A stretch of DNA of 64,000 nt from Theionarchaea archaeon (GCA_018992685.1 JACVGT010000018.1:286578-350577), one strand, 5' to 3'. Shown: positions 1-64,000, counted from the first letter of the stretch. Notes: generated from the letters alone by a model not told the origin. A program made the numbers and translations.

Positions 1-736
1 TTTCCAGAAGGTTGGAATGAGAGTCTGGTCCAATCAGTGACACTGTTTCAAACTTGGTGCACGTCTCAGCCTCCTCCAGAATCCCCTGTATATGGTCCAG
101 GGGACGCTCCCTCTTCCTTCCTATGCAATGGGAGACCATGCAGAATGAACACTGTCTCGAACATCCTCGCGACACCTCAAGTAAGAAGCTTCTGTAAAAA
201 GCTTGAGTATATTCGCCCCACTGGATAGGTTGGTGCACAGGGTGATACTCCAGCTGAGAGAATCCTGCCTTCACTCTGTCTTCACATCCGGTAAACACCC
301 CCTCAATATCTGAGAGCTCACCGTCCCTGTACTGATTCAAAAACTCTTCCAGGGACTGCTCAGCATCCCCCACAAATATATAGTCAATCACTCCCTTCAG
401 TGGGAACGGGTTGTACGCAGACCTCCCTCCCAATATCTTCATCTTGTCTGGAAATTTCTGTGCTATCTCATAAACAGTAAAATAGTCCATTTCAAAACTG
501 CAGGAAAAAGCAATAATATCAAAATCAGCCAGAATAGAGTTAGATTCAATACTTTTCGGGAAATCCGTAAAAAATCGCTCACACTGGAATCCTTCCTGTT
601 CATTGATAAAATTGTAGGCGAAGAGGAATCCTAGATTGCTGTTACCTGCTTTGTACACATTAGGATATACGAGAGCTATTCGGTGCTCTCCCTTCTTCCT
701 TATGACACCGTACTCCAGAAAGTGCATGCTCCACAT
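1..736 (-). CDS. B12-binding radical SAM protein (3' end cut by window)
   Basis: The reverse strand stays open from an ATG at 736 to the window edge (245 codons seen). The N-terminal part (ALVYPNVYKAGNSNLGF, residues about 17-33) looks like the cobalamin-binding domain of archaeal B12-radical SAM proteins. A radical SAM cluster motif CSRQCSFC (Cys near 191, 195, 198) follows, after LLEVSRG. The family reductively cleaves S-adenosylmethionine at a 4Fe-4S cluster, often for methyl transfer or C-S chemistry; the substrate here is unknown. ATG 727 is an alternative start. The C-terminal part of the radical SAM barrel lies outside the window. The family call is good, the specific function open. 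Confidence 0.85.
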   Translation of the reverse strand, partial: MWSMHFLEYGVIRKKGEHRIALVYPNVYKAGNSNLGFLFAYNFINEQEGFQCERFFTDFPKSIESNSILADFDIIAFSCSFEMDYFTVYEIAQKFPDKMKILGGRSAYNPFPLKGVIDYIFVGDAEQSLEEFLNQYRDGELSDIEGVFTGCEDRVKAGFSQLEYHPVHQPIQWGEYTQAFYRSFLLEVSRGCSRQCSFCMVSHCIGRKRERPLDHIQGILEEAETCTKFETVSLIGPDSHSNLLE

Positions 737-786
737 GTGCCTCTATCCATAAAAACTCCCCTGTTGCAATATCGATTACCGAAAAG

Positions 787-794
787 TTTATATA
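787..794 (+). promoter_or_regulatory. TATA box upstream of candidate small RNA
   Basis: TTTATATA sits about 27 bases before the first base of a hairpin-forming stretch that begins at 817. This is the usual archaeal TATA-to-start distance. No protein gene follows on the plus strand, so the promoter most likely serves an untranslated RNA. Confidence 0.5.
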
Positions 795-816
795 CTATTG
801 ATTAGCAATATTGATT

Positions 817-905
817 AGACCTCAGTTGTCTCCTACCTCAGGGGTCTTGCCGGGGCTTCGGCCCCGGTTCACACTCTCCAAGAGCATCACTCTCTTTTTT
901 CTTTT
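817..905 (+). ncRNA. Candidate small RNA with two hairpins and T-rich end
   Basis: The stretch begins with AGACCTC (817-823), which can pair with GGGGTCT (841-847, one G-T pair). A perfect 7-bp stem, CCGGGGC-TTCG-GCCCCGG, follows at 850-867; C(UUCG)G is an exceptionally stable RNA tetraloop. The segment ends in T runs (895-900 and 902-906), a typical archaeal termination signal, and has a well-placed TATA box. No good reading frame covers it. It is not a tRNA and shows no clear C/D boxes. An ACA follows the second hairpin, which would fit an H/ACA-like guide RNA, but the pocket is not convincing. It could alternatively be an isolated structured leader. Confidence 0.4.
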
Positions 906-973
906 TGAAGAAAAGAAGAACTAGATTCTCCTGGATCCGCGTCACTGACCTCTTGAAGAAGGCGCGAATTCTC

Positions 974-1414
974 TCACCTCTTCTTTCTGAAGAAAAGCCA
1001 ATTCTTGTCCGGTCTGAAAGCGATGAGGCAGTACAGCCCTTTCAGCTTTTCACCCATGATGTTAATAACGATTTCCTTTTCTTCCCATTTCTCAGTGATA
1101 TATGTACCGCTATCCCAGATTACCACTGTTCCTGCCCCGTATTCTCCTTCAGTTATCGTTCCTTGAAATGTTGCATATGCTACAGGATGGTCCTCTGTTT
1201 GTACAGCCAATCGTCTGACACCTGATACGAGAGGCGGTTCCTTGGGGATGGCCCAGCTCTTGAGGACACCCTCCTTTTCCAGCCGCAAATCGTAATGGAG
1301 ATGAGAAGCCTCGTGTCTTTGAATGACGTACGTATTCCCTCTCCGTGCAGAGTTCCCTAAAGGTTCAGGCGTTTTCCTGAAATCCCGTTTTCTCTTGTGC
1401 TCTTCTAGACTCAT
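974..1414 (-). CDS. Stand-alone DNA ligase D-type 3'-phosphoesterase domain
   Basis: A 146-residue protein that is one complete LigD phosphoesterase (PE) domain. It opens with the usual [10 protein letters not shown], then [14 protein letters not shown] (about residues 33-46) with the His, His and Asp metal ligands, then TEDHPVAY (the later His) and EGEYGAG. Characterised PE enzymes use Mn to trim 3'-ribonucleotides and 3'-phosphates from DNA ends before sealing in end joining. Archaea often carry it apart from the ligase and polymerase domains, as here; no ligD or ku gene is nearby. The ATG is preceded by GTGATC. A TATA-like GTGTAAATAC lies near 1467-1476. Confidence 0.9.
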
Positions 1415-1721
1415 GTGATCACAGCGTTCTCACTTCTTGTTCAGGTACACTCTCATGGGCACCCAAGTATTTACACGTTTTGAATGTCATACAACAAATG
1501 AGCTGGGAGGGAGCGTTCCTGAACAGGTTCTTTGAGGGGGGCTGCTGTGTCATTGCAGCGCAGCTTCTGCAGTCGGGACATGAGAGAACCTCGTCCAGTT
1601 TTCAATCATATTGAAAATACTGGAATCCATACAGAAGTTCTACAATCTGACGCTAGAGCAATGAATGATTCCTTACCGAGACTCTCAATGACATTACGTT
1701 GTGCAGAAGTGGAAGAAAACC

Positions 1722-1730
1722 CTTATAAAG
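1722..1730 (+). promoter_or_regulatory. TATA box for the 1831 small gene
   Basis: CTTATAAAG is a good archaeal TATA element. It predicts a transcript start near 1750, about 80 bases before the small gene at 1831. The leader can form a short stem, CCTC(1807-1810)/GAGG(1820-1823), overlapping the ribosome binding site, so translation control is possible but unproven. Confidence 0.45.
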
Positions 1731-1830
1731 TACTTTCTGCATTAAAAACACGAGGAAAAGGATGAGAGACGGGTGTCTTCAGAATGTGAGACTGGAGACG
1801 CTTCTGCCTCTCCTCAAGGGAGGTGTGAAG

Positions 1831-1929
1831 ATGAGTAAAAGAGAACACAACCCGGGCATGAAGCACTTTCTGATCGAAGTGCTTGTCATTGTTCTGGCGT
1901 TATGGCGTGGGAATACACATTTAGCCTGA
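1831..1929 (+). CDS. Small hydrophobic peptide, 32 residues
   Basis: The frame has a strong ribosome binding site (GGGAGGTG, 1818-1825) six bases before ATG. It encodes a charged head (MSKREHNPGMKH) and one hydrophobic stretch (FLIEVLVIVLALW), ending GNTHLA. A TATA box lies upstream, and the stop codon is buried in a terminator hairpin, so this looks like a complete tiny transcription unit rather than chance. A single membrane helix is likely. I do not recognise a family. It could be a small membrane regulator or a toxin-like peptide; that is inference. Confidence 0.45.
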   Translation: MSKREHNPGMKHFLIEVLVIVLALWRGNTHLA

Positions 1930-1949
1930 TGGCTAGGTGTTTTCTTTTT
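1922..1949 (+). terminator. Hairpin plus T-run terminator
   Basis: TAGCC (1922-1926), loop TGAT, GGCTA (1931-1935), followed by TGTTTTC and nine T residues. The hairpin starts within the last codons of the 32-residue gene and would end its transcript. Confidence 0.6.
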
Positions 1950-2446
1950 TTTTATATTGATGATTCTTCAGAGGTTTCTTGCAGCTCATGAAAAGGCTGC
2001 GCCAGGTTCAGGAGAGAATGCCCCTCTTACACCCTCCCAGCAAGACAAATAAAACCCCGTAACCAATTCTGCAGCTTCATATTGTACAAGAATAAGCAAG
2101 ACTGAGAAAACACAACAAATTCGAAAGAATGTGTATAAAAATCTCATTCTCAAGCCCGTTTTAACATGGTTATAAAATTCGCACATGAAAACATTTATAT
2201 GAGGGAGGAGGTATGCAGCAGTAGAAAGTGCATCGTGTCGCAAGAGGGCATAATCAACAGATCGAATTCCGAGAACATGAAGAAAGATCGTTTTTTCGAT
2301 CCGGATGTAAAAGGAGAGGGTACAAGGAAGGGGATTTTGTCAGGAAAAGCTTAAGGATGGTAGGGAGGTGACGTTCCACTTCCCTATCAACAAGCTGCTG
2401 CAGGAACTTCCACTCTCACTAGCCCCGTGCGTGCCTGGATCAACAG
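1950..2446. other. Intergenic stretch with promoters, no secure gene
   Basis: No convincing gene is seen. Plus-strand TATA-like elements occur at 2169-2178 (GGTTATAAAA) and 2189-2197 (ACATTTATA). A very good ribosome binding site, GGGAGGAGGT (2204-2213), is followed at once by ATG CAG CAG TAG, a three-codon frame. A later 25-codon frame starts at ATG 2277 (MKKDRFFDPDVKGEG...) and ends at 2354, without a binding site. A small hairpin (GATCG/CGATC) lies in that frame at 2286-2301. This could be a leader-peptide or riboregulator region, or debris. Confidence 0.3.
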
Positions 2447-3241
2447 TTATTCAGCCTTAATCTCAACCCTGATTTCTTCCCGGTCGAGGACAATTTCATA
2501 TCCATCTGTCCTCCAAACGAGCTTTATCACCAGTACAAAAGTGACCTCGTTGGCCCCCTGGGGAAGCGCAGCATCCAGAGTGAATCCCTTTGCCAGCAGG
2601 TCATTCAACCACAGTACGTCAGTTATTGCATATTCAAAACAGTTCCCCACTGGTTCGATATCCACCCTGTAAACTTCAACATGTTCATAATCTGTGCAGA
2701 ATAGAATGTAGAGATTTTCCATCTTTCTGCTTTCTTCATTTTTTATGTATACACTGATAGGGACTTTTTCATGCTCCTTTGCAGAAATCTTGCCTGGGAG
2801 CAGCCCCGCCTCTATTTTGTCAATGTTCACCACAGGCTTTCGCAGGACAAATTGAAATGAGGTCTTGGCTGTCTTCTGATTCTCATCTGCATCGAAGTAC
2901 TTCACCTTTATCACCGCCTCTACCTCATCATAGGTTCGCGTTTCTTTGAGGATATCGACAGCCTCAAGAGTCGCCTTAATCTCCTTAGCCATGCCCTTCT
3001 TTATTTCGGACAGTTCTTGCTGCTCAAAGGTGAGCATGGCAGGTATGTTGCTCTCCAGTTTCACCTGGAAAGCCGTGGCACTTCCTTCATTGGTTACAGT
3101 TATTGAGAGCTCATAAACATCTGAGACAATGAGCTCTTCAGGGGGACTTTCCACACTGACAGCGATTTCGGGGGAATCTCCCTGGAACACACACCCTGAC
3201 AAGAGGACTGCAATGATGAGTGTAACACCTAGCCATTTCAT
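2447..3241 (-). CDS. Lipoprotein with CARDB-like beta domain
   Basis: A 264-residue exported lipoprotein. The N-terminal MKWLGVTLIIAVLLSGC is a signal peptide with a lipobox (LLSGC), so Cys17 should be lipid-modified and the protein held on the outer face of the membrane. Residues about 28-110 (VYELSITVTNEGSATAFQVKLES...) have the alternating pattern of a CARDB/NEW3-like domain, often used in extracellular adhesion or scaffolding. A second beta-rich half (residues 135-260) follows, ending DREEIRVEIKAE. No catalytic motif is visible. TTTTTATAC near 3261-3271 is a likely TATA box, which gives a short or no leader. It is transcribed away from the PIG-L gene. Confidence 0.8.
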   Translation of the reverse strand: MKWLGVTLIIAVLLSGCVFQGDSPEIAVSVESPPEELIVSDVYELSITVTNEGSATAFQVKLESNIPAMLTFEQQELSEIKKGMAKEIKATLEAVDILKETRTYDEVEAVIKVKYFDADENQKTAKTSFQFVLRKPVVNIDKIEAGLLPGKISAKEHEKVPISVYIKNEESRKMENLYILFCTDYEHVEVYRVDIEPVGNCFEYAITDVLWLNDLLAKGFTLDAALPQGANEVTFVLVIKLVWRTDGYEIVLDREEIRVEIKAE

Positions 3242-3359
3242 GTCCCGTAGTATGCTGGAACGTATAAAAAGCTTTCACCCGTCAGTCCACCCACCGGAGG
3301 TAGCATCTGCTCTCAGAGTCCATGACAAATGATTTAAAGCATGACCCATCCACCATACT

Positions 3360-4040
3360 GTGACAGAAACAGTCCTGGGCGTCGTGGCCCATCCAGATGA
3401 TGAAATCGGAATGGTAGGCACGTTGAAAAATCATGCAGACCGTGGAGACACTGTGGTCCTGGCCTGGATGACAGCAGGAGAGAACACCACCATGCTAAAA
3501 GGGACACCTGAAGAAAAGGCTGCAATTCGAAAAGACCAGGCAGCACGTGTCTCTTCTATTCTGGGAGTACGAACACGCTTTCTGGGATTCCCAGACTCGC
3601 AGGTTCCCCATACGGTGGAGGCTTCCAAGCAAGTCGCAGAGTTTATCAGGGAGATTAGGCCCTCTATCGTCATAACCTGGAACGATTTCTGGCAGTCAGG
3701 AGCTGGACATCCGGATCACCGGAATACCTGTTGTGTGGTGAGAGATGCAATTACCTATGCACGATTCCCCGGCCAGCAGGACGCGTACAGGGATTTTATC
3801 AGCCTGTACCTGTACTACAGTCCACGGTGTCCTCTTCCAGAAGTTTATGTAGATGTCACCCGCCAGGAAGGAATCTTTGAACAGGTAGTGGATGTATACT
3901 CCAACGTATATGGGGGGTGGCCAGTCACAGAATGGAAATACCTCAACCTAAAATTCTTTGGCATTCAGGCAGGATGCATGCTGGCTGAAGTATTCAATGT
4001 AGTGCAGAACAGGAAGTCTGCTTCAGAATACCTTGAGTAA
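3360..4040 (+). CDS. PIG-L/LmbE-family deacetylase
   Basis: A 226-residue Zn hydrolase. AHPDDE (residues 10-15) supplies the first His and Asp metal and catalytic residues, and HPDHRN (about residue 118) supplies the later His ligand. The family removes acetyl groups from N-acetylglucosamine-linked substrates such as glycolipids, mycothiol/bacillithiol-type precursors or chitobiose. The exact substrate is not predictable. The start is GTG. TTTAAAG (3325-3331) lies about 30 bases upstream, so a leaderless transcript is likely. The Clp1 gene follows 49 bases later on the same strand. Confidence 0.9.
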   Translation: MTETVLGVVAHPDDEIGMVGTLKNHADRGDTVVLAWMTAGENTTMLKGTPEEKAAIRKDQAARVSSILGVRTRFLGFPDSQVPHTVEASKQVAEFIREIRPSIVITWNDFWQSGAGHPDHRNTCCVVRDAITYARFPGQQDAYRDFISLYLYYSPRCPLPEVYVDVTRQEGIFEQVVDVYSNVYGGWPVTEWKYLNLKFFGIQAGCMLAEVFNVVQNRKSASEYLE

Positions 4041-4089
4041 TCAACAGATCACATCCCGGAGTCTCTCTGGTTCATGAATAACCTTTAAA

Positions 4090-5340
4090 ATGTCCAGTGG
4101 AAACCCTACTATGGAGACAGTCCGTCGTGTGGGAAAGGATGAGACTCTGCAAGTTGCAGGCCCAGCGCGAGTCACCGTAAGAACAGGCAGGATTCGCATC
4201 AATGGGGCCGAAAGAAGTAAGTACATCGTGAGAGAGGGCCGTTCCTGTGTCGTGGAAGGCGTTCTGGAATCAGAAGTTAGTATTGTACTGGGTTCGGGGG
4301 CACGGGTGGAAAGATGTAGTCCCACGGCAGCTCCTCGCATCTGGCTCAAACATGCTCATGAGATACTCCAAAGAAAAGGAGTAGTCATGATTATAGGAGC
4401 TCCTGACACCGGCAAAACTACATTTGCCTCTTTTCTGGCCAATCAAGCACTGGAAAAGGGGATATCAGTCGCTGTCATTGATTCTGATATTGGCCAGTCT
4501 GACATTGGTCCTCCCTCAACGATTGGGCTGGCCTTTGTAAGAGCCAGCATTACTCACCTTTCAGATGTTCCCGCTGATGAATTCTACTTCGTGGGTACCA
4601 CATCAGTGAAGAACGTCTGTGACATGGTTGTGGGGCTACAAAGAATGGTGGAAAAGGCCAGGAGGGAGGCTGATGTGGTGGTCATCGATACCTGTGGATA
4701 TGTTTCTGGTGACACGGGAAGACGGCTCAAGGACCTGAAGCTTCAGGCCATCTGTCCAGACTTTGTAGTTGCACTGCAGCGAAACAGAGAGTTGCACCCA
4801 ATCCTGAGGAGCTGGAGAGGGAGTGTGATAGAGGCAGAAATCCCCAGAGAAGTACGAAGAGTTCCCAGACACATTCGAAAGGAGATAAGAGAATCCAAAT
4901 GGAAAACAGCATTTGAAGGCGCCCAGGAACGCAACATTGACCTGGAAGAAAAGATGTTGCACAACACGTATTTGCTGTCAGGGACCCCCACCGACACCAG
5001 GATATTCCAGAAACTGCTGCAGTGTCAGGTCATTCATGCAGAAGAGATTCCTGAGGGGTTCTTGATCGTCAAGGAGGATATGTTCCATGAGTATCAATCA
5101 CCTTCCGTGTCGGTGACAGCTGACACGCTGCGTGTCCTGGACGCTGGATGGGAAGAAAACCTGGTAGTGGGGCTGATGGATAGAGGGAGATTTGTAGATT
5201 TAGGCATTATGAAAAAGATCAACTACAAGACCATGATGGCAGTCATTTCCTGCAGGGAACACTCATTCGATGCTATTAAATTCGGCAGAATAAAGGTGGA
5301 TGAATCGGGACGTGAAATAGGGTTTATACCCTGGTGTTAG
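4090..5340 (+). CDS. Clp1/Grc3-type polynucleotide 5'-hydroxyl kinase
   Basis: A 416-residue protein with the layout of archaeal Clp1. An N-terminal beta domain (residues 15-75) is followed by a P-loop kinase with GAPDTGKT (103-110), then DSDIGQSDIGPPSTIGLAF, the diagnostic Clp1/Grc3 motif. A C-terminal beta domain ends GREIGFIPWC. Characterised archaeal members phosphorylate 5'-OH ends of RNA (and DNA) with ATP; a role in tRNA or rRNA processing is likely. The start used is ATG 4090. ATG 4111 (METVRRVGK) is possible. It follows the PIG-L gene closely and converges on the aldo-keto reductase. Confidence 0.93.
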   Translation: MSSGNPTMETVRRVGKDETLQVAGPARVTVRTGRIRINGAERSKYIVREGRSCVVEGVLESEVSIVLGSGARVERCSPTAAPRIWLKHAHEILQRKGVVMIIGAPDTGKTTFASFLANQALEKGISVAVIDSDIGQSDIGPPSTIGLAFVRASITHLSDVPADEFYFVGTTSVKNVCDMVVGLQRMVEKARREADVVVIDTCGYVSGDTGRRLKDLKLQAICPDFVVALQRNRELHPILRSWRGSVIEAEIPREVRRVPRHIRKEIRESKWKTAFEGAQERNIDLEEKMLHNTYLLSGTPTDTRIFQKLLQCQVIHAEEIPEGFLIVKEDMFHEYQSPSVSVTADTLRVLDAGWEENLVVGLMDRGRFVDLGIMKKINYKTMMAVISCREHSFDAIKFGRIKVDESGREIGFIPWC

Positions 5341-5347
5341 AGAGTCT

Positions 5348-6406
5348 TTATGCAGAATTGGAGACCTGCTGCATCCTGCTGCTGACCTCATCCAGTTCAG
5401 CTACGTCTGTCCTGGTAAGACTCCATCCCAGAGCTCCTGCGTTTTCTAGAGCCTGCTTTTCGTTCTTTACGCCTACAATGGGGACTGCTCCCTTGCATAT
5501 GACCCAGTTCAAAGCCACTTGTGCAGGCGTCTTGTGATGTGCTGCGGCAATGTCCCTCAGCACGTCCACGAGATGTTGAATCTGAATGATCTCGTGAGGT
5601 CCATACTGGCATGCCTTTGCTGCAGAACACGATGGCATGGCCAGAGAATATGCGTAAAGGGCCAGGCGCTCTCTCAGACTGAACTTGTGCACAGGAGGGT
5701 TTTCTGCAGTATATTTGCCTGTCAAGACTCCCATTGCCAAAGGACTGTAAGCGATGAGAGTGATACCCTGCCGGCGGGCCACGTTGAGCAACTCCGTGTA
5801 CTCTGGCTCACGACTGAGGAGGCTGAATTCCACCTGGTTCGAAGAAAGACTCATTCCTCGTTCTGAGAACAAATCTGCAGCCTGGAGCATCTGATGCTGG
5901 CCACAGTTAGAAATGCCCACGGCTCTGGCTTTTCCCATCTCCAGAGCCTCAATCAGTGAATCCATCCAGGCCTCAAAAGAAACTGGAGGAAAGTGTTTAT
6001 GAAACTGATAGAGATCAACCCTCTCCATATCTAATCGATTCAGACTATTCTCCAGGGCCGCAAGCAGGCTGGACCTTCGCAATCGCCAGGGAGATGGCAA
6101 GAACTTTGTACCAATCACTAGTGGCTCAGGACATGTGTGTGCGAACTGTCCCAGCAGCCGTTCTGCCTGTCCCCATCCATAGGCTTCTGCTGTATCAAAG
6201 AAGGTAATACCCTTTTCCACACACACCCTGAATGCAGTCTCCAGGTCCTGTCTGGTATAGCTCTGGCCGTATCCCCAGATCATGTGGTCACCCCAGGACC
6301 AGGTTCCAATGCCCAGTGGAGACATTACAATGTCAGTCCTACCGAGCTGGACACAAGGAACGTCTGGTTTCCCAGGTTGACTCCTTTCGGCTGGTGTCGT
6401 CCTCAT
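5348..6406 (-). CDS. Aldo-keto reductase
   Basis: A 352-residue NADPH-dependent reductase. The catalytic Asp and Tyr sit in FFDTAEAYGWG (about residues 69-79), the Lys in VIGTKF, and the His position in YQFHKHF. The C-terminal VALNWVICKGAVPIVGVKNEKQALEN is the cofactor-binding loop and closing helix. It resembles the bacterial-type AKR branch that reduces aldehydes or sugars; the substrate is unknown. A strong ribosome binding site (AGGAGGG) precedes ATG 6406, supporting this start. The N-terminal 17 residues before VQLGRTD are an extension. It stands just upstream of the V4R gene in the opposite reading order (same strand, 31 bases apart). Confidence 0.93.
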   Translation of the reverse strand: MRTTPAERSQPGKPDVPCVQLGRTDIVMSPLGIGTWSWGDHMIWGYGQSYTRQDLETAFRVCVEKGITFFDTAEAYGWGQAERLLGQFAHTCPEPLVIGTKFLPSPWRLRRSSLLAALENSLNRLDMERVDLYQFHKHFPPVSFEAWMDSLIEALEMGKARAVGISNCGQHQMLQAADLFSERGMSLSSNQVEFSLLSREPEYTELLNVARRQGITLIAYSPLAMGVLTGKYTAENPPVHKFSLRERLALYAYSLAMPSCSAAKACQYGPHEIIQIQHLVDVLRDIAAAHHKTPAQVALNWVICKGAVPIVGVKNEKQALENAGALGWSLTRTDVAELDEVSSRMQQVSNSA

Positions 6407-6437
6407 TTCTTGTCCCTCCTTCTAACAGGATCTCTTC

Positions 6438-7076
6438 CTAGGTTCTTTCAACAGGGACTTTGGGAACTCTGAACACGTCGAACTTGTCTCCCATGGCCCG
6501 ACACTCGATTTCCTGTATATCAAAGGTGTGTCCAGTAATCCACTCCATAAGGTACTGAAGTCTTCCCACACACGTTGCACACATGGGTGTATCAGACGTA
6601 ATCCCTTTGCTCTCAAAATTGTCCTTATCGATGAGCAGGAAGCAGGTTTCCTCTTCTCTGACCTCCATACGGGGGCTGTACTCTGGAGAAGGCTGCCTTC
6701 GATCATATTCCTCTGCGAATTTTCCCAGGGCAAGACTGATACGCTTCTTCCCAGGGACAAAGCGAGTGGAAAGTTTGAGTGCTTTCGAAATGGTGGGGCG
6801 TTTTGTGACACCGATACGAATGAATTCTTTCCCGATACGCAGCTGAAGGCTGCGGGCACCTTTTCGACCAAAGAGTTCAAGAAGAGCAAGATATAATCCG
6901 TGAAGATCCTCAAGAGGAATCTCAAGGTTGTCATTGTCCGGTGGAGGAGATGTAATATACTGTTCCAGGTGGGCAAAGTTCAATAATGATTTTACCCCAT
7001 TGACTCCAATAACACTCTCCAGCGTTTCCAGCCACAGCTTTAGAGTTATGTTATCAGTTTTTGCTTCTTCGGGCAC
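6438..7076 (-). CDS. V4R (4-vinyl reductase-like) domain protein
   Basis: A 212-residue protein whose C-terminal half (about residues 110-207) matches the V4R fold. MCATCVGRLQYLMEWITGH is followed by EIECRAMGDKFDVFRV, the family's conserved Cys and E-x-x-C-x-x-x-G-D pattern. V4R domains bind small hydrophobic molecules or metals and are common in archaea and in XylR-type regulators. Residues 1-100 are helical and unassigned. The start is GTG with a good ribosome binding site (GAGGTG) eight bases upstream. The aldo-keto reductase lies downstream on the same strand, possibly cotranscribed. The ligand is unknown. Confidence 0.75.
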   Translation of the reverse strand: MPEEAKTDNITLKLWLETLESVIGVNGVKSLLNFAHLEQYITSPPPDNDNLEIPLEDLHGLYLALLELFGRKGARSLQLRIGKEFIRIGVTKRPTISKALKLSTRFVPGKKRISLALGKFAEEYDRRQPSPEYSPRMEVREEETCFLLIDKDNFESKGITSDTPMCATCVGRLQYLMEWITGHTFDIQEIECRAMGDKFDVFRVPKVPVERT

Positions 7077-7495
7077 AGATTTTCACCTCGTTAATGCTTC
7101 TGGCTCATGACCCTGTTGAAGAGATGAGCTCCTATTCCGTCTGACCGCTCGTCCCATGTCCTTCCTCCTCCCAAGATGACCAAGCGATCGACCTGTGCTA
7201 TTGTTACGCAATAACATAAAAGGTTATCTATCAAACGACAGGTTGATGCTAAGATTTCGTCCTCTTGCCGTAGATATCTGAGCTACACGAAAGAAAATCC
7301 AGTTTCTCCGGAAACTCATGGAACTACGACGATTTCTGATCTGTTCACTTCATTGCCTGAAATATTGCCCGGAATTCAACAGGGAGATGGCCCTAGTTCA
7401 TCAGTGTTCCCCCTCAGGGATACGATGTCACCTGAGCTTCACGTTCAGAGCAGTCTTATGACATTACGTGCATCTCATGAAGATCAAGAACTGGA
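7077..7495. other. Intergenic, no gene seen
   Basis: About 420 bases between the V4R gene and the iron alcohol dehydrogenase. A minus-strand TATA-like CTTTTATG near 7216-7223 may serve the V4R gene. No hairpin, repeat or credible frame was found. The 12-mer ATGACATTACGT (7457-7468) also occurs in the gap near 1688, which may be chance. Confidence 0.3.
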
Positions 7496-8629
7496 CTACT
7501 GGCTTGCAGCAGTCAAGATCTCCAGGCACCCTTGAATATCAACTTTTCGAGGATTTGAATCATTAGAATTGTTTTGAACAGATCTCCGGGCAATCTCTGG
7601 AAAATCATCCTCGGGAATATGCAGACTGGAAAAGGGAGGAATACACAATTCCTGTGACAGGGATTGTATCTTCTGGACAAGAGCTCTTGCAGCACGTGTG
7701 TCATTGGGATCTGTGACTCCTAATGCTCGAGCAATAGATGCATATCTTTCTTCTGAGACAGAAAGGTTGTATCCCATTACCACAGGGAGGAACATGGAAT
7801 TCGCCACACCATGAGGTACATCATACAGCCCGCCAATTGTTTCAGCTATGCAGTGTACTGCTCCCACGTCACTGTTCCCGAAGGCCATCCCTGCCAGCGT
7901 ACTTCCCATCATCATGGATTCTCGTCCTTCTCTCTGAGATTGGTTCCTGTAGACAGCAAGAAGAGAACCAGAGATGAGAGTTATGGCTTCCAAGGCCAAC
8001 GCATCTGTGATTACCGTCCGCGGAATCACTGTGTACGCTTCCACCGCATGGGTTAGGGCATCCATTCCAGTGGAGGCAATGAGTGGCTGAGGGAGAGAAC
8101 ACAGCACGTCAGGATCAACAAGGGCTATCCCGGGATACATGTCAGGACCCTTTATGCTCATTTTGAACCGTCTCCTGACGTCAGTGATAACAGATACCCA
8201 TGTCACTTCGCTTCCTGTGCCGCAGGTTGTGGGAATGGCTATCATGGGGAGAGGAGGATTCTTGTATTTCTGTCTGCCTTCATAGTCTTCAATTGAACCA
8301 GGGTTGGTACCAAGCAGAGCAACAGCTTTGGCTGCATCCAGGGAACTTCCTCCGCCCATTCCAATGACAAGGTCAGGGTGGAGCGAGCGGACTACTTCAC
8401 CTCCTGCGTTGATGGTGGTGGATTTGGGATTCGGTTCTACAGAGTCGAATGTATCCACATGAAAGGAATTCTCGAGTTGGGAAAAGACGGGTTCTGCAAT
8501 GCCAGAGGAGATTATTCCTTTGTCTGTCACAATCAGAAGAGTAGAAGCACTCATATCTTTGATAATGGCGTTCAGTTGAGAAAGAACTCCACATCCGAAC
8601 ACAATCTTTGTTGGCATATGGAACTGCAT
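7496..8629 (-). CDS. Iron-containing alcohol dehydrogenase
   Basis: A 377-residue type III alcohol dehydrogenase. Nucleotide-binding GMGGGSSLDAAKA lies near residue 90. The metal site includes DALTHAVEAY (two ligands Asp/His region) and the later GAVHCIAETIGGLYDVPHG. The family oxidises alcohols or reduces aldehydes with NAD(P) and Fe (or Zn). ATG 8629 is chosen over the GTG at 8638 because GAGGTG ends eight bases before it. There is no partner gene in the same transcription unit. Substrate unknown. Confidence 0.93.
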   Translation of the reverse strand: MQFHMPTKIVFGCGVLSQLNAIIKDMSASTLLIVTDKGIISSGIAEPVFSQLENSFHVDTFDSVEPNPKSTTINAGGEVVRSLHPDLVIGMGGGSSLDAAKAVALLGTNPGSIEDYEGRQKYKNPPLPMIAIPTTCGTGSEVTWVSVITDVRRRFKMSIKGPDMYPGIALVDPDVLCSLPQPLIASTGMDALTHAVEAYTVIPRTVITDALALEAITLISGSLLAVYRNQSQREGRESMMMGSTLAGMAFGNSDVGAVHCIAETIGGLYDVPHGVANSMFLPVVMGYNLSVSEERYASIARALGVTDPNDTRAARALVQKIQSLSQELCIPPFSSLHIPEDDFPEIARRSVQNNSNDSNPRKVDIQGCLEILTAASQ

Positions 8630-8803
8630 GCGCGTCACCTCATCTAGTAACCCTGGGATACTAAAGAAAGTTTCTCTCCACTACAGGAATGAACGAGAAA
8701 GGGGTGCCCGGTTGGATAGTGTAGGGAGTCATAGAAGTGAATAAGGAAAAAAAAGGATCAGCAGGTTGAGTGCTGGTGGTTTCCCAAGAACACCAGAATC
8801 CTG

Positions 8804-9205
8804 CTAGGTTCCCTTTTTCAGAAATTTCGACCTTTTGAGATACAGGAAGCCAATCGATATGACAGGCACAACGAAGCCGATGGCTGCTGTTTTCTGTATT
8901 GTGTAACCCCAGATATCAAAGACGATCGTTACAGCACCGATCAAGAGGATCGCCCAGAATCCCCACTTTTTTCCCCGCCACAGTCCATATGCTGCAAAAA
9001 GCCCTGAAATTCCCAAAAAGAAGAACATCGCATGGAGCACAAGAGCTGTCGCCGCAGAAACAGGTACATCCAGAAATTGGTCAATTCCTCCTGAGAGACC
9101 GGCACCTGCAAATAGGAGCCTGCCGCAAGCCTGCAGAAAATTGAGAAGAGAGACCAAGAGACGGCTTTTCCCTGTGTTTTCAACGTTTTTCACATTTGTT
9201 TTCAT
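8804..9205 (-). CDS. Small four-helix membrane protein
   Basis: A 133-residue protein with three to four hydrophobic segments (about residues 16-38, 53-75, 83-98, 103-123) and a basic tail (KRSKFLKKGT). It has a ribosome binding site, GGGTGA, before ATG and a TATA-like CTTTTAAA near 9254-9261. No family is recognised. Positive-inside bias puts the C terminus in the cytoplasm. Confidence 0.65.
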   Translation of the reverse strand: MKTNVKNVENTGKSRLLVSLLNFLQACGRLLFAGAGLSGGIDQFLDVPVSAATALVLHAMFFFLGISGLFAAYGLWRGKKWGFWAILLIGAVTIVFDIWGYTIQKTAAIGFVVPVISIGFLYLKRSKFLKKGT

Positions 9206-9483
9206 TCACGTCACCCTGTGTGTCTTTCAACAGTAGGTGTAAGGGAATCCATCTTTAAAAGGATTCGTGGAACGGGGGTCGGCGACGATTTCTTGTACAG
9301 GAGAACCCTCCTTCATGATATCACGACTTTGGGCAGCCCGAGATAAGAAAGAAAAGGGAAAATAGTGAAAGAGAACAAGGCGGCTCTAGTCGATCTAGTG
9401 GCTGCTTCTGCCTCGGACTGGAACCCTGCAGCGGTCTGAACGTAGCTGAACCCCACAGCGTAAGATCAGCTCTGGAGGGACTG

Positions 9484-11112
9484 TCAGGTGAGCATTTTGA
9501 TCTTGTTGTCAAATACTTCTTCAAAAAAGGCAAGTGGCATGGTTCCTTCGTACAACATAGTGTCATGGAAGAACTTGTCAGTAAATGATGAACCCATCTT
9601 GGCTTTCACTCGTCCTTTCAGGTCCTTCAAAAGGTTCTTTCCAAGGAGGTACGATAAGGGATACGTGGGTAACATTGAGTACCATGTGACTTCACCCTGC
9701 GCTGCTGGCCGTTCCATACCAAAGTCCATCAGAAAAGCTACTGCCTCATCAAATCCCATCTCACCACGTGACAGGCTCACATCAACAATGATGCGGACAG
9801 CCCTCCACAGGACATCCCTCGACTGAATGAATTGGAGTTCTAGTGTGTCACAGAATCCCAGGTTCATCATCAATTCTTCACAATAGTGTGCCCAACCCTC
9901 AACCATTTCAGGACCGCTACATACCATTTTTGCATCGAACCCTGAAATCAGGGCCCATCTTACTTTGTCAGGATGCGTGCAGCTGGAAAACAGCTGGACA
10001 TGATGGCCAGGATATCCCTCATGGACACACCCATTAACTATGAATGGTTCATTATGCTCTCTCAGAAACGCTGGATCATCATGAGGGGTAACACGCAGAT
10101 ATCCCACGCGTTCATCTCCAACCACAGGAGCCGGGAAACATGCTGCCAAAGGAAGGATGTGTCTCATATGGACAGGCATGACATCGACTTCGTATTGTTC
10201 GCCTTCAGGAAGGGTTAGAACGTCATTATCGACAATGAACTGTCTGCTCTTTTTCACGTACGTACGGTACAGTTCCAGGATATCCTCGAACGTGGGAGGA
10301 TGTCCCTCTTTTATGAAATTCGTTACATATTCACTGGATTCTCCTGGAGCGATTCTTGATGCCAGTTCAGCCAGTCTGTTCTTCTCCTCGTGGTACCATT
10401 TCCAGCCGAGGGCTAGAATTTGATCTCCTGTATAAGGCAGCTTCCGCAGTGATAATAGGGTATCATAGTCTTTCCTACTGATAACCCAGGATGCTCCTGA
10501 TGGCGACAATCCTTTCAGGAAGGCACTGTGTTCTCCGATATGTTCTTCAACGGTACGTGCCCGTTCTTCTATCTCTTCAGCATCTCGTGAAGGAATTTCT
10601 TTTGAGGCTGCCTCGATAATATTCTGTAAGAGTAGGATGAGTCTTTCTGCTGACTTAACGGCCACATCCTGCCAGAAGGGGACGGGCGTAATGACACGCG
10701 TTCTGAATTCGGTTATGAACTGAGGAGATCTCTCTAACCTGGCCAGTATGGGGTAGAACCGGTCGGGGGTTCTCCTTGTGAACAGAGCAGTCAGGGCATC
10801 AGAGACCTGAAGGGCACAATCGGGATTTTTCTTGTAGTGCTGTAACACTTCATCTATGAAAAGAGATATCTTCAGTTGATGAATAGCCAATCTCCTGGTT
10901 ATTCTGTCATCAAAGCTCATCTGAGACTCATTAAGATCCTCAAATTGATGTAAAAATTCTCTATCCTGTTCAATATGTTTCTCATAGTCAGTAAGTGTTC
11001 CAGAAGGCATTAGTGTATCGTATTCAGTATATCCCAGGAGGGATGCTGAGAAGGGAAATCGCTCAAGGCGGGTCTTGAAAAAACCTTCCTCGATTTCTTT
11101 GAGATGATTCAT
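9484..11112 (-). CDS. DUF885-family metallopeptidase-like protein
   Basis: A 542-residue protein of the DUF885 family, related to M3/M32-type peptidases. The metal motif is HEGYPGHHVQ, an H-E-x-x-x-x-H-H variant typical of DUF885, with EGWAHYCEELM downstream supplying the third ligand. The protein has no signal peptide, so it should act in the cytoplasm, probably on peptides or carboxylate esters. Upstream of ATG 11112 the DNA is intergenic; it is a single-gene unit. The activity is inferred from the motif only. Confidence 0.88.
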   Translation of the reverse strand: MNHLKEIEEGFFKTRLERFPFSASLLGYTEYDTLMPSGTLTDYEKHIEQDREFLHQFEDLNESQMSFDDRITRRLAIHQLKISLFIDEVLQHYKKNPDCALQVSDALTALFTRRTPDRFYPILARLERSPQFITEFRTRVITPVPFWQDVAVKSAERLILLLQNIIEAASKEIPSRDAEEIEERARTVEEHIGEHSAFLKGLSPSGASWVISRKDYDTLLSLRKLPYTGDQILALGWKWYHEEKNRLAELASRIAPGESSEYVTNFIKEGHPPTFEDILELYRTYVKKSRQFIVDNDVLTLPEGEQYEVDVMPVHMRHILPLAACFPAPVVGDERVGYLRVTPHDDPAFLREHNEPFIVNGCVHEGYPGHHVQLFSSCTHPDKVRWALISGFDAKMVCSGPEMVEGWAHYCEELMMNLGFCDTLELQFIQSRDVLWRAVRIIVDVSLSRGEMGFDEAVAFLMDFGMERPAAQGEVTWYSMLPTYPLSYLLGKNLLKDLKGRVKAKMGSSFTDKFFHDTMLYEGTMPLAFFEEVFDNKIKMLT

Positions 11113-11611
11113 GCTTCTGTGTGCCTTGTTTCAACATTTAAAGGTACCTTTTGAGATTCATGTAATTCCAGTTGCAGGAGAATATCTCAAAGACACTCTT
11201 GAACCTTTACGTTTGATGAACGTTAAACCCAAAGTCTTTTTCAATCTGAACCTCGTATCAACCACGTGTACCCCTCTATTTTGACATCTCCATGCACGAT
11301 CTAACGATATGAAAAGCACGGAATGTGGCTATCCGATCGATGTAGCTTAAGAATATCGGTCATTCAAACGCTTTCGGGTGAGATACTGCAAGACCGAGCG
11401 AATATACTAATACAATCTAATGAAAGAGCTCGCTGAACGCGGTTTACTTCTAAATCAATGCAATGCATCTTTTTGGAGAAGGTTACAAAAATTCTCATCC
11501 CAAATTACTTATAATTTGCCACAAGAGAAAAGGATGACAATCCAGAAGCGAAATTGTCCCAAGAGATGAAGAGAACGTGAAATAGTGAGATCACATGAGC
11601 AGGTGAGTCAA
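11113..11611. other. Intergenic stretch upstream of orphan permease
   Basis: About 500 bases. TTACTTATAATT near 11505-11516 is the likely TATA box for the permease gene. No remnant of a substrate-binding protein or other transporter subunit could be recognised here. No repeats were seen. Confidence 0.35.
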
Positions 11612-12595
11612 ATGGGAATGAAGGAATATATCATAAAAAGGATACTATTGGTAATTCCCATTGTGATGGGAATCTCATTCATCGTTTTTGTGTTAATGTA
11701 TTCTTTGCCGGGAGATCCCATCGATGTCATTTATGGGATAACACGTGGAATGAGTCGTGAGCAGATACTTCATATCAAGGAAATCTACGGATTTGATAGA
11801 CCATGGTATATCCAGTATTTGTGCTGGCTCAGGGAATTTGCATCAGGAAACCTCGGGTTCTCACTCTTATCGGGAAGACCTGCCTCTGAAGAAATCATGA
11901 TGAGAATCCCCAATACTTTAGCATATCAAGTGAGTGCTTTGATTCTTTCTATAGCTCTGGCTGTACCAGCAGGTGTTGTATCTGCGGTTAAGCAGTACTC
12001 GAAAATCGACAACGTTGTCATGACAGGTGCTCTGCTGGGTGTTTCATTTCCCATATTCTTTTTGGGGTTGCTGCTGATCTTTCTGTTTGCCTTGGTACTG
12101 AAATGGTTTCCCAGTGGAGGGGCGCACTCGGTACAATACCTGGGAAAAGACGTTCCACAGACTTTCAGCTACTATCTCGACTACCTCAAACACATGACAT
12201 TACCCACCCTTACACTAGCTGTTGCGACAACTGCATATACTGCACGACTGGTGAGGTCCTCAATGCTCAGCGTCTTACGGGAGGATTACATAATAACGGC
12301 ACGCTCAAAAGGGCTGAAAGAACGAATAGTAATCTATAAGCATGCATTGAAAAATGCAATGCTTCCGGTCATCACTGTCATTGGATTGAGGCTTGCATTT
12401 ACCATTGCTGGAGCACCCATAACTGAAACAGTGTTTTCCTGGCCTGGGCTCGGCAAGTATTTTGTCTACGCTATACAGCGCAGAGAGTACTTCATCGTTA
12501 TTGGAGTGACTATTGTCTTGGCAATTCTTATCATGGTGGCGAACATTCTAATTGACATCTCCTATAGATGGTTGGACCCGAGGGTAACGCTTTAG
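11612..12595 (+). CDS. Orphan DppB/OppB-type ABC permease
   Basis: A 327-residue inner-membrane permease of the dipeptide/oligopeptide (DppB) family. It has the N-terminal MKEYIIKRILLVIPIVMGISFIVFVL helix, the conserved LPGDP segment, a binding-protein-dependent transport loop (DYIITARSKGLKER...HALKNAMLPVITVIG), and the usual end WLDPRV. ATG 11612 is preceded by GGTGAG; ATG 11618 is also possible. Everything needed for a subunit is intact. However, there is no DppC, ATPase or binding protein on either side; the next gene is on the other strand. It may work with subunits elsewhere or be the survivor of a lost operon. Confidence 0.9.
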   Translation: MGMKEYIIKRILLVIPIVMGISFIVFVLMYSLPGDPIDVIYGITRGMSREQILHIKEIYGFDRPWYIQYLCWLREFASGNLGFSLLSGRPASEEIMMRIPNTLAYQVSALILSIALAVPAGVVSAVKQYSKIDNVVMTGALLGVSFPIFFLGLLLIFLFALVLKWFPSGGAHSVQYLGKDVPQTFSYYLDYLKHMTLPTLTLAVATTAYTARLVRSSMLSVLREDYIITARSKGLKERIVIYKHALKNAMLPVITVIGLRLAFTIAGAPITETVFSWPGLGKYFVYAIQRREYFIVIGVTIVLAILIMVANILIDISYRWLDPRVTL

Positions 12596-12637
12596 ATACA
12601 GATGCTGACTCCTCAAAATGTTGGTTTCATGAGGTGT

Positions 12638-13579
12638 TCACCTGTCTATATAGTCAATGGGGCAGTAGAAAATGCCATGTCCATCATGGTAATCACTGAT
12701 AATTCCCTGTTCTTTCAAATAGGACATTATTTTAAACATTCTAAATTCTTTTGCAGGGTCTTTTGGATATCTGACATCTGCCAATAGGTAGTTTCCTATT
12801 TTGAAGAAAAGCGTAGAAGTAGGGAGATGAGAAAACAGGCCTACGATGTATTTTTCGTAGTGCGTTTGAAAACACATGGTAATGCTGCTGTAAATATCAT
12901 ATCCTCGGGGATAATAGCATGACAGTATGGTACAATAGTCTCTTAGAGTTTTTTTCCATTCCAAATATTTTCTCCAGCTTATCGGAAATCTCTTTCTCAG
13001 GTTGCTGAAATTCTTCCTCAAGTCTTCGTAGAAGTAATGATACAGAATCCAATCTTCTTCATCCCATTGAGGGGATTGGGGTGTCACATCTAGGCAGGAT
13101 CTTTCGATAGTTCCTCTCTGCTTCAATAGGGTGTCGATTGAATGAAAGGATTTTTCCCATGTAGTATTTTTGATGATGGGCGTAAAGATTTGTCCCAGGA
13201 GCCCTTCTCCTACTGTTCGTATGTATCCGGGGAATTCTCTAAAATCTGTTGGTTCATCGTATAGTGCAAGAACGTTCCAATCCCCCTGATAGACGGATAG
13301 ATACGTTAATCCGGGATAGTCTGAACATTCGTTGAAGATTCTGTATTTGTCTTCGAACAAGAGAAGTGCCCCTCTTTTTTCTGAACTAGGCTTCAGGCGC
13401 GGTTTTGAGGGTGTGATCACCCCTTCTTCTTCAGCCTTGTGTGCATAGTTACTCACTGAGGTTACTGGACGGTTAACGAGCTTTGCCACTCTCTTGTTGG
13501 AAATCCAGGGATCATCGTATCTCAACTGGTAGATCTGATGCTTCAGATTTTGTATTTCCTCTTCGGAGAGTCTCGTCAT
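12638..13579 (-). CDS. Helix-turn-helix regulator-like protein
   Basis: A 313-residue protein. Residues 1-60 (IYQLRYDDPWISNKRVAKLVNRPVTSV...AEEEGVI) form a winged-helix DNA-binding domain of the AsnC/Lrp-like type. The large C-terminal region is rich in Tyr and Trp and matches nothing I recognise; it could be a sensor domain. GGTGATATT directly precedes the ATG. Its 3' end faces the orphan permease 42 bases away. Confidence 0.6.
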   Translation of the reverse strand: MTRLSEEEIQNLKHQIYQLRYDDPWISNKRVAKLVNRPVTSVSNYAHKAEEEGVITPSKPRLKPSSEKRGALLLFEDKYRIFNECSDYPGLTYLSVYQGDWNVLALYDEPTDFREFPGYIRTVGEGLLGQIFTPIIKNTTWEKSFHSIDTLLKQRGTIERSCLDVTPQSPQWDEEDWILYHYFYEDLRKNFSNLRKRFPISWRKYLEWKKTLRDYCTILSCYYPRGYDIYSSITMCFQTHYEKYIVGLFSHLPTSTLFFKIGNYLLADVRYPKDPAKEFRMFKIMSYLKEQGIISDYHDGHGIFYCPIDYIDR

Positions 13580-13868
13580 AATATCACCATGTAAGGTTGT
13601 GATGAGTTCCTAATCAAGTATTCTACAGCAAAAGGTAAAAAAGGGTTTGGTAAATCCCACTTGATGTGCCACACACTCTCATGCAATAGCGAATCTGGCT
13701 GATGTAGTTCCATCACTCTATTTCTTGAACTCTCATTCTGGTAAGATGTAATTCTCGAGCGACGTTAGAACTAAAGACTCATGAACTACAACCTGACTTT
13801 GAAGCAGGTCCATTTCTCACAGCAGGAGTACGTCTGATCACTAATACATCACGCTTCTCAAGCTGTGG

Positions 13869-14384
13869 TTAGCACTGCATAGACTCCGCAATCTTGATCA
13901 TCTCAACCATTACTGCTTCTTTACCGCCCGAAAGATCAGCAATGAGAGAGATGGCCACGTTATCACAGTCCCAGCGAAGACTGTATGGGCCGGGAATTGA
14001 AAACCAGCCTTTGATCCCGTTCACAGTGACTACTGTTTCGCCCGGATAAGGGTGATGCTCCTGTTCATCATTGTGCCATTCCGATAAGGTGATCCTTCTT
14101 CCATTCGAATCTTCATATATCAATGTTATCTTGTCTTTACTCACATGAGCGCCCAGAAATGTGAAATCAGCGGGCAGATATTCTGGTTCAATTATTTCAA
14201 ATGGAATCCCTTCCTGGGCCCTTTCGACACTTATGAGTTCATCCCGCATGACCAGCGATGGAGACGGTGTGTAACATGGCGCCAGAGAAGACTCTGGCAT
14301 TCTCTTCACCAGTAAAGAGATACTCACGATCAGGAAAATGCTAATTAGTCCAACGAACATCCATTTTACTTTCATGTCATACAT
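13869..14384 (-). CDS. Membrane-anchored DUF4367-like protein
   Basis: The reading frame is open from TTG 14429; ATG 14384 (MYDMKVKWMF) is the more likely start, giving 171 residues. One membrane helix (about residues 5-28) is followed by an extracellular part with YLPADFTFLGAHVS...ITLIYED, an NGIKGWF segment, and DNVAISLIADL...EMIKIAESM. This order resembles DUF4367-type domains of anti-sigma-like and sporulation proteins. The gene follows the frameshifted gene at 14439-15021 by about 55 bases and is probably cotranscribed. Function unknown. Confidence 0.6.
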   Translation of the reverse strand: MYDMKVKWMFVGLISIFLIVSISLLVKRMPESSLAPCYTPSPSLVMRDELISVERAQEGIPFEIIEPEYLPADFTFLGAHVSKDKITLIYEDSNGRRITLSEWHNDEQEHHPYPGETVVTVNGIKGWFSIPGPYSLRWDCDNVAISLIADLSGGKEAVMVEMIKIAESMQC

Positions 14385-14438
14385 CTCATGTCTTGATAAC
14401 TCTTTGCTGCCGGTGGCTTCCACATGCAAGAAGGCATG

Positions 14439-15021
14439 TCAGTAAGGCCAATAAACGACCACTGCTTGTCCTTCCACATCATATCGTTGACCTACACAGT
14501 CGTTAAAGCCAGAATAGAAATCCACTCCACAGTAGTACCAGTCTGTTGACGTTGGAAAGTCGTCGTAATCTGATCGCAAGTGGAAAACTCCATCTGACGG
14601 TGGACACGTGGGAGTTGAACTGCATTCAGCATTAAACATTATCGAAACGTATCTATCATTGGCATCATCCCAGGCGAGGTGTTCTTGGTGAATGTCCGCG
14701 TAAATGCTACAGGAGGGATTGGTTTGTGTACATCCCGTTTCAGCACAGTCGTTGTCAGGATTTAGTGCCCAGTACCATGTATAACTACCGGTCCACACGT
14801 AAAACCAGGCATAGTAAGTCCCCTTCACTTTCAGACGTTCCTTGAACTTCCGATATTCTGGATCCAGGTGCCCCCCCGCCTGGCTTCACTTTCAGAATCT
14901 CCATTCTGGGATCGAGAGGTTCTGGTACATATATTGGCTTCATTTCCATGATTCTATGAATATTTTCATGAATCAATGCCTCAGGAACTTCTGCACGGAT
15001 GATCATTCTTATCGCCTCCAT
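14439..15021 (-). CDS. Secreted-looking Cys/Tyr/Trp-rich protein, frameshifted in a G7 run
   Basis: Two frames look like one gene split by a one-base shift. The first (start 15021) reads MEAIRMIIRAEVPEALIH...DPRMEILKVKPGG, then degenerates. The second continues as HLDPEYRKFKERLKVKG and YYAWFYVW..., ending YDVEGQAVVVYWPY. The switch falls at a run of seven C (G on the coding strand) at 14871-14877; removing one G joins the frames. The second half has paired cysteines (NDCAETGCTQTNPSC, CSSTPTCPP) as in extracellular proteins, but no signal peptide is visible. A TATA box, GTTTATATA, lies near 15054-15062. This may be a sequencing error, a phase-variable tract, or a true mutation. Confidence 0.6.
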
Positions 15022-15165
15022 TTCTCTTATATTTATACTATTTAGTTAATGAAATATATAAACTTTGCGGATAGGATCTGAAATGTGGAATTCTAAAGCG
15101 GAATGATCGAGATAAGATACAGTTTCAGGAATTCAAGCATAATTTGAGGAAGTCAGTCAATCCAA

Positions 15166-15357
15166 TTGCAAAAAAAGTATCATATGGGGGTACACAAAGC
15201 GTATGAATGGCTGGAAAGACTCCATGAGTGCTTTACAGTGTTCACAGAATATTTCCCTAATAGGCTTCCCATGTATGATTCTTTCCTCTTCATGTTTGAA
15301 ACTGATTACGAGGATTTTTTGTTGACTGTTCAACCTTCTGGGAGAGGGTATCAGTAG
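15166..15357 (+). CDS. Possible small protein or gene remnant
   Basis: A 63-codon frame from TTG with a protein-like, aromatic-rich sequence (HKAYEWLERLHECF, FPNRLPMYDSFLFMFETDYEDF). There is no ribosome binding site. TATATA near 15053-15060 on this strand could be a promoter element. I do not recognise it. A fragment of a decayed mobile gene is as likely as a working gene. Confidence 0.25.
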   Translation: MQKKYHMGVHKAYEWLERLHECFTVFTEYFPNRLPMYDSFLFMFETDYEDFLLTVQPSGRGYQ

Positions 15358-15375
15358 ATGGCTCAAAAATTGTAA

Positions 15376-15492
15376 TGGCACGGTGCCACTCATTGAGTAA
15401 TTTCACATCAAAATGAGCCCAAATTCCAAGAAAATACAGCCAAGTGAATGGCACTGTGCCAAAATATACACAAAATCAATGGCACTGTGCCA
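15376..15492. repeat. Three copies of a 13-bp palindrome TGGCAC-N-GTGCCA
   Basis: Copies lie at 15376-15388 (centre G), 15449-15461 and 15480-15492 (centre T). All three are exact 6+6 palindromes around one base, with centre-to-centre distances of 73 and 31. They lie in a gene-free AT-rich stretch between a possible small frame and tRNA-Thr. Such arrays usually bind a dimeric regulator. No neighbouring start codon makes a clear target, so a replication, integration or long-range role is also possible. Confidence 0.7.
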
Positions 15493-15624
15493 ATCAAAAT
15501 TCTTTAGATAACTGAATTCAAAAGTTTTAACAATTCAAATTATCGTGCGAGCTTTTGCAGGAGCAGAGTTACTGAAAGTGAGAATGAAAAGAGGAAAAGT
15601 TGTTAGGGATCAAAACAAGTTAAA

Positions 15625-15701
15625 TGGAGCCCCGAGCGGGATCCGAACCCGCGACCTCCCGCTTACCAAGCGGGCGCTATACCAGGCTAAGCCATCGGGG
15701 C
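15625..15701 (-). tRNA. tRNA-Thr (anticodon GGT)
   Basis: On the minus strand, the acceptor GCCCCGA (15701-15695) pairs with TCGGGGC. The anticodon stem CCCGC/GCGGG holds the loop TTGGTAA, giving anticodon GGT. The T arm is GCGGGTTCGGATCCCGC. The discriminator is T at 15628, and CCA is encoded at 15627-15625. There is no intron. GTTTAAATAG near 15727-15736 is a suitable TATA box. The sequence just past its 3' end carries the palindrome repeats, so it could also mark an old integration site. Confidence 0.95.
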
Positions 15702-15806
15702 GTATCTCCTTCTTCACCTAAAGACTATTTAAACATTGTGTTCCGAAAGCAAGTATCGTATGGAGCTCACCTCAAGCAATAGGCATCAAACCCCAATCAC
15801 CATTTC

Positions 15807-17078
15807 TCAATGGCCCATTCTCTCTCTGATCTCATCGATATACAACTGCAGTTTTCTGTACTGGAGTGGTTCCAGCGGTTTCGGATGAGCCAGATCATTT
15901 CTGATCTCGTTCATTTCTATTAATCGTCCCTTTATCCATCCAATGCTGACAAAATATTGCTCAAATAAATCCCAATTGTTAAATCTCTGAGCCCGGTGTA
16001 AGATTATAGACAAGTAATTAGGAAAATCAGTGTAGTGCAGCAGCGAATAAACTGTTTTTTTCCTGATTCGAGCATCATGCTGACGTGCCTTTAACCGTTC
16101 TAGAGTATCAGGTGGAATGCGCTCCTCCCATTGTTCAGATCCTTTCTGCAGCACGTTTTCCAGAAATGCCCTGAATTCTTCCTCAAACTCGGCCAGAACA
16201 GTATAGGCCTGCGGGTTGCTGTGAATACCCTGCTGCACATTCTCAGCAAACTCCTCTAGAACCGGAGCCAAAACATATTCCCGTAAGAATCGCTTGTACG
16301 CCTTTCTATCCTCAACGGTAAAGTGAAGTGGATCTCTATAATACTTGATGATGCTTTTTTCCTTCATTTCTTCCAGGATCCCGGAAATATCTTCCAAGGA
16401 TATACCGCATTCCCTCAACTTGCGGAAAAAGATCCTCTCCTCCCTGGGTTCATGCAGCAGCAGTACCCGAAATATGTTCAACTCCTTGGAAATACCTCCC
16501 AGATACTTATCAAAGGACAGAATACGTTCTTCATTCATGTAATACTTCTCAAAATAAACATACACGTCAGGTGGAGTGACCACCGCCCAGTTCACGGGAC
16601 CTGAAGCTGTATATTGATGGACCTTCCTGGCAAATCCAGCGTCCATCAGGAGAGACTTTAAGACCACCACGAGGTCTTGGATCACAGGAAGCGGTGCCAC
16701 CAGTCTAACCTCTGGATGAACTGAAGGAAGATGCCTCCCCTGTGATAGCAGGTGTCCCAGGTATTTCAGGACCACATATGAGCCTTCCACGTTGAGCTTC
16801 TTGCAGTGCTCAAAAATGTCCCCAGCCCTCTCATGCAGCAGGTCAGCTGCGATCTGCTCCCCCTTTGCCGTACATCTCAGTACCTGTACTTTCCCCCACG
16901 TGTCCTTCTCCAGCAAATCATAGCCGTGCAGTATGCCTGTTGGCCCTGAAACATCTGCAGCGAGGACGCCTTTTCCAGATACATTCTGTTTAACAAACAC
17001 ATCTACCAGGCAGTCAAGCACCTTATCAGTATCAAACCCGTACCTGTCGAGCGTCTTCCGCAGCGTTCTGAGGTTCAC
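15807..17078 (-). CDS. HEPN-domain protein with N-terminal winged helix
   Basis: A 423-residue protein. The C-terminal 70 residues (NYLSIILHRAQRFNNWDLFEQYF...MNEIRNDLAH) have a helical pattern ending in RNDLAH, the R-x4-H active motif of HEPN RNases (similar to Swt1-type HEPN). Residues 185-260 contain a winged-helix-like stretch (LNIFRVLLLHEP...ILEEMKEKSIIKYY). HEPN proteins are frequent toxins or RNA-cutting effectors in defence systems. No antitoxin nucleotidyltransferase (MNT) gene is next to it. The N-terminal 180 residues are unassigned. The start at 17078 lacks a clear ribosome binding site. Confidence 0.6.
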   Translation of the reverse strand: MNLRTLRKTLDRYGFDTDKVLDCLVDVFVKQNVSGKGVLAADVSGPTGILHGYDLLEKDTWGKVQVLRCTAKGEQIAADLLHERAGDIFEHCKKLNVEGSYVVLKYLGHLLSQGRHLPSVHPEVRLVAPLPVIQDLVVVLKSLLMDAGFARKVHQYTASGPVNWAVVTPPDVYVYFEKYYMNEERILSFDKYLGGISKELNIFRVLLLHEPREERIFFRKLRECGISLEDISGILEEMKEKSIIKYYRDPLHFTVEDRKAYKRFLREYVLAPVLEEFAENVQQGIHSNPQAYTVLAEFEEEFRAFLENVLQKGSEQWEERIPPDTLERLKARQHDARIRKKTVYSLLHYTDFPNYLSIILHRAQRFNNWDLFEQYFVSIGWIKGRLIEMNEIRNDLAHPKPLEPLQYRKLQLYIDEIRERMGH

Positions 17079-17169
17079 GGACTGGAAACTGAATCACAGG
17101 TTATAAGGATTTCCCTGTACGCCTCCCGATTACACCTTTACTTGTAAACTGCCTGCAAAACCTCTGCCA

Positions 17170-17187
17170 TGACAAATTTTTTTGTCA
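17170..17187. promoter_or_regulatory. Palindromic operator before the membrane regulator gene
   Basis: TGACAAATTTTTTTGTCA is a 7+7 inverted repeat separated by four T. It lies about 30 bases upstream of the TATA-like CTTTTATTC (17215-17223), and a further half site (TAGTCAAA) lies between. Its place next to a winged-helix gene suggests autoregulation. Confidence 0.5.
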
Positions 17188-17244
17188 AAAAATCAGAGAA
17201 ATTAGTCAAAAAAGCTTTTATTCTTCCATTTCGTACTGGATACC

Positions 17245-17793
17245 ATGAAAGATAGAGAGGACATCATGCTGAATTCCCTGAATCACCGTGTGAGAAGAGA
17301 TATTCTTCGACTCATCAAAGGCAAAGGGAGTGCCACCTACACGCAAATCCTGGACAGAGTGGAATCACCCACAGGAAAGCTCAATTATCATCTCAAACAG
17401 CTGGCAGGGCTCATTGAAAAGACAGCATCTGACGAATATGAACTGACACCACTCGGGGAGAAAGCAGTGGAAATCCTGGAGGCCATCCAGACAGACGGGC
17501 TGGATGAATACTTCAGCGAGGTCAGTGAGGCACAGACCCAGAGCATATCTCCTCTGATGAAGGGATTGTTCAGGGGAGGTATTGCAGTAGCTGTCTTCTT
17601 ACTGGGATTCTGGACGTTCATGGGGTACCTCATGTATACCACAGGTGCACCGCTTGCAGTGTGGGTTATCCTGGTCATTCTGTATGCCCTGGGAGTTGCA
17701 CTGCTCTTGTTCTTGGTTACCGTGTACAAGACTGCTCCTGAATACATTGAACGGGTAGAATCCCGTATATTCAGGGGAAACCATGAGAAATAG
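17245..17793 (+). CDS. Winged-helix regulator with two membrane helices
   Basis: A 182-residue protein. Residues 1-75 form an ArsR-like winged helix (LNSLNHRVRRDILRLIKGKGSATYTQIL...GKLNYHLKQLAGLI...YELTPLG). After a linker there are two hydrophobic segments (about residues 112-133 and 138-162) and a short charged tail. This makes a membrane-tethered DNA-binding protein. Its last 11 bases overlap the next gene, a HExxH membrane protein, so the two are translated together. A palindromic operator lies upstream. The family is common in archaea, but the signals it responds to are unknown. Confidence 0.75.
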   Translation: MKDREDIMLNSLNHRVRRDILRLIKGKGSATYTQILDRVESPTGKLNYHLKQLAGLIEKTASDEYELTPLGEKAVEILEAIQTDGLDEYFSEVSEAQTQSISPLMKGLFRGGIAVAVFLLGFWTFMGYLMYTTGAPLAVWVILVILYALGVALLLFLVTVYKTAPEYIERVESRIFRGNHEK

Positions 17794-18493
17794 CTCTCTT
17801 TTCAATATGGTTGTAGTACTGGTAATGGTCACAGCAGCAGCTCCTGGGTTGACCTTCATCACGGTATTTGCACATGAAGGAGGACATGGACTCCTCATAG
17901 TTCCTGCCATCATACTCAATGGTCAGATACCTGATATACCAGCAGAAGAAAGTGAGCAGAACTGGAATCCTTTTCTAAATTTCCCGGCAGGAGTACTCTT
18001 GTTCCTCCTGAGTTTTCCTCTTGGGGTTGTGGCAAATGGGCTCATTTCGTGGCGTGCTTATGAGAATGCCCGCCCTTTCAGGATTCTGAGTCAATCTTTG
18101 CCCAGGACTCTTGTCATGGGTGTTTTCCTTTCTTTGTGCATCATGAACTTCAAGAGCGTGCTCAGCAATGTCTTTGGACAGGATTTTTCCTTCGTGTGGG
18201 AATTCCTTCACGTCCCCTATCAGGAGGATGTATTCAGATTCTTCCTCAAAGCAGGAGCATTTCTGGGGCTTCCAGCATACATGGTGATAAAAGAGAAGGC
18301 TAACAGTACGTTTGTGACAGCTGTATCTGCAGGCACGTTTTCTGGGTCATATCTAACTGGCAGACTGCTCTTTGAACCGTTGCAGGACGAGATGATGGCC
18401 CATTTCTGGTGGTTGTTTATTGCAGGGCTGCCCGTATTCGTGGTAACGGCTATCGTCCTGTGGATTCGGATCAGGACCCAGAGGTGTCCTTAA
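17783..18493 (+). CDS. Membrane protein with HEGGH metal motif (M50/site-2 protease-like)
   Basis: A 236-residue protein with about six hydrophobic segments. FAHEGGHGLL (about residues 29-38), in or near the first membrane segments, is a HExxH zinc site in the position used by intramembrane metalloproteases. A second ligand motif such as N-x-x-P-x-x-x-x-D-G is not clear, so catalysis is uncertain. It overlaps the membrane-bound winged-helix gene by 11 bases. Cleavage and release of that regulator is an attractive inference. The 3' end overlaps uvrC by 23 bases in convergent orientation. Confidence 0.55.
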   Translation: MRNSSLFNMVVVLVMVTAAAPGLTFITVFAHEGGHGLLIVPAIILNGQIPDIPAEESEQNWNPFLNFPAGVLLFLLSFPLGVVANGLISWRAYENARPFRILSQSLPRTLVMGVFLSLCIMNFKSVLSNVFGQDFSFVWEFLHVPYQEDVFRFFLKAGAFLGLPAYMVIKEKANSTFVTAVSAGTFSGSYLTGRLLFEPLQDEMMAHFWWLFIAGLPVFVVTAIVLWIRIRTQRCP

Positions 18494-20150
18494 GGAATTC
18501 ATGAACTCTCAAAGCCATGTTCCTGTTTCTCAGGACAGCCTGCAGTTCCTCCACCGAAGATGTTCTCATGTTCTCCACAGAGCCGAAGTGCTTCATCAAC
18601 ATTTTCTTTCTCTTTTCTCCAATTCCTTTGATATCATCCAGGATGGATCTTTTCATCTTCTTTCGCCGTAGCGTCTTGTGATAGGTGATGGCAAATCGAT
18701 GCGCTTCATCTCGCACCTTTATCAGCAGTTTCTTGGACACCTGTGACACTTTCCCCTGGGGAGTGAATACCTCCTCTTCCTTCTTGGCCAGAGCCACCAC
18801 AGGAATGTCCAGTCCCAGGTCTCTCAGGGTCCTCAACGCGACACTCAGATGCCCCTTCCCTCCATCTATCAACAGTAAGTCCGGCAGAACTGTGGTATCC
18901 TTGAACCGTCTCTGCAGCACTTCCTCAATCATGGCATAATCATCAATCCCTGGAACCTGGATTTTGTAATGCCGGTAGTCCTTCTTTGACGGGTTCCCAT
19001 TCAAAAAGCATACCTGAGACGCTGTGGCCTCCTGTCCCATAATGTTGGAAACATCATACCCCTCAATTCGCTCAGGAACCTTACTCAGTCCCAGTTCGTC
19101 CCGCAGAAGTTCAAGTTCGCCATACACGTACTTCAGATGGATTTCAGCATCCTTTTCCACCATTCGTAATAGCCTCTTTCTTTTCCCCCTCTTGGGTGTA
19201 AGAATCCTCACTCTTTTACCTCTCTTCCTTTCAAGAAAGTCCACGAAAGCCGGGTCCAGTCCTGTCTGCAGCACGATCTCGTCGGGGACGAGCCTGCTGG
19301 CATAAAACTCACTCAGGAACTCTTCAATGTCTGATTCCAGAACATACTGGTGCTTACCAATAATTCTCCCTTTTCTCATAACCATGACAGTGAAACATTT
19401 CGTCTTTTCACCTCTGACTGCAATGACATCAATGTCTCCCAGAAAAGGATGGTTGATGTACTGGGTCAGCCGGGATTTCTCCAGAGCAGAAATTCTGTCT
19501 CTGATCAGGGCGGCCTTCTCAAAGTCCAATTCCTGGGAAGCATGTTGCATCTCTATTTCCAGTTCTGCTGTCAAATCGTCGATTCGCCCTTCTAAGAACA
19601 TGATCAACCGCTTGACGTTCTGAGCATATTCCTCACGAGTGATTTTGTTTGTGCAGGGGGCAGGACACAGCCCAAGGTGATATTCAAGACATTCTCTCTT
19701 CTTGTGGGTCTTGCACGTTTTTAATGGAAAGAGCCTTCTCATGAACTTCATGGTCTTCCGCAAGGCCTTGGCACTCTGAAACGGCCCAAACACTTTCCCA
19801 TCGGTGACATCCCTGGTCACCATGACGCGGGGGAATTCTTCATTGGTGACCTTCAGGTAGGGATACATAGTGTCATCTTTTAGTCTAATGTTAAACCGCG
19901 GTTTATACTCCTTTATGAGGTTGGCTTCCAGAAGCAGGGCATCTACCTCGTTTTCGCAGACTATGAACTCAGTGGCTGTGGTGTGGGCGACGATGTCTTG
20001 TGTTCTGGTGTCCGGGTTCTTCTGGGAGTACATGGTGAGTCTGTTCTTCAATGATTTGGCCTTCCCGATATAGATGACTGTGTCCTTCTCTTTCATCAGG
20101 TACACGCCCGGCCTGTCTGGATAATCCATGTGATATGCTTTGCTTTGCAC
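18471..20150 (-). CDS. uvrC: Excinuclease ABC subunit C
   Basis: A 559-residue UvrC. The GIY-YIG nuclease (GVYLMKEKDTVIYIGKAKSLKNR) makes the 3' cut. A Cys cluster (CKTHKKRECLEYHLGLCPAPC) follows, then the UvrB-binding UVR motif (ELDFEKAALIRDRI), then the RNase H-like domain (EGYDVSNIMG, LLIDGGKGH) for the 5' cut. A helix-hairpin-helix (LDDIKGIGEKRKKMLMKHFGS) ends it. It cuts damaged DNA with UvrA and UvrB, which are not in this window. The gene is a bacterial family acquired by many mesophilic archaea. ATG 20150 or the internal ATG (MDYPDRPGV) could be the start. Confidence 0.97.
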   Translation of the reverse strand: MQSKAYHMDYPDRPGVYLMKEKDTVIYIGKAKSLKNRLTMYSQKNPDTRTQDIVAHTTATEFIVCENEVDALLLEANLIKEYKPRFNIRLKDDTMYPYLKVTNEEFPRVMVTRDVTDGKVFGPFQSAKALRKTMKFMRRLFPLKTCKTHKKRECLEYHLGLCPAPCTNKITREEYAQNVKRLIMFLEGRIDDLTAELEIEMQHASQELDFEKAALIRDRISALEKSRLTQYINHPFLGDIDVIAVRGEKTKCFTVMVMRKGRIIGKHQYVLESDIEEFLSEFYASRLVPDEIVLQTGLDPAFVDFLERKRGKRVRILTPKRGKRKRLLRMVEKDAEIHLKYVYGELELLRDELGLSKVPERIEGYDVSNIMGQEATASQVCFLNGNPSKKDYRHYKIQVPGIDDYAMIEEVLQRRFKDTTVLPDLLLIDGGKGHLSVALRTLRDLGLDIPVVALAKKEEEVFTPQGKVSQVSKKLLIKVRDEAHRFAITYHKTLRRKKMKRSILDDIKGIGEKRKKMLMKHFGSVENMRTSSVEELQAVLRNRNMALRVHEFLKDTSGS

Positions 20151-20202
20151 CAGATAAATACTCGGTTGTCAGCGCATGAACCCTGAGAAATTCAAACGGC
20201 AG

Positions 20203-20979
20203 CTACAGTTCTTTCTGCTGACAGCATTCAACAAGTGTTTCAGCTGCCTGCATAGGATTGTCTGTCCTGAATTCTGACGAAAAGAGTCGGAACAAAAGCT
20301 GTACATACCTTTCCATTTCTGTGAGTTGCTCTTGCTCAGATATATCCTGATTGAGCTGAGGGATCTGAAAATCTGTCTTTAAAGAATGGGAGACAATCCA
20401 GGAGGCTGCAACAAAAATGAAGGCGTGCTGGATGAGGAACCTGCTCTGGGAAGACAGTCTCTGTATGGTGAAAACGATGCTTAGATATCGCCATATGGAT
20501 TGAGGATTGTCACTCTCCGTGGTGCGGTGCAGTATTTCATGGGTGAGGAGTTCCAGCACCTTCTGATCAGATTGGTGCCCAAGTGGAATGCTGAGTGGAG
20601 TGCTTCTGGGCCATGGACGAAAGAAGGACATCACAGGAAACACGTCCAGAATCCCATCATAGAAGATCCACAACTCTTCCATCAAGGAAATGATTCTCTT
20701 CTGGTTGGAATCCCACACTCGTTCAAGGTGTTGTTTGAATTCACGCAACTCTTCACTGAAGGCAGGCCACTCTGCAGAAAAAGAGTCCCGAAAAGAGGTT
20801 ACTTCCCGTCGGATGGGAAGGGAAATGCTGGAGAGCACAGCATCCAGGGATGTGCTGGAGACGAAAAGGCTTTCTACCTCTCTTGACCACAGATGGGATT
20901 TCTCTGATGAGAGCTGGTTTCTGGCATATCCCAGAAAATTGAGTGGTTCTGATACGTGAAAGATCAGTCGTAGTGTCAT
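20203..20979 (-). CDS. HExxH (HEILH) protein at the end of the RiPP operon
   Basis: Read from ATG 20979 (MTLRLIFHVSEP; GTGATG just upstream) it has 258 residues; the frame is open to ATG 21093. Near the middle, LELLTHEILHRTTE contains H-E-x-x-H, the zinc motif of gluzincin-type peptidases. The rest is helical, with no signal peptide. It is the last gene after the methyltransferase, 55 bases downstream. A role as leader peptidase or immunity factor for the peptide product is inference. A metal-binding but non-peptidase protein is also possible, since no third ligand can be named. Confidence 0.5.
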   Translation of the reverse strand: MTLRLIFHVSEPLNFLGYARNQLSSEKSHLWSREVESLFVSSTSLDAVLSSISLPIRREVTSFRDSFSAEWPAFSEELREFKQHLERVWDSNQKRIISLMEELWIFYDGILDVFPVMSFFRPWPRSTPLSIPLGHQSDQKVLELLTHEILHRTTESDNPQSIWRYLSIVFTIQRLSSQSRFLIQHAFIFVAASWIVSHSLKTDFQIPQLNQDISEQEQLTEMERYVQLLFRLFSSEFRTDNPMQAAETLVECCQQKEL

Positions 20980-21034
20980 GGTATCATCACATTGGAGGTA
21001 CGAACTGAACCCTCGTCTTTGTTGTTGGGCCAGT

Positions 21035-21829
21035 CTATCGTTTTCGAGCAATGGCCTGTAGATGGTTTCCAACTGGACCGAACCCTTCTTCATTCAGGGT
21101 GATCTCGTAGGTCAGGATCTTTCTCCTGAATTCTGCATCGGTTTCAAGTCTCTCTCCCAAGTCTTCAAAATACGCTGCCCCGAGCGTGAGAAACACAGGT
21201 TTTCCCACCACTTTTACGAGATCCGCACCTGCTCTGTCAAATTCCTCCTTGAAAACTCGTGGAGTAAAGGTATACGTGCGCGTACCCCTCTTATCCACTG
21301 CAACTCCTTTGTCCAGAATGGTTTCTCCTTCACCAAAGCCATGGAGAACAGATTGTCTCATGAAAAACATATATCTATTGTCTACCCCAATTTCAATGTA
21401 GGAACCGGGCCTGGCCACTCTCACCAGCTCTTTTATTGCCTGGAAGTGATTTTCTGCACAGTAGGAGACAGGGTCACCCTCTGACAACACGAAGTCAAAG
21501 TGGTCTGAAGGGAAGTCCAGAGCCGTGATGTCCCCTTCTGTTACAAAGATGCGGTCAGTCAGTCCTTCCTTCTCGATTTTTTCAGAGGCTTCTGAAAGCA
21601 TTTCCGGAGAAACGTCCACCAGGTACACAGTATATCCTTCCCTGGCAAGCTGTATACTCCATTTGCCCGTTCCTCCTCCTGCATCAAGAATAACACCCTG
21701 TTCGGGAAGATAGTCCGTGATGTACTTCCAGGTAAGGGCATCATAGATCCCCCAGGATCCTCCAGAAAACATCTTGTCATATGACTCGGCCAGTCGACTG
21801 TAGGTTTCTCTTGCATTCTCTCCTTTCAT
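21035..21829 (-). CDS. Class I SAM-dependent methyltransferase
   Basis: A 264-residue methyltransferase. Motif I VILDAGGGTGKWSIQLA (about residues 46-62) and the acidic VYLVDVSPEML bind S-adenosylmethionine; VTEGDITALDF and DFVLSEGDPVSYC follow. The C-terminal half probably shapes the acceptor site. It begins five bases after the PqqD-like gene ends, with GGAGTGAT as its ribosome binding site inside that gene's end. It therefore belongs to the radical SAM - PqqD operon and may methylate the peptide product, but a small-molecule target cannot be excluded. Confidence 0.85.
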   Translation of the reverse strand: MKGENARETYSRLAESYDKMFSGGSWGIYDALTWKYITDYLPEQGVILDAGGGTGKWSIQLAREGYTVYLVDVSPEMLSEASEKIEKEGLTDRIFVTEGDITALDFPSDHFDFVLSEGDPVSYCAENHFQAIKELVRVARPGSYIEIGVDNRYMFFMRQSVLHGFGEGETILDKGVAVDKRGTRTYTFTPRVFKEEFDRAGADLVKVVGKPVFLTLGAAYFEDLGERLETDAEFRRKILTYEITLNEEGFGPVGNHLQAIARKR

Positions 21830-21833
21830 GCCA

Positions 21834-22088
21834 TCACTCCAAGAGCTTTAACTCCCTGAATCTGGACAACGTTTTCTCGACGTCCTCCTCCACAGTACTT
21901 CTGTCACTCTCCTCATCTGTGAGCATGTCCAGAAGGTCTCCTTCTGTCATCCCTTGCTGACAGGCTTCCATGATGGCAAGAGCTGTCTCATTAAATCTGT
22001 AGATTTTACCTGTTCCCATGTGAATGATGTATGTCTCATCAGGTTCCTGCCTGATCAACACCTGGGAACTAACCTTGGGCAGACTCAT
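21834..22088 (-). CDS. PqqD-type peptide recognition protein
   Basis: An 84-residue protein with the PqqD/RRE fold pattern: SSQVLIRQEPDETYIIHM, then GTGKIYRFNETALAIMEAC and DLLDMLTDE, then a C-terminal FRELKLLE. PqqD-family proteins bind the leader of a ribosomal peptide and present it to a radical SAM enzyme. ATG 22088 is chosen because GGAGGAA (22095-22101) sits just upstream; an earlier in-frame ATG at 22106 lacks this. The start overlaps the end of the radical SAM gene by 20 bases, so the two are translationally coupled. Confidence 0.85.
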   Translation of the reverse strand: MSLPKVSSQVLIRQEPDETYIIHMGTGKIYRFNETALAIMEACQQGMTEGDLLDMLTDEESDRSTVEEDVEKTLSRFRELKLLE

Positions 22089-23358
22089 GGGCATTCCTCC
22101 TTTCATACATATACTCTAAATAGGGCGTCACAAGTTGCTTTATGTCAATACATGCCGGAGTAGAGAGATCCTCATTGACCAGCAGTGATTGATATCCGCA
22201 ACCGCCTCCGCAGACCAGTGCCAGTTCACATTCCCTGCAGGTATCCATAGAGAAGATTGTCCTGTCTCTCCATTTCTGCATGTTCCCATTGAATGACAAT
22301 TCCGGCGTATACACTCCAATACGATGTTCTTTCCAGCCCAGCATGGCTCGACAGGGGTACACATCTCCAAACGGGTCGAATACGTACCGGTTGGTTACTG
22401 CAGCGCAATTCCAGAAGGATGGCCAAAACCGGGGGCGCTCAGTGTACAGAGACGCCAGTTTCACATAAGGTGACGCCTCGAAAAACTGGAGGTCTTCCTG
22501 CAGTGCCACATCCAAGACCTGCCTGTAAATCGAAAACAGCTTCTCAGAATTCTCAATATCCGGAATCTGATCACACAAGTGGATCATGGCAAAGTGGACG
22601 GTGGGGTCATCAATCCACCCCCTCTCTCTGTAAAAGAGGGCAAGCTCGTGTATCTGTGATAGAACCTCTGGATCGCTGTTGGTTCGAAGTAGTAATGTGA
22701 TCCCCATATCCCTGGCTTTCTCTATGTTCCTGACAATAATGTCGAAAGTCCCCTTTCCACTTCTTGAAATGCGTCGCCCATCATGAACAGATCGAGGGCC
22801 ATCCAGCGTGATCTGAACAAATTCTATGTTCAATGACGAAATCTCGGGGAGAAAAGAATGTAACTCCACACCATTGGTGAAAAGTGTGAACTTATACCCC
22901 AGATCATCCCCTTTGCGTAATATGTATTTTACAATATCAGCATTCTTCATCATCAGGGGCTCTCCCCCTGTCAGGGTCAGAGGTTTCTCCCGTGAACATT
23001 GTGCATTCAGCTCTTCCATGGCGGTAAATGCCTTGTCCACTGTGGATTCATCTATCACCGTGTTCATCATCTGAGGGCTCTTTACCCATACTTCATAGCA
23101 GTAGGGGCACCGTAGATTACAGTCATATGTTACCGCAATCGTGCTGTCTGCACACAGGGCTGTCTTCTTCATCAAGAAACTGCAAAAAGCCTGGGCTTTC
23201 TCTGCCTCCTCTTCCGGACGTAAATTCGTAAAAAAGGGTTTCAACTCCTCAGTGACTGTACCTTCAAGTAATTGTTCTCCAGTTTTCTTATCCACAAAAA
23301 AGACTGCACCTGACAATCCATTGAGCAGTACGTACTTGTCCTTCACTGCAAATACCAT
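22069..23358 (-). CDS. Radical SAM/SPASM peptide-modifying enzyme
   Basis: A 429-residue enzyme. A 70-residue N-terminal section (YVLLNGLSGAVFFVDKKTG) precedes the radical SAM motif CNLRCPYC (Cys80, 84, 87). TLTGGEPLM follows. The C-terminal SPASM domain has NCAAVTNRYVFDPFGDVYPC and CRECELALVCGGGCGYQ...PAC, enough cysteines for two auxiliary 4Fe-4S clusters. SPASM enzymes of this build install thioether or C-C links in ribosomal peptides, or act as sulfatase-maturing enzymes; no sulfatase is near. PqqD overlaps its end, and two Cys-rich peptide genes lie just upstream. Translation may start at ATC 23379, directly after a perfect ribosome binding site. Confidence 0.93.
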   Translation of the reverse strand: MVFAVKDKYVLLNGLSGAVFFVDKKTGEQLLEGTVTEELKPFFTNLRPEEEAEKAQAFCSFLMKKTALCADSTIAVTYDCNLRCPYCYEVWVKSPQMMNTVIDESTVDKAFTAMEELNAQCSREKPLTLTGGEPLMMKNADIVKYILRKGDDLGYKFTLFTNGVELHSFLPEISSLNIEFVQITLDGPRSVHDGRRISRSGKGTFDIIVRNIEKARDMGITLLLRTNSDPEVLSQIHELALFYRERGWIDDPTVHFAMIHLCDQIPDIENSEKLFSIYRQVLDVALQEDLQFFEASPYVKLASLYTERPRFWPSFWNCAAVTNRYVFDPFGDVYPCRAMLGWKEHRIGVYTPELSFNGNMQKWRDRTIFSMDTCRECELALVCGGGCGYQSLLVNEDLSTPACIDIKQLVTPYLEYMYERRNAHESAQG

Positions 23359-23386
23359 GGTATACTGGCTCTTTCTGATGGACTCA

Positions 23387-23394
23387 CCTCCTTT
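23387..23394 (-). promoter_or_regulatory. Strong ribosome binding site facing an ATC codon
   Basis: GGAGGTGA is followed by GTCC and then ATC, in frame with the radical SAM gene; the first ATG is 21 bases further on. A TATA-like element (CTTTTTAAG, 23411-23419) would start the transcript about here. Either ATC is used as a rare start, or the ATG mutated and the downstream ATG serves. Confidence 0.45.
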
Positions 23395-23519
23395 CTGTTC
23401 TGGCAGCCCGTCTTAAAAAGGTTTTCTCAATCCCTCAATTCCTGTCGCGTCCTCCATGACTGCGACTGCCACAGAGACTGCTTCCACCACGAGTCCACGT
23501 TTAATAGTCCAAAAATCTC

Positions 23520-23545
23520 TTCAAAAAAAGTAAAAAGAATAGGAA
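23520..23545 (-). terminator. T-rich end of the first peptide transcript
   Basis: On the minus strand, shortly after the stop of the 25-residue gene, two T runs (the complement of AAAAAAA and AAAAA) form a typical archaeal terminator. This would make the peptide gene its own unit, produced in excess over the enzymes. Confidence 0.4.
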
Positions 23546-23576
23546 ATGTTTGCGCCTTTGTAGTGCTGTATCACGC

Positions 23577-23654
23577 CTAATCTGCGATGAAAGCGCAGCA
23601 CATGCACTGGTCGATCTCTACAGAAATCTCTTCAATCTTAGCGTTCGTGTACAT
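23577..23654 (-). CDS. Cys-rich RiPP precursor candidate 1 (25 residues)
   Basis: The frame encodes MYTNAKIEEISVE followed by IDQCMCCAFIAD. AGGTGATA lies three bases before ATG, and a TATA box lies 33 bases upstream. Its twin at 23961 shares MYT-x-A, EIS and an identical EIDQCMCCA. The 27 bases coding EIDQCMCCA are the same in both, while the tails differ. Placement upstream of a radical SAM/SPASM - PqqD - methyltransferase operon marks it as the likely substrate. The short acidic head would be the leader and the C-M-C-C segment the modified core. The chemistry is not known; thioether links are the natural guess. I cannot name a class. Confidence 0.75.
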   Translation of the reverse strand: MYTNAKIEEISVEIDQCMCCAFIAD

Positions 23655-23686
23655 GGATATCACCTGCTCTCCCTATTTTTTCTTTT

Positions 23687-23696
23687 CTTATAAACT
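23687..23696 (-). promoter_or_regulatory. TATA box of peptide gene 1
   Basis: AGTTTATAAG on the minus strand lies 33 bases upstream of the start codon, the same distance as in the twin gene. The predicted leader is only about 12 bases and holds just the ribosome binding site. Confidence 0.65.
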
Positions 23697-23960
23697 TTTC
23701 GGATAAGAATAGATAGGCTAAAGGACGCATAAGACACTTTGAATTTTCCAAGAGATATATAATCCAGGCCCAGAATAGCCTAAAAGGCAGTACAATATCC
23801 TGATAGCGTAACTGTCTGGCTTTGCCCCACTTGAACATCACGTCCGTTGACTTTCATCAGCTTGCCCTGACAGTACCGATCATTGAACTTGGAACCACAA
23901 AAAAGAAAGAAGGAAAGAGAAAGAAAGAGAAAGAAAAAAAGTGAAGAAAATCGGAAAAGC

Positions 23961-24059
23961 TTATGCAACGACTCCGATGTTGTCTATGGGGGCAGCAGCG
24001 CAGCACATGCACTGGTCGATCTCCATAGAAATCTCTTTGATTTCAGCTTTTGTGTACAT
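23961..24059 (-). CDS. Cys-rich RiPP precursor candidate 2 (32 residues)
   Basis: The frame encodes MYTKAEIKEISME, then IDQCMCCAAAPID and NIGVVA. Like its twin it has AGGTGATATCC before ATG and a TATA box 33 bases upstream. The tail after CMCCA is longer (AAPIDNIGVVA) and unlike the twin's FIAD. A long pyrimidine tract (minus strand, 23893-23958) follows the stop and probably ends the transcript. Conservation is strongest over the EIDQCMCCA region and the promoter, as expected for a duplicated precursor whose core must fit one enzyme. It is short and would be missed by most gene callers. Confidence 0.75.
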   Translation of the reverse strand: MYTKAEIKEISMEIDQCMCCAAAPIDNIGVVA

Positions 24060-24090
24060 GGATATCACCTACTCCCTTTTCCCCCTTGAG

Positions 24091-24100
24091 ACTTATAAAT
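24091..24100 (-). promoter_or_regulatory. TATA box of peptide gene 2
   Basis: ATTTATAAGT on the minus strand, 33 bases upstream of the start codon, matches the geometry of the first peptide gene. This supports recent duplication of promoter and gene together. Confidence 0.65.
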
Positions 24101-24266
24101 CTTTCGCTTAAGTTTAACGAAGGCGAGTGGTGTAGCAGTAGATGGTAATATGAATACGGATATTTCATTTGAGGTTATACCACGCTGATTCCCAGACACA
24201 TTCTCCTTTTCAATCTGGACAAGGCTTCTAGTGGCGTAAAAACTCTTGAAAGGGTTGCCAGAAAAG

Positions 24267-25508
24267 TTATTCTCCGATCTTCATGCCCTCTTTTATCAAG
24301 AGCATGGCTGCCAATACTGCTGCAACAAGGCACACTGACGTGATCTGGAAAGTCATCCTTATGTTGAATAACTCTGCAGCATACCCATAAATCAAAGGAG
24401 CCACGATGCTGGCCACCCCTCGCACTGATCCCAGTGTCCCGAAATATGTGCCGCGCAGTTCTGCTGGAACGATATCCACAATCAAAGCGCTCATGACCGG
24501 GCGAAACATCCCATCACCAACTCCAATCAAGGCCCACAGGACTATCATCCAAATCAGTGTGGGAGAATACGCCATGGCCGTGTTGAAGACAATGATGAGC
24601 GTCAATCCTAGACCGATGAAAGCTTTTCTTTTCCCCAGCTTGTCTGAAATCCATCCTCCAAAAGGCTGGACGACGGCAAAGGTAATCCAGGAAACGGCAA
24701 CGATGGGCCCCAGCAGTTCATTTCCCGCCCCAAACACCTGGGTCGCAAACAGGGGAACATACACAGGGTAGACACGCAGGGCAAACGTAAAGAAGAATGA
24801 GTAAACCATCAATCCTAGGGTGCTTTTCTGTAATGCCATGGTACGGGCGCTCTTTATGAATCTTTGAAATCTGGTTGCAGATGAGGCAGGCAGTGGTTTT
24901 TCCTCTTTTCGTTCAACAGTTTCCTTGAGGAAGAATGCAAGCACCAAAGAGGAGACAAAGAAGCACGCAGATGTAATGTAGAACAGCTCTCTGAACCCAA
25001 ATCCCCACGATATGATCGCGCCTCCTCCAAAGAGAGCTGCAGAATACACAATGCTCTCTACTGAGGAATAGAACCCAAACAGGGTTGCTCGCCCCTTTTC
25101 AGGAGCAACATCTCCCAGCATAGCACTGAGAACAGGCTGAGAGCTTTCAGAAACAACCGTACGAGCAGAATGAATGACTGCCAGTCCCAGAGCATTACGA
25201 ATGGCAAGATAAAACGGGGTCAGAAAACTCACCAGGAAAGACAGGCCTACAATGAGCTTTTTCCTTCCATATCGGTCTGACGTATGTCCCATGAAGGGGC
25301 GCAATACCAGCGAACCCAGGCTGGCCAGCGAGAAAATGATTCCCAAGTTTCGGAAGCTGATACCTTGCTCCACAAAATAGACTGCGAATATTGGATTCAA
25401 GAACCCTGCGCCAACCATGGAAACTCCGCCCGCCAGGAGAAGGGCCGGGATATTCGTTGATTGGGAGAGCAATTTCCAGACTTTCTTGATTTCCAGGAAT
25501 GCTGACAT
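24267..25508 (-). CDS. MFS transporter in the peptide locus
   Basis: A 413-residue major facilitator with twelve predicted membrane helices. The signature loop between helices 2 and 3 is GHTSDRYGRKKLIVG, and the equivalent in the second half is GWISDKLGKRKAFIG. It has a good ribosome binding site (GGAGGAA) and its own TATA box (CCTTATAAAG, near 25548-25557). It lies between the peptide genes and the second radical SAM operon, on the same strand. Export of, or immunity to, the modified peptide is a reasonable inference. However, MFS proteins of this type carry many substrates. Confidence 0.88.
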   Translation of the reverse strand: MSAFLEIKKVWKLLSQSTNIPALLLAGGVSMVGAGFLNPIFAVYFVEQGISFRNLGIIFSLASLGSLVLRPFMGHTSDRYGRKKLIVGLSFLVSFLTPFYLAIRNALGLAVIHSARTVVSESSQPVLSAMLGDVAPEKGRATLFGFYSSVESIVYSAALFGGGAIISWGFGFRELFYITSACFFVSSLVLAFFLKETVERKEEKPLPASSATRFQRFIKSARTMALQKSTLGLMVYSFFFTFALRVYPVYVPLFATQVFGAGNELLGPIVAVSWITFAVVQPFGGWISDKLGKRKAFIGLGLTLIIVFNTAMAYSPTLIWMIVLWALIGVGDGMFRPVMSALIVDIVPAELRGTYFGTLGSVRGVASIVAPLIYGYAAELFNIRMTFQITSVCLVAAVLAAMLLIKEGMKIGE

Positions 25509-25591
25509 GTGAGTTCCTCCTTCGATGTCCCTTCTCTATGAGGATTTCTTTATAAGGTTTGCCCCCTACTTTTCATTCATTCTGACTTCTC

Positions 25592-25684
25592 TCAGAATAC
25601 CTGCACTTTCAGAAGGACTTTAATGAAATGAGAGCGTGGTCTGAGTTCATCGTGGTAGCGCGTGATGACACGTTCTCTGGTCAT
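25592..25684 (-). pseudogene. Short coding-like remnant
   Basis: From ATG 25684 the frame reads TRERVITRYHDELRPRSHF then IKVLLKVQVF. Coding-like sequence (GGSYFQVRIDDT) extends upstream of the ATG without a start. There is no ribosome binding site. It looks like the tail of a lost gene. A small functional peptide of the neighbouring radical SAM operon cannot be excluded. Confidence 0.25.
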
Positions 25685-25797
25685 GGTGTCATCAATCCGA
25701 ACCTGGAAGTATGACCCACCCTGTTCTGATGTCTGGAATAAAGAATCTGAAAAAGAATGAAAAACTCATATCAAATAGATGCGAATAAGTGAGGGTC

Positions 25798-26835
25798 TTA
25801 CCATGATGAAAGAGGATCCGGGTCACCAGTTCTGCCTGATGCTGCATATGCATCTGCTCTGCATCCTCCGGTGCACAGTGAAAGATAGCCACAGTCACAG
25901 CATTGCTGGGGGACATGTGAGAATGTCCTGCATTTCCAGATGAAATCTGATGTGCTCCAAATGGTTCTCAGTGACACTTTTTTTAGGTCACCTTCTTCTT
26001 TGCCCATGGCCCCACATGTACGCACCGTTCCCTGGGGGGAGACTGCACACCATGTTATCCCTCCCTGGCAGCCTACTACATCAAATTTCTGGTAGATTTC
26101 GAGCATGGAAGGAATCCCCTCATCTCCAAGACAACACAGGGGGAAAGGAGACTGTATGGACGCTCTTTTCACATCGCAGTGAAGGAGGAAGTCCATCAAC
26201 TCAGAAATATTCTGGCTGTTAAACTGCAGTGTTCGGTCAGCACATCTGCCCGTGAGAACCAGGCGAGTCATGCTGAGACTTGCTTTCAGTGATTGTGCGA
26301 CTTCATCAACATGAGACAACTCCTTGAAATTCAGGCGGGTTAGTGCCAGGTTAATATTGGTGGGAACTCTGTGCTCTGCCAGCTCCTGGAGTCCCTTCAC
26401 AGCTTTCCGGTAGGCTCCTGGAACACCTGCGAGAACATCATGTGTTTTCTCAGTCCCGTGGAGCGAAACCTGCACTGAGGTATTCAGATGATGCAGCATC
26501 TGTGCTTTCTCTTCGGTCAGAAGGGTCCCATTGGTGACTACACACGTCTTCATCTTGCAGGTTCGTGCATATTCTATGAGCTCGAATATATCTTTCCGCA
26601 ACAGGGGCTCTCCCCCGGTGAAAAAAAGCATCTTGACATCAGCTTCTCTCAGGCGGTCCAGAATTACCGTCATGTTAGTATCATGGTGGCTCTTGTGGTT
26701 CTTATCCCACACATTATAGCAGAACTGACACAAATTATTGCATCGGGACGTCACTTCCAGTTCCACCGTTATGGGGGAGGAAAGAGCCCTACCCAGCTCA
26801 TGAGACCCCTTTCTGAACTCATCGGGAGACTTCAT
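25798..26835 (-). CDS. Radical SAM/SPASM protein, second peptide operon
   Basis: A 345-residue enzyme starting at ATG 26835, where GGAGGTTCTGC precedes it; the longer upstream frame is only the shadow of the Lon-like gene. The radical SAM motif is CNNLCQFC (Cys32, 36, 39), followed by FFTGGEPLLRKD. The C-terminal SPASM domain has CQGGITWCAVSPQGTVRTCGAMG and CCDCGYLSLCTGGCRADAY. This matches heme- or peptide-maturation type SPASM proteins (PqqE/AlbA-like in general build). It overlaps the Lon-like gene by 17 bases. Its substrate is unknown; the CMCC peptides about 2 kb downstream are candidates. Confidence 0.9.
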   Translation of the reverse strand: MKSPDEFRKGSHELGRALSSPITVELEVTSRCNNLCQFCYNVWDKNHKSHHDTNMTVILDRLREADVKMLFFTGGEPLLRKDIFELIEYARTCKMKTCVVTNGTLLTEEKAQMLHHLNTSVQVSLHGTEKTHDVLAGVPGAYRKAVKGLQELAEHRVPTNINLALTRLNFKELSHVDEVAQSLKASLSMTRLVLTGRCADRTLQFNSQNISELMDFLLHCDVKRASIQSPFPLCCLGDEGIPSMLEIYQKFDVVGCQGGITWCAVSPQGTVRTCGAMGKEEGDLKKVSLRTIWSTSDFIWKCRTFSHVPQQCCDCGYLSLCTGGCRADAYAASGRTGDPDPLSSW

Positions 26836-27673
26836 GCAGAACCTCCTGATACTGTGATGCGTCAGCACGTGCTCTGTCAGCATTTGTATACCGATGCTTG
26901 AACAGTACGCGGTTGTTTCGAATGAAATATAAGGACATGTAACCAGAGAGGGGCTGCTCTTTGATACATGGCGTGCCGCCGATTTCTGAGATATCCGGGG
27001 AGGTTTTTTGAGATTTCGAGGATTCGTGTTCATCAGTGGGCACCAGGACAAATACGTCACCTGCATCAGGAATGTAATCAAGAAGATGACACAGATCACG
27101 TTGTGCCCGCACGTGGGTGAGATTTTCAATCTGAGAGCTGTGGCTTTCAAATGTGTGAGGAAGTGTTGTCTTCAAAGCAGAAAACATACTTGTGACGTAA
27201 TGCAGATGGACTGCTTCGGTCCTGTACTTGTGCAGGCTGAAAGGAATCAAGAACGTCGGTACCTGGATGGAATTCTCTTGAGAAAAGACTTCGAGGGCAT
27301 GTATCTTGGCTTGCACAGCCTCAACCCTCCCATGGGAAATCCACCCGTCAGGAGAAAACATGCACCCTGTAGAGAATACGTTCTTGGGCAGCTCTTCCCC
27401 CGTTACTGCACTGGATAGGAGTAAGAATAGAGGGACTGAGGTACTCCATCCATCTACAGCGTCGCTATCCACTGAGACCAAGAAATCGTAATCATTACAG
27501 TCAAAAACCTTCCCAATCAATTGAGAAACTGCGCGCAGTTGGAATTGCCATTCCGGATAGAAAATGGTGGACGCATCCAGGAAGATCTTCCCATCACCTG
27601 TCATTCTCTGCACAGAGAGAGTCCGAGGAATTCCTCTATTCTCAGCTAGTACAAAAATGACTGTAGAGGTCAT
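26819..27673 (-). CDS. Lon-type (S16) serine protease domain protein
   Basis: A 284-residue protein without an ATPase domain. Residues 62-140 follow the Lon catalytic fold. VDGWSTSVPLFLLLSSAVTG matches Lon's DGPSAG...ALLSALTG, with Ser77. STGCMFSPDGWISHGRVEAV is followed by QAKIHALEVF, with Lys123 where Lon has its catalytic Lys. The Ser-Lys spacing (46) is close to that of Lon (43). The C-terminal 100 residues (from HVRAQRDLCHLLDYIPDAG) are unassigned. ATG 27673 overlaps the stop of the upstream radical SAM gene (ATGA). A Lon-like protease between two radical SAM genes suggests leader removal, which is inference. Confidence 0.7.
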   Translation of the reverse strand: MTSTVIFVLAENRGIPRTLSVQRMTGDGKIFLDASTIFYPEWQFQLRAVSQLIGKVFDCNDYDFLVSVDSDAVDGWSTSVPLFLLLSSAVTGEELPKNVFSTGCMFSPDGWISHGRVEAVQAKIHALEVFSQENSIQVPTFLIPFSLHKYRTEAVHLHYVTSMFSALKTTLPHTFESHSSQIENLTHVRAQRDLCHLLDYIPDAGDVFVLVPTDEHESSKSQKTSPDISEIGGTPCIKEQPLSGYMSLYFIRNNRVLFKHRYTNADRARADASQYQEVLHEVSR

Positions 27674-28737
27674 CCAAGTTCCCCCGGATTGTACCAGCAC
27701 TGAGGATCAGGCTGATTGTAGTCTTCAAAGTAGCCGTAAGCAATGCATGCTGCACCCCCGTTACAGAGCCCTTGATGCTGCATGAATTTACAGGACTGAC
27801 ATTTTCCCTTCAAGAGTGATCGACGTCTTCTGAAATCCCACAGGACATCATGCTTAAACCATATATCCAGAAAGGACTGCTCAAGAAGAGAACCGAGTGC
27901 GATGGGTAATCTCCTGCAGGGAACAGCAGTTCCATCTGCCAGAACGGTAAAAGTAGATGATGCTACAGCACACGCATTTCCCAGCCGCTCTTCTCTACCG
28001 TTGTAGCGTCTCACAGCTTCTTCCGGATCAGTCAAATGAAAGAGACACCTGTTCTCCGCAATGTGAGGAGTTCCTTTCCGGGACAATTCCTGGTTCTTCT
28101 GATGGAGATACATGAGAATGTCTCTGGTTTCTTCAGGTGTCAGGACAGCATCCAGCATCTTTCCTCTCCCGATGGGAACTAGTCGGGTTAAGTACAGCGT
28201 ATCCACACCCAGTTTTTTTCCCAGAGCAATAAGAGATGGAATATCCTCCTTGTTGTGAGCATGAAAGGTGTAGCTTATCGTGGTCTTGAGAGATGTACTG
28301 GCTATGATGGAGGTCAGTCCAGATACAGCCTTTCTGAATGCTCCTTCTCCTCGTATAGAATCATTCACTGAAGGCACACTCCCGTCAAGACTCACCTGAA
28401 TGGTGGTTATAGGAGGGTGAAGCTCATTCAGGTTCTCAATAATCTGCGGGGTGATGAGAGTCCCATTTGTCTCAAGAAGAACCTGGGTAACGCCTTTTGA
28501 ATACAAATAGCGTACAAGTCGAAAGAGATCCTGGCGGAGAAACGGTTCTCCTCCGCTTAAGGCAAAACAGGGTGTTACTTCAAGAACTTTTAACCCTTCT
28601 ATGAGCGTATCAGCAATCGTCGTGAGCTTCTCAAAGGGAAGATCCTGCATCTTTTCGTCCCTGTAACAATGCGTGCAGTGCAGGTTGCAGCGATCAGTGA
28701 TGTGCCACTGCAACGTAAATCCTCGGGTTGTCTGCAT
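27670..28737 (-). CDS. Radical SAM/SPASM protein, first gene of second peptide operon
   Basis: A 355-residue enzyme. CNLHCTHC (Cys17, 21, 24) binds the radical SAM cluster, and CFALSGGEPFLRQD follows. The C-terminal SPASM domain has NACAVASSTFTVLADGTAVPC and CQSCKFMQHQGLCNGGAAC...DPQC. A TATA box (CTTATATAAC, near 28770-28779) starts the operon. The next gene overlaps by four bases. The short N terminus (no leader-binding extension) distinguishes it from the enzyme at 22069. Two SPASM enzymes in one operon may act on the same peptide in sequence. Confidence 0.92.
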   Translation of the reverse strand: MQTTRGFTLQWHITDRCNLHCTHCYRDEKMQDLPFEKLTTIADTLIEGLKVLEVTPCFALSGGEPFLRQDLFRLVRYLYSKGVTQVLLETNGTLITPQIIENLNELHPPITTIQVSLDGSVPSVNDSIRGEGAFRKAVSGLTSIIASTSLKTTISYTFHAHNKEDIPSLIALGKKLGVDTLYLTRLVPIGRGKMLDAVLTPEETRDILMYLHQKNQELSRKGTPHIAENRCLFHLTDPEEAVRRYNGREERLGNACAVASSTFTVLADGTAVPCRRLPIALGSLLEQSFLDIWFKHDVLWDFRRRRSLLKGKCQSCKFMQHQGLCNGGAACIAYGYFEDYNQPDPQCWYNPGELG

Positions 28738-28909
28738 GGATGTTCACCCACACGAGTATTACGTGAGGTTATATAAGTCTTTTCTCGAGAATGGATTTTC
28801 CCGTCAGCAAGGTGTGATATTCTGAAGGAGCTTTACAGGGACAAGGATTGACGTGATAGCTCCCGATACCTTCAACAACTCTATGAGAAATAGAAAGAAA
28901 AAAAAGAAA

Positions 28910-29245
28910 TTACTGTGTGAAAGCTTTCTTCCCAGTTGCACCGATAAGAGCTCCCAGCAATGAGAGAATACCTCCAATAACCAGGATCAATGGAAGCGCT
29001 GGAAGACCTGCCACAGTATTGATAAAAGATAGAACAGCTCCGAAATGACTGGAAATCGCAAACCTGGAAATCAAGAGCAGCCAGGCCAGTATCCCTCCTA
29101 CAAATCCAAGAAGAGCTGATTTCTTGATGTCTTCGATAAGATAGCCACCCAGAATTCCAGCTATCACCACGAGAACCCAGTGGACCAAGGTCAGAGCAGC
29201 TCCCAGGACAACGATCACCACAAATCCCAGAATGTCTTTTCTCAT
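28910..29245 (-). CDS. DUF5518-like small membrane protein
   Basis: Starting at ATG 29245 (MRKDILGFVVIVVLG), where GGAGGGGGTAAC precedes it, the protein has 111 residues and four hydrophobic segments rich in Gly (GILGGYLIEDIKKSALLGFVGG), ending GATGKKAFTQ. This is the build of the archaeal DUF5518 family. The longer upstream frame is a shadow. It starts right after the penicillin-acylase stop, so the two form one unit. Function unknown. Confidence 0.7.
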   Translation of the reverse strand: MRKDILGFVVIVVLGAALTLVHWVLVVIAGILGGYLIEDIKKSALLGFVGGILAWLLLISRFAISSHFGAVLSFINTVAGLPALPLILVIGGILSLLGALIGATGKKAFTQ

Positions 29246-29246
29246 G

Positions 29247-31562
29247 TTACCCCCTCCGTAGTATGAGCACAGATTCCGTGGTGTACTCTTCCAGTTCCCA
29301 AGGCAGATACTGGCTCTCCTTCCACAATTCCACAAAATCCGCATAGTGCCTGGAGAAGGGGTTCCCGCTCTGTCCTCCAGGGTAGATGCACAGATCATGG
29401 TCGAAGTCGATGATCTCTCTCCAGGAGGGACCGCCTCTTGAGGTCCAGCCCCAGGCGACATTCACCGTGTTATTCGAGCCACCACGGGGGAACTGAGGAT
29501 AGTTCAGGGCAGTAACAACAGAGCCAATCAGATGCTCCAGAGAGAATGTGTGTCTCTGACCGTAGGACCAGGCGGCGATATCTTCTGTGAATTGCTCTTT
29601 CAGTTGTTCTACAGTCTCGTGGAAGCTCTTCTGGATGATGTCGTCTCTCGTTTCCACGTCCGAGGTAGAGACGTCGTCAAAGAAGTCAGTTCTTTCGCAC
29701 GTTTTCAGCATATTCTCAAGAGTTTCTGTGGTAGGATAGGGTGCATCAGGAATGCCTGCCTTCAGGTATTCATCATGAAAGGTATTCTCCCAGAGGTTGT
29801 CCATAAAGGTGTGGAAAATCAAGGGGGCCACCTGCGTATGGTCGTCATAGTAATCCCATGTTTTCAGGTAGTGCACGGCTTCTTCTTCCAAGTCGTCCTG
29901 AGGAATGACGACCTCTGTCATCATGGGTACTATGATGGAAGCGGGAATATCGTAGACATCAGACTGGATTGTGACCATGTCCTCCATGGTGAGGAGATCT
30001 TTTTCTCGCAGCAAGGTGTTAATTCGCTCTGCTCTGTATCGATCTGCCCAGATGAATCCCAGGTAGTAGGGATAATCAGAAGGAGCGGGAATCTGGTTTG
30101 CTGATGCGAGGTATCCTTGGTCGGGATTAAAAGCGTTCGGTAATTCTTCAAAGGGAATATACCCTGTCCAGTCATAGTCCCCAGATGCTCCATCCACAGG
30201 GGTTCTACCTGTGCCATTCTTTCTTATGGGTATTCGACCGGTGGATCTGATGGCAATGTTCCCGTGGATATCTGCGTATACGAAGTTCTGGGCTGCTACG
30301 GAAAACAGTCTAAGGCCTTGTTCGTATTCCTGGTAATTCGCAGCTTTGTTAATGAGGAGGAGGGCCTCAAATTCGGCGGTGGGCTGGAGGCCTGTCCAGC
30401 AGACGGCAAATTGTTTTCCATCTCGTTCCAAGATAGGGCCGTGGGTAGTGATATTGACGGTGAGGGTTTTGGAGTCACTTCCTTTAATATTGATGACTTC
30501 TTCTACCTGAGTCACATCATGCCAGGTGCCCTGGTGGAGGTACTGAGTTCCGTCTTCAGAAAAGGTTTCTACGTAAAAATCAATGACATCTGCACCTGTG
30601 TTGGTGAGACCCCAGGCGATAGATTGGTTTCTCCCGATGAGGACACAGGGCGTCCCAGGGAGAGTTACACCTGCCACATTGTAGCTGGGTGAAACCACAT
30701 GGACCTGGTACCAGAGGGAAGGTAGGGTTGTAGAAAGATGGGGATCATCGCACAGCATTGGCCTGCCTGACTGGGATTTCTGTGGCGAGACTGCCCAGTT
30801 GTTGCTACCGACCTGGAGAGGAATTCTGACGGTTTGATTACTCCATAAGAGGATTTGCTTGCATGCTTCTGATAATCCGGGTATTATTGGTATTTCTATG
30901 GGTCTTTGCGAAGGGAACAATTCTTGTACTGCTTCTGGGCCCAGAGCTTCTTCCACCTTCTGGACTTCTAGATCATAGAAGGAGCCTGACAGCTCCCATC
31001 CCATCATTTTTCCAAATGTTATGGCATCTACGGGGGTATATTCTTCAGGTTTCGTTTGCAGCAGAGTGTACTCTATGGGATACCTCTTGGTGGTCTTGAT
31101 GAAGTAATTAACTCCTGCGCAGTACGCATCTGCAATCTCCTTTGACCATTGGCTCATCTGGGAGTAGGTTTCTTCAGCTGCTCTGTGCATGCCGAGAGTC
31201 CGGTAGAAAGTGTCTGACTCGTAGGCATCTTCTCCCACGATTTCTGAGAGGCGGCCTGAAGGAAGCCTCCTCTGAAGATCCATCTGGAAGAGTCTGTCCT
31301 GAGCGTGAACATATCCAAGTGTGAAGAACAGATCGAGGTCATTCTTGGCATAGATGTGAGGAATACCGTTAGAGTCTCGTTCGATGCGCACATCGTCATT
31401 GAGGCCTTGTACTGTGATTTCTTCTGTTGCGGGATGTTCAACGAATTGACTGTATTGCCAAAGTCCAGATGCGGGAGTAAGATATGGCATGATGGAGGAA
31501 ACTGCATAAAAGAGAATGAGTGTTGAAGCAACGAATATTGCTAGAATTGCTTTTTGGTTCAT
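29247..31562 (-). CDS. Penicillin acylase family (Ntn hydrolase) protein
   Basis: About 771 residues from ATG 31562 (MNQKAILAIF...). A membrane or signal helix occupies residues 4-24. The alpha part has RDSNGIPHIYAKNDLDLFFTLGYVHAQDRLFQMDLQRR. The autoproteolytic nucleophile is Ser253 in QVGSNNWAVS, followed by MLCDDPHLSTTLPSLWYQ. The family cuts amide bonds of acylated amines (penicillin G, acyl-homoserine lactones, cephalosporins) on the outside of the cell. The TATA box (AATTATATAT) sits about 26 bases before this start, arguing against ATG 31586. Length is normal for the family. The natural substrate is unknown. Confidence 0.93.
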   Translation of the reverse strand: MNQKAILAIFVASTLILFYAVSSIMPYLTPASGLWQYSQFVEHPATEEITVQGLNDDVRIERDSNGIPHIYAKNDLDLFFTLGYVHAQDRLFQMDLQRRLPSGRLSEIVGEDAYESDTFYRTLGMHRAAEETYSQMSQWSKEIADAYCAGVNYFIKTTKRYPIEYTLLQTKPEEYTPVDAITFGKMMGWELSGSFYDLEVQKVEEALGPEAVQELFPSQRPIEIPIIPGLSEACKQILLWSNQTVRIPLQVGSNNWAVSPQKSQSGRPMLCDDPHLSTTLPSLWYQVHVVSPSYNVAGVTLPGTPCVLIGRNQSIAWGLTNTGADVIDFYVETFSEDGTQYLHQGTWHDVTQVEEVINIKGSDSKTLTVNITTHGPILERDGKQFAVCWTGLQPTAEFEALLLINKAANYQEYEQGLRLFSVAAQNFVYADIHGNIAIRSTGRIPIRKNGTGRTPVDGASGDYDWTGYIPFEELPNAFNPDQGYLASANQIPAPSDYPYYLGFIWADRYRAERINTLLREKDLLTMEDMVTIQSDVYDIPASIIVPMMTEVVIPQDDLEEEAVHYLKTWDYYDDHTQVAPLIFHTFMDNLWENTFHDEYLKAGIPDAPYPTTETLENMLKTCERTDFFDDVSTSDVETRDDIIQKSFHETVEQLKEQFTEDIAAWSYGQRHTFSLEHLIGSVVTALNYPQFPRGGSNNTVNVAWGWTSRGGPSWREIIDFDHDLCIYPGGQSGNPFSRHYADFVELWKESQYLPWELEEYTTESVLILRRG

Positions 31563-31871
31563 GATATATGGATTTTCCTTTCTCATATATAATTTTCTCT
31601 GATTTCAGATCGAGGGGCAGGAGAAAGAACATGATCTCAAAAGGATAGAACACATAGGATAGGAGATCATGGGAATAGAGTACGATATTAGCTGTCATTG
31701 CGGATACTATGAGTTGTATCTAATATATAATCACAATAAGAATGGTATAGTAATTGTATGAACCGAAAAACTTATATAGCGTGACGTCGTAGTGCTAAGT
31801 GAACTGACCCAAGTGAACAGTGGCGAGAACACATGCCTTGGATGACCAGAGAATCAGGAGGAGGTTCGAAA

Positions 31872-32132
31872 ATGAAAAAGCAAAAAAAAGATATATCAGT
31901 ACAAGATCTCAGGAGCCTTGATTTTGGGATGTCTGTAACGAAAAACGCAGGGAATGTAGTCATAAAAATTGTGTACAAGACTGAGATAATGAACAAATTT
32001 GCCCTTTTTGCCTCCATTCTTCTGTTTTTGTACCTTTGTTACACATTAAAAGTGGTGGGTGCCATCGAGAGTATTATCGGAGACATGATCGCTGCTCTTC
32101 TTATCTATCTGAAGAAAGACTCCAAGAATTAG
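31872..32132 (+). CDS. Small membrane protein, 86 residues
   Basis: ATG 31872 has a perfect ribosome binding site (AGGAGGTTC); the earlier frame start at 31833 does not. A basic head (MKKQKKDISVQDLRSLDFG) is followed by a hydrophobic region (FALFASILLFLYLCYTL, then IGDMIAALLIYL) and a Lys-rich tail. A TATA box (CTTATATAGC) lies near 31770-31779, giving a leader of about 75 bases. No family recognised. Confidence 0.6.
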   Translation: MKKQKKDISVQDLRSLDFGMSVTKNAGNVVIKIVYKTEIMNKFALFASILLFLYLCYTLKVVGAIESIIGDMIAALLIYLKKDSKN

Positions 32133-32217
32133 ATGCTCCCGTGACTCTCACAAGGGAGGAGATCGTGTAGATGGACAGCAATCTCCAGAAGCTGTTTCAA
32201 TCGAAAAAACGGCCTTC

Positions 32218-33213
32218 CTATGTGTGTTCTTTAATGAATGCTTCAAAGGATGGGCAGAATATTCTAGTCCTATCTTCTGTTAGGAGACTTCTTCTGTCAA
32301 AATTATCGGAGACTGGCTTTGGTATATCATAGTCGTATGAGGCAAGTTTCTTGAGTGCTTCTTTTTCACTTGAGTCTGAATGCTGCCAGAGGTAACTAAA
32401 GAACTCTTCTGTCTGATCAGCGAATTCCTTTAAGATTTTTTCTTGATTGATATCGGAGGACCTCTTATGATTAAAAACGATACTGGAAAGTGTTTGAAGA
32501 AGGAAAGGATGGTAGTAGGCTTGTTCAAGAATGAAATCCACATGATCTACAAGATCTACACCTGCCCTCCTAGAGGGCTCAATTACCAGTCTCTTAGCTT
32601 CGGATTCTTCCAAGAACTTAAGATAGGATATATTGAGAGCATTGAAGAAAGGTGAAGAGAACGTGCTTCTGAATTTTTCTTCTCTTAAAAGATGTTGAAG
32701 TGGTGTTCTTGAAAAAAGGATGAACGATATGTCGTAATTCTGCGTCAGAGCTCGTATGAATTCGAAAAATCCTCGGTCAATATTCTTGTTAGAAGCGGTA
32801 GCTTCAAATTCATCTAGGAGGATGATAATCTTGAGGCCAGTTTCAGTAACATCTCTGACAAAGGTTCTGAAATTCATGTATCCCGGTTCTGTGAGCACAG
32901 TTCCTGAGGTCTTCGATACAGCTTTTGCCCACTCATCAAAGAAGGCTGCTGGAGGCGCATTAGGGAAAAGAGTCACATCTGTCCCTACAAAGACAAAGGA
33001 TTCAATATTGGCATCAATGTATTTCTTCTTGACATCTCTGGTCAATAGCTGATTGAGAAGCGATGTCTTTCCTATTCTCCTCTCTCCAATTATGCAGTGA
33101 GACTGCATCTGTTTTCGTGCAGTGTCCTCAAAAATCCTTTTCATGATACCCTCTCTTCCATAAAAGCCTTCAGGGTCTTTCACCGGAGTCCGTGTAATGT
33201 AGGGGTTTTCCAT
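32218..33213 (-). CDS. STAND/AAA-type archaeal ATPase, short form
   Basis: A 331-residue ATPase from ATG 33213 (MENPYITRTPV, AGGTGAGT upstream). The entry box ENPYITRTPVKDPEGFYGRE leads to the P-loop IGERRIGKTSLL, and Walker B is IIILLDEFEAT. The C-terminal half has a helical lid (YYHPFLLQTLSSIVF) and a winged-helix-like end (CPSFEAFIKEH). This is the archaeal ATPase branch (Pfam ATPase_2-like) of the STAND/MNS clade. It starts two bases after the large ATPase gene stops, so they form one operon. Roles in this clade range from signalling to antiviral defence; none is shown here. Confidence 0.85.
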   Translation of the reverse strand: MENPYITRTPVKDPEGFYGREGIMKRIFEDTARKQMQSHCIIGERRIGKTSLLNQLLTRDVKKKYIDANIESFVFVGTDVTLFPNAPPAAFFDEWAKAVSKTSGTVLTEPGYMNFRTFVRDVTETGLKIIILLDEFEATASNKNIDRGFFEFIRALTQNYDISFILFSRTPLQHLLREEKFRSTFSSPFFNALNISYLKFLEESEAKRLVIEPSRRAGVDLVDHVDFILEQAYYHPFLLQTLSSIVFNHKRSSDINQEKILKEFADQTEEFFSYLWQHSDSSEKEALKKLASYDYDIPKPVSDNFDRRSLLTEDRTRIFCPSFEAFIKEHT

Positions 33214-33214
33214 C

Positions 33215-35713
33215 TTACTCACCTGTGAAGCTCCCATTTTCTGTTATCCAATCTTCTAATAAGAGGATACTGAAATCATAGAAGGCTGAAGGCCCCCCTG
33301 ATCTTGTTACAATGCCTTTTTCCCTTAGATTGCCAAGCAGATTTATCAACTCCCATGTCTTCATTTTCATGCCCCTCTCCTTCAGAGAGATCTCAAGTTC
33401 TCTCAACTCGACGGACCGCATATATCTGACTTTTAGACGAGATAGAGCGAAAAGAACATCTTTTTCTGATGAATTAAACTCTTCCCATGTCAACCGTAGA
33501 GTTGGTTCCGCCATTTCCATGGCTCTTTCCAAGACTGTGGCGTCAACATCTTCTCCTTCTGCAAAGTTTTTTTCCTTCTCGTTGAGGTAGATTATTAGAG
33601 CATGGCAAAGCAGTTGAATATAGAAAGGATTCCGCCCTGATAAGTCAAGTATTTTTTTTACGGCGAAAGAATCATATTGCAGAAGACCCTTAACTGGATC
33701 TGTGACAAGAGCTTCAGCAGACTTTTCGTCTAAGACTCCAATAATCCTTGGGGCAAAAATGGTGAAAAATTCCCTCCATTCTTCAGAGAAGAGCTTATTG
33801 AAGTCAAATTTGCCACCGATAACGGCAGTAACTCTGGGATTCTGCTGGAGAAATGCTCTCAAAAAGAGGAGAAATCCTGGATTAGAGAGTCCGTCTCTTA
33901 TCTTTGATTCAATTTTATCGAACTCGTCAAATATGAAAATGACTTTTTTGGAATCTGAACTGTCACAAGGAAGACTTCGGACATAATCACTAAAGGCCAA
34001 ATAACTCTTCACTGCAAATTCCTGGGGGCGGGGGGGTAATTTTGCCTCGGGGATGGTACGATGCAGTTCTTGGCAAATTAAGGCAAGAAGCTCAGCATCT
34101 CCCATGGTGGGGAACATCTCTAGATCGATGAGAACGCAGTAGTGGTCAGATCTGATACGCTTCCCAAGCTCTTTTAGGAAGGACGTCTTTCCAGTCCTCC
34201 TTTGCCCCATGATAAGTATGTTCTGATAGATAGTCGGTTTTTCCATATTATTCTTCACCCATTGGAAAAGGTCTTCTCTGTTGAAGAACATCTCATCTTC
34301 TGCTGGCCTCGTGAAATTGTAGGGGTTAGGAATAGGTGCAAATTCCTCCTGTTTGACGAAAAAAAGTGTGTGAGTAACTTCTTCATTCCTGTCGTTCTCA
34401 GGAATAATCGAAAAAGAAAAAGTGATACTGTTCTCTTTCCCTGGCTTGATACGAAATTCCACATTCTCGCTTCTGTTTCGAGGAAGAACAGCGACTACAT
34501 GGTTCTCCTGTCCTGATATCGCATAGGACGATGAGCCATGAAGGACTACTCTCACATTCTCAGCAGTGGCCAAGCCTACATTCTTAACGTTCAGAGAGAT
34601 TGATAATTCTTCTTTCCATATCGCTCTCCTTGTCTGCAAGTTCGTTTCAAGAGATATCTGACCTACAAGTCTTCTCCCTTCTTCAAAAGTAATATCCATC
34701 CACTTCTCTAGGATTTTAGAATAGAATCTCTTGAATGGTTCAACAAACTTATTTTCAACGAGGATTTCTGACTCTCTGATTTTTCTTCTGGATTCCTCTA
34801 GCAAATAGAGTTTATCTTGAAGATCACTCGTTTCGCTGAACTTCTGTAGCAGATCGAACAGATCGAGATACTGTCTGAAAAGTACGTCTATATATCTTTC
34901 AGGTTTTTGTATCCTCAAGAAATAACTATCAATTTCATTCCTGAGTGAAGATATTTCAGAAAGAGATTTCGGCAACATAGACGAATGAATTATTGAAAGA
35001 ATTAGGTGAAGATCCGTCAAGCCCGTTCTATAACTTGTCGCTGTCTTAAGATCTTCCAATATTGTGAGCATTTCTTCTATACCCGAATCTTTTCTTGTTA
35101 TGAATCCACGAATGAACTTAAAATATGTTATTAAGACCCTATCATCAGTCAAACGGATAAATAGATTCAGAATGTCTTTTGGATCATAGTCTGGGACATT
35201 TTCGGGGAGTTTATCCTCCCATTCTCTTGGATATAGCGCTGCCAGTACCAGGACTAAGAATTTGGAAAGTTGATCTGGATTCTCGTTGATTCGTGAGAGA
35301 TAGTACTCTGCAACGGAGTAGATGCTTGAGACCAGATTAATTTGGACAATTTTGACACTCTTCTCCCTGCCTTTTCTTTCTGAGGCAATGATTTCGTTAT
35401 TACCCTGATAGGTATCTTCAAAATCCCTCAGCAAACAATCATTGGGATATCTTCTCCATTGGCTAAGACTCTCTTCCAGAATTTCCTCTGCCAGTTTTTC
35501 TATGTTGGGTTTATTTCTTTCTTCTGAAAGAAGAATAAGCCTATCCACAGCCTCGTACGTATATAGTCTTTTTGCCCTTTCAATATAAAACTGCTTGCTT
35601 TCGAATCCGTATCGTATGATACCTTCCCTGACTTCATATTCACACTTATCTATCTTTCTCAAGCCATCGCTATCGAATCCTCTAATGTCATGAACAGTCA
35701 GTCTTCTTCCCAT
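33215..35713 (-). CDS. Large STAND-type ATPase with helical and CARDB-like regions
   Basis: An 832-residue protein in three parts. Residues 1-340 are alpha-helical, without a recognised domain. Residues 345-455 are a CARDB-like beta domain (ISLNVKNVGLATAENVRVVLHG). From 462 comes the ATPase: PNPYNFTRPAEDEMFFNRE, P-loop GQRRTGKTSFL, Walker B VIFIFDEFDKIE, RNPFYIQLLCHALI, and a winged-helix end (AFYDFSILLLEDWI). The layout equals that of the plus-strand protein at 38188. AGCTTATAAC (near 35732-35741) sits about 25 bases before the start, so the mRNA is leaderless. It is the first gene of a two-gene operon. Confidence 0.85.
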   Translation of the reverse strand: MGRRLTVHDIRGFDSDGLRKIDKCEYEVREGIIRYGFESKQFYIERAKRLYTYEAVDRLILLSEERNKPNIEKLAEEILEESLSQWRRYPNDCLLRDFEDTYQGNNEIIASERKGREKSVKIVQINLVSSIYSVAEYYLSRINENPDQLSKFLVLVLAALYPREWEDKLPENVPDYDPKDILNLFIRLTDDRVLITYFKFIRGFITRKDSGIEEMLTILEDLKTATSYRTGLTDLHLILSIIHSSMLPKSLSEISSLRNEIDSYFLRIQKPERYIDVLFRQYLDLFDLLQKFSETSDLQDKLYLLEESRRKIRESEILVENKFVEPFKRFYSKILEKWMDITFEEGRRLVGQISLETNLQTRRAIWKEELSISLNVKNVGLATAENVRVVLHGSSSYAISGQENHVVAVLPRNRSENVEFRIKPGKENSITFSFSIIPENDRNEEVTHTLFFVKQEEFAPIPNPYNFTRPAEDEMFFNREDLFQWVKNNMEKPTIYQNILIMGQRRTGKTSFLKELGKRIRSDHYCVLIDLEMFPTMGDAELLALICQELHRTIPEAKLPPRPQEFAVKSYLAFSDYVRSLPCDSSDSKKVIFIFDEFDKIESKIRDGLSNPGFLLFLRAFLQQNPRVTAVIGGKFDFNKLFSEEWREFFTIFAPRIIGVLDEKSAEALVTDPVKGLLQYDSFAVKKILDLSGRNPFYIQLLCHALIIYLNEKEKNFAEGEDVDATVLERAMEMAEPTLRLTWEEFNSSEKDVLFALSRLKVRYMRSVELRELEISLKERGMKMKTWELINLLGNLREKGIVTRSGGPSAFYDFSILLLEDWITENGSFTGE

Positions 35714-35894
35714 AACAAAGTAGCTTTTTTTGTAGTTATAAGCTTTTCTGTAGACAGAAATTGAATTATGTAGCTATTATTAACTCACATTCTTGATAGT
35801 CAGATTGAAATAGTAATAAGCGAGTTCTCATATCAGAAGTATTTTCCTGCGATAACTGTAAAAAACGAAAAGCTTATATATAATTAGTACAATT

Positions 35895-35942
35895 ACTTTT
35901 ATATGAACTCACAACAAGACTTTTATATGAACTCACAACAAG
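35895..35942 (+). repeat. Perfect 24-bp tandem duplication covering TATA-like and start codons
   Basis: Units 35895-35918 and 35919-35942 are identical. Each contains CTTTTATATG, that is a TATA-like element fused to an ATG, followed by codons for NSQQ. Because 24 is a multiple of three, the duplication keeps frame, so the peptide gene below carries the segment twice. An upstream TATA box (CTTATATATAA, near 35873-35883) would start a leaderless message at the first ATG. Confidence 0.85.
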
Positions 35943-35971
35943 ATGGGGATGCCCTACCAGATCCTCGATAG
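35903..35971 (+). CDS. 22-residue peptide with GDALPDPR tail
   Basis: ATG 35903 lies about 25 bases after a strong TATA box, as in leaderless archaeal genes. The peptide is MNSQQDFY, MNSQQDG, then DALPDPR, the first part repeated by the 24-bp duplication. The tail is echoed in the 87-residue protein at 37140 (GDVLPDPKAL and KDAYPDPKRM), with similar DNA (CTACCAGATCC in both), which argues against chance. It sits in the gap between the ATPase operons. A signal peptide hormone, an antitoxin-like small protein, or a remnant of a longer gene are all possible. Confidence 0.4.
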   Translation: MNSQQDFYMNSQQDGDALPDPR

Positions 35972-36041
35972 AAGAGGATATGCGAGGTCAAACAATGGTT
36001 GGAGTAGCACAGCTATAGAGGGAATTTCGTAAACAAGGTGT

Positions 36042-36941
36042 TCATCTTGAAGACAGGCTGAGTGGCTCAGACTCATTCCATATGCTCAGGAAGACATCTT
36101 TAACCCAGCCCACGAATTGTTCATGCAAACCATAGAAGGAACTGGGACGATCCACTTTATTCGTAGCAAATTCGAAGAGATTGAATATAGCCCACTTGCC
36201 ATCAATAATACGGATTCCTGTTGGATTCCTATTCTCGATTCTTGAATGGCGAACCTCTACGCTGGGAAAGGCTCCTTGTGTCAGGCTTTTCCATAGATTT
36301 TTTTCCTCTTCGTCACCAAAGTTCAATTCAAATGGTTTCCTGAACTGGTACACGAGTCTTAAATTCAGATGGCCCTGCTCTAGTTCTGCCATGATCCACC
36401 CAGGCACACTGTGAAGACGCTCTGTGACTATGCGAATCTCATACTCCACATTAGCGGTATTCTCCCCAATTTCTTTCATATACTCTAGTTCACTCCCGCA
36501 GAATGTGGCAAACTTCAACTTATAGATTTCACGGAACTGACGTTGCGGGATCACGGTATAATCATGAGAATTGAAGAACTGTTTATGCTTTTTCAGAATT
36601 TCTATATTCGATTTCAAGTCTGTCAATTCATTGATGATTAGATATCCAATAGGGCTTAGAGAGTATCCTCCCTGACGATCATCTAGCATCCCCAGGTTAG
36701 CCAAATCTTTGAGTCTCTTATTGATGTTAGGATTCTTCTTGACCACTTCCTTTTCCTTAACTTCTTCTGGTCTGATGTTTTTCTTTCTTGCCAAAATCTC
36801 GCTTGTCATTTCAAGACTGGTCATGGACTTTCTCTCCTGGATAATCCTAAGATAGAGTAATCTGTCCATCTTCAGCACTTCATCAACTAGATCTTCGGGT
36901 GGACTATCTAAAGTCTTTGTTGAATTCTTGTTCCTGTTCAT
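36042..36941 (-). CDS. FilR1/DUF1724-type transcription regulator
   Basis: About 299 residues from ATG 36941 (MNRNKNSTK). An N-terminal winged helix (about 20-95) contains NINKRLKDLANLGMLDDRQGGYSLSPIGYLI. A middle region (LKKHKQFFNSHDYTVIPQ, then IYKLKFATFCGSELEYM) and a phospholipase-D-like C-terminal half (VYQFRKPF, SRIENRNPTGIRIIDGKWAIFNLFE) match the FilR1 middle-domain family of methanogen regulators. ATG 36941 is preferred because the TATA box CTTATATAG (36964-36972) is 27 bases upstream; the ATGs at 36950 and 36953 would be too close. It may control the adjacent ATPase genes. Confidence 0.8.
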   Translation of the reverse strand: MNRNKNSTKTLDSPPEDLVDEVLKMDRLLYLRIIQERKSMTSLEMTSEILARKKNIRPEEVKEKEVVKKNPNINKRLKDLANLGMLDDRQGGYSLSPIGYLIINELTDLKSNIEILKKHKQFFNSHDYTVIPQRQFREIYKLKFATFCGSELEYMKEIGENTANVEYEIRIVTERLHSVPGWIMAELEQGHLNLRLVYQFRKPFELNFGDEEEKNLWKSLTQGAFPSVEVRHSRIENRNPTGIRIIDGKWAIFNLFEFATNKVDRPSSFYGLHEQFVGWVKDVFLSIWNESEPLSLSSR

Positions 36942-37139
36942 CTGCAACATCATTCAATCTATGCTATATAAGCTTTAGGGTTGATATACTAATTATGGTT
37001 TCTGTCTTCGGACTATTAGAAGAATCTTAAAACTATACTAATCGAAAAGTATATATATGCAAACGAAAATCACAGTAAAGAGTGCCTTTAAGAAGGTCAA
37101 GCTTTCGGAAAATGTAGAAAAATTCGCGGAGGTGACGCA

Positions 37140-37403
37140 ATGGGAAATAATCAAGGAGATACATATCCTAAAGATGCCTACCCGGATCCAAAAAGAATGC
37201 TCTCGGGGCGACCAAAGCTCAAAGTAGTGGTTTGTATTGGCTTGCTACTCATTTGTTTTGGCAGTCTTGTTGGTGTAGTATCCGCTCCCGGTCCTCCAGG
37301 AGATGTGCTACCAGATCCAAAAGCTCTATCTACCCCTATACCCTTGGAACATCATAATACAAGCATGTTGTTGGTGGAGAATCAAACTGTTCACATAGTG
37401 TAG
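37140..37403 (+). CDS. Small exported or membrane protein with PDPK motifs
   Basis: ATG 37140 follows a perfect GGAGGTGA. The 87 residues have a cytoplasmic head with KDAYPDPKRM, a hydrophobic helix (VVVCIGLLLICFGSLVGVVSA) that could be a signal peptide cleaved after SA, then PGPPGDVLPDPKALSTP and a short polar tail. The PDP(K/R) motif also occurs in the 22-residue peptide at 35903. AGTATATATATG near 37048-37060 is the TATA box. No family recognised. It lies upstream of the plus-strand ATPase operon. Confidence 0.6.
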   Translation: MGNNQGDTYPKDAYPDPKRMLSGRPKLKVVVCIGLLLICFGSLVGVVSAPGPPGDVLPDPKALSTPIPLEHHNTSMLLVENQTVHIV

Positions 37404-37539
37404 CGCAAGTATTCTTTTATATTCTTCTTCTTTTTATGACCGAAAATCTTCTTGCATCACTGCGCATTCTAAAGTGGATTATGTAGATTCAGGGGTATGG
37501 CTTCTTATCACGCCTCTTCTCCAATCTCAGTCATTTGAA

Positions 37540-38127
37540 TTGATGGGTTACTCTTAGGAGGTATATACATTACAGACTCCACCGGCTTCTCCCTGGATCG
37601 CTATGGCAAGAGACGGGTTGAAATGAAGGTACTGTAGGCGGAACAGACAGTCAAATTCCATGCAAAAGTGAAGCACTATCCCTGGCATGGAATCACTGCT
37701 TTGGCTAACGCCACTGTTGCTCATCGTCCTGCCCGCGATTCACGCTAATGCGATTTCTTTACGCACAAGATCTTCCAGAGATCGTTCTTAGTGAAAAAGG
37801 ATATGACAGTGAGGAATGTCTCTGACTCGGAATCAAGAGGGGCTTCGGCTCCTTGATCAAACAAAGAGAATCCTGCGGTAACTCTCTTATTCGGCAGAAA
37901 GCGAGGAAGGACTTCTATGAAGCAATCTACAGGCAATTCCCGGGATGGCTGAAGGTGTTTTTGGCGATACAGAGGGTGGATACAACAACAGGACACGATG
38001 CCAATTTGGCCTCACTCGTCGGATCCATGTGATGCTTCTAGCTATTGTTCAGAATCTCAGGACATATACAAATGTCATTAAATTATTGAGAGGAGGGATG
38101 ATTTATCAGGCGACTCCCTTCTTCTAG
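37540..38127 (+). pseudogene. Decayed DDE transposase (IS5/IS4-like)
   Basis: Several frames together read as a broken transposase. GGIYITDSTGFSLDRYGKRR (first Asp region) comes first. After a stop, KFHAKVKHYPWHGITALANA and AHRPARDSR follow. After a shift come VLSEKGYDSEECL, GSLIKQRES and KARKDFYEAIYRQF. A last frame holds GVFGDTEGGYNNRTRC and HVMLLAIVQNLRTY. The order DST - GYDSEECL - IKQR - E/FG - NLR is typical of DDE transposases. At least two stops and two shifts kill it, and the second Asp position reads Glu. No terminal inverted repeats were found. It explains the 780-base gap. Confidence 0.75.
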
Positions 38128-38187
38128 AGAAAAGCCTTTTAAGCTCCTCTATCAATTCTAATCCAGATTGGATAACAGTAGGTGATT

Positions 38188-41055
38188 ATGGGTGATCCCA
38201 TGGATATCGTAGGAATAACATTTGAAGGAGAAGCGAAAGAATACATAAACATTAATGCCATGAAAATCAGCAAATGGATAGATCCTAATTTTTCTGCAGA
38301 TGGCAGAAATCCCTCTCTAGATGTCATATTCCGTTTGACTGTTGAACATGAGTCTGGAAGCGGGGGATTCAAAAAGCTAAGGGAAATCCATGTATATTTC
38401 CGGAATAAAGACTTTGAGGATATTATTGTCGATGACGTCCCAAAAAAAGATGAATCAAAAAAGAATTACAACTCCAGTAAAAATAGAAGACTCGAGCAAG
38501 AAATTAGCCCTCTAGAGGGACTCATGCCGACGATTGCCCTCAAGAGCGTCTTGAAGGATGAGGAGAAAAAGCGGATAACAGTTATTCTTGAAGATTATAG
38601 GATAACCAACGAAACTAAAATCCAGAATATCAAGTTCTCATTAAGATCAAAGTCAAGTATTGCCTTTGTTGACAATGGATCAGACGGAAAGAAAAATCAA
38701 TGGTTCTATGACTGTCTGATCGAACCTTATCTGATTCAGACGCTGAAGTGGCAAAAGGAAGAATTTATGCCCCCAGTAGAATCGCTTGAGATATGGTTGC
38801 AAATTCCGAAAGAGCTTTATGAATCTCTATCTATAATCGATGTTCAGCCGGTGGGTCATTTCGAACAGATGTTTTTGCTTGGAGAAGACCATGCAAGGAA
38901 ATTCAGGGATGCCGGACAGCCGTTTGCACATAAAGAAACTCTCTGTATCAACTGGATATTCTCGAATGTTAGTATTTCGAGCCCCCCTGAGGAAATTGAA
39001 GTCACTTGCGGTTTGAGGCACTTCAAAGAAGAAAGTGAATTTGTTGAACGCTTCGAGAGCAATCCAAGAGATGTTATTCCTATACTGAGAGAAATTCTGT
39101 ACACCTGCAAAGTGAAAACACTCGACTTCAACTACATTATTTCTGGAGTTCGTGACGGGAACCTTAAAGAGATGCTGAAGATCTTCGACATGATGGTATT
39201 TCGAAGATATTGGGGATCAATGAAGAAGAATCTCGATCTATTGCTCCCTTTACTGGAACACTTTAGGGATATGCCATATGGAGAAGAACTGTATATGCGA
39301 TACAATGTTTTCCATGCTTTGATTGGTGTGGAAAATTCTGAGGATTTTTCCTCTAAGTTATTGACAATGCTTGAACAGGCTCGGGAGCTCGAGAATATTT
39401 TGGACCCCACCTATCTGACACTCCTACAGGATTTCACGAAAACTATAGAAATATCACAAAAATCAAAGTATAAGATTGATATCATTACTGAAATTGACAA
39501 ACTATACTATAAGTGGATTAATAATCTTGTTTATTCAGATAAATATATTCTCACTGAGATTGTACGCAACTTAAGAACTGTTGTTGAAAGAGAGTATGAG
39601 GAGAAATTATTGTTACCTGAAATTAAAGCAGAAATAAAGACCAGTCACTTAGCATTCTCAGATCAAGTTGGGTTCATGCTCACTATTCAGAATCTGGGTG
39701 CAGGAGAAGCGAGAGGAGTCTGCTCAAGATTGATTCAAAGAGATGATTACGGCATAATCGTTGGAGAGACAGAGTCGAAAGCAATTCTGATGAATCGGAT
39801 GAGGCCTTTTGAGCCGGAAGTGATGATAGAACCCAAGACTACTAGTAAGGTTACAATTTCGTATGAGATTCTGTATAAGGATGAGCTTGAGAGAGAAGCC
39901 AAAAAGCAATTTGAAGGAACATTAGACTTCATTGAAGACGACATGTCATTCAGGAAAACTGAGAATCCATATATAATTGGTGATATCGTAAGAGAACCAA
40001 GTATGTTTTTTGGCCGAGAAGAGCTTATCCAGAGTATTATCAGTGACTTTAAAGGAAAATACCAGATAAATCCTATCTTTCTATATGGCCAAAGAAGAAC
40101 GGGGAAAACTTCCATTCTATATCACCTGAAGAAGAAACTGAATGGTGAATTTGCCCCTGTATACTTCACTGCACTCGAGATTTTCGGTGAAAAACTCTTC
40201 TGTGAAGAGCTAATGGAAAAAATAGTAAAAGAACTTGGATTCACTGACATGACCACTCCCGATATTGAGGATGATTCTTTCCATGTGTTCATGGACAAGT
40301 TTTACCCCGAAATAAGGAAAAGACTGAAAGGGAAGAAAATAGTCTTGATGATTGACGAATATCAGCGGATTGATGAACTAATCGCGGAGGGCTCCTACGG
40401 GGAGAGTGTTATTGATTTCCTCACTGCCCTAATACATGATGCAGAGATCAAGACCATAATCTCCGGATTCATGCATCCCGATGAACTTTCGAGTAACAAA
40501 TGGATAGAAATGATGAGATTTTTTACAACAAAGAATGTGAGCTTTCTAAAAAGGGAGGATGCGATCGAACTCATCAAGCAGCCTACCATGAAATTGATGA
40601 GATATGATGACGCATCTATTGAAAAGATTATTTCACTAAGTGGGTGTCATCCTTATTTCGTTCAGCTAATATGTCATACAATGGTAGAATATCATAACGA
40701 AGAGAGAATTAATCTGATGGGATACAACGACATAAATAGCCATCTTTTTGACTACTTTGAGAAAGGATATAATGTGTTTGTTGACATCATCAATAACCAA
40801 ACTACCGATGATGGACGTAAAATCCTTCGTGCAATACAGAATGTCATGGAAGAAAAGAGAGAGATATCCATTCATGAGAATGATATCAAATCTTATTTAT
40901 TCAACAATAAAAAAGATATAAGAAAGGACATAGTTGAAAAAGAACTTTTTCATCTAGAGAGAAAAGGGATTATAAAAAGAAGTGCAGAACATCCAGACTA
41001 TTATGAATTTACAATAGACTTATATAGACGCTGGACTAAATGGGAGATATCTTAA
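38188..41055 (+). CDS. Very large STAND-type ATPase with CARDB-like region
   Basis: A 955-residue protein from ATG 38188 (AGGTGATT upstream; the frame is open from GTG 38182). Residues 1-320 are beta-rich and unassigned, 320-475 helical. About 480-590 is a CARDB-like domain (IKTSHLAFSDQVGFMLTIQNLGAGEARGV). Then comes the ATPase: ENPYIIGDIVREPSMFFGRE, P-loop YGQRRTGKTSIL, Walker B KIVLMIDEYQRID, GCHPYFVQLICHTMV, and a winged-helix end (YYEFTIDLYRRW). It mirrors the minus-strand protein at 33215 in layout. It is first in a three-gene plus-strand operon. Confidence 0.85.
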   Translation: MGDPMDIVGITFEGEAKEYININAMKISKWIDPNFSADGRNPSLDVIFRLTVEHESGSGGFKKLREIHVYFRNKDFEDIIVDDVPKKDESKKNYNSSKNRRLEQEISPLEGLMPTIALKSVLKDEEKKRITVILEDYRITNETKIQNIKFSLRSKSSIAFVDNGSDGKKNQWFYDCLIEPYLIQTLKWQKEEFMPPVESLEIWLQIPKELYESLSIIDVQPVGHFEQMFLLGEDHARKFRDAGQPFAHKETLCINWIFSNVSISSPPEEIEVTCGLRHFKEESEFVERFESNPRDVIPILREILYTCKVKTLDFNYIISGVRDGNLKEMLKIFDMMVFRRYWGSMKKNLDLLLPLLEHFRDMPYGEELYMRYNVFHALIGVENSEDFSSKLLTMLEQARELENILDPTYLTLLQDFTKTIEISQKSKYKIDIITEIDKLYYKWINNLVYSDKYILTEIVRNLRTVVEREYEEKLLLPEIKAEIKTSHLAFSDQVGFMLTIQNLGAGEARGVCSRLIQRDDYGIIVGETESKAILMNRMRPFEPEVMIEPKTTSKVTISYEILYKDELEREAKKQFEGTLDFIEDDMSFRKTENPYIIGDIVREPSMFFGREELIQSIISDFKGKYQINPIFLYGQRRTGKTSILYHLKKKLNGEFAPVYFTALEIFGEKLFCEELMEKIVKELGFTDMTTPDIEDDSFHVFMDKFYPEIRKRLKGKKIVLMIDEYQRIDELIAEGSYGESVIDFLTALIHDAEIKTIISGFMHPDELSSNKWIEMMRFFTTKNVSFLKREDAIELIKQPTMKLMRYDDASIEKIISLSGCHPYFVQLICHTMVEYHNEERINLMGYNDINSHLFDYFEKGYNVFVDIINNQTTDDGRKILRAIQNVMEEKREISIHENDIKSYLFNNKKDIRKDIVEKELFHLERKGIIKRSAEHPDYYEFTIDLYRRWTKWEIS

Positions 41056-41076
41056 AAGAATGCTGGAGGGGAAAAA

Positions 41077-42213
41077 ATGAGCGAAAATCCTTTCAACTTC
41101 ACCAGACCTGCTCAAGGAGATAATTTCTACAATCGTAAAGAGGAAACAAAAAGAGCATTTGGATTTATAAGAAGTTCTCAGAGTTTCTCAATTATCGGTG
41201 AAAGAAGAATTGGTAAGACTTCTTTTCTACAATACATTCTTTCCGAAGGGGCATTCAAGAAGAACGATGCAGATTTCCGTGAGTGGATTATAGTGCATCT
41301 CAGTCTCGGTAGTCTATTCGAAGTCTCCAAGGAAACCCTTGTTCAAACCATTATCAAGAACATAGAGGAGAAGATCAAGATTGGAACAAAATCAGGAAAT
41401 GTCTTTGGAGAGCTCAATCAATGCATGAGAGAATTGGCACTTAAGGAAAAGAAAATAATCATTGCACTCGACGAATTTGAGATTGCTGAAAATATTCTCG
41501 ATTATCACTTTTCCTACTGGCTGAGATCTGTCCTTGAGCATCCGAATCTTCTCGCAATCACTTCAAGCAGGACTACTGTGGCAGAAATATCTCCAAATGG
41601 CAAAGCATCACCCCTTTTCAATATTTTTGGAAATTTATTCTTAGATCTTTTTTCAGAGAAAGAGGCAAGGAGAATGATCTCAGATCTGTTCTCTCGAGAA
41701 AACAAAAATATCGAACAAGAGGAAATTTCCTACTTGACTGAGTTGTCAGGAGGAAATCCGTATTTCATCCAGTTCCTAGGATTTAACTATTATGAGGAAA
41801 AGAAAAGGGAAAAGAAAGTTGACCAAATTGAATTCCAGAGCAAAATGTTTGGCCTTCTTAAAAGTCAGTTCGCCAGTTATTGGAAAAGTCTAGATGAGAA
41901 GGAGAGAGATTTTCTTGCCAATCCAAAGGGCACAAACAACCCAACTGGGCATATACTAAAGAGAAAAGGTTTTCTGATAGAAGAAAAGGGGAAGTGGAAA
42001 GTATTCTCACCTCTCTTTGAGAAATTTCTACAATCAGAGAAGGAGGAAATAATGAGAAAAAAGTACCCATTCGCAAAGATAATGTCTCTTTCAGCGCTCT
42101 TAATGTCCATATTCCTATCTCTCTCATTTTTCGTGGACGTCGATGTTATCTTGGCCACTATGATCATCATTGCAATTATCACGATACCCGTCTACTACCT
42201 CCGCGGGAGATGA
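41077..42213 (+). CDS. STAND/AAA-type ATPase with C-terminal membrane helices
   Basis: A 378-residue protein. ENPFNFTRPAQGDNFYNRK leads to the P-loop IGERRIGKTSFL, with Walker B KIIIALDEFEIAE. NPYFIQFLGFNYYEEKKREKK and a winged-helix-like VFSPLFEKFLQ follow. Two hydrophobic segments (about 335-355 and 357-372) at the C terminus would fix it to the membrane, unlike its three relatives. GGAGGGG precedes the ATG. Its stop overlaps the next gene's start (ATGA), so a direct link between ATPase and the membrane protein below is likely. Confidence 0.85.
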   Translation: MSENPFNFTRPAQGDNFYNRKEETKRAFGFIRSSQSFSIIGERRIGKTSFLQYILSEGAFKKNDADFREWIIVHLSLGSLFEVSKETLVQTIIKNIEEKIKIGTKSGNVFGELNQCMRELALKEKKIIIALDEFEIAENILDYHFSYWLRSVLEHPNLLAITSSRTTVAEISPNGKASPLFNIFGNLFLDLFSEKEARRMISDLFSRENKNIEQEEISYLTELSGGNPYFIQFLGFNYYEEKKREKKVDQIEFQSKMFGLLKSQFASYWKSLDEKERDFLANPKGTNNPTGHILKRKGFLIEEKGKWKVFSPLFEKFLQSEKEEIMRKKYPFAKIMSLSALLMSIFLSLSFFVDVDVILATMIIIAIITIPVYYLRGR

Positions 42214-43124
42214 TTCGAGTGATAAGTTCGACCGCCCGACAGAATAGCTCACACCTCCTTCCACTGGTGGCAGCATTTCTGAGTGTTTCAATGTCTGTTG
42301 CTTTCAGCCGATTTTCTTTGCAAAACCTTGCTCTTGCAAGTGTCATTGGCGTGGAATGTATCTTAACCATGTTGGCGGTGATCGCAACATATTTTCTCGT
42401 TTTTTATTCAATCTCTGAGATTCTCAACTCGAATCTTGTCCTAAAACACCAACTCACGGTAATTTTCTTCTACTCAATTCTAATAACTTTTATCGGAATG
42501 GGCAATATGAAAGGGACATTTATAAAGATATTCTTATGGTTAATTGTGGCAGTGGTTTTTGCAGCCCTTTGGAAGGTGGGGATAGTGAGAATACAGAATT
42601 GGTATGTAGCTGTTCTTCTCCCGATTCTTGTATCCTCGACCATATTCTCTTTCGGCGCCTCACCTGAATTGCTCGCTGAAGACAAGAACATCTGGCTTGA
42701 AGATGTCGAGTGGAATGACTCTGTTCACGCTTGTATTTGCATTCGGCTCAAAGTTCAGGATTATGAAGCAAGTGACATCAGAATAGAAATTCTTGCTTCA
42801 AATGGGGTTGTCCTAGATGAAGGTGAAAATCCATTAGTGAAGTTTGCGAATTTGAGAAACAACGAGGAGAAAATAGTCAGATGGAAGATCATGTTCGATG
42901 GAGTGAGAAACCATTCGATTCCTCTTTATGTTGTTTGTAGCGAGAAGGTCTCCAACAAGAAGATAGAGATTTATCTTAAGCAGGATGAATGGATGATCAA
43001 AATAGTGAAACCTGGACTCTGGGAAAATATCAAAATCCTCCTGCTGAAGAAACATTTTTCTTTTGTTGTTTTCTCTTCATTCATGAATGAATGTCTTGGA
43101 GCGGTCTATGCTCCAGCCTTATGA
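42210..43124 (+). CDS. Membrane protein with extracellular beta domain, partner of ATPase
   Basis: A 304-residue protein. Five or so hydrophobic segments fill residues 15-150. A soluble beta-rich domain follows (VHACICIRLKVQDYEASDIRIEILASNG...NNEEKIVRWKIMFDG), similar in style to CARDB-like folds. It is coupled to the membrane-tailed ATPase by a four-base overlap. No motif gives a function; a membrane effector or sensor for the ATPase system is inference. Confidence 0.65.
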   Translation: MIRVISSTARQNSSHLLPLVAAFLSVSMSVAFSRFSLQNLALASVIGVECILTMLAVIATYFLVFYSISEILNSNLVLKHQLTVIFFYSILITFIGMGNMKGTFIKIFLWLIVAVVFAALWKVGIVRIQNWYVAVLLPILVSSTIFSFGASPELLAEDKNIWLEDVEWNDSVHACICIRLKVQDYEASDIRIEILASNGVVLDEGENPLVKFANLRNNEEKIVRWKIMFDGVRNHSIPLYVVCSEKVSNKKIEIYLKQDEWMIKIVKPGLWENIKILLLKKHFSFVVFSSFMNECLGAVYAPAL

Positions 43125-43360
43125 GTTGAAGAGAACGTCTGGAAATCAGAGAATCTGCGGAACTTTCAACAAGAATAGGGAATCTGAAGTATAGAATTAT
43201 ATGGGGTCACAATGAATGAAGTTTATGGTTGAATTCTTCAAATTCGAGATTCACGAAAAAAACACATCAAAACCTTTTTAAACTATCTCTTCAATATAGG
43301 AAATCCTCCAAAAACACATTATTCTAAGAAATGTCTGACATTCAAGAACCAGGTGGTACC

Positions 43361-44578
43361 ATGATTCACATTTGGGATGAAACGCTACGAGATGGAGAAC
43401 AGACTCCAGGTGTCGTACTCACCAGGGAAGAGAAAATAGACCTGGCAAAGGCATTGGATGATGTTGGTGTCTCAGTTATTGTCTGTGGGTTTCCCGTAAA
43501 CTGTGAAATTGAGGCCCAGATTGTGAAAGCAATTGCAAGAGAGGGGTTGAAAGCAAAAGTCGGTGCTGTAGCCAGAGGATTGGAAAGGGACATAGACGAG
43601 TGCTTGACCTGTGAACCAGATGAAATTGTCACCTTCGTCCCAACATCCGATATCCACATGAAGTTCAAACTCAGAAAAACGAGAGAAGAAGTTGTTGAGA
43701 TGATCGAGACCGCTGTCCAGTATGCAGCAGACCACGGGATCACGGTGAATTTCGTGGCAGAAGACTCCACTCGCAGTGACTTTGACTTCCTCGTCCACTG
43801 CTTCAAGACAGCCCAAGAGTGCGGGGCCAACCGAATTGCCGTAGCAGACACGGTGGGGACAATGTATCCTACCAAAATGAAAGAACTGATAGAAAAGATA
43901 AAGGAGCATATATCGGTCCCCCTATCTGTCCACTGCCATAATGATCTGGGACTGGCGACAGCTAACACGCTGGCTGCCATAGAGGGGGGAGTAACCTATC
44001 CTCAGGTCACCATTAATGGATATGGTGAAAGAGCTGGAAATGCAGCCTTGGATGAGGTTGTCATGGGCATTGAACTTCTCTTGAAAAAGAAACACCAGGT
44101 CAACGTTGACAAGATATACGAATTGGCTCAGCTGGCTGAAAAATATATCATGGTTCCCATCCATCAGCAAAAACCGCTAGTGGGCAGGAAAGCCTTCACT
44201 CATGAAGCGGGTATCCACGCTCACGGCATTCTGAGAGAGCGCAGAACCTATGAAGTGGTGGATCCTGCTATCCTGAACCGGAAAACCCAGTTCGTCATTG
44301 GAAAACACACAGGTGACGCCTTACTGCAAGAAAAACTCAAGCAACTGGGAATTGAGAGGGACCCCAGGGCAAGGCGGCGCATTCTCAACATGGTAATTGG
44401 ATACCTGGAGATTTACAAATCTGATAAGATAGAACAGTTCGAACTGGCCAAGAGAAGCATAGAGAATATTACCAGAGGTATAACTGACAAAGAACTCGCA
44501 AAGATCATCCAGTTCATTGAGAACATAGATGTTCTGCGACAGATAGCAGGTGAAGAACCAGAGCTTCAGCTCGAATGA
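43361..44578 (+). CDS. Isopropylmalate/homocitrate synthase family protein
   Basis: A 405-residue enzyme from ATG 43361, where AGGTGGTACC precedes it (an upstream ATG at 43331 has no binding site). DETLRDGEQTPGV is the acyl-CoA Claisen condensation signature. VADTVGTMYP, SVHCHNDLGLATAN (metal His residues) and NGYGERAGNAALDEVV follow, then FTHEAGIHAHGIL. The family condenses acetyl-CoA with a 2-oxo acid: leucine synthesis (LeuA), homocitrate (NifV, AksA) or citramalate (CimA). The length (about 400, no C-terminal leucine-regulatory domain) favours an AksA/NifV-like or unregulated enzyme. No other leu or aks genes are adjacent. Confidence 0.9.
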   Translation: MIHIWDETLRDGEQTPGVVLTREEKIDLAKALDDVGVSVIVCGFPVNCEIEAQIVKAIAREGLKAKVGAVARGLERDIDECLTCEPDEIVTFVPTSDIHMKFKLRKTREEVVEMIETAVQYAADHGITVNFVAEDSTRSDFDFLVHCFKTAQECGANRIAVADTVGTMYPTKMKELIEKIKEHISVPLSVHCHNDLGLATANTLAAIEGGVTYPQVTINGYGERAGNAALDEVVMGIELLLKKKHQVNVDKIYELAQLAEKYIMVPIHQQKPLVGRKAFTHEAGIHAHGILRERRTYEVVDPAILNRKTQFVIGKHTGDALLQEKLKQLGIERDPRARRRILNMVIGYLEIYKSDKIEQFELAKRSIENITRGITDKELAKIIQFIENIDVLRQIAGEEPELQLE

Positions 44579-44707
44579 TGCCAGGAAATGGACCCAGGTT
44601 TTCGAGAACCTGTACACCCCTTTTCTGTTCTATTGAGTGGGAATTGCCTGCTGAATGGTGATCCTGGTGATCCAAAAGCTTTTTATAACCATGCGAAAAG
44701 AGAGTTC

Positions 44708-46246
44708 ATGATTATCCAGGCACAGATCGGTGCATGTGGGACATGCATTAACTCTGATATATACAATGATATAGATGATGTGTACTTCATTTCTCATTCT
44801 CTTGCTCCGGAGAGAGGTATCCTCAAAAAGCAGCCCGTGGAGGACACACCTTCTGCTGACATTGGCATAATTGATGGACCCATCTGTCTCCAGGGGAGAG
44901 AGGAGAGTCTCCAGATAGCTGAATTGGTCAGAGAGAAGAGTAAGATCTTGCTGGGAATCGGAACCTGCGCTGTGGGCAGTCCGACAATCGGAGGGTTTGT
45001 TACAGAAGACTGTTCCAGAATGCTTCCCTTTTTCTGTCCCTTCTTGCGAACCCGGCACCCCAAGATCGAGAATCATGTGACATTTGACTACAAACTTCCC
45101 GTGTGCTCAGCAAACCAGGAAGGACTCAAGAAATTCGTCAAAGCTGTCAAAGATGATGACACCAGTTATCTGAAGTACTTTAAGGCACCAGAAGCCAATA
45201 ATGTCTCAGTCATTACAGAATCCGACCTGTGTATGGGATGCGGCACCTGTGGCATGGCATGCCCGACTCGGGCAGTTTCCTTCGTAGAGCAGCGACCCAG
45301 AATCGATCTTGACGTGTGTATCAAGTGCGGTGCGTGCTTTATCCAGTGCCCACGCAGCTTCTTTGACATTGGAGTGCTCTCCCAGGTCATGTATAAGAAT
45401 CAGGCGGATCCTCAACTGGGATTTTTCCAGAAAGCATACAGCGCTCGAACGAAGAATGAGGCCATTCAGCACATGTCCCAGGATGGCGGAATTGTCACTG
45501 ATCTCCTCTGTCATGTACTGGAAGAGGATATTGTTGATGCAGCTGTGGTATCAATTTCCCGAAATGAATGGAACACGCTTCCTGCAGTGGTTACCACCCC
45601 TGAGGAAGTTCTCCAAGCAGCGGGTACCAAATACACGGTGGTGCCCAACCTCACAGGGATAAAAGAGGCTGCGGACAGAGGGTTTGATCGCATAGCCTTT
45701 GTAGGTGTCCCCTGCCAAATCCAAGGAGTGGGTAAAACCAATGCCTATCCCCTCGGGGACAGATACTACCACTCCAAGATCGCACTGGTCATCAGTATTT
45801 TTTGCATGGAGAATTTCTTGTTTGGGAATCTCCGTTCCATTGTGGAAGGAAAGACAGAAGTTCCTTTAGACTACGTCAACAAGATGGGGATCAGCAAAGG
45901 ACGATTCTGGGTGAGATCTGTGGATGGAAACAGGTACAGGACTCCTGTCAAGTCCATTGAACCCTATGCCCAGAAAAGCTGCTCGTTTTGCCTGGACTTC
46001 TGCGGGGAATTGAGTGACATATCTGTGGGGAGCGTGGGAAGTCCCGATGGGTACAGTTCAGTCTTCGTCAGATCTGAGAAGGGTCTTACGATATTCGACG
46101 GGTTCAGAACCCAGATTGAATGTGAAGATATCTCAGAGGAGGGATTGAAGGCTATCAGGGACTTGGCTTCCATCAAGAAATCAAAGAATGCAAAACTCAT
46201 ACAAGAAAGAATGGAGAAAAAGGAGAGAGTTACCTGTTGTTTTTAG
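44708..46246 (+). CDS. FrhG-ferredoxin-FrhB fusion oxidoreductase
   Basis: A 512-residue fusion. Residues 1-150 are like an F420-reducing hydrogenase small subunit: GACGTCINS, IIDGPICLQG, GIGTCAVGSP, PVCSANQ. Two 4Fe-4S ferredoxin motifs follow (CMGCGTCGMACP, CIKCGACFIQCP). The C-terminal 265 residues are FrhB-like, the F420/FAD-binding subunit: GVPCQIQGV, CSFCLDFCGELSDISVGSVG. Such a protein could move electrons between F420 and ferredoxin-type carriers. No large [NiFe] subunit is next to it. CTTTTTATAAC (44679-44689) lies about 25 bases before ATG 44708, fixing the start. The frame extends upstream to 44588, but that part is not conserved-looking. Confidence 0.85.
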   Translation: MIIQAQIGACGTCINSDIYNDIDDVYFISHSLAPERGILKKQPVEDTPSADIGIIDGPICLQGREESLQIAELVREKSKILLGIGTCAVGSPTIGGFVTEDCSRMLPFFCPFLRTRHPKIENHVTFDYKLPVCSANQEGLKKFVKAVKDDDTSYLKYFKAPEANNVSVITESDLCMGCGTCGMACPTRAVSFVEQRPRIDLDVCIKCGACFIQCPRSFFDIGVLSQVMYKNQADPQLGFFQKAYSARTKNEAIQHMSQDGGIVTDLLCHVLEEDIVDAAVVSISRNEWNTLPAVVTTPEEVLQAAGTKYTVVPNLTGIKEAADRGFDRIAFVGVPCQIQGVGKTNAYPLGDRYYHSKIALVISIFCMENFLFGNLRSIVEGKTEVPLDYVNKMGISKGRFWVRSVDGNRYRTPVKSIEPYAQKSCSFCLDFCGELSDISVGSVGSPDGYSSVFVRSEKGLTIFDGFRTQIECEDISEEGLKAIRDLASIKKSKNAKLIQERMEKKERVTCCF

Positions 46247-47000
46247 GCAATTTCGGTATCAACCAGGAAAGGAACGAATCTTCGCTTCTGGTCTGCATGT
46301 AGACTTTTCCGGGTCCCTGAAATTCTGCTACTAATCCTTCGCCACTGAATAGTGTGGATTTCAGTCCTCCAACACGCCTGACATTCCACTGGACAATGCT
46401 GTCAAACGCTACAATATGCCCCGTATCCAACACAAGCCGTTCTCCTGAGCCCATGTTCACTTCATGCAGCGCTCCGTAAGAAGACATGAACATGTATCCT
46501 GTACCTTCCAGTTTCAGAAGGAATAACCCTTCTCTGGCAAAGAAGGTCTTGGTGCCGCCAAATTTGGTGTCAACGGTCAACTGCGGATCTGAAGCCATGT
46601 AGCATCCTGAAGTGACAAAAATGGTCTCGGATTTGAGCTCACGGTAGATGACGTCACCTGATAGGGGTGGCGCCAGCCCAATAGTCCCTGGTCCACCTGA
46701 TGCCGTATACGTATTCATGAAAAAACTTTCTCCACCCAGCATGGACCGTTTCAGAGCGCCAAAAACGCCTCCTTTTGCTTCTGTTAAAAGCTGGAGATTG
46801 GAAGACATGTACACCATGGCTCCACCTTCTGCTGTAATACTCTGTCCAGATTTTAAGTGCACTTCGGCAAGAGAATAACTTGGTCGGTACAGAATCTGGT
46901 AATCCACCATCCCAGAGAATTGTTCTGCCAGGGAAGCACCACAACTCGCACAAAAAACGCTCCCTTCCGGATTCTCAGTACCACAATGTTTGCAATACAT
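46230..47000 (-). CDS. AIM24-family protein with zinc ribbon
   Basis: A 256-residue protein. An N-terminal zinc ribbon (CKHCGTENPEGSVFCASC) is followed by a TIGR00266/AIM24 beta domain with HLKSGQSITAEGGAMVYMS, GGESFFMNTYTASGGPGTIGLAP and GEGLVAEFQGPGKVYMQTRS. The family is widespread, possibly membrane-associated, and of unknown function. GTTTAAATAG (47021-47030) sits about 26 bases upstream, giving a leaderless start. Its 3' end overlaps that of the F420 fusion gene by 17 bases, convergent. Confidence 0.9.
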   Translation of the reverse strand: MYCKHCGTENPEGSVFCASCGASLAEQFSGMVDYQILYRPSYSLAEVHLKSGQSITAEGGAMVYMSSNLQLLTEAKGGVFGALKRSMLGGESFFMNTYTASGGPGTIGLAPPLSGDVIYRELKSETIFVTSGCYMASDPQLTVDTKFGGTKTFFAREGLFLLKLEGTGYMFMSSYGALHEVNMGSGERLVLDTGHIVAFDSIVQWNVRRVGGLKSTLFSGEGLVAEFQGPGKVYMQTRSEDSFLSWLIPKLPKNNR

Positions 47001-47114
47001 GAGAAGTAACCAGTCAGCATCTATTTAAACTAACCCATTTTCCTGTGAGAAACAAAGATTTATAAAACGTTCTTCGCATAACAAAAAAAGCCGCAAAAGA
47101 CGTGTGGTGGTACG

Positions 47115-49694
47115 ATGATGGATCAATACAACCCTCGAGAGATGGAACCAAGAATCCAGAAATTCTGGGAAGACTGTAGCATATTCAGATTTACGAGAGA
47201 CTCTAAAGCACCAGTCTATTCCATAGATACTCCTCCCCGTACGCTGTCTGGCACTATCCACATGGGACATGCCATGAGCTACTCCCAGATGGAGTTCATT
47301 GCCCGGTACAAGAGAATGCAGAAGTACAATGTATTCTTTCCCATGGGATTTGATGATAATGGGCTGGCCACTGAACGGTACGTGGAACAGAAGTACAATG
47401 TCACATCAAAAGAGATGTCACGGGAAGAGTTCATCAGCCTCTGTCTGAAAGAGACTGTCATTGGTGGAAGGTATTTCAGGGATGTGTGGACCTCACTGGG
47501 GATTTCCTGTGACTGGACAACCTTGTACTCCACCATTGACGAACACTGTAGACGAGTCGCCCAGAAGAGTTTCATAGAGTTATACCCCAGCGGAAAGCTA
47601 GAACGAAAAGAAGACCCCATAACCTGGTGTCCTTTATGTGAAACCGCCATTGCCCAGGCAGAATTGGAAGATAAGACAGAAGAAACCTTTTTAACCACCA
47701 TACGATTTGGATGTGACGGGGTTGACCTTCCCATTGCCACCACAAGGCCTGAATTCCTGGCTGCCTGTGTGGCCGTAGTGGTACACCCCGAAGATCGGAG
47801 GTACAAGAATCTTCCAGGAAAAAAGGCTACTGTCCCTTTATTTCAACAAGAAGTTCCTGTAATTGCTGATTCCAGAGTAGACATGCGCTTTGGAACTGGT
47901 ATCGTCATGATCTGTACCTTTGGGGACAAGACGGATGTGGAATGGTGGCGGGACTACCAGCTGGATACGCGCATCATCATTAATAACGATGGAAGCTTGA
48001 CTGATATGGCTGGTGCATACACGGGGATGACCCTTGTAGAGGCCAGGAAGCTGATTCTGAAGGAACTGAAAGAGAAGAACCTCATAGTAGCCCAGGAAAG
48101 AATTGAACACACCCTGAATGCTCATGAAAGGTGTCATACTCCTGTGGAATTCATCATAGCAAACCAGTGGTTTGTAAAAGTCATGGATCTGAAAGAAGAG
48201 CTCATAGAGAAAGGAAAACAGATACAGTGGTACCCCGAATTCATGGGGAAGAGATATGAATCCTGGGTTGAAAATCTCAGGTGGGACTGGTGTATTTCCA
48301 GACAGAGGTACTACGGGATACCATTTCCGGTGTGGTACTGCAGGAAATGCGGAAAAATCATTCTGGCTGAGGAAAAGGATCTTCCGGTAGATCCGGTGAA
48401 TGACGTTCCTCCTCATCCCTGCGAATGCGGATCCACAGAATTCAACCCTGAGACAGACGTACTGGATACCTGGTTCACCTCGGCGCATACTCCTCAAATT
48501 GCCGCTCGATGGTCAGAACCTGACTCCATGATGGATGAACTGTTCCCCATGAGTCTGCGCAGTCAGGCCCACGATATTATCAGAACCTGGGCATTCTACA
48601 CTATTGTAAAAGCTTTTCTCCACCATGACTGTGTTCCCTGGTTTAATGCAATGATTTCAGGACACGGACTGGATGAACATGGGAAGGGAATGCATGCTTC
48701 ACGAGGAAATGTAGTTTTGTGCATGGACATGGTCAAGAAGCACTCTGCTGATGCTGTGAGATGGTGGGCTGCAGAAGCCAAACTGGGTGAAGATTTGCTG
48801 TTCAAGGAAAAGGACGTAATCAAAGGGTACAAACTCTGCGTAAAATTATGGAATGCGTCAAAACTGGTTTCTCTTCATCTTGATTCAAAGCCAGAAGATG
48901 CTGAATTGAGAGACGTGGATGCCTGGCTCCTGGGGAGGCTGGATACGCTCATCAACGAGGCAACAGTACATCTGGACAGCTACGAATACAGCAGGGCAAA
49001 AAATGTGATAGAACAGTCCTTCTGGCATGAATTCTGTGACAACTATCTGGAACTGGTAAAATATCGGCTGTATGGAGAAAAAGATAAGGCTGCTGTCTAT
49101 GTACTGTACTATTCTCTGCTCACATATCTGAAATTGCTGTCACCGTACGTAGCCCACATTACTGAGGAGATCTACCAGAATGTGTATCGTCAATGGGAAG
49201 AAGAAGTGAGCATCCATGTATCTTCATGGCCCAATCCTTTTGGAATCCCTGAAAGCAAACAGGGACAGACTCTTGTGGATGTTATTGCTGCATTACGGAG
49301 ATGGAAATCGGACATGGGGATGCCCTTGAACAAAGAAGTGTCCAGAGTGAAGCTGTATTCAGACACAGCCATCGAGGATGTCGGTGACATCAAAGGGGCC
49401 ATGAACATTGAAACAGTTGAAGTTACCAGCGAATCTCCCGCCTGGAAGGAGAAAATTGTCAAGGTGAGTCCTGATTACAGTGCTATTGGACCGCTATTCG
49501 GGAGAGATACTAGTAAAGTGGCCTCACTCCTCGAGATGCATGCACTTGAATTGGAACACACACCACAGATGGAGAAGGACGGATTCTTACTGAAGCGGGA
49601 GTACATCGGATCAATCCAGAAGGAATTCTACGTTGGAGAGAAGCGAGTGGAGGTACTCTCTGCAGGAGATGTTATTATCGAAGTTGAGGTCTAA
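47115..49694 (+). CDS. valS: Valyl-tRNA synthetase, archaeal type
   Basis: An 859-residue class I synthetase that joins Val to tRNA-Val. The HIGH-type motif is GTIHMGHAM (about residues 46-54). A CP1 editing domain includes TTRPEFLAACVAVVVHPEDRRY. A zinc knuckle (CRKCGK...CECGS) and EDLLFKE follow, then an anticodon-binding domain. The KMSKS loop, expected in DEHGKxMSKSxGN, reads DEHGKGMHASRGN, so both Lys and Ser positions differ. The start is one of two adjacent ATGs after GTGGTGG. A TATA box (GATTTATAAA) lies near 47058-47067. Two alcohol dehydrogenase genes follow with no gap. Confidence 0.96.
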   Translation: MMDQYNPREMEPRIQKFWEDCSIFRFTRDSKAPVYSIDTPPRTLSGTIHMGHAMSYSQMEFIARYKRMQKYNVFFPMGFDDNGLATERYVEQKYNVTSKEMSREEFISLCLKETVIGGRYFRDVWTSLGISCDWTTLYSTIDEHCRRVAQKSFIELYPSGKLERKEDPITWCPLCETAIAQAELEDKTEETFLTTIRFGCDGVDLPIATTRPEFLAACVAVVVHPEDRRYKNLPGKKATVPLFQQEVPVIADSRVDMRFGTGIVMICTFGDKTDVEWWRDYQLDTRIIINNDGSLTDMAGAYTGMTLVEARKLILKELKEKNLIVAQERIEHTLNAHERCHTPVEFIIANQWFVKVMDLKEELIEKGKQIQWYPEFMGKRYESWVENLRWDWCISRQRYYGIPFPVWYCRKCGKIILAEEKDLPVDPVNDVPPHPCECGSTEFNPETDVLDTWFTSAHTPQIAARWSEPDSMMDELFPMSLRSQAHDIIRTWAFYTIVKAFLHHDCVPWFNAMISGHGLDEHGKGMHASRGNVVLCMDMVKKHSADAVRWWAAEAKLGEDLLFKEKDVIKGYKLCVKLWNASKLVSLHLDSKPEDAELRDVDAWLLGRLDTLINEATVHLDSYEYSRAKNVIEQSFWHEFCDNYLELVKYRLYGEKDKAAVYVLYYSLLTYLKLLSPYVAHITEEIYQNVYRQWEEEVSIHVSSWPNPFGIPESKQGQTLVDVIAALRRWKSDMGMPLNKEVSRVKLYSDTAIEDVGDIKGAMNIETVEVTSESPAWKEKIVKVSPDYSAIGPLFGRDTSKVASLLEMHALELEHTPQMEKDGFLLKREYIGSIQKEFYVGEKRVEVLSAGDVIIEVEV

Positions 49695-50681
49695 ATGAAG
49701 GCTGCTGTCTACTACGGGCTTGATGATTTCAGAATTGAGGAAAGACCCCTCCCCAGAATCGGTGAGTATGAAGTTCTGGTTAAAGTCAGAGCATGCGGGG
49801 TGTGCGGTACTGATGTTCACAAAGCAGTGCACCACACCGTAGAGGATGGGACTATTCTAGGGCATGAAGTGGCTGGAGACATCATTGAAACAGGTAGGGA
49901 GGTCACAAAATTCGAAACAGGTGAAAAGGTAGTTGTTCCCCACCATACACCCTGTTTCGCTTGCTCTTATTGTCACCATGACCATCACACCCTATGTGAC
50001 CAATACACAAAAACAAATATTGATCCTGGTGGATTTTCGGAGGTTATCAGGGTTCCCCAACCCAATGTGGAGAGAGCTATGCTGTCTTTTGACCACATAG
50101 ACTATGAAGATGCTGCCTTTGTGGAACCGTTAGCCTGTTGCATCCACGCCTGGGATCGATTGGTGGTGTTCCCTGGCGACACCGTCCTGATTGTGGGAGC
50201 AGGTCCTATTGGACTCCTTCATCTGGAACTGGCGAAAACACGCCAAACTGAGGTATTGGTGGCAGATATCAAGGCATCCAGACTGCAACAGGTGGAAAAA
50301 AGAGGTGGTATTCCCCTTCAGGCACGTGAGATAACGGGATTGGAAGCTGACATTGTAGTTGTGGCCGCTGGAACCACAAATGCGTACGAACTTGCCCTTT
50401 CAAGTGTGAAGAAGGGTGGCCAGATCAGTTTTTTTGCAGAGTGCCCTCCTGACTCGCAGATTGCACTGGACCCCAATGTGGTCTATAGCAAAGAGCTCAC
50501 ATTCACGGGGAGCTACTCTTCAACCCCCCGTGGTCACTGGAAAGCCTTGAACCTTATCGAGAGTGGAGTGCTGGACGTCAAACAGTTGATATCTCACCGG
50601 TTTGGATTAGAGGATCTGGGAAGAGCCATCAAGATGGCCTCTAGAGCTGAGGATTGCCTCAAAATAATGATTAAACCGTGA
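49695..50681 (+). CDS. Zn-dependent alcohol dehydrogenase family (MDR) protein 1
   Basis: A 328-residue medium-chain dehydrogenase. CGVCGTDVHK binds catalytic Zn, with GHEVAGDI. A structural Zn loop region reads CFACSYCHHDHHTLC. NAD(P) binding is at VLIVGAGPIGLLHLELA. It resembles sorbitol/threonine-type dehydrogenases; the substrate is unknown. The start codon follows the valS stop with no gap, and the next dehydrogenase starts four bases after its end. So all three are one transcript. Confidence 0.9.
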   Translation: MKAAVYYGLDDFRIEERPLPRIGEYEVLVKVRACGVCGTDVHKAVHHTVEDGTILGHEVAGDIIETGREVTKFETGEKVVVPHHTPCFACSYCHHDHHTLCDQYTKTNIDPGGFSEVIRVPQPNVERAMLSFDHIDYEDAAFVEPLACCIHAWDRLVVFPGDTVLIVGAGPIGLLHLELAKTRQTEVLVADIKASRLQQVEKRGGIPLQAREITGLEADIVVVAAGTTNAYELALSSVKKGGQISFFAECPPDSQIALDPNVVYSKELTFTGSYSSTPRGHWKALNLIESGVLDVKQLISHRFGLEDLGRAIKMASRAEDCLKIMIKP

Positions 50682-50685
50682 TACT

Positions 50686-51708
50686 ATGAAAGTTGCCATG
50701 TTTTATGGGCCTGGAGATGTCAGGTTGGAAGAAAGGGATATACCTGAGATTGAAGCCGACGAAGTTTTAGTAAGAATAAGGGCTGCTTTAACCTGCGGAA
50801 CTGATATCAAGACCTACAGGAGGGGACATGCACTGGTACCTCCTCCTTCCCCGTTCGGGCATGAGTATGCGGGAGACGTTGTTGCAGTTGGCGAAAGAGT
50901 TGAACGAGTAACAGAGGGGATGCGGATTGTGGCTGCCAATTCTGCCCCATGCGGACACTGCTTCTACTGCAAGAGAGGAAGAGAAAGCCTCTGTGAAAAT
51001 TTGTTCTTTGTATGGGGCGCTTTTGCTGAGTACATTGTAGTTCCAGGCAGGATCGTCCAGAAGAACCTGCTGGAAGTGCCTGAACATGTTACTTATGAAG
51101 AAGCTGCTCTGACAGAGCCATTAGCCTGTGTCATTCACGGTGTCGAAGCCTCCAACATACAGATGGGCGATACCGTGGTGATCAATGGGGCAGGTCCTAT
51201 TGGATTATTCTTCACTGCACTGGTAAAACAGAAAGGCGCACGGGTGATTCAGACTGATCTGGTAGAGGAAAGACTCTCTGTGGCAGAGCAACTGGGTGCT
51301 GATCACATTATTAATGCCCAGGAAGGAGAGGAAGCCACCATCCACAACGTGAAAGCACTCACGGAGGGCAGAGGAGCAGATATCGCAATTGAAGCTGTAG
51401 GTTATCCAAAAATCTGGGAGACTACCATCAAGATGACCAGAAAGGGAGGGACTGCTACGCTGTTTGGCGGATGTGAAAAAAACACCACCATTACGGTGGA
51501 TACAACATCGCTGCATTACAATGAGATAACAATGAAAGGAGTTTTCCATCACACTCCTCACTACATCAGAACCGCCCTCAATTTACTGTCGTGGGGATCT
51601 CTTGATACTCAAGTTTTTATTACTGAGAAGATGCCCCTGTCCCGCATAGATGAAACACTCAAGAAAGTAATGGCTCAGAAGGGAGTGAAAATTGCCTTGA
51701 TTCCCTGA
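50686..51708 (+). CDS. Zn-dependent alcohol dehydrogenase family (MDR) protein 2
   Basis: A 340-residue paralogue of the preceding gene. TCGTDIKTYRRGH and FGHEYAGDV bind catalytic Zn. The structural Zn loop is CGHCFYCKRGRESLC. The Rossmann motif is VVINGAGPIGLFFTALV. Two neighbouring paralogues that have clearly diverged suggest two steps, or two heteromeric subunits, of one sugar or polyol pathway. It ends this operon. Confidence 0.9.
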   Translation: MKVAMFYGPGDVRLEERDIPEIEADEVLVRIRAALTCGTDIKTYRRGHALVPPPSPFGHEYAGDVVAVGERVERVTEGMRIVAANSAPCGHCFYCKRGRESLCENLFFVWGAFAEYIVVPGRIVQKNLLEVPEHVTYEEAALTEPLACVIHGVEASNIQMGDTVVINGAGPIGLFFTALVKQKGARVIQTDLVEERLSVAEQLGADHIINAQEGEEATIHNVKALTEGRGADIAIEAVGYPKIWETTIKMTRKGGTATLFGGCEKNTTITVDTTSLHYNEITMKGVFHHTPHYIRTALNLLSWGSLDTQVFITEKMPLSRIDETLKKVMAQKGVKIALIP

Positions 51709-51922
51709 GTGTCCTCAGAAGAACCAACAGTAGTCACGATCTAGATCAACCATACGAAAGAAGTATCCCATAACGTGAAGAAAAGTCTGCCGGAGAGCTA
51801 CCAGTTAGAGGATGGGGCAGTCTTGGACGAAAAAAGAGATTATCCCACGAATTAAGTTGAACGTTTCAATAATGAAAACATTTATATTCTTTAAAAAAAT
51901 CTCACCCTGAAAAGGTGCTGTC

Positions 51923-52485
51923 ATGAATATAACCTATCTCAGTCATGCCTGTTTCGAGCTCAAAGACGCCAAAACCATCCTCATTGATCCATTCTTCAAA
52001 GACAATCCGAATGCTCCTCCCTACTCAGGGAACCCTGATCTGATCCTGGTTACCCATGAGCACCACGACCATAACGACGCAGGACAATTCATTGCTACCG
52101 TAGTATGTCCTGAACCCTGCAGAAAGAAGTTCAAGAACCCAGTGACCATGAAAATCGGGGAGAAGAAAACAGTGGAAGGCGTCCCTCTTGAAATGGTGAA
52201 TGCGTCCCATCATCAATCCTCCTACCCCACAGGATTCATCATCCAGGTGGAAGGAAAGCGCATCTACCACATGGGCGATACCTACCTCGATGGAGTCAAG
52301 CCACATGGGCCCATAGATGTCCTGTTCATCCCCATTGGTGGATACTACACCATGAATATCGAAGAAGCTCTCACAGCACTGGACATTGTCAGATACAGGC
52401 AGACCCTCAGGCATTCAAGAAAAAAGCAGAAGAGAAGGGATTCTCAGTAAAGGTGTTCAGATTTGGCGAAACTGCTCAGTTCTGA
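51923..52485 (+). pseudogene. UlaG-like metallo-hydrolase with internal deletion and frameshift
   Basis: The first 150 residues are a normal metal-dependent hydrolase of the beta-lactamase fold: THEHHDHNDA metal site, ASHHQSSYP, HMGDTYLDG, GGYYTMNIEEALTALDIV. The frame then runs into RYRQTLRHSRKKQKRRDSQ, which is unlike the family. The right ending (QIQADPQAFKKKAEEKGF, SVKVFRFGETAQF, stop at 52485) is present in another frame starting near 52387. The segment that should hold the last metal His (P-M-H-Y-like) is missing, so about 15 codons seem deleted. The product is probably inactive. A TATA box (CATTTATATTC) lies near 51880-51890. Confidence 0.75.
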
Positions 52486-53656
52486 TTCCGCAGGACATGC
52501 ACTTTCAGGAGGCATAATTGCTTTGGGCTTGGCCCATTTTTTAACCCATTTCTTGGAATTCGCCCTTCCTGCAGTCTACCCCCTGATTAGAGAGGAGTTT
52601 TCTTTATCATATTCAGACGTGGGAGTAATTTCAAGCAGTGTCGTTATTACCCTTTTCATTTTTCAAACCCCCATAGGACATTTGTCAGATAGAAAAGGAA
52701 GAAAGTACCTTCTGATGGCATTCCTGGCCCTGCTCATTTGTTCCACGTTTCTCACAGGACTTTCATTCTCATATGTACATTTGTTGCTGTTCCAGGTTCT
52801 GGTAGGAATGGGTGCCAGTGCTTTTCACTCAGCAGGAATGGCCATGGCGTCAGACATTGCACCTCACAGGCGAATGGGGAGATACATGGCAGTTCAGGGA
52901 TTTGGAGGAACCTTTGGAGTAGCATTGGCCCCCCTGATAGTGAGTTTTCTGGGAAGTATTCTGGGGTGGAGACACGCAATCCAGGGTGCAGCAATCCTGG
53001 GAATACCAGTTCTCCTGTACATATCTCGATTGCTTCATTATACGGGGAGTCCCTTGGACTCTAAGGAGAAGGACCGTGTTGTTCTTTCCAGAAAAGTCAT
53101 ATTTCTCATATTGATGGGATTTGTATTGCAGGGATTCGTGTTCAGAGGAATTGCTTCCTTTTTCCCCACGTATCTGGTTGATGTGTACGGAAGCTCTCTC
53201 AAGCTGGCAGGCTCCTTGACCTTCCTTCTGTTTCTTGGAGGAGCTTTCGCAGAGCTCGTGGGGGGCGAGTGGTCTGATAAAACAGAGAAGCTCAATGTAG
53301 TAGTTTTTTCCTACGGTGTAAGATGTGTTCTCCTGTACCTGATCAACACCCTGGATAACCCAGATGCTCTCGTGGCTCTGGTCATAGGATTTGGATTCTT
53401 TCAGGGGATGTCCATACCTGCTGTGGCCTCCCTCATTAGAGACATGAGCCCCCCGGGTTCAGCAGGGAAATCATATGGAGCAGTCTTCAGCATCGCGACA
53501 CTAACAGGGTTCTTTTCTCCTTTGATAGTTGGATATGTAGGTGATCTGTACAGTCTGAAGGTGTCGTTCTCCATTCTGACTCTCGCACTTCTGTGTGCCT
53601 TCGCGTTTGTTGTGATGGCCAGGTACTTCCGGTTCAAAGACGCACATGCCACATGA
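52463..53656 (+). CDS. MFS transporter
   Basis: A 397-residue major facilitator with twelve predicted helices. The loop motif GHLSDRKGRKYLLMA lies between helices 2 and 3, and the second-half equivalent is GGEWSDKTEKLNVVV. The sequence resembles the FSR/YnfM-like drug or sugar efflux branch. TTG 52463 is the start, with AGGTG nine bases upstream. The gene overlaps the end of the broken hydrolase. It ends exactly where the convergent nucleotidyltransferase gene ends. Substrate unknown. Confidence 0.88.
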   Translation: MAKLLSSDSAGHALSGGIIALGLAHFLTHFLEFALPAVYPLIREEFSLSYSDVGVISSSVVITLFIFQTPIGHLSDRKGRKYLLMAFLALLICSTFLTGLSFSYVHLLLFQVLVGMGASAFHSAGMAMASDIAPHRRMGRYMAVQGFGGTFGVALAPLIVSFLGSILGWRHAIQGAAILGIPVLLYISRLLHYTGSPLDSKEKDRVVLSRKVIFLILMGFVLQGFVFRGIASFFPTYLVDVYGSSLKLAGSLTFLLFLGGAFAELVGGEWSDKTEKLNVVVFSYGVRCVLLYLINTLDNPDALVALVIGFGFFQGMSIPAVASLIRDMSPPGSAGKSYGAVFSIATLTGFFSPLIVGYVGDLYSLKVSFSILTLALLCAFAFVVMARYFRFKDAHAT

Positions 53657-54658
53657 CTATATGGATCGGAAATACTGGGGGTCGATTTGTTGAGAACCCA
53701 GGACCAGTCGGCACCGATTATCTGTCCTTTCCAGTCTCCCCCTGGCTTCAACAATATCACCTTCCACAAAAACGTCGCAGTACAACCCTTCGTACGAAAT
53801 GATTTCCTCCACCGGGTGTTCCCCTTCACGGACTTCCAGTGTTTCAACCAGGTATCTGGCAGGAAGAAACATAGATTCAGAGCTGTCAGTGATCACAGCT
53901 CTGATTGTAGCTGGTCCCAGGCCAGTGTACCTCGTGTCACCATAGGTCTCTGTAATCTCTTCATCCGTCCTCGTAGGGTGGAGGGAGAAGTAGGTACCAT
54001 CAAAAAACCCGTAGTTCCACTTCTTGGCTGCAAGACGCTCTGCCTGCTTTCTGTCAATGCCAAAAATATCCATTTTGTGCTGAATCCATTCATCTCTCTT
54101 CTCCCCACCCAGTGATGTGACATGGGGCAGGCGAGGCAGCACCTCTTTCACCAAGAGTGCATTCCTTCTTCCATAGACGATCAGGTCAATATCAGAAAAT
54201 ACTGGACTGTGTAACCCAATGAGTATGGATCCCGTTATCCCAAGGTAGTTCAAAGGGATTGATGTTTCACTCATAATCTCTGCAACAAACGCTGCTACCT
54301 TTTCCTCCAGTCTATCCTGAGGGAAGTCAAGAAGCTGACTTATTCGCTCTTCTGGTGCATAGTACTGGCCAATCCTGTCTTTGGGAACCATGGACATTTC
54401 TATGTTGCGCACCGGACAATAGTACACGTAGTGAGGAAAGTCTTTCTTCAGATTGTCAATCGTCTGCGAAACAGAAAAAACGTGGTAAAACGGGAGCTCA
54501 CGCCTGAAATAACAGGCTCCTTTTTTCCACTTTCCCTGTGTGGTGGGTGAATATTTTAGATAGGCCGTGATCTTATCAGGGGGATGCAGGTATCCTGCCA
54601 CGCAAAAAAACATTCCGTCTCTCGTCTCAATGAAATCTCTGTCCTTGGGCTTTCTCAT
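53657..54658 (-). CDS. COG1665-type predicted nucleotidyltransferase
   Basis: A 333-residue archaeal protein. GITGSILIGLHSPVFSDIDLIVYG (about residues 140-163) is the G-S...D-x-D signature of the polymerase beta-like nucleotidyltransferase fold. The rest matches the conserved archaeal layout, with a C-terminal beta barrel (YCDVFVEGDIVEARGRLE). The substrate is unknown for the family. CTTTTAATAAC lies about 25 bases before ATG 54658, so the message is leaderless. Confidence 0.8.
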   Translation of the reverse strand: MRKPKDRDFIETRDGMFFCVAGYLHPPDKITAYLKYSPTTQGKWKKGACYFRRELPFYHVFSVSQTIDNLKKDFPHYVYYCPVRNIEMSMVPKDRIGQYYAPEERISQLLDFPQDRLEEKVAAFVAEIMSETSIPLNYLGITGSILIGLHSPVFSDIDLIVYGRRNALLVKEVLPRLPHVTSLGGEKRDEWIQHKMDIFGIDRKQAERLAAKKWNYGFFDGTYFSLHPTRTDEEITETYGDTRYTGLGPATIRAVITDSSESMFLPARYLVETLEVREGEHPVEEIISYEGLYCDVFVEGDIVEARGRLERTDNRCRLVLGSQQIDPQYFRSI

Positions 54659-54767
54659 GAAAGAAGCTTTGCATGGAGTTATTAAAAGGTGAGCATGGGG
54701 AGAGACATCCCCCCTGAGGGTATGACGTGGTGGTTCTCATCCACCACGAGAAGAGACACCACTTGTC

Positions 54768-55679
54768 CTATGTTGTCTGCATGTACAGGTACATCACTGC
54801 TTCCCAGTTGTATTCTCTGTAGTCACCACTATCTTCAATCTCAATGAACAATAGCTCGGCATGCTTCAGCCCAGTCAATCGCTCAATCTCTGCAATTGCT
54901 TCGTCAAGATTCCCTGTCAAATCAGCAAAGCCCCATTGCACTGCCTGATTGCCCATCCATGTCAGTCCATCTGCATGCGTTTCCACCTGTTCTGTGGTGA
55001 GGTTTCTTCCTCTTGCCACCGTAAAGACAAATCGATAGAAGGCATCATACACGGAGTCAGTAATGTACTGTCGTTCATCCTCATCGAGGTCTCTCCAGTC
55101 GGCTCCTGCATCTTTGTGCTCACCCGTTTTGAAGACCTCAATATCGAATCCAAACTGGCTGTAGTAGCCAGAAGCATCAACATGCACATAAATGACGCCA
55201 ATACTGCCCACCTCTGCGTCAGGTCGCACCACAATCCTGTCGCACACAGACATGATATAATATCCACCTGATGCAGCCACGCCTCCTGTGTAGGCAACCA
55301 CAGGCTTTCGGTATTGTAACCGCTCGATCTCATAGGTGATCTGAGTCACAGCTGCCACCGATCCCCCAGGCGAATCCACCCACAGGATCACTCCTTCTAT
55401 TGAGGAGTCTTGTTCCACTTCCCGCAGTTTTGCCGCAAGAGGCATTACATCTTCAGAATCCAGTATCCCCTCAATACGAATTACTGCTACTTTGCCATCA
55501 GTTGGACCTTCTCTGAAGGACTGCTCAATGGATTGCTGCTCTCCACTATATTCCTCCTGTAGAGAGGTATAATCGGACCCAGGAATGAGAGGTTCTCTCA
55601 CGGAAGGTTCCTGAGTGAGCTGCTCTGCACACCCAGCCACCAGTACTATAGCAAATAATAGTATCACCAATTTCTTCAT
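54768..55679 (-). CDS. sppA: Signal peptide peptidase A, lipoprotein form
   Basis: A 303-residue protease from ATG 55679 (MKKLVILLFAIVLVAGCAEQ, GGTGAAAAT upstream). The N terminus is a lipoprotein signal with lipobox VAGC, so it is held outside the membrane. The S49 core has VILWVDSPGGSVAA and GGVAASGGYY (nucleophile Ser). ADAEVGSIGV follows as PDAEVGSIGVIY, then FKTGEHKDAGADWR (general-base Lys). Such enzymes degrade leftover signal peptides in the membrane. Size fits the short archaeal form. Confidence 0.93.
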   Translation of the reverse strand: MKKLVILLFAIVLVAGCAEQLTQEPSVREPLIPGSDYTSLQEEYSGEQQSIEQSFREGPTDGKVAVIRIEGILDSEDVMPLAAKLREVEQDSSIEGVILWVDSPGGSVAAVTQITYEIERLQYRKPVVAYTGGVAASGGYYIMSVCDRIVVRPDAEVGSIGVIYVHVDASGYYSQFGFDIEVFKTGEHKDAGADWRDLDEDERQYITDSVYDAFYRFVFTVARGRNLTTEQVETHADGLTWMGNQAVQWGFADLTGNLDEAIAEIERLTGLKHAELLFIEIEDSGDYREYNWEAVMYLYMQTT

Positions 55680-55848
55680 ATTTTCACCATTGTATTCTAC
55701 CAGTTCTCTCATATAAACCTAGTGACAGTTCCTCGGTCCGCCTCCGCAAGGCTGCCAGGAAGTACTTGCCTATTAGAACCCCCCTTTCTCTCTTTCTGTT
55801 CCTACAAAACCTTTTATAGGAACGTACAACTGAGTTTGTGGTGATGAC

Positions 55849-56517
55849 ATGTCGATTGGTGATGAGAAATCCATTTACTATTTTGATTACTGTGGTGAGT
55901 CAAACACGGAACAAGTCCTTCAACTGGTGAAGGAAAGAGCAAAGGAAATGGAAATTGAAAAGATTGTGGTAGCTTCGGAGACAGGCCTCAGTGCTCTGAA
56001 AGCAGTAGACCTCCTGGACGGATTCAGTATCATTGTGGTTACCTCAGCTCTGGGAAGCAGAGTGGAGAATACCGGGCTGGGAGACCTGCTCATTGGGATA
56101 TCAGATGCCACCATTTTCCAGAACCTTCAGAAGACCTGTACTGTCATACGGGGGACAGACCCTTTCCACAACATTAATGCCCCCTTCCGGGAGATGACCA
56201 ATGAAAAAATCATTAGAGCTATTCTGCACTGTATCTCTTCTGGTGTGGGAGTATGCATGTTGAGTGTGATGATGGCCACTGATCAGGGAGTGCTGACCAA
56301 AGGTGAACGGGTCATCTCGTGTGGAGGATCATTCCTGGGACTGGACACTGCCTGTGTGGTGCGTGCCTCCAACTCTGTGGATCTCTTCACAGAAGATGGG
56401 CTGATTGTGGAGGAAATCGTCTGCAAGCCCAGGAACCCCAAGTATGAGTGGCCTATCAGTCAAGACCGGTGGAGAGGAGATCTCAACCAGTACAGAAGGT
56501 TTATGCGGCAGGAATAA
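55849..56517 (+). CDS. Pyruvate kinase C-terminal-like domain protein
   Basis: A 222-residue protein. YFDYCGESNTEQVLQLVKERAKEM and KIVVASETGLSALKAVDL match stand-alone PK alpha/beta-domain proteins (PK_C-like fold) common in archaea, sometimes linked to allosteric ligand binding. There is no catalytic pyruvate kinase barrel. GGTGATGAC precedes ATG, and TTTTATAGG near 55812-55820 is the TATA box. Function unknown. Confidence 0.75.
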   Translation: MSIGDEKSIYYFDYCGESNTEQVLQLVKERAKEMEIEKIVVASETGLSALKAVDLLDGFSIIVVTSALGSRVENTGLGDLLIGISDATIFQNLQKTCTVIRGTDPFHNINAPFREMTNEKIIRAILHCISSGVGVCMLSVMMATDQGVLTKGERVISCGGSFLGLDTACVVRASNSVDLFTEDGLIVEEIVCKPRNPKYEWPISQDRWRGDLNQYRRFMRQE

Positions 56518-56611
56518 TTCAGAACTGGGAGTGTAAAGGTGATTTAAGGCATGAGGGCTCTCAGGCAGTCCCAGCAAGGTCCGATAATTCTGATTATGGG
56601 TGGCTCCAGGA

Positions 56612-57229
56612 TTAACGGATACTCTGCCAGATGTCTGGTAGGTCTGAGTAGCATCTGAGGTCCTGGGCATCCCTTCCCACGGGACACTCCAGCACGCATG
56701 TGAAGCATTTGACACACTCTTCATGACGGAAATAGGAATCAAGTGCCCCCGTTGGACATTTGTCCACACACATTGTGCACGTCACGCAGGGGGCAAAATC
56801 CAGGGGCTGACTCGGGAGTACAGGCATGGTGGTCAAGATAGTGGTCAACTGGACCCGTGGTCCGAATTCTGGGGTGATCACAAGAAAGTTCCTGCCAATG
56901 GTTCCAAGGCCCGCCTTTACAGCAAGCTCTCTATGGGGGATTATATCCTTGCCGGGGAGGTCCTCCTGAGAAAAAAGAGCGCCCCAGACCCCAAATCCCC
57001 TTTCACAAAGGAACTGTCTTCCCTGTATGTTTAGAAGATCCATGATCGTGTTTAGGTTCTGTATGGGGTCAGATTGGCTCTTTTTCAACAGCTTGAGAAC
57101 GGAAACACCTATGACGACTGCAGAAGAATACTCAGGGAAGTACTCCCTGCAGCTGCAAAATCCCACGAGGTCGGCTCCCTCCTTCCTGAGGAATCGGTTC
57201 AATTGCTCAGTCTCCGTCTCCGTCTCCAT
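56612..57229 (-). CDS. QueG-like iron-sulfur protein
   Basis: About 205 residues from ATG 57229; GTTTATAAGG lies 26 bases upstream, which rules out the GTG at 57247. The middle region (LAVKAGLGTIGRNFLVITPEFGPRVQL) and the cluster motifs CVTCTMCVDKCPTGAL and CVKCFTCVLECPVG are like epoxyqueuosine reductase. However, it is much shorter than QueG and lacks most of the B12-binding region. It may be a reductive-dehalogenase/QueG-like ferredoxin of different function. It shares a 100-base promoter gap with the divergent gene at 57329. Confidence 0.8.
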   Translation of the reverse strand: METETETEQLNRFLRKEGADLVGFCSCREYFPEYSSAVVIGVSVLKLLKKSQSDPIQNLNTIMDLLNIQGRQFLCERGFGVWGALFSQEDLPGKDIIPHRELAVKAGLGTIGRNFLVITPEFGPRVQLTTILTTMPVLPSQPLDFAPCVTCTMCVDKCPTGALDSYFRHEECVKCFTCVLECPVGRDAQDLRCYSDLPDIWQSIR

Positions 57230-57328
57230 TATCTCACATATCCACACTGCCTTATAAACGCTTTATTAAAGTGAGCAGATCTGAGGAAAAGTTGATAAGG
57301 TTGCCCCGCAAGTGAGGATGGTGATTCT

Positions 57329-58411
57329 TTGAATGATGTATACGAAGCATTGAGGGTCAAGATGAACATGTGGCCCATACGGACTCCAAAGACTGACGAA
57401 ATCATGGAGATTCTTCGAATATTATATACTGAAAAGGAGGCAGGCTTCTTGGCTGAGACATTTTCTGCCCCCTATCAGGATGCAAAGACCTGCCAGGAAA
57501 TTTCCATTGAGGCCAAAATGCCCCCGGATGATATCCTAGAAATCCTCGACAACCTGGCAGACAGAGGGTTGGTGTTTCGGTTCCCTCACTGGAAGACAAA
57601 AGAGGTGTATTATGCTCTTCTACCTCTGGTCCCAGGACTTTTCGAGTTCTATTTTTCGGGGCTTGCCAATGAAGAGCAGAAGGAGAAACTGGCCCACCTA
57701 TTTGAGAAGGCTTACAAGAGCGGGCTGGCCATGGAAGCTGGACCAAGTGACTACCCCTGGGAACGAGTAATTCCTATCGAGAAAACATTACAGGTATCCC
57801 AAGAAATTCTGCCGTTTGAAAGAGTCACTGAATTCATAAAAACCTCACACAAGATAGCTGTAATTCCCTGTGCATGCCGAACAAAGCACCCCTGTGGGCA
57901 TCCTCTTGAAGCGTGTATCGTTTTTGATAGCTCAGCAGACTTCATGGTGGGAAGGGGTATAGGTAGCTACCTGAGTGTCGAAGAGGCCTTGACGCTCCTG
58001 GAAGACATGGAAAAAGCGGGACTAGTACATACGACTACCAATTCTCAGAGGAGACCTCAGTTCATCTGCAATTGCTGCACATGTTCGTGCTTGATTCTGC
58101 GTGGGCTGACTGAAATGCACAACCCGAGAGCCTTCGCTGTGTCGAACTTTGTTGCTGAGAGAGATGATGACACCTGTACCTTGTGCAGAACATGCATAGA
58201 GATCTGTCCCTTTGACTGCTACTTCTATCACTATGACCACGGTGATGAACCTGAAAAAATCGGATTCAATCCTGAACGATGTGTGGGGTGTGGGTTGTGC
58301 AGCTCTCACTGCCCCGCAGGAGCCATCACCCTAGTGAAAGTGAGAAGTGAAACACCTGAAGAAACAGCCAGAGATGCCTGGCTGAGAGTCGAAAGCGAGA
58401 GGGTTCACTGA
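57329..58411 (+). CDS. Ferredoxin-type protein with N-terminal winged helix
   Basis: A 360-residue protein. Residues 20-100 are winged-helix-like (CQEISIEAKMPPDDILEILDNLADRGLVFRFP). A central Cys-rich region (PCACRTKHPCGHPLEAC, CNCCTCSCLILRG) could hold a cluster. Two 4Fe-4S motifs (CTLCRTCIEICPFDC, CVGCGLCSSHCPAG) close it. This layout is known in archaea and anaerobic bacteria as a putative redox sensor or electron carrier. The start is TTG after GGTGATTC. It is divergent from the QueG-like gene. Confidence 0.85.
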   Translation: MNDVYEALRVKMNMWPIRTPKTDEIMEILRILYTEKEAGFLAETFSAPYQDAKTCQEISIEAKMPPDDILEILDNLADRGLVFRFPHWKTKEVYYALLPLVPGLFEFYFSGLANEEQKEKLAHLFEKAYKSGLAMEAGPSDYPWERVIPIEKTLQVSQEILPFERVTEFIKTSHKIAVIPCACRTKHPCGHPLEACIVFDSSADFMVGRGIGSYLSVEEALTLLEDMEKAGLVHTTTNSQRRPQFICNCCTCSCLILRGLTEMHNPRAFAVSNFVAERDDDTCTLCRTCIEICPFDCYFYHYDHGDEPEKIGFNPERCVGCGLCSSHCPAGAITLVKVRSETPEETARDAWLRVESERVH

Positions 58412-58546
58412 AGAGAGACACCGAGTGCTCGGTGGAGTAGCTCAAGTACCTACGGGAAGACCAGCTCAAAAATAAGAGTGTCTCAGATATAATACAGAAT
58501 TCATTCACGAACCCATCCACAAGCACTGGAAGTAGGCAGGCTCACT

Positions 58547-59005
58547 TTACCACTCTTCGATTCTTTCAAGAATGACGCTGTGCAGCTGATCTCTATTCTC
58601 ACGGGTGACCTCAAGAATCTCTGCACAGCCCCATGAAGAAAATGCATCCACCAACTCCTTCCTTACAATGATGATGGCAGGTTCTTTAATGTAGTTGAAA
58701 ATATCATGCATTCGTTCCATTTCCAGGTACCCGATTTCATCATATACCAGAATGCTGCCACCCCTTTCAAGGCTATCAATTACGAACTGCAAGGACTCCA
58801 CATTGAAGAAGAAGCCTCTGAACTTCAGACCTGGTCCTTGTTCTGAGCAGAGTATCCTCTTTTCTCCCGTCTTCACATCTTCAACATAGTACCCGGTTTC
58901 AAACCGATCACTTATCACACCATAAAAATCCTTGTTCGATTCTTCCACAACCGTTCTCAGTATAGTCGTCTTCCCAATCCCTCTCTCTCCTGTGATCACG
59001 ATCAT
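58547..59005 (-). CDS. THEP1-like NTPase
   Basis: A 152-residue NTPase from ATG 59005 (MIVITGERGIGKTTIL). The P-loop GERGIGKTT and Walker B SILVYDEIGYLEM fit the THEP1/NTPase_1 family. The longer upstream frame is the shadow of ecfT. It overlaps the ecfT stop by four bases (ATGA), making it the last gene of the ECF operon. Its link to the transporter is unknown. Confidence 0.8.
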   Translation of the reverse strand: MIVITGERGIGKTTILRTVVEESNKDFYGVISDRFETGYYVEDVKTGEKRILCSEQGPGLKFRGFFFNVESLQFVIDSLERGGSILVYDEIGYLEMERMHDIFNYIKEPAIIIVRKELVDAFSSWGCAEILEVTRENRDQLHSVILERIEEW

Positions 59006-59673
59006 GAGCTCCACCACCCTGTTCCCACCACTGCACCAGCCAAGAAAAGAATCCAGACATAATCTTGCCACGTGAACACAGATTCTTTCCTGAATGTCCT
59101 CTTCCTGTGTACACCAAAACACCTCCCCTCCATAGACAGAGTCAAAGCATCTGCTCGCTCCAGAGCCGAATATATCCACGGAAAAAAGGTGTACTTCACA
59201 CTGTTGAGAAGAGAGGGCACCCCTTCCAGGTCAATCCCCCGTGCCATCTGTGCCTTCTTTATCGTCATGGATTCAGTACTGAAAAGTGGAATTAGCCTGA
59301 AGGTCAACACCATGGTCATGCCGTACCGATAGGGCAGTCCACAATTCATCAGAGCATGGGCAAACTCATTGGGATCCTCCCAGGAAAACAACATCCCCGA
59401 AAACACAATGCCTAGGAATCGTAGTACAATGCGCAAGGCATATTCCACCTTGTAGGAAAGGTCTCCTTCTATAAAGAACGCATTGATGCCGAAAATAATC
59501 ACTGCAAACATGATAACGAAGCGACTCACCCGAAATCGAGTAACGTACAGCACAAACGGGATGACGAAAAGCCCTGCCAGAACCACCAGATCATCAATTA
59601 AGAAGAGAACGACACAGTACACCACCACGGTAAGAAACTTGGTGAGAGAATTCAATCTACAGTGTAATCTCAT
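59002..59673 (-). CDS. ecfT: ECF transporter T component
   Basis: A 223-residue membrane protein with about five hydrophobic segments. The coupling helices carry AQMARGIDL and SMEGRCFGV, the two Ala/Glu-x-Gly-type motifs by which EcfT contacts the ATPases. GGAGGG lies before ATG 59673, inside the end of the ATPase gene. It forms the energy-coupling module with the double ATPase upstream and the S component. Confidence 0.9.
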   Translation of the reverse strand: MRLHCRLNSLTKFLTVVVYCVVLFLIDDLVVLAGLFVIPFVLYVTRFRVSRFVIMFAVIIFGINAFFIEGDLSYKVEYALRIVLRFLGIVFSGMLFSWEDPNEFAHALMNCGLPYRYGMTMVLTFRLIPLFSTESMTIKKAQMARGIDLEGVPSLLNSVKYTFFPWIYSALERADALTLSMEGRCFGVHRKRTFRKESVFTWQDYVWILFLAGAVVGTGWWSS

Positions 59674-60982
59674 GCAGGTTCCCTCCTCTCAGTTCAAATA
59701 CCCGAGTGCAAAATGCCTTGGCAATCCATGGATCATGGAGTACGATAACACATGTCTTTCCCCTCAGTAAATCCATGATCTTCTGGACATTCTCATAGTC
59801 CTGACCAATGAAGGGCTCATCCAGTAAAATCACTGAAGGTCCATAGGAGAGAACTGACACAATGTTGAGCCTTCTCTTCTCACCGTAGCTCAACCGGAAG
59901 GGGTTCCTGTCCTGGTAGTCTTGCAATCCCGCATCAACAAGAAGGGGGGTAATGTCACAATCCACAGAGAAATTGGTTGCTGCAAAGCACGCCTCCTTAT
60001 GCACAGTGTTCTCAAATATCTGGTGGTTGGGATTCTGGAACACCATTCCAACGTCCCTGGCAATTTCTGCCGTTTTCTTACCTTTTATACTCTTCTTGTT
60101 CACGAGGATATCCCCTTCATAGTCCAGAAAATTCATGAGGCACATCAAGAGGGTGGTTTTTCCTGACCCGTTTGCACCCATAATGCCTACCACCTCGTTT
60201 TCACGCACTACCAAGTTGACACTCCTGAGAATCGGGCTGTCATACGAGAAAGTCACATTCCGGAGCTCCAGAACGGGCTCTCCTACTCCTCTTGGATATC
60301 CTGAATATATGACATTCATGGGGGTTTCAATTCGGGTGAGAGATCCATTCTTCATTTCGTAGAGACAGTCTGCATATTTGTAGATGTGTTTCCACTTATG
60401 TTCAATGACGATTGCTGAAATATTCGTCTTTCCCTTGATTTTGGTTATGACTCGCATGATTTCCTTGGTGGTCTCTACGTCCAGATTAGAGGTGGGTTCA
60501 TCAAAGATGATGACTTCTGGCTTCATGGCCAGGATGGAAGCAATAGCCACCTTTTGCTTCTCGCCTCCCGACAAAGAGTTAGTCTCCTTTGTTTTCAGGT
60601 GATTTCCTCCCACAATGCTCAGTGCCCAGTCTGTTCTCTGCTCAATTTCTCCAGGTGAGAAACAGAGATTTTCCAGCCCAAAAGCTATTTCATCCTCAAC
60701 ACTCAGGGTACAGATCTGCGCTTCCGGGTCCTGCTGCACGATTCCGATGCTCTGGGCTAGTTCAAAGAGATCCACCTGGTCAATGTTCCTTCCGGAGTAC
60801 AGAATTTCACCCGTGTGGACACCAACATCTCTCAGGAACCCTGCAATGCTCAGAGCTAGTGTGGACTTGCCGCTTCCACTCTTGCCTGTGACAACGATAA
60901 GCTCTCTGTCCACAGTCAGATTGATGTTCTCCAGGATCCACCTGTCAGTGTACCTGAACCTGTAATTCCTCATTTCTATCAT
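59657..60982 (-). CDS. ecfA: ECF transporter double ATPase (two ABC domains)
   Basis: A 441-residue protein with two ABC domains in one chain, replacing the usual EcfA and EcfA' pair. Domain 1 has GKSGSGKST, LSGGEKQ and IIFDEPTSNLD. Domain 2 has GANGSGKT, LSYGEKR and ILLDEPFIGQD. The fused form is typical of YkoD-type thiamine or cobalt ECF systems. Its start overlaps the S-component stop, and its end overlaps ecfT. Confidence 0.93.
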   Translation of the reverse strand: MIEMRNYRFRYTDRWILENINLTVDRELIVVTGKSGSGKSTLALSIAGFLRDVGVHTGEILYSGRNIDQVDLFELAQSIGIVQQDPEAQICTLSVEDEIAFGLENLCFSPGEIEQRTDWALSIVGGNHLKTKETNSLSGGEKQKVAIASILAMKPEVIIFDEPTSNLDVETTKEIMRVITKIKGKTNISAIVIEHKWKHIYKYADCLYEMKNGSLTRIETPMNVIYSGYPRGVGEPVLELRNVTFSYDSPILRSVNLVVRENEVVGIMGANGSGKTTLLMCLMNFLDYEGDILVNKKSIKGKKTAEIARDVGMVFQNPNHQIFENTVHKEACFAATNFSVDCDITPLLVDAGLQDYQDRNPFRLSYGEKRRLNIVSVLSYGPSVILLDEPFIGQDYENVQKIMDLLRGKTCVIVLHDPWIAKAFCTRVFELRGGNLHEITL

Positions 60983-61932
60983 AGTATCTCTATTCTCACA
61001 ATATCCTGCACCCAGTAGCTCCCTTCATACCCTTTTGCTATCAAGCGTCTCTCTCTGGTGATGATGAGTTCTCCAATTCTGTCCAGTGAAAAATCTACGG
61101 TATATCCATCTTCTGCAATAATCCTCACTGTCGTTCCTTGGGGACGTGCCTTTTCCACAATAAGAGACACTGGGATACCTGTATACTGGGTTTCTGGTTC
61201 ATACTTATACTGCCCAACCATTTCTGCTTCCACTGTGGTCTCATACAGGGAAAAATCTTCGTACATGAAGGAGTATGCCTGTTCAACGTCACCTGTCACC
61301 TCAATCTTCCCGGAAGTCTTATAGACGAACGTATAGTAGTACACACCACCCACCATGAAGGCTGCGCATACCACAAGTGTCAGAGCTTTTCTCATGCTGT
61401 ATTCCTGTTCTCTCCCTTCCACGACATTCAGCACATTATAGGCAAAAACGCCTGCAAATGCCACCCCTGACACAAATGAAATGAGAGCAACCAGTGTGAA
61501 GAAATGAATGGCATTGTATGGAGCAAAGAACAACTGGAAGATGAATACATTGGCTGCAGTTGCTATTCCTCCCGCAACAGCAAGGGTATACACATTTCTC
61601 TTCCTCAGGACAAGGAACAGCAAATCAGCAAGAACTCCCTGAATGCCACTGAGCAAGATGACGAAAATGCCCAGTTTGCCGCCAGTAAACAACTCCACAA
61701 CCCCTTTGAGAACCCCAACCATGGTGCAGGTTCCTTCTTTTTTCACCAGTCCAAAAGCCAGGACAATCCAGAAGATGTGAAGCCCTGCCAGGAATTGTCC
61801 TGCCCCGAATGGCACACCCAGAAATCGGTTAACCAGATTGCCCAAGTATCCAATATAGGTGGAACTCACCCCTCCCAGAGCTGATATGATGGCTATTTTC
61901 ACCAGGTCTTTCGTCTGGAAATAGTATTTCAT
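60979..61932 (-). CDS. YkoE-like ECF S component with extra extracellular domain
   Basis: A 317-residue protein. Residues 1-205 have about six membrane helices with a YkoE-like pattern (YLGNLVNRFLGVPFGAGQFLAG, LKGVVELFTGG, SGIQGVLADLLF). YkoE members bind hydroxymethylpyrimidine or thiamine. Residues 215-317 form a domain outside the membrane (IEVTGDVEQAY, EDGYTVDFSLDRIGEL, GSYWVQDIVRIEIL) matching the repeats in the lipoproteins at 62805 and 63593, a sulfite-oxidase/molybdopterin-binding-like fold by pattern. The fusion is unusual. Substrate open. Confidence 0.75.
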   Translation of the reverse strand: MKYYFQTKDLVKIAIISALGGVSSTYIGYLGNLVNRFLGVPFGAGQFLAGLHIFWIVLAFGLVKKEGTCTMVGVLKGVVELFTGGKLGIFVILLSGIQGVLADLLFLVLRKRNVYTLAVAGGIATAANVFIFQLFFAPYNAIHFFTLVALISFVSGVAFAGVFAYNVLNVVEGREQEYSMRKALTLVVCAAFMVGGVYYYTFVYKTSGKIEVTGDVEQAYSFMYEDFSLYETTVEAEMVGQYKYEPETQYTGIPVSLIVEKARPQGTTVRIIAEDGYTVDFSLDRIGELIITRERRLIAKGYEGSYWVQDIVRIEIL

Positions 61933-62702
61933 AGCGGAATCACCTCATACGTAATCTCATTCCCAACCCTTACGATAATAAAATGATGAACCCCCTGTCT
62001 AGTCAGTGGTGATCCAGCTCCCCCAGATATGAGAACCCTGGTTTCATTAACATTCTCTTCATACAGGTGGTGTATGTGGGAGCAGAAGACATAGTCCACA
62101 TGGTATTTCTGTACAATCTCAAGGAATTCCTCCGGTTGGATCATACAGTACGTCCCTTGAGGATCCAAGGGCGGCACATGCATGAACACAAATGTATGTT
62201 CAAACCCTTTCCTGAGTTGGTTCTCCAGGAATTCAAGCTGTGATTCATTGAGAACTTTTTTCGAGTTGTCCAGGATCACAAAGAGAGAATTCTGATACGT
62301 GACAGCATAGACCCTCTCTCCGAGGTACGATGTGTAGTACGAGGAGTCATCATGATTCCCGCACACATACAGGATGGGTGATCTCAGCACTGATACTGTC
62401 TCCAAAAACGCATCAAAATCCTGCGGTGTTCCCTCCACCACAAAATCGCCTCCCCCTACCACAAAGAGAGGGTCCAGTTCATTTATCTTTGCGAGCAGTG
62501 TGATGAAAACCTCTGGTGATTGAGAACCTTCAGCAGGTCTGGTATCACCGAAGTAGACAAATGTATAAGGATATGTATTGCCAAACAGGCCTTCTCCCTC
62601 ATAGACAGGATACGGGTTCTGTGTTCTCTGAACGTGATCTCCCGCCACCATGATCAGTACTGCTGCACCTGCCGCAATCACCATCATGTGCCATCTCTTC
62701 AT
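61929..62702 (-). CDS. Membrane-anchored metallophosphoesterase
   Basis: A 257-residue calcineurin-like phosphoesterase. One N-terminal anchor helix (MVIAAGAAVLIMVAG) is followed by the metal motifs GDTRP, GGGDFVV, GNHDD, FMHVPP and SHIHH in order, all intact. It should act outside the cell, perhaps removing phosphate from the ligand before uptake by the ECF transporter. It is first in the operon; the next gene overlaps by four bases. The start lies about 30 bases after the palindromic promoter. Confidence 0.9.
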   Translation of the reverse strand: MKRWHMMVIAAGAAVLIMVAGDHVQRTQNPYPVYEGEGLFGNTYPYTFVYFGDTRPAEGSQSPEVFITLLAKINELDPLFVVGGGDFVVEGTPQDFDAFLETVSVLRSPILYVCGNHDDSSYYTSYLGERVYAVTYQNSLFVILDNSKKVLNESQLEFLENQLRKGFEHTFVFMHVPPLDPQGTYCMIQPEEFLEIVQKYHVDYVFCSHIHHLYEENVNETRVLISGGAGSPLTRQGVHHFIIVRVGNEITYEVIPL

Positions 62703-62723
62703 CGATATGCTGATCTAAGCATG

Positions 62724-62741
62724 ACGTTATAAATATAACGT
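62724..62741. promoter_or_regulatory. Palindromic operator in a divergent promoter
   Basis: ACGTTATAAATATAACGT is an 8+8 inverted repeat around AA, lying over the TATA region of the minus-strand operon. A further half site, ATAACGT (62761-62767), abuts the plus-strand TATA box (GTTTATAAAG). One dimeric repressor could shut both the ECF operon and the lipoproteins, as expected if they serve one nutrient. Confidence 0.6.
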
Positions 62742-62804
62742 CCGATATGTCCGGGTAATCATAACGTTTATAAAGACCTCGAACCATGAAATGCTGGTGA
62801 TCAT

Positions 62805-63596
62805 ATGAAAAGACTGGGAATAATGCTTGTCCTGTCGATCCTGGTACTGGGATGTGTTGGACAGGAAAGTGAGGTACCAGAACCTGAGTACACGGTGGAC
62901 GTGACAGGGCTGGCCCAAGGTACAATCACGCTTGCTGACTTGAAGGAGAACCCTTCAGAGTTTACAGCCGTCCTGGTGAAGTCTACTGGTACAGAGATCG
63001 AAAATACTTGGAAAGGAAGGCTTCTCACTGAGTTATTGGCATTGTACAACGTAAATCCAGCATATATTTCCTTTGTGGCTGAGGATGGATACATGATCAC
63101 ACTCCAGATGGAGGACCTGAACAATGCATACCTGTGCTACGAGATGGATGGAAAGGAGCTCACTCTGGAGGATGGTGGACCAGTACGACTGGTAATTTCT
63201 GACCAGCCAGGAAAGTTGTGGATGTCATACCTGAAAGAGATCAAGCTGATAGGAAAGGAGAATGCACTCATTATCCATGGAAAGACTAAAGTAGTCCTAG
63301 CTCTTACAAAAGAAGATTTTGAGCGCTTTGACAAGAAAACAGTGGAAGCCGAATTCAAAGGAGAGATAAAAACCTACAGTGGTATTTCTCTGACGATGTT
63401 GTTGAATCAGGCCCGATATGAAGATGATGCATCTACTATCAGATTTGTAGCGAGAGATGGCTACGTCGTTGAACTGGATTTCACTGAGGTATACAGCAAT
63501 GAAGATATTCTGGTGACAGAGGACTTCACCTTGGTCATGCCGGGATATCAATCAAAGTACTGGATGAAAGACCTAGCGGAGATAGAGGTACTATGA
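62805..63596 (+). CDS. Lipoprotein with two copies of the ECF-linked extracellular domain
   Basis: A 263-residue protein. A signal peptide with lipobox (SILVLGC) is followed by two repeats. The first contains WKGRLLTELLALY, VAEDGYMITLQMEDL and EDGGPVRLVIS. The second contains YSGISLTMLLNQA, VARDGYVVELDFTEV and KYWMKDLAEIEVL. The pattern (W-x-G-x-x-L, DGY, GGPvRLV) resembles sulfite-oxidase-type molybdopterin-binding folds, though the Cys ligand is not seen. GGTGATCAT precedes ATG. The second repeat ends like the S-component extra domain. Likely a surface ligand-binding protein feeding the ECF transporter; inferred. Confidence 0.8.
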   Translation: MKRLGIMLVLSILVLGCVGQESEVPEPEYTVDVTGLAQGTITLADLKENPSEFTAVLVKSTGTEIENTWKGRLLTELLALYNVNPAYISFVAEDGYMITLQMEDLNNAYLCYEMDGKELTLEDGGPVRLVISDQPGKLWMSYLKEIKLIGKENALIIHGKTKVVLALTKEDFERFDKKTVEAEFKGEIKTYSGISLTMLLNQARYEDDASTIRFVARDGYVVELDFTEVYSNEDILVTEDFTLVMPGYQSKYWMKDLAEIEVL

Positions 63597-64000
63597 AGAG
63601 GATTTTCCTATTTCTTCTTATGATTCTGAGTCTTGGATGTATCCATCAAGTCTCCTGGACCTTTCACGTAATAGGTGATGAGGTAACTGAATATACACTG
63701 AAAGGGATTACTTCAATGGATGCCTCAATGATTGAGGAGACACTCATTGAGAAGGAAGTCAAGAAAGTTAGGTGGGAAGGCGTCCTAGCCAGGGAATTCG
63801 GGGAGGGTGATACCATTAACTTCATTTCTCAAGATGGGTATGTGGTCAGCATCCCCTACAGCGTAGATGTGATTCTGGCATACAGGAAAGAAGGGAATCC
63901 CATTGGCGAGGAAGACGGGGGTCCCTTGAAGATCATTGTCGACCCTACCTATGGGTGCAAATGCAACTGGCTCAAGTATCTGAGAATTGTAGAATTCGTG
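63593..64000 (+). CDS. Second lipoprotein of the same family (cut by window end)
   Basis: It starts in a four-base overlap with the preceding stop. MKRIFLFLLMILSLGC is a lipoprotein signal. The visible 136 residues hold one repeat of the same domain: VRWEGVLAREF, SQDGYVVSIPYSVD, EDGGPLKIIVDP, WLKYLRIVEFV. The 3' end is outside the window. It is cotranscribed with the gene before it. Confidence 0.8.
   Translation, partial: MKRIFLFLLMILSLGCIHQVSWTFHVIGDEVTEYTLKGITSMDASMIEETLIEKEVKKVRWEGVLAREFGEGDTINFISQDGYVVSIPYSVDVILAYRKEGNPIGEEDGGPLKIIVDPTYGCKCNWLKYLRIVEFV

Follow-up and report, generated by a model that had tools for sequence, protein, structure and literature searches.

SCIFF and ranthipeptide systems pair a SPASM-type radical SAM maturase (CteB, PapB, CefB, geopeptide) with short Cys-containing precursors encoded beside the enzyme. 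These precursors have six Cys or CX3D repeats, and the SCIFF precursor carries its six Cys in about forty-five residues. PQQ and mycofactocin loci bring together a short precursor, a PqqD-type protein, a SPASM enzyme, and a putative peptidase. To our knowledge, few RiPP systems have been described among archaea other than haloarchaea and methanogens, and the full-text literature on "Theionarchaea" yielded passing mentions and, judged by title and abstract, nothing on its RiPPs. Some published RiPP loci contain an HExxH protein, including those of the aKG-HExxH enzymes (ChlB/ChlH, PflC, PosC; TIGR04267), and HExxH enzymes of such loci can be oxidases (PMC12636437).

We analyzed a window (the whole stretch of DNA, 64,000 nucleotides) from a Theionarchaea genome of 3.03 Mb in 45 contigs, for which a reading made from the sequence alone had proposed a new RiPP system with CMCC peptides. 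The locus shares with SCIFF and ranthipeptide systems the domain layout of the radical SAM enzyme and the short Cys-containing precursors beside it, and CteB is the best match in both sequence and structure. However, the local maturase scores far below every curated cut-off, the precursors, of 25 or 32 residues, carry a single CMCC box holding three Cys, and the locus adds a separate PqqD protein, a methyltransferase, and an orphan HExxH protein. The combination of short precursor, PqqD protein, SPASM enzyme, and putative peptidase resembles PQQ and mycofactocin loci, but PqqE and MftC are not the nearest relatives of the radical SAM enzyme, and neither peptide has PqqA or MftA sequence features or matches any family. 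The RiPP proposal is well supported by conserved precursors, a PqqD protein (PF05402), and a maturase nearest to peptide thioether enzymes. We conclude that the family is real and conserved in Theionarchaea and probably a new one among RiPPs, with a new precursor family and gene combination within a known kind of system. Its chemistry can be tested directly, since both precursors are very short and the enzymes are compact and expressible.

Precursor genes and locus organization

The features of the locus, in order of descending coordinates, are as follows.

28737-27670, minus strand: third radical SAM/SPASM protein, first in transcription order
27700-26819, minus strand: 293-aa protein, diverged and S16 (Lon-type) peptidase-like, between two radical SAM genes
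about 26883-25798, minus strand: second radical SAM/SPASM protein, start uncertain
25549-25556, minus strand: TATA box of the MFS transporter (its own box)
25508-24267, minus strand: MFS transporter, candidate exporter (PF07690, E 4e-48)
24092..24099, minus strand: TATA box of pepA, TTTATAAG, with conserved block AAAGATTTATAAGT upstream; kept in the sister genome, inferred promoter
24059-23961, minus strand: pepA, precursor peptide gene, 32 aa, MYTKAEIKEISMEIDQCMCCAAAPIDNIGVVA (ORF, ortholog, dN/dS)
23898..23950, minus strand: T-rich tract 3' of pepA, candidate archaeal terminator, also T-rich in the sister genome
23687..23694, minus strand: TATA box of pepB, TTTATAAG; kept in the sister genome, inferred promoter
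23654-23577, minus strand: pepB, precursor peptide gene, 25 aa, MYTNAKIEEISVEIDQCMCCAFIAD (ORF, ortholog, dN/dS)
23511..23547, minus strand: T-rich tract 3' of pepB, candidate archaeal terminator from its sequence
23412..23419, minus strand: TATA-like box of the enzyme operon, TTTTTAAG, which is TTTATAAG in the sister genome
23358-22069 (ATG) or 23379-22069 (likely ATC start), minus strand: radical SAM/SPASM peptide maturase (PF04055, TIGR04085, CteB)
22106-21834, minus strand: PqqD-family RiPP recognition element, 90 aa (PF05402), start possibly at codon 7 (22088)
21829-21035, minus strand: class I SAM methyltransferase, 264 aa (PF13649, E 1e-20)
21093-20203, minus strand: HExxH-motif protein, THEILHRTTESD, candidate metallopeptidase without known family; start may be 20979

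The sequence-only reading had described two tiny genes with a common EIDQCMCCA segment, followed on the same strand by radical SAM/SPASM, PqqD, methyltransferase, and HExxH genes, and this arrangement is present on the minus strand. The peptide genes lie about 200-700 nt from the enzyme genes. The latter had been called mostly overlapping, which holds for the radical SAM and PqqD genes (38 nt); the PqqD and methyltransferase genes are 4 nt apart, and the overlap of the methyltransferase and HExxH genes hangs on an uncertain start. The ORF after the HExxH gene (20150-18471) is presumably uvrC.

The entire locus, including both peptides, occurs in identical gene order in Theionarchaea archaeon SZ_28-30 (JACVGW01), the sole relative of the same genus and family compared, with enzymes 61-87% identical. 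The pepA ortholog (L068, 7764-7862) encodes MYIKSEIEEISMEIDQCMCCAAAPIDNIGVVA and the pepB ortholog (L068, 7390-7467) encodes MYIRSEIEEISMEIDQCMCCAVIVD. Between the two genomes, pepA has a dN of 0.04 and a dS of 0.64 (dN/dS about 0.07), and pepB a dN of 0.17 and a dS of 1.12 (dN/dS about 0.15). The 11 base changes in pepA cause 3 amino-acid changes against a random expectation of 7.6 (P 0.002), and the 17 base changes in pepB cause 7 against 10.9 (P 0.012). These patterns indicate that both peptides evolve as coding genes under purifying selection. The recurrence of the same peptides, order, and enzymes in a second Theionarchaea genome exceeds chance, although synteny on its own is weak evidence because the two genomes belong to one genus and housekeeping neighbors are syntenic too.

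Conservation is uneven along the peptides. The EIDQCMCCA block is identical in all four precursors. The pepB tail differs between species (FIAD/VIVD), and the tails of pepA and pepB differ from each other. In the pepA tail AAAPIDNIGVVA the two species differ only synonymously and the protein sequence is unaltered. This tail thus appears to be important, and the product or its processing probably depends on it. At leader positions 3 and 5, both host peptides have T/A and both SZ_28-30 peptides have I/S, and the leaders thus match each other within a species rather than their orthologs. Such agreement is expected if one recognition protein reads both leaders; gene conversion would produce the same pattern.

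A DNA pattern for EIDQCMCC, allowing up to two mismatches, had four sites in 115 genomes of the phylum, all in the two CMCC loci, and the reversed-pattern control gave 0 matches. A looser pattern, EI[DE]xCxCC, added one match in a Thermococci genome (L187), which was rejected as a CMCC peptide because that frame holds no ORF of at least 20 aa. There was no EIDQCMCC in viral contigs, 80 related radical SAM loci from other organisms had no CMCC-type peptide nearby, and a literature search for "CMCC motif" found nothing. The linkage of motif and enzymes is perfect and exclusive, based on two genomes of one genus. The proposal that the motif recurs beside SPASM-PqqD enzymes elsewhere is thus confirmed in one other genome; the label "archaeal" holds for Theionarchaea, with nothing so far beyond them.

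The intergenic DNA near pepA and pepB is poorly conserved, except for the TATA box TTTATAAG, the ribosome-binding region AGGTGATATCC, and the start. A TATA box and a Shine-Dalgarno site are conserved in front of both peptide genes, which look like separate transcription units. An Rfam search found no element at the locus, and in a scan for bacterial promoters and terminators the signals were at or below shuffle level. The ATG of the radical SAM gene at 23358 is without a clear ribosome-binding site. An ATC at 23379-23377 on the minus strand lies in frame, seven codons (21 nt) upstream of this ATG, with no intervening stop. It sits 4 nt behind GGAGGTGA, a spacing similar to that between AGGTGA and the starts of the peptide genes, and the surrounding stretch is almost unchanged between the host and the sister genome. 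Starting here would add the residues xRKSQYT, resembling the N-termini of paralogs. Spacing, conservation, and paralog-like N-terminus together make the ATC the likely start codon.

The radical SAM maturase and its partners

The radical SAM enzyme (23358-22069) matches PF04055 (E 1.8e-15) and the SPASM model TIGR04085 (52.9 bits, cut-off 27). The CxxxCxxC cysteines C80, C84, and C87, and the C-terminal SPASM-type cysteines C318, C336, C374, C377, C383, C387, and C403, are invariant in eight aligned sequences. Its NCBIfam scores are 145.6 bits for CefB (cut-off 600), 124.4 for TIGR04463, 118.7 for geopeptide (cut-off 400), 108.6 for Clo7bot, 105.7 for PapB (cut-off 340), 97.3 for DynA, 94.3 for SCIFF (TIGR03974, cut-off 425), and 66.5 for the anaerobic sulfatase maturase (TIGR03942, cut-off 349). 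The PqqE and MftC models are absent among the 25 best NCBIfam matches. The best solved relative in the PDB, using a family profile, is CteB (5wgg, E 5e-34), the thioether enzyme of SCIFF, and CteB also ranks first in Foldseek with a predicted structure of medium quality (pLDDT 65). A sulfatase-maturase identity was rejected, as it is weaker than that of peptide maturases in NCBIfam, PDB, and Foldseek. The enzyme, for which the sequence-only reading had named a place among sulfatase-maturing enzymes as the contrary case, is not closest to these; peptide thioether maturases are nearer. A tree of 89 relatives places it beside the SZ_28-30 ortholog, and the enclosing large clade combines Theionarchaea relatives and bacterial peptide maturases (SH-aLRT 99). 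PADLOC matches (viperin, mad2 methyltransferase domain) were taken as superfamily-level only.

The N-terminus of the modeled structure has a strand-strand-strand-helix order, and the CteB alignment begins at residue 22; this may suggest that the N-terminus is itself a PqqD-like domain. An hhalign comparison for such a domain there gave nothing (1.8%).

The standalone PqqD protein scores 43.7 bits against PF05402 (cut-off 23.4). Identity with the sister genome is 81% for PqqD and 87% for the methyltransferase. The HExxH protein is 61% identical to its sister ortholog, in which HExxH and a downstream QHAFI are kept. It has no Pfam or NCBIfam match, occurs in 2 of 115 genomes besides one weak partial match within a 1149-aa frame, and its AlphaFold model is poor (pLDDT 43). 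Unlike the aKG-HExxH enzymes of other RiPP loci, it is not recognized by TIGR04267, which at E <= 0.001 matches nothing anywhere in the host genome, and an identity as an aKG-HExxH hydroxylase was rejected. HExxH oxidases of RiPP loci need oxygen, and an oxygen-dependent role is unlikely here because the lineage is thought to be anaerobic. At the level of its motif, the protein is a candidate leader peptidase.

The MFS transporter is conserved beside pepA in the sister genome and may be part of the system as product exporter. The 293-aa protein matches the S16 region of Thermococci proteins, presumably recognizable S16 members, and aligns with the S16 (Lon) core by hhalign (probability 93% over 117 columns). 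No Pfam match was found for it. The Ser of GWS and the Lys of QAK, a possible Ser-Lys dyad, are kept in both genomes. This protein may be a leader protease or a member of a separate neighboring system. The second radical SAM/SPASM protein has NirJ2/AhbD-like scores below cut-off. Membership of the second and third radical SAM proteins and the S16-like protein in the system is uncertain.

Proposed pathway and competing explanations

We consider it probable that the CMCC locus encodes a PqqD-guided RiPP pathway, and from its observed genes, their conservation, families, and linkage we infer the chemical steps, their order, and export. Each transcribed from a separate promoter, pepA and pepB would provide short precursors that consist of a common leader, MYxxxEIEEISMEIDQ, and the core CMCCA. 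PqqD, as a standalone protein, would bind the acidic leader EIEEISMEIDQ and present the peptide to the radical SAM/SPASM enzyme. This enzyme most likely forms a thioether (or another crosslink) with the CMCC cysteines, linking their sulfur to a nearby residue. The methyltransferase would then probably methylate the peptide, the leader could be cut off by the HExxH protein or by the nearby S16-like protein, and the product may leave the cell through the MFS transporter.

The same gene content could also serve the production of a small peptide-derived cofactor or metal chelator, with EIDQCMCCA crosslinked, methylated, and excised and the rest discarded. The parallel with PQQ and mycofactocin gene content favors this, as does the identity of EIDQCMCCA in four precursors whereas the pepB tail varies and the tails of the two genes differ. 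The unchanged pepA tail makes it less likely that the CMCC block is simply excised, the absence of PqqE and MftC from the best 25 models argues in the same direction, and we regard this explanation as unlikely. Its more specific form, in which CMCC would be excised into a cysteine-based archaeal cofactor or metal-binding compound in PQQ/mycofactocin style with a new kind of HExxH enzyme, appears quite unlikely.

Two further explanations leave the peptides unmodified or give them a regulatory role. Three clustered cysteines could bind metal, and the peptide genes are separate transcription units, so they might be unmodified metal-binding microproteins next to an operon that acts on something else; in both genomes the peptides are linked exclusively to the SPASM-PqqD pair, and paralogous loci are arranged alike, which makes this distinctly improbable. 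The Cys-Met-Cys-Cys run precedes genes that use S-adenosylmethionine, as might be expected of regulatory leader peptides in which stalling at Cys/Met codons controls the downstream SAM-dependent operon. Yet both ORFs come with a promoter and a T-rich tail of their own, the operon promoter is separate, the N-terminal part is conserved as protein with synonymous changes, and Rfam gave no element. We know of no established case of ribosome-mediated attenuation in archaea, and consider such regulation very improbable.

Related radical SAM clusters in Theionarchaea

The CMCC locus draws attention to the unusual abundance of radical SAM peptide maturases in this lineage. Its enzyme belongs to a Theionarchaea expansion, and either genome has a dozen or more related maturases. 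PqqD domains also occur in proteins adjoining the paralogous enzymes, and PqqD-based peptide recognition thus fits the lineage. Within the loci retrieved, a Cys-dense small ORF lies near 11 of the 37 family genes and 9 of the 103 controls, with a p of 0.0045 that is indicative only, as the ORF filter is crude and the loci are related; pepA and pepB themselves failed the four-Cys filter of this count. One such ORF beside a paralog encodes MKALRVNKKLWTNVLIVDMNESPSLCEIIVTPYGVCGCGGCCCAFYCRTLIC. Compared with the CMCC locus, clusters of the MKxxxLNKKxW... CGCGGCC type share radical SAM enzymes (30-38% identical), PqqD domains, and small Cys-rich ORFs, but differ in leader and core sequences, in having PqqD within longer proteins, and in their many tandem radical SAM genes.

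In both Theionarchaea genomes, radical SAM/SPASM genes have Cys/Gly-rich small ORFs next to them, several with an MKxxxLNKKxW leader; these ORFs probably represent several further uncharacterised RiPP families:

L070, 8931-9089
L079, 7270-7422
L075, 8945-9094, 11109-11273, and 17243-17410
L077, 6637-6777
L080, 6233-6355
L081, 7849-8097
L071, 8954-9157

In both genomes, a tandem radical SAM pair and an apparent transporter gene are preceded by a small ORF with tandem CALEVQPTF repeats (L072, 10883-11110; L082, 8550-8726), which looks like a repeat-core precursor. A nearly identical small ORF, MNMTILIEAEEQIMEPLCITEGTGSWCC[RK]ICHPYV, occurs by a radical SAM pair at L073 (9109-9225) and L085 (3190-3306). 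It also adjoins a protein of about 610 aa (MILNCLPPYSYDIPNPALGYLKGFL...), relatives of which are found again at other loci of this sort, L071 and L080. Finally, two genomes from this class share a 39-aa peptide, MKIETLYTTKEEITSGCQVPPNFYGCPNLCITIxDEESE (L045 and L046, 1278-1399), encoded directly ahead of a radical SAM/SPASM gene, with a gene of roughly 390 aa downstream.
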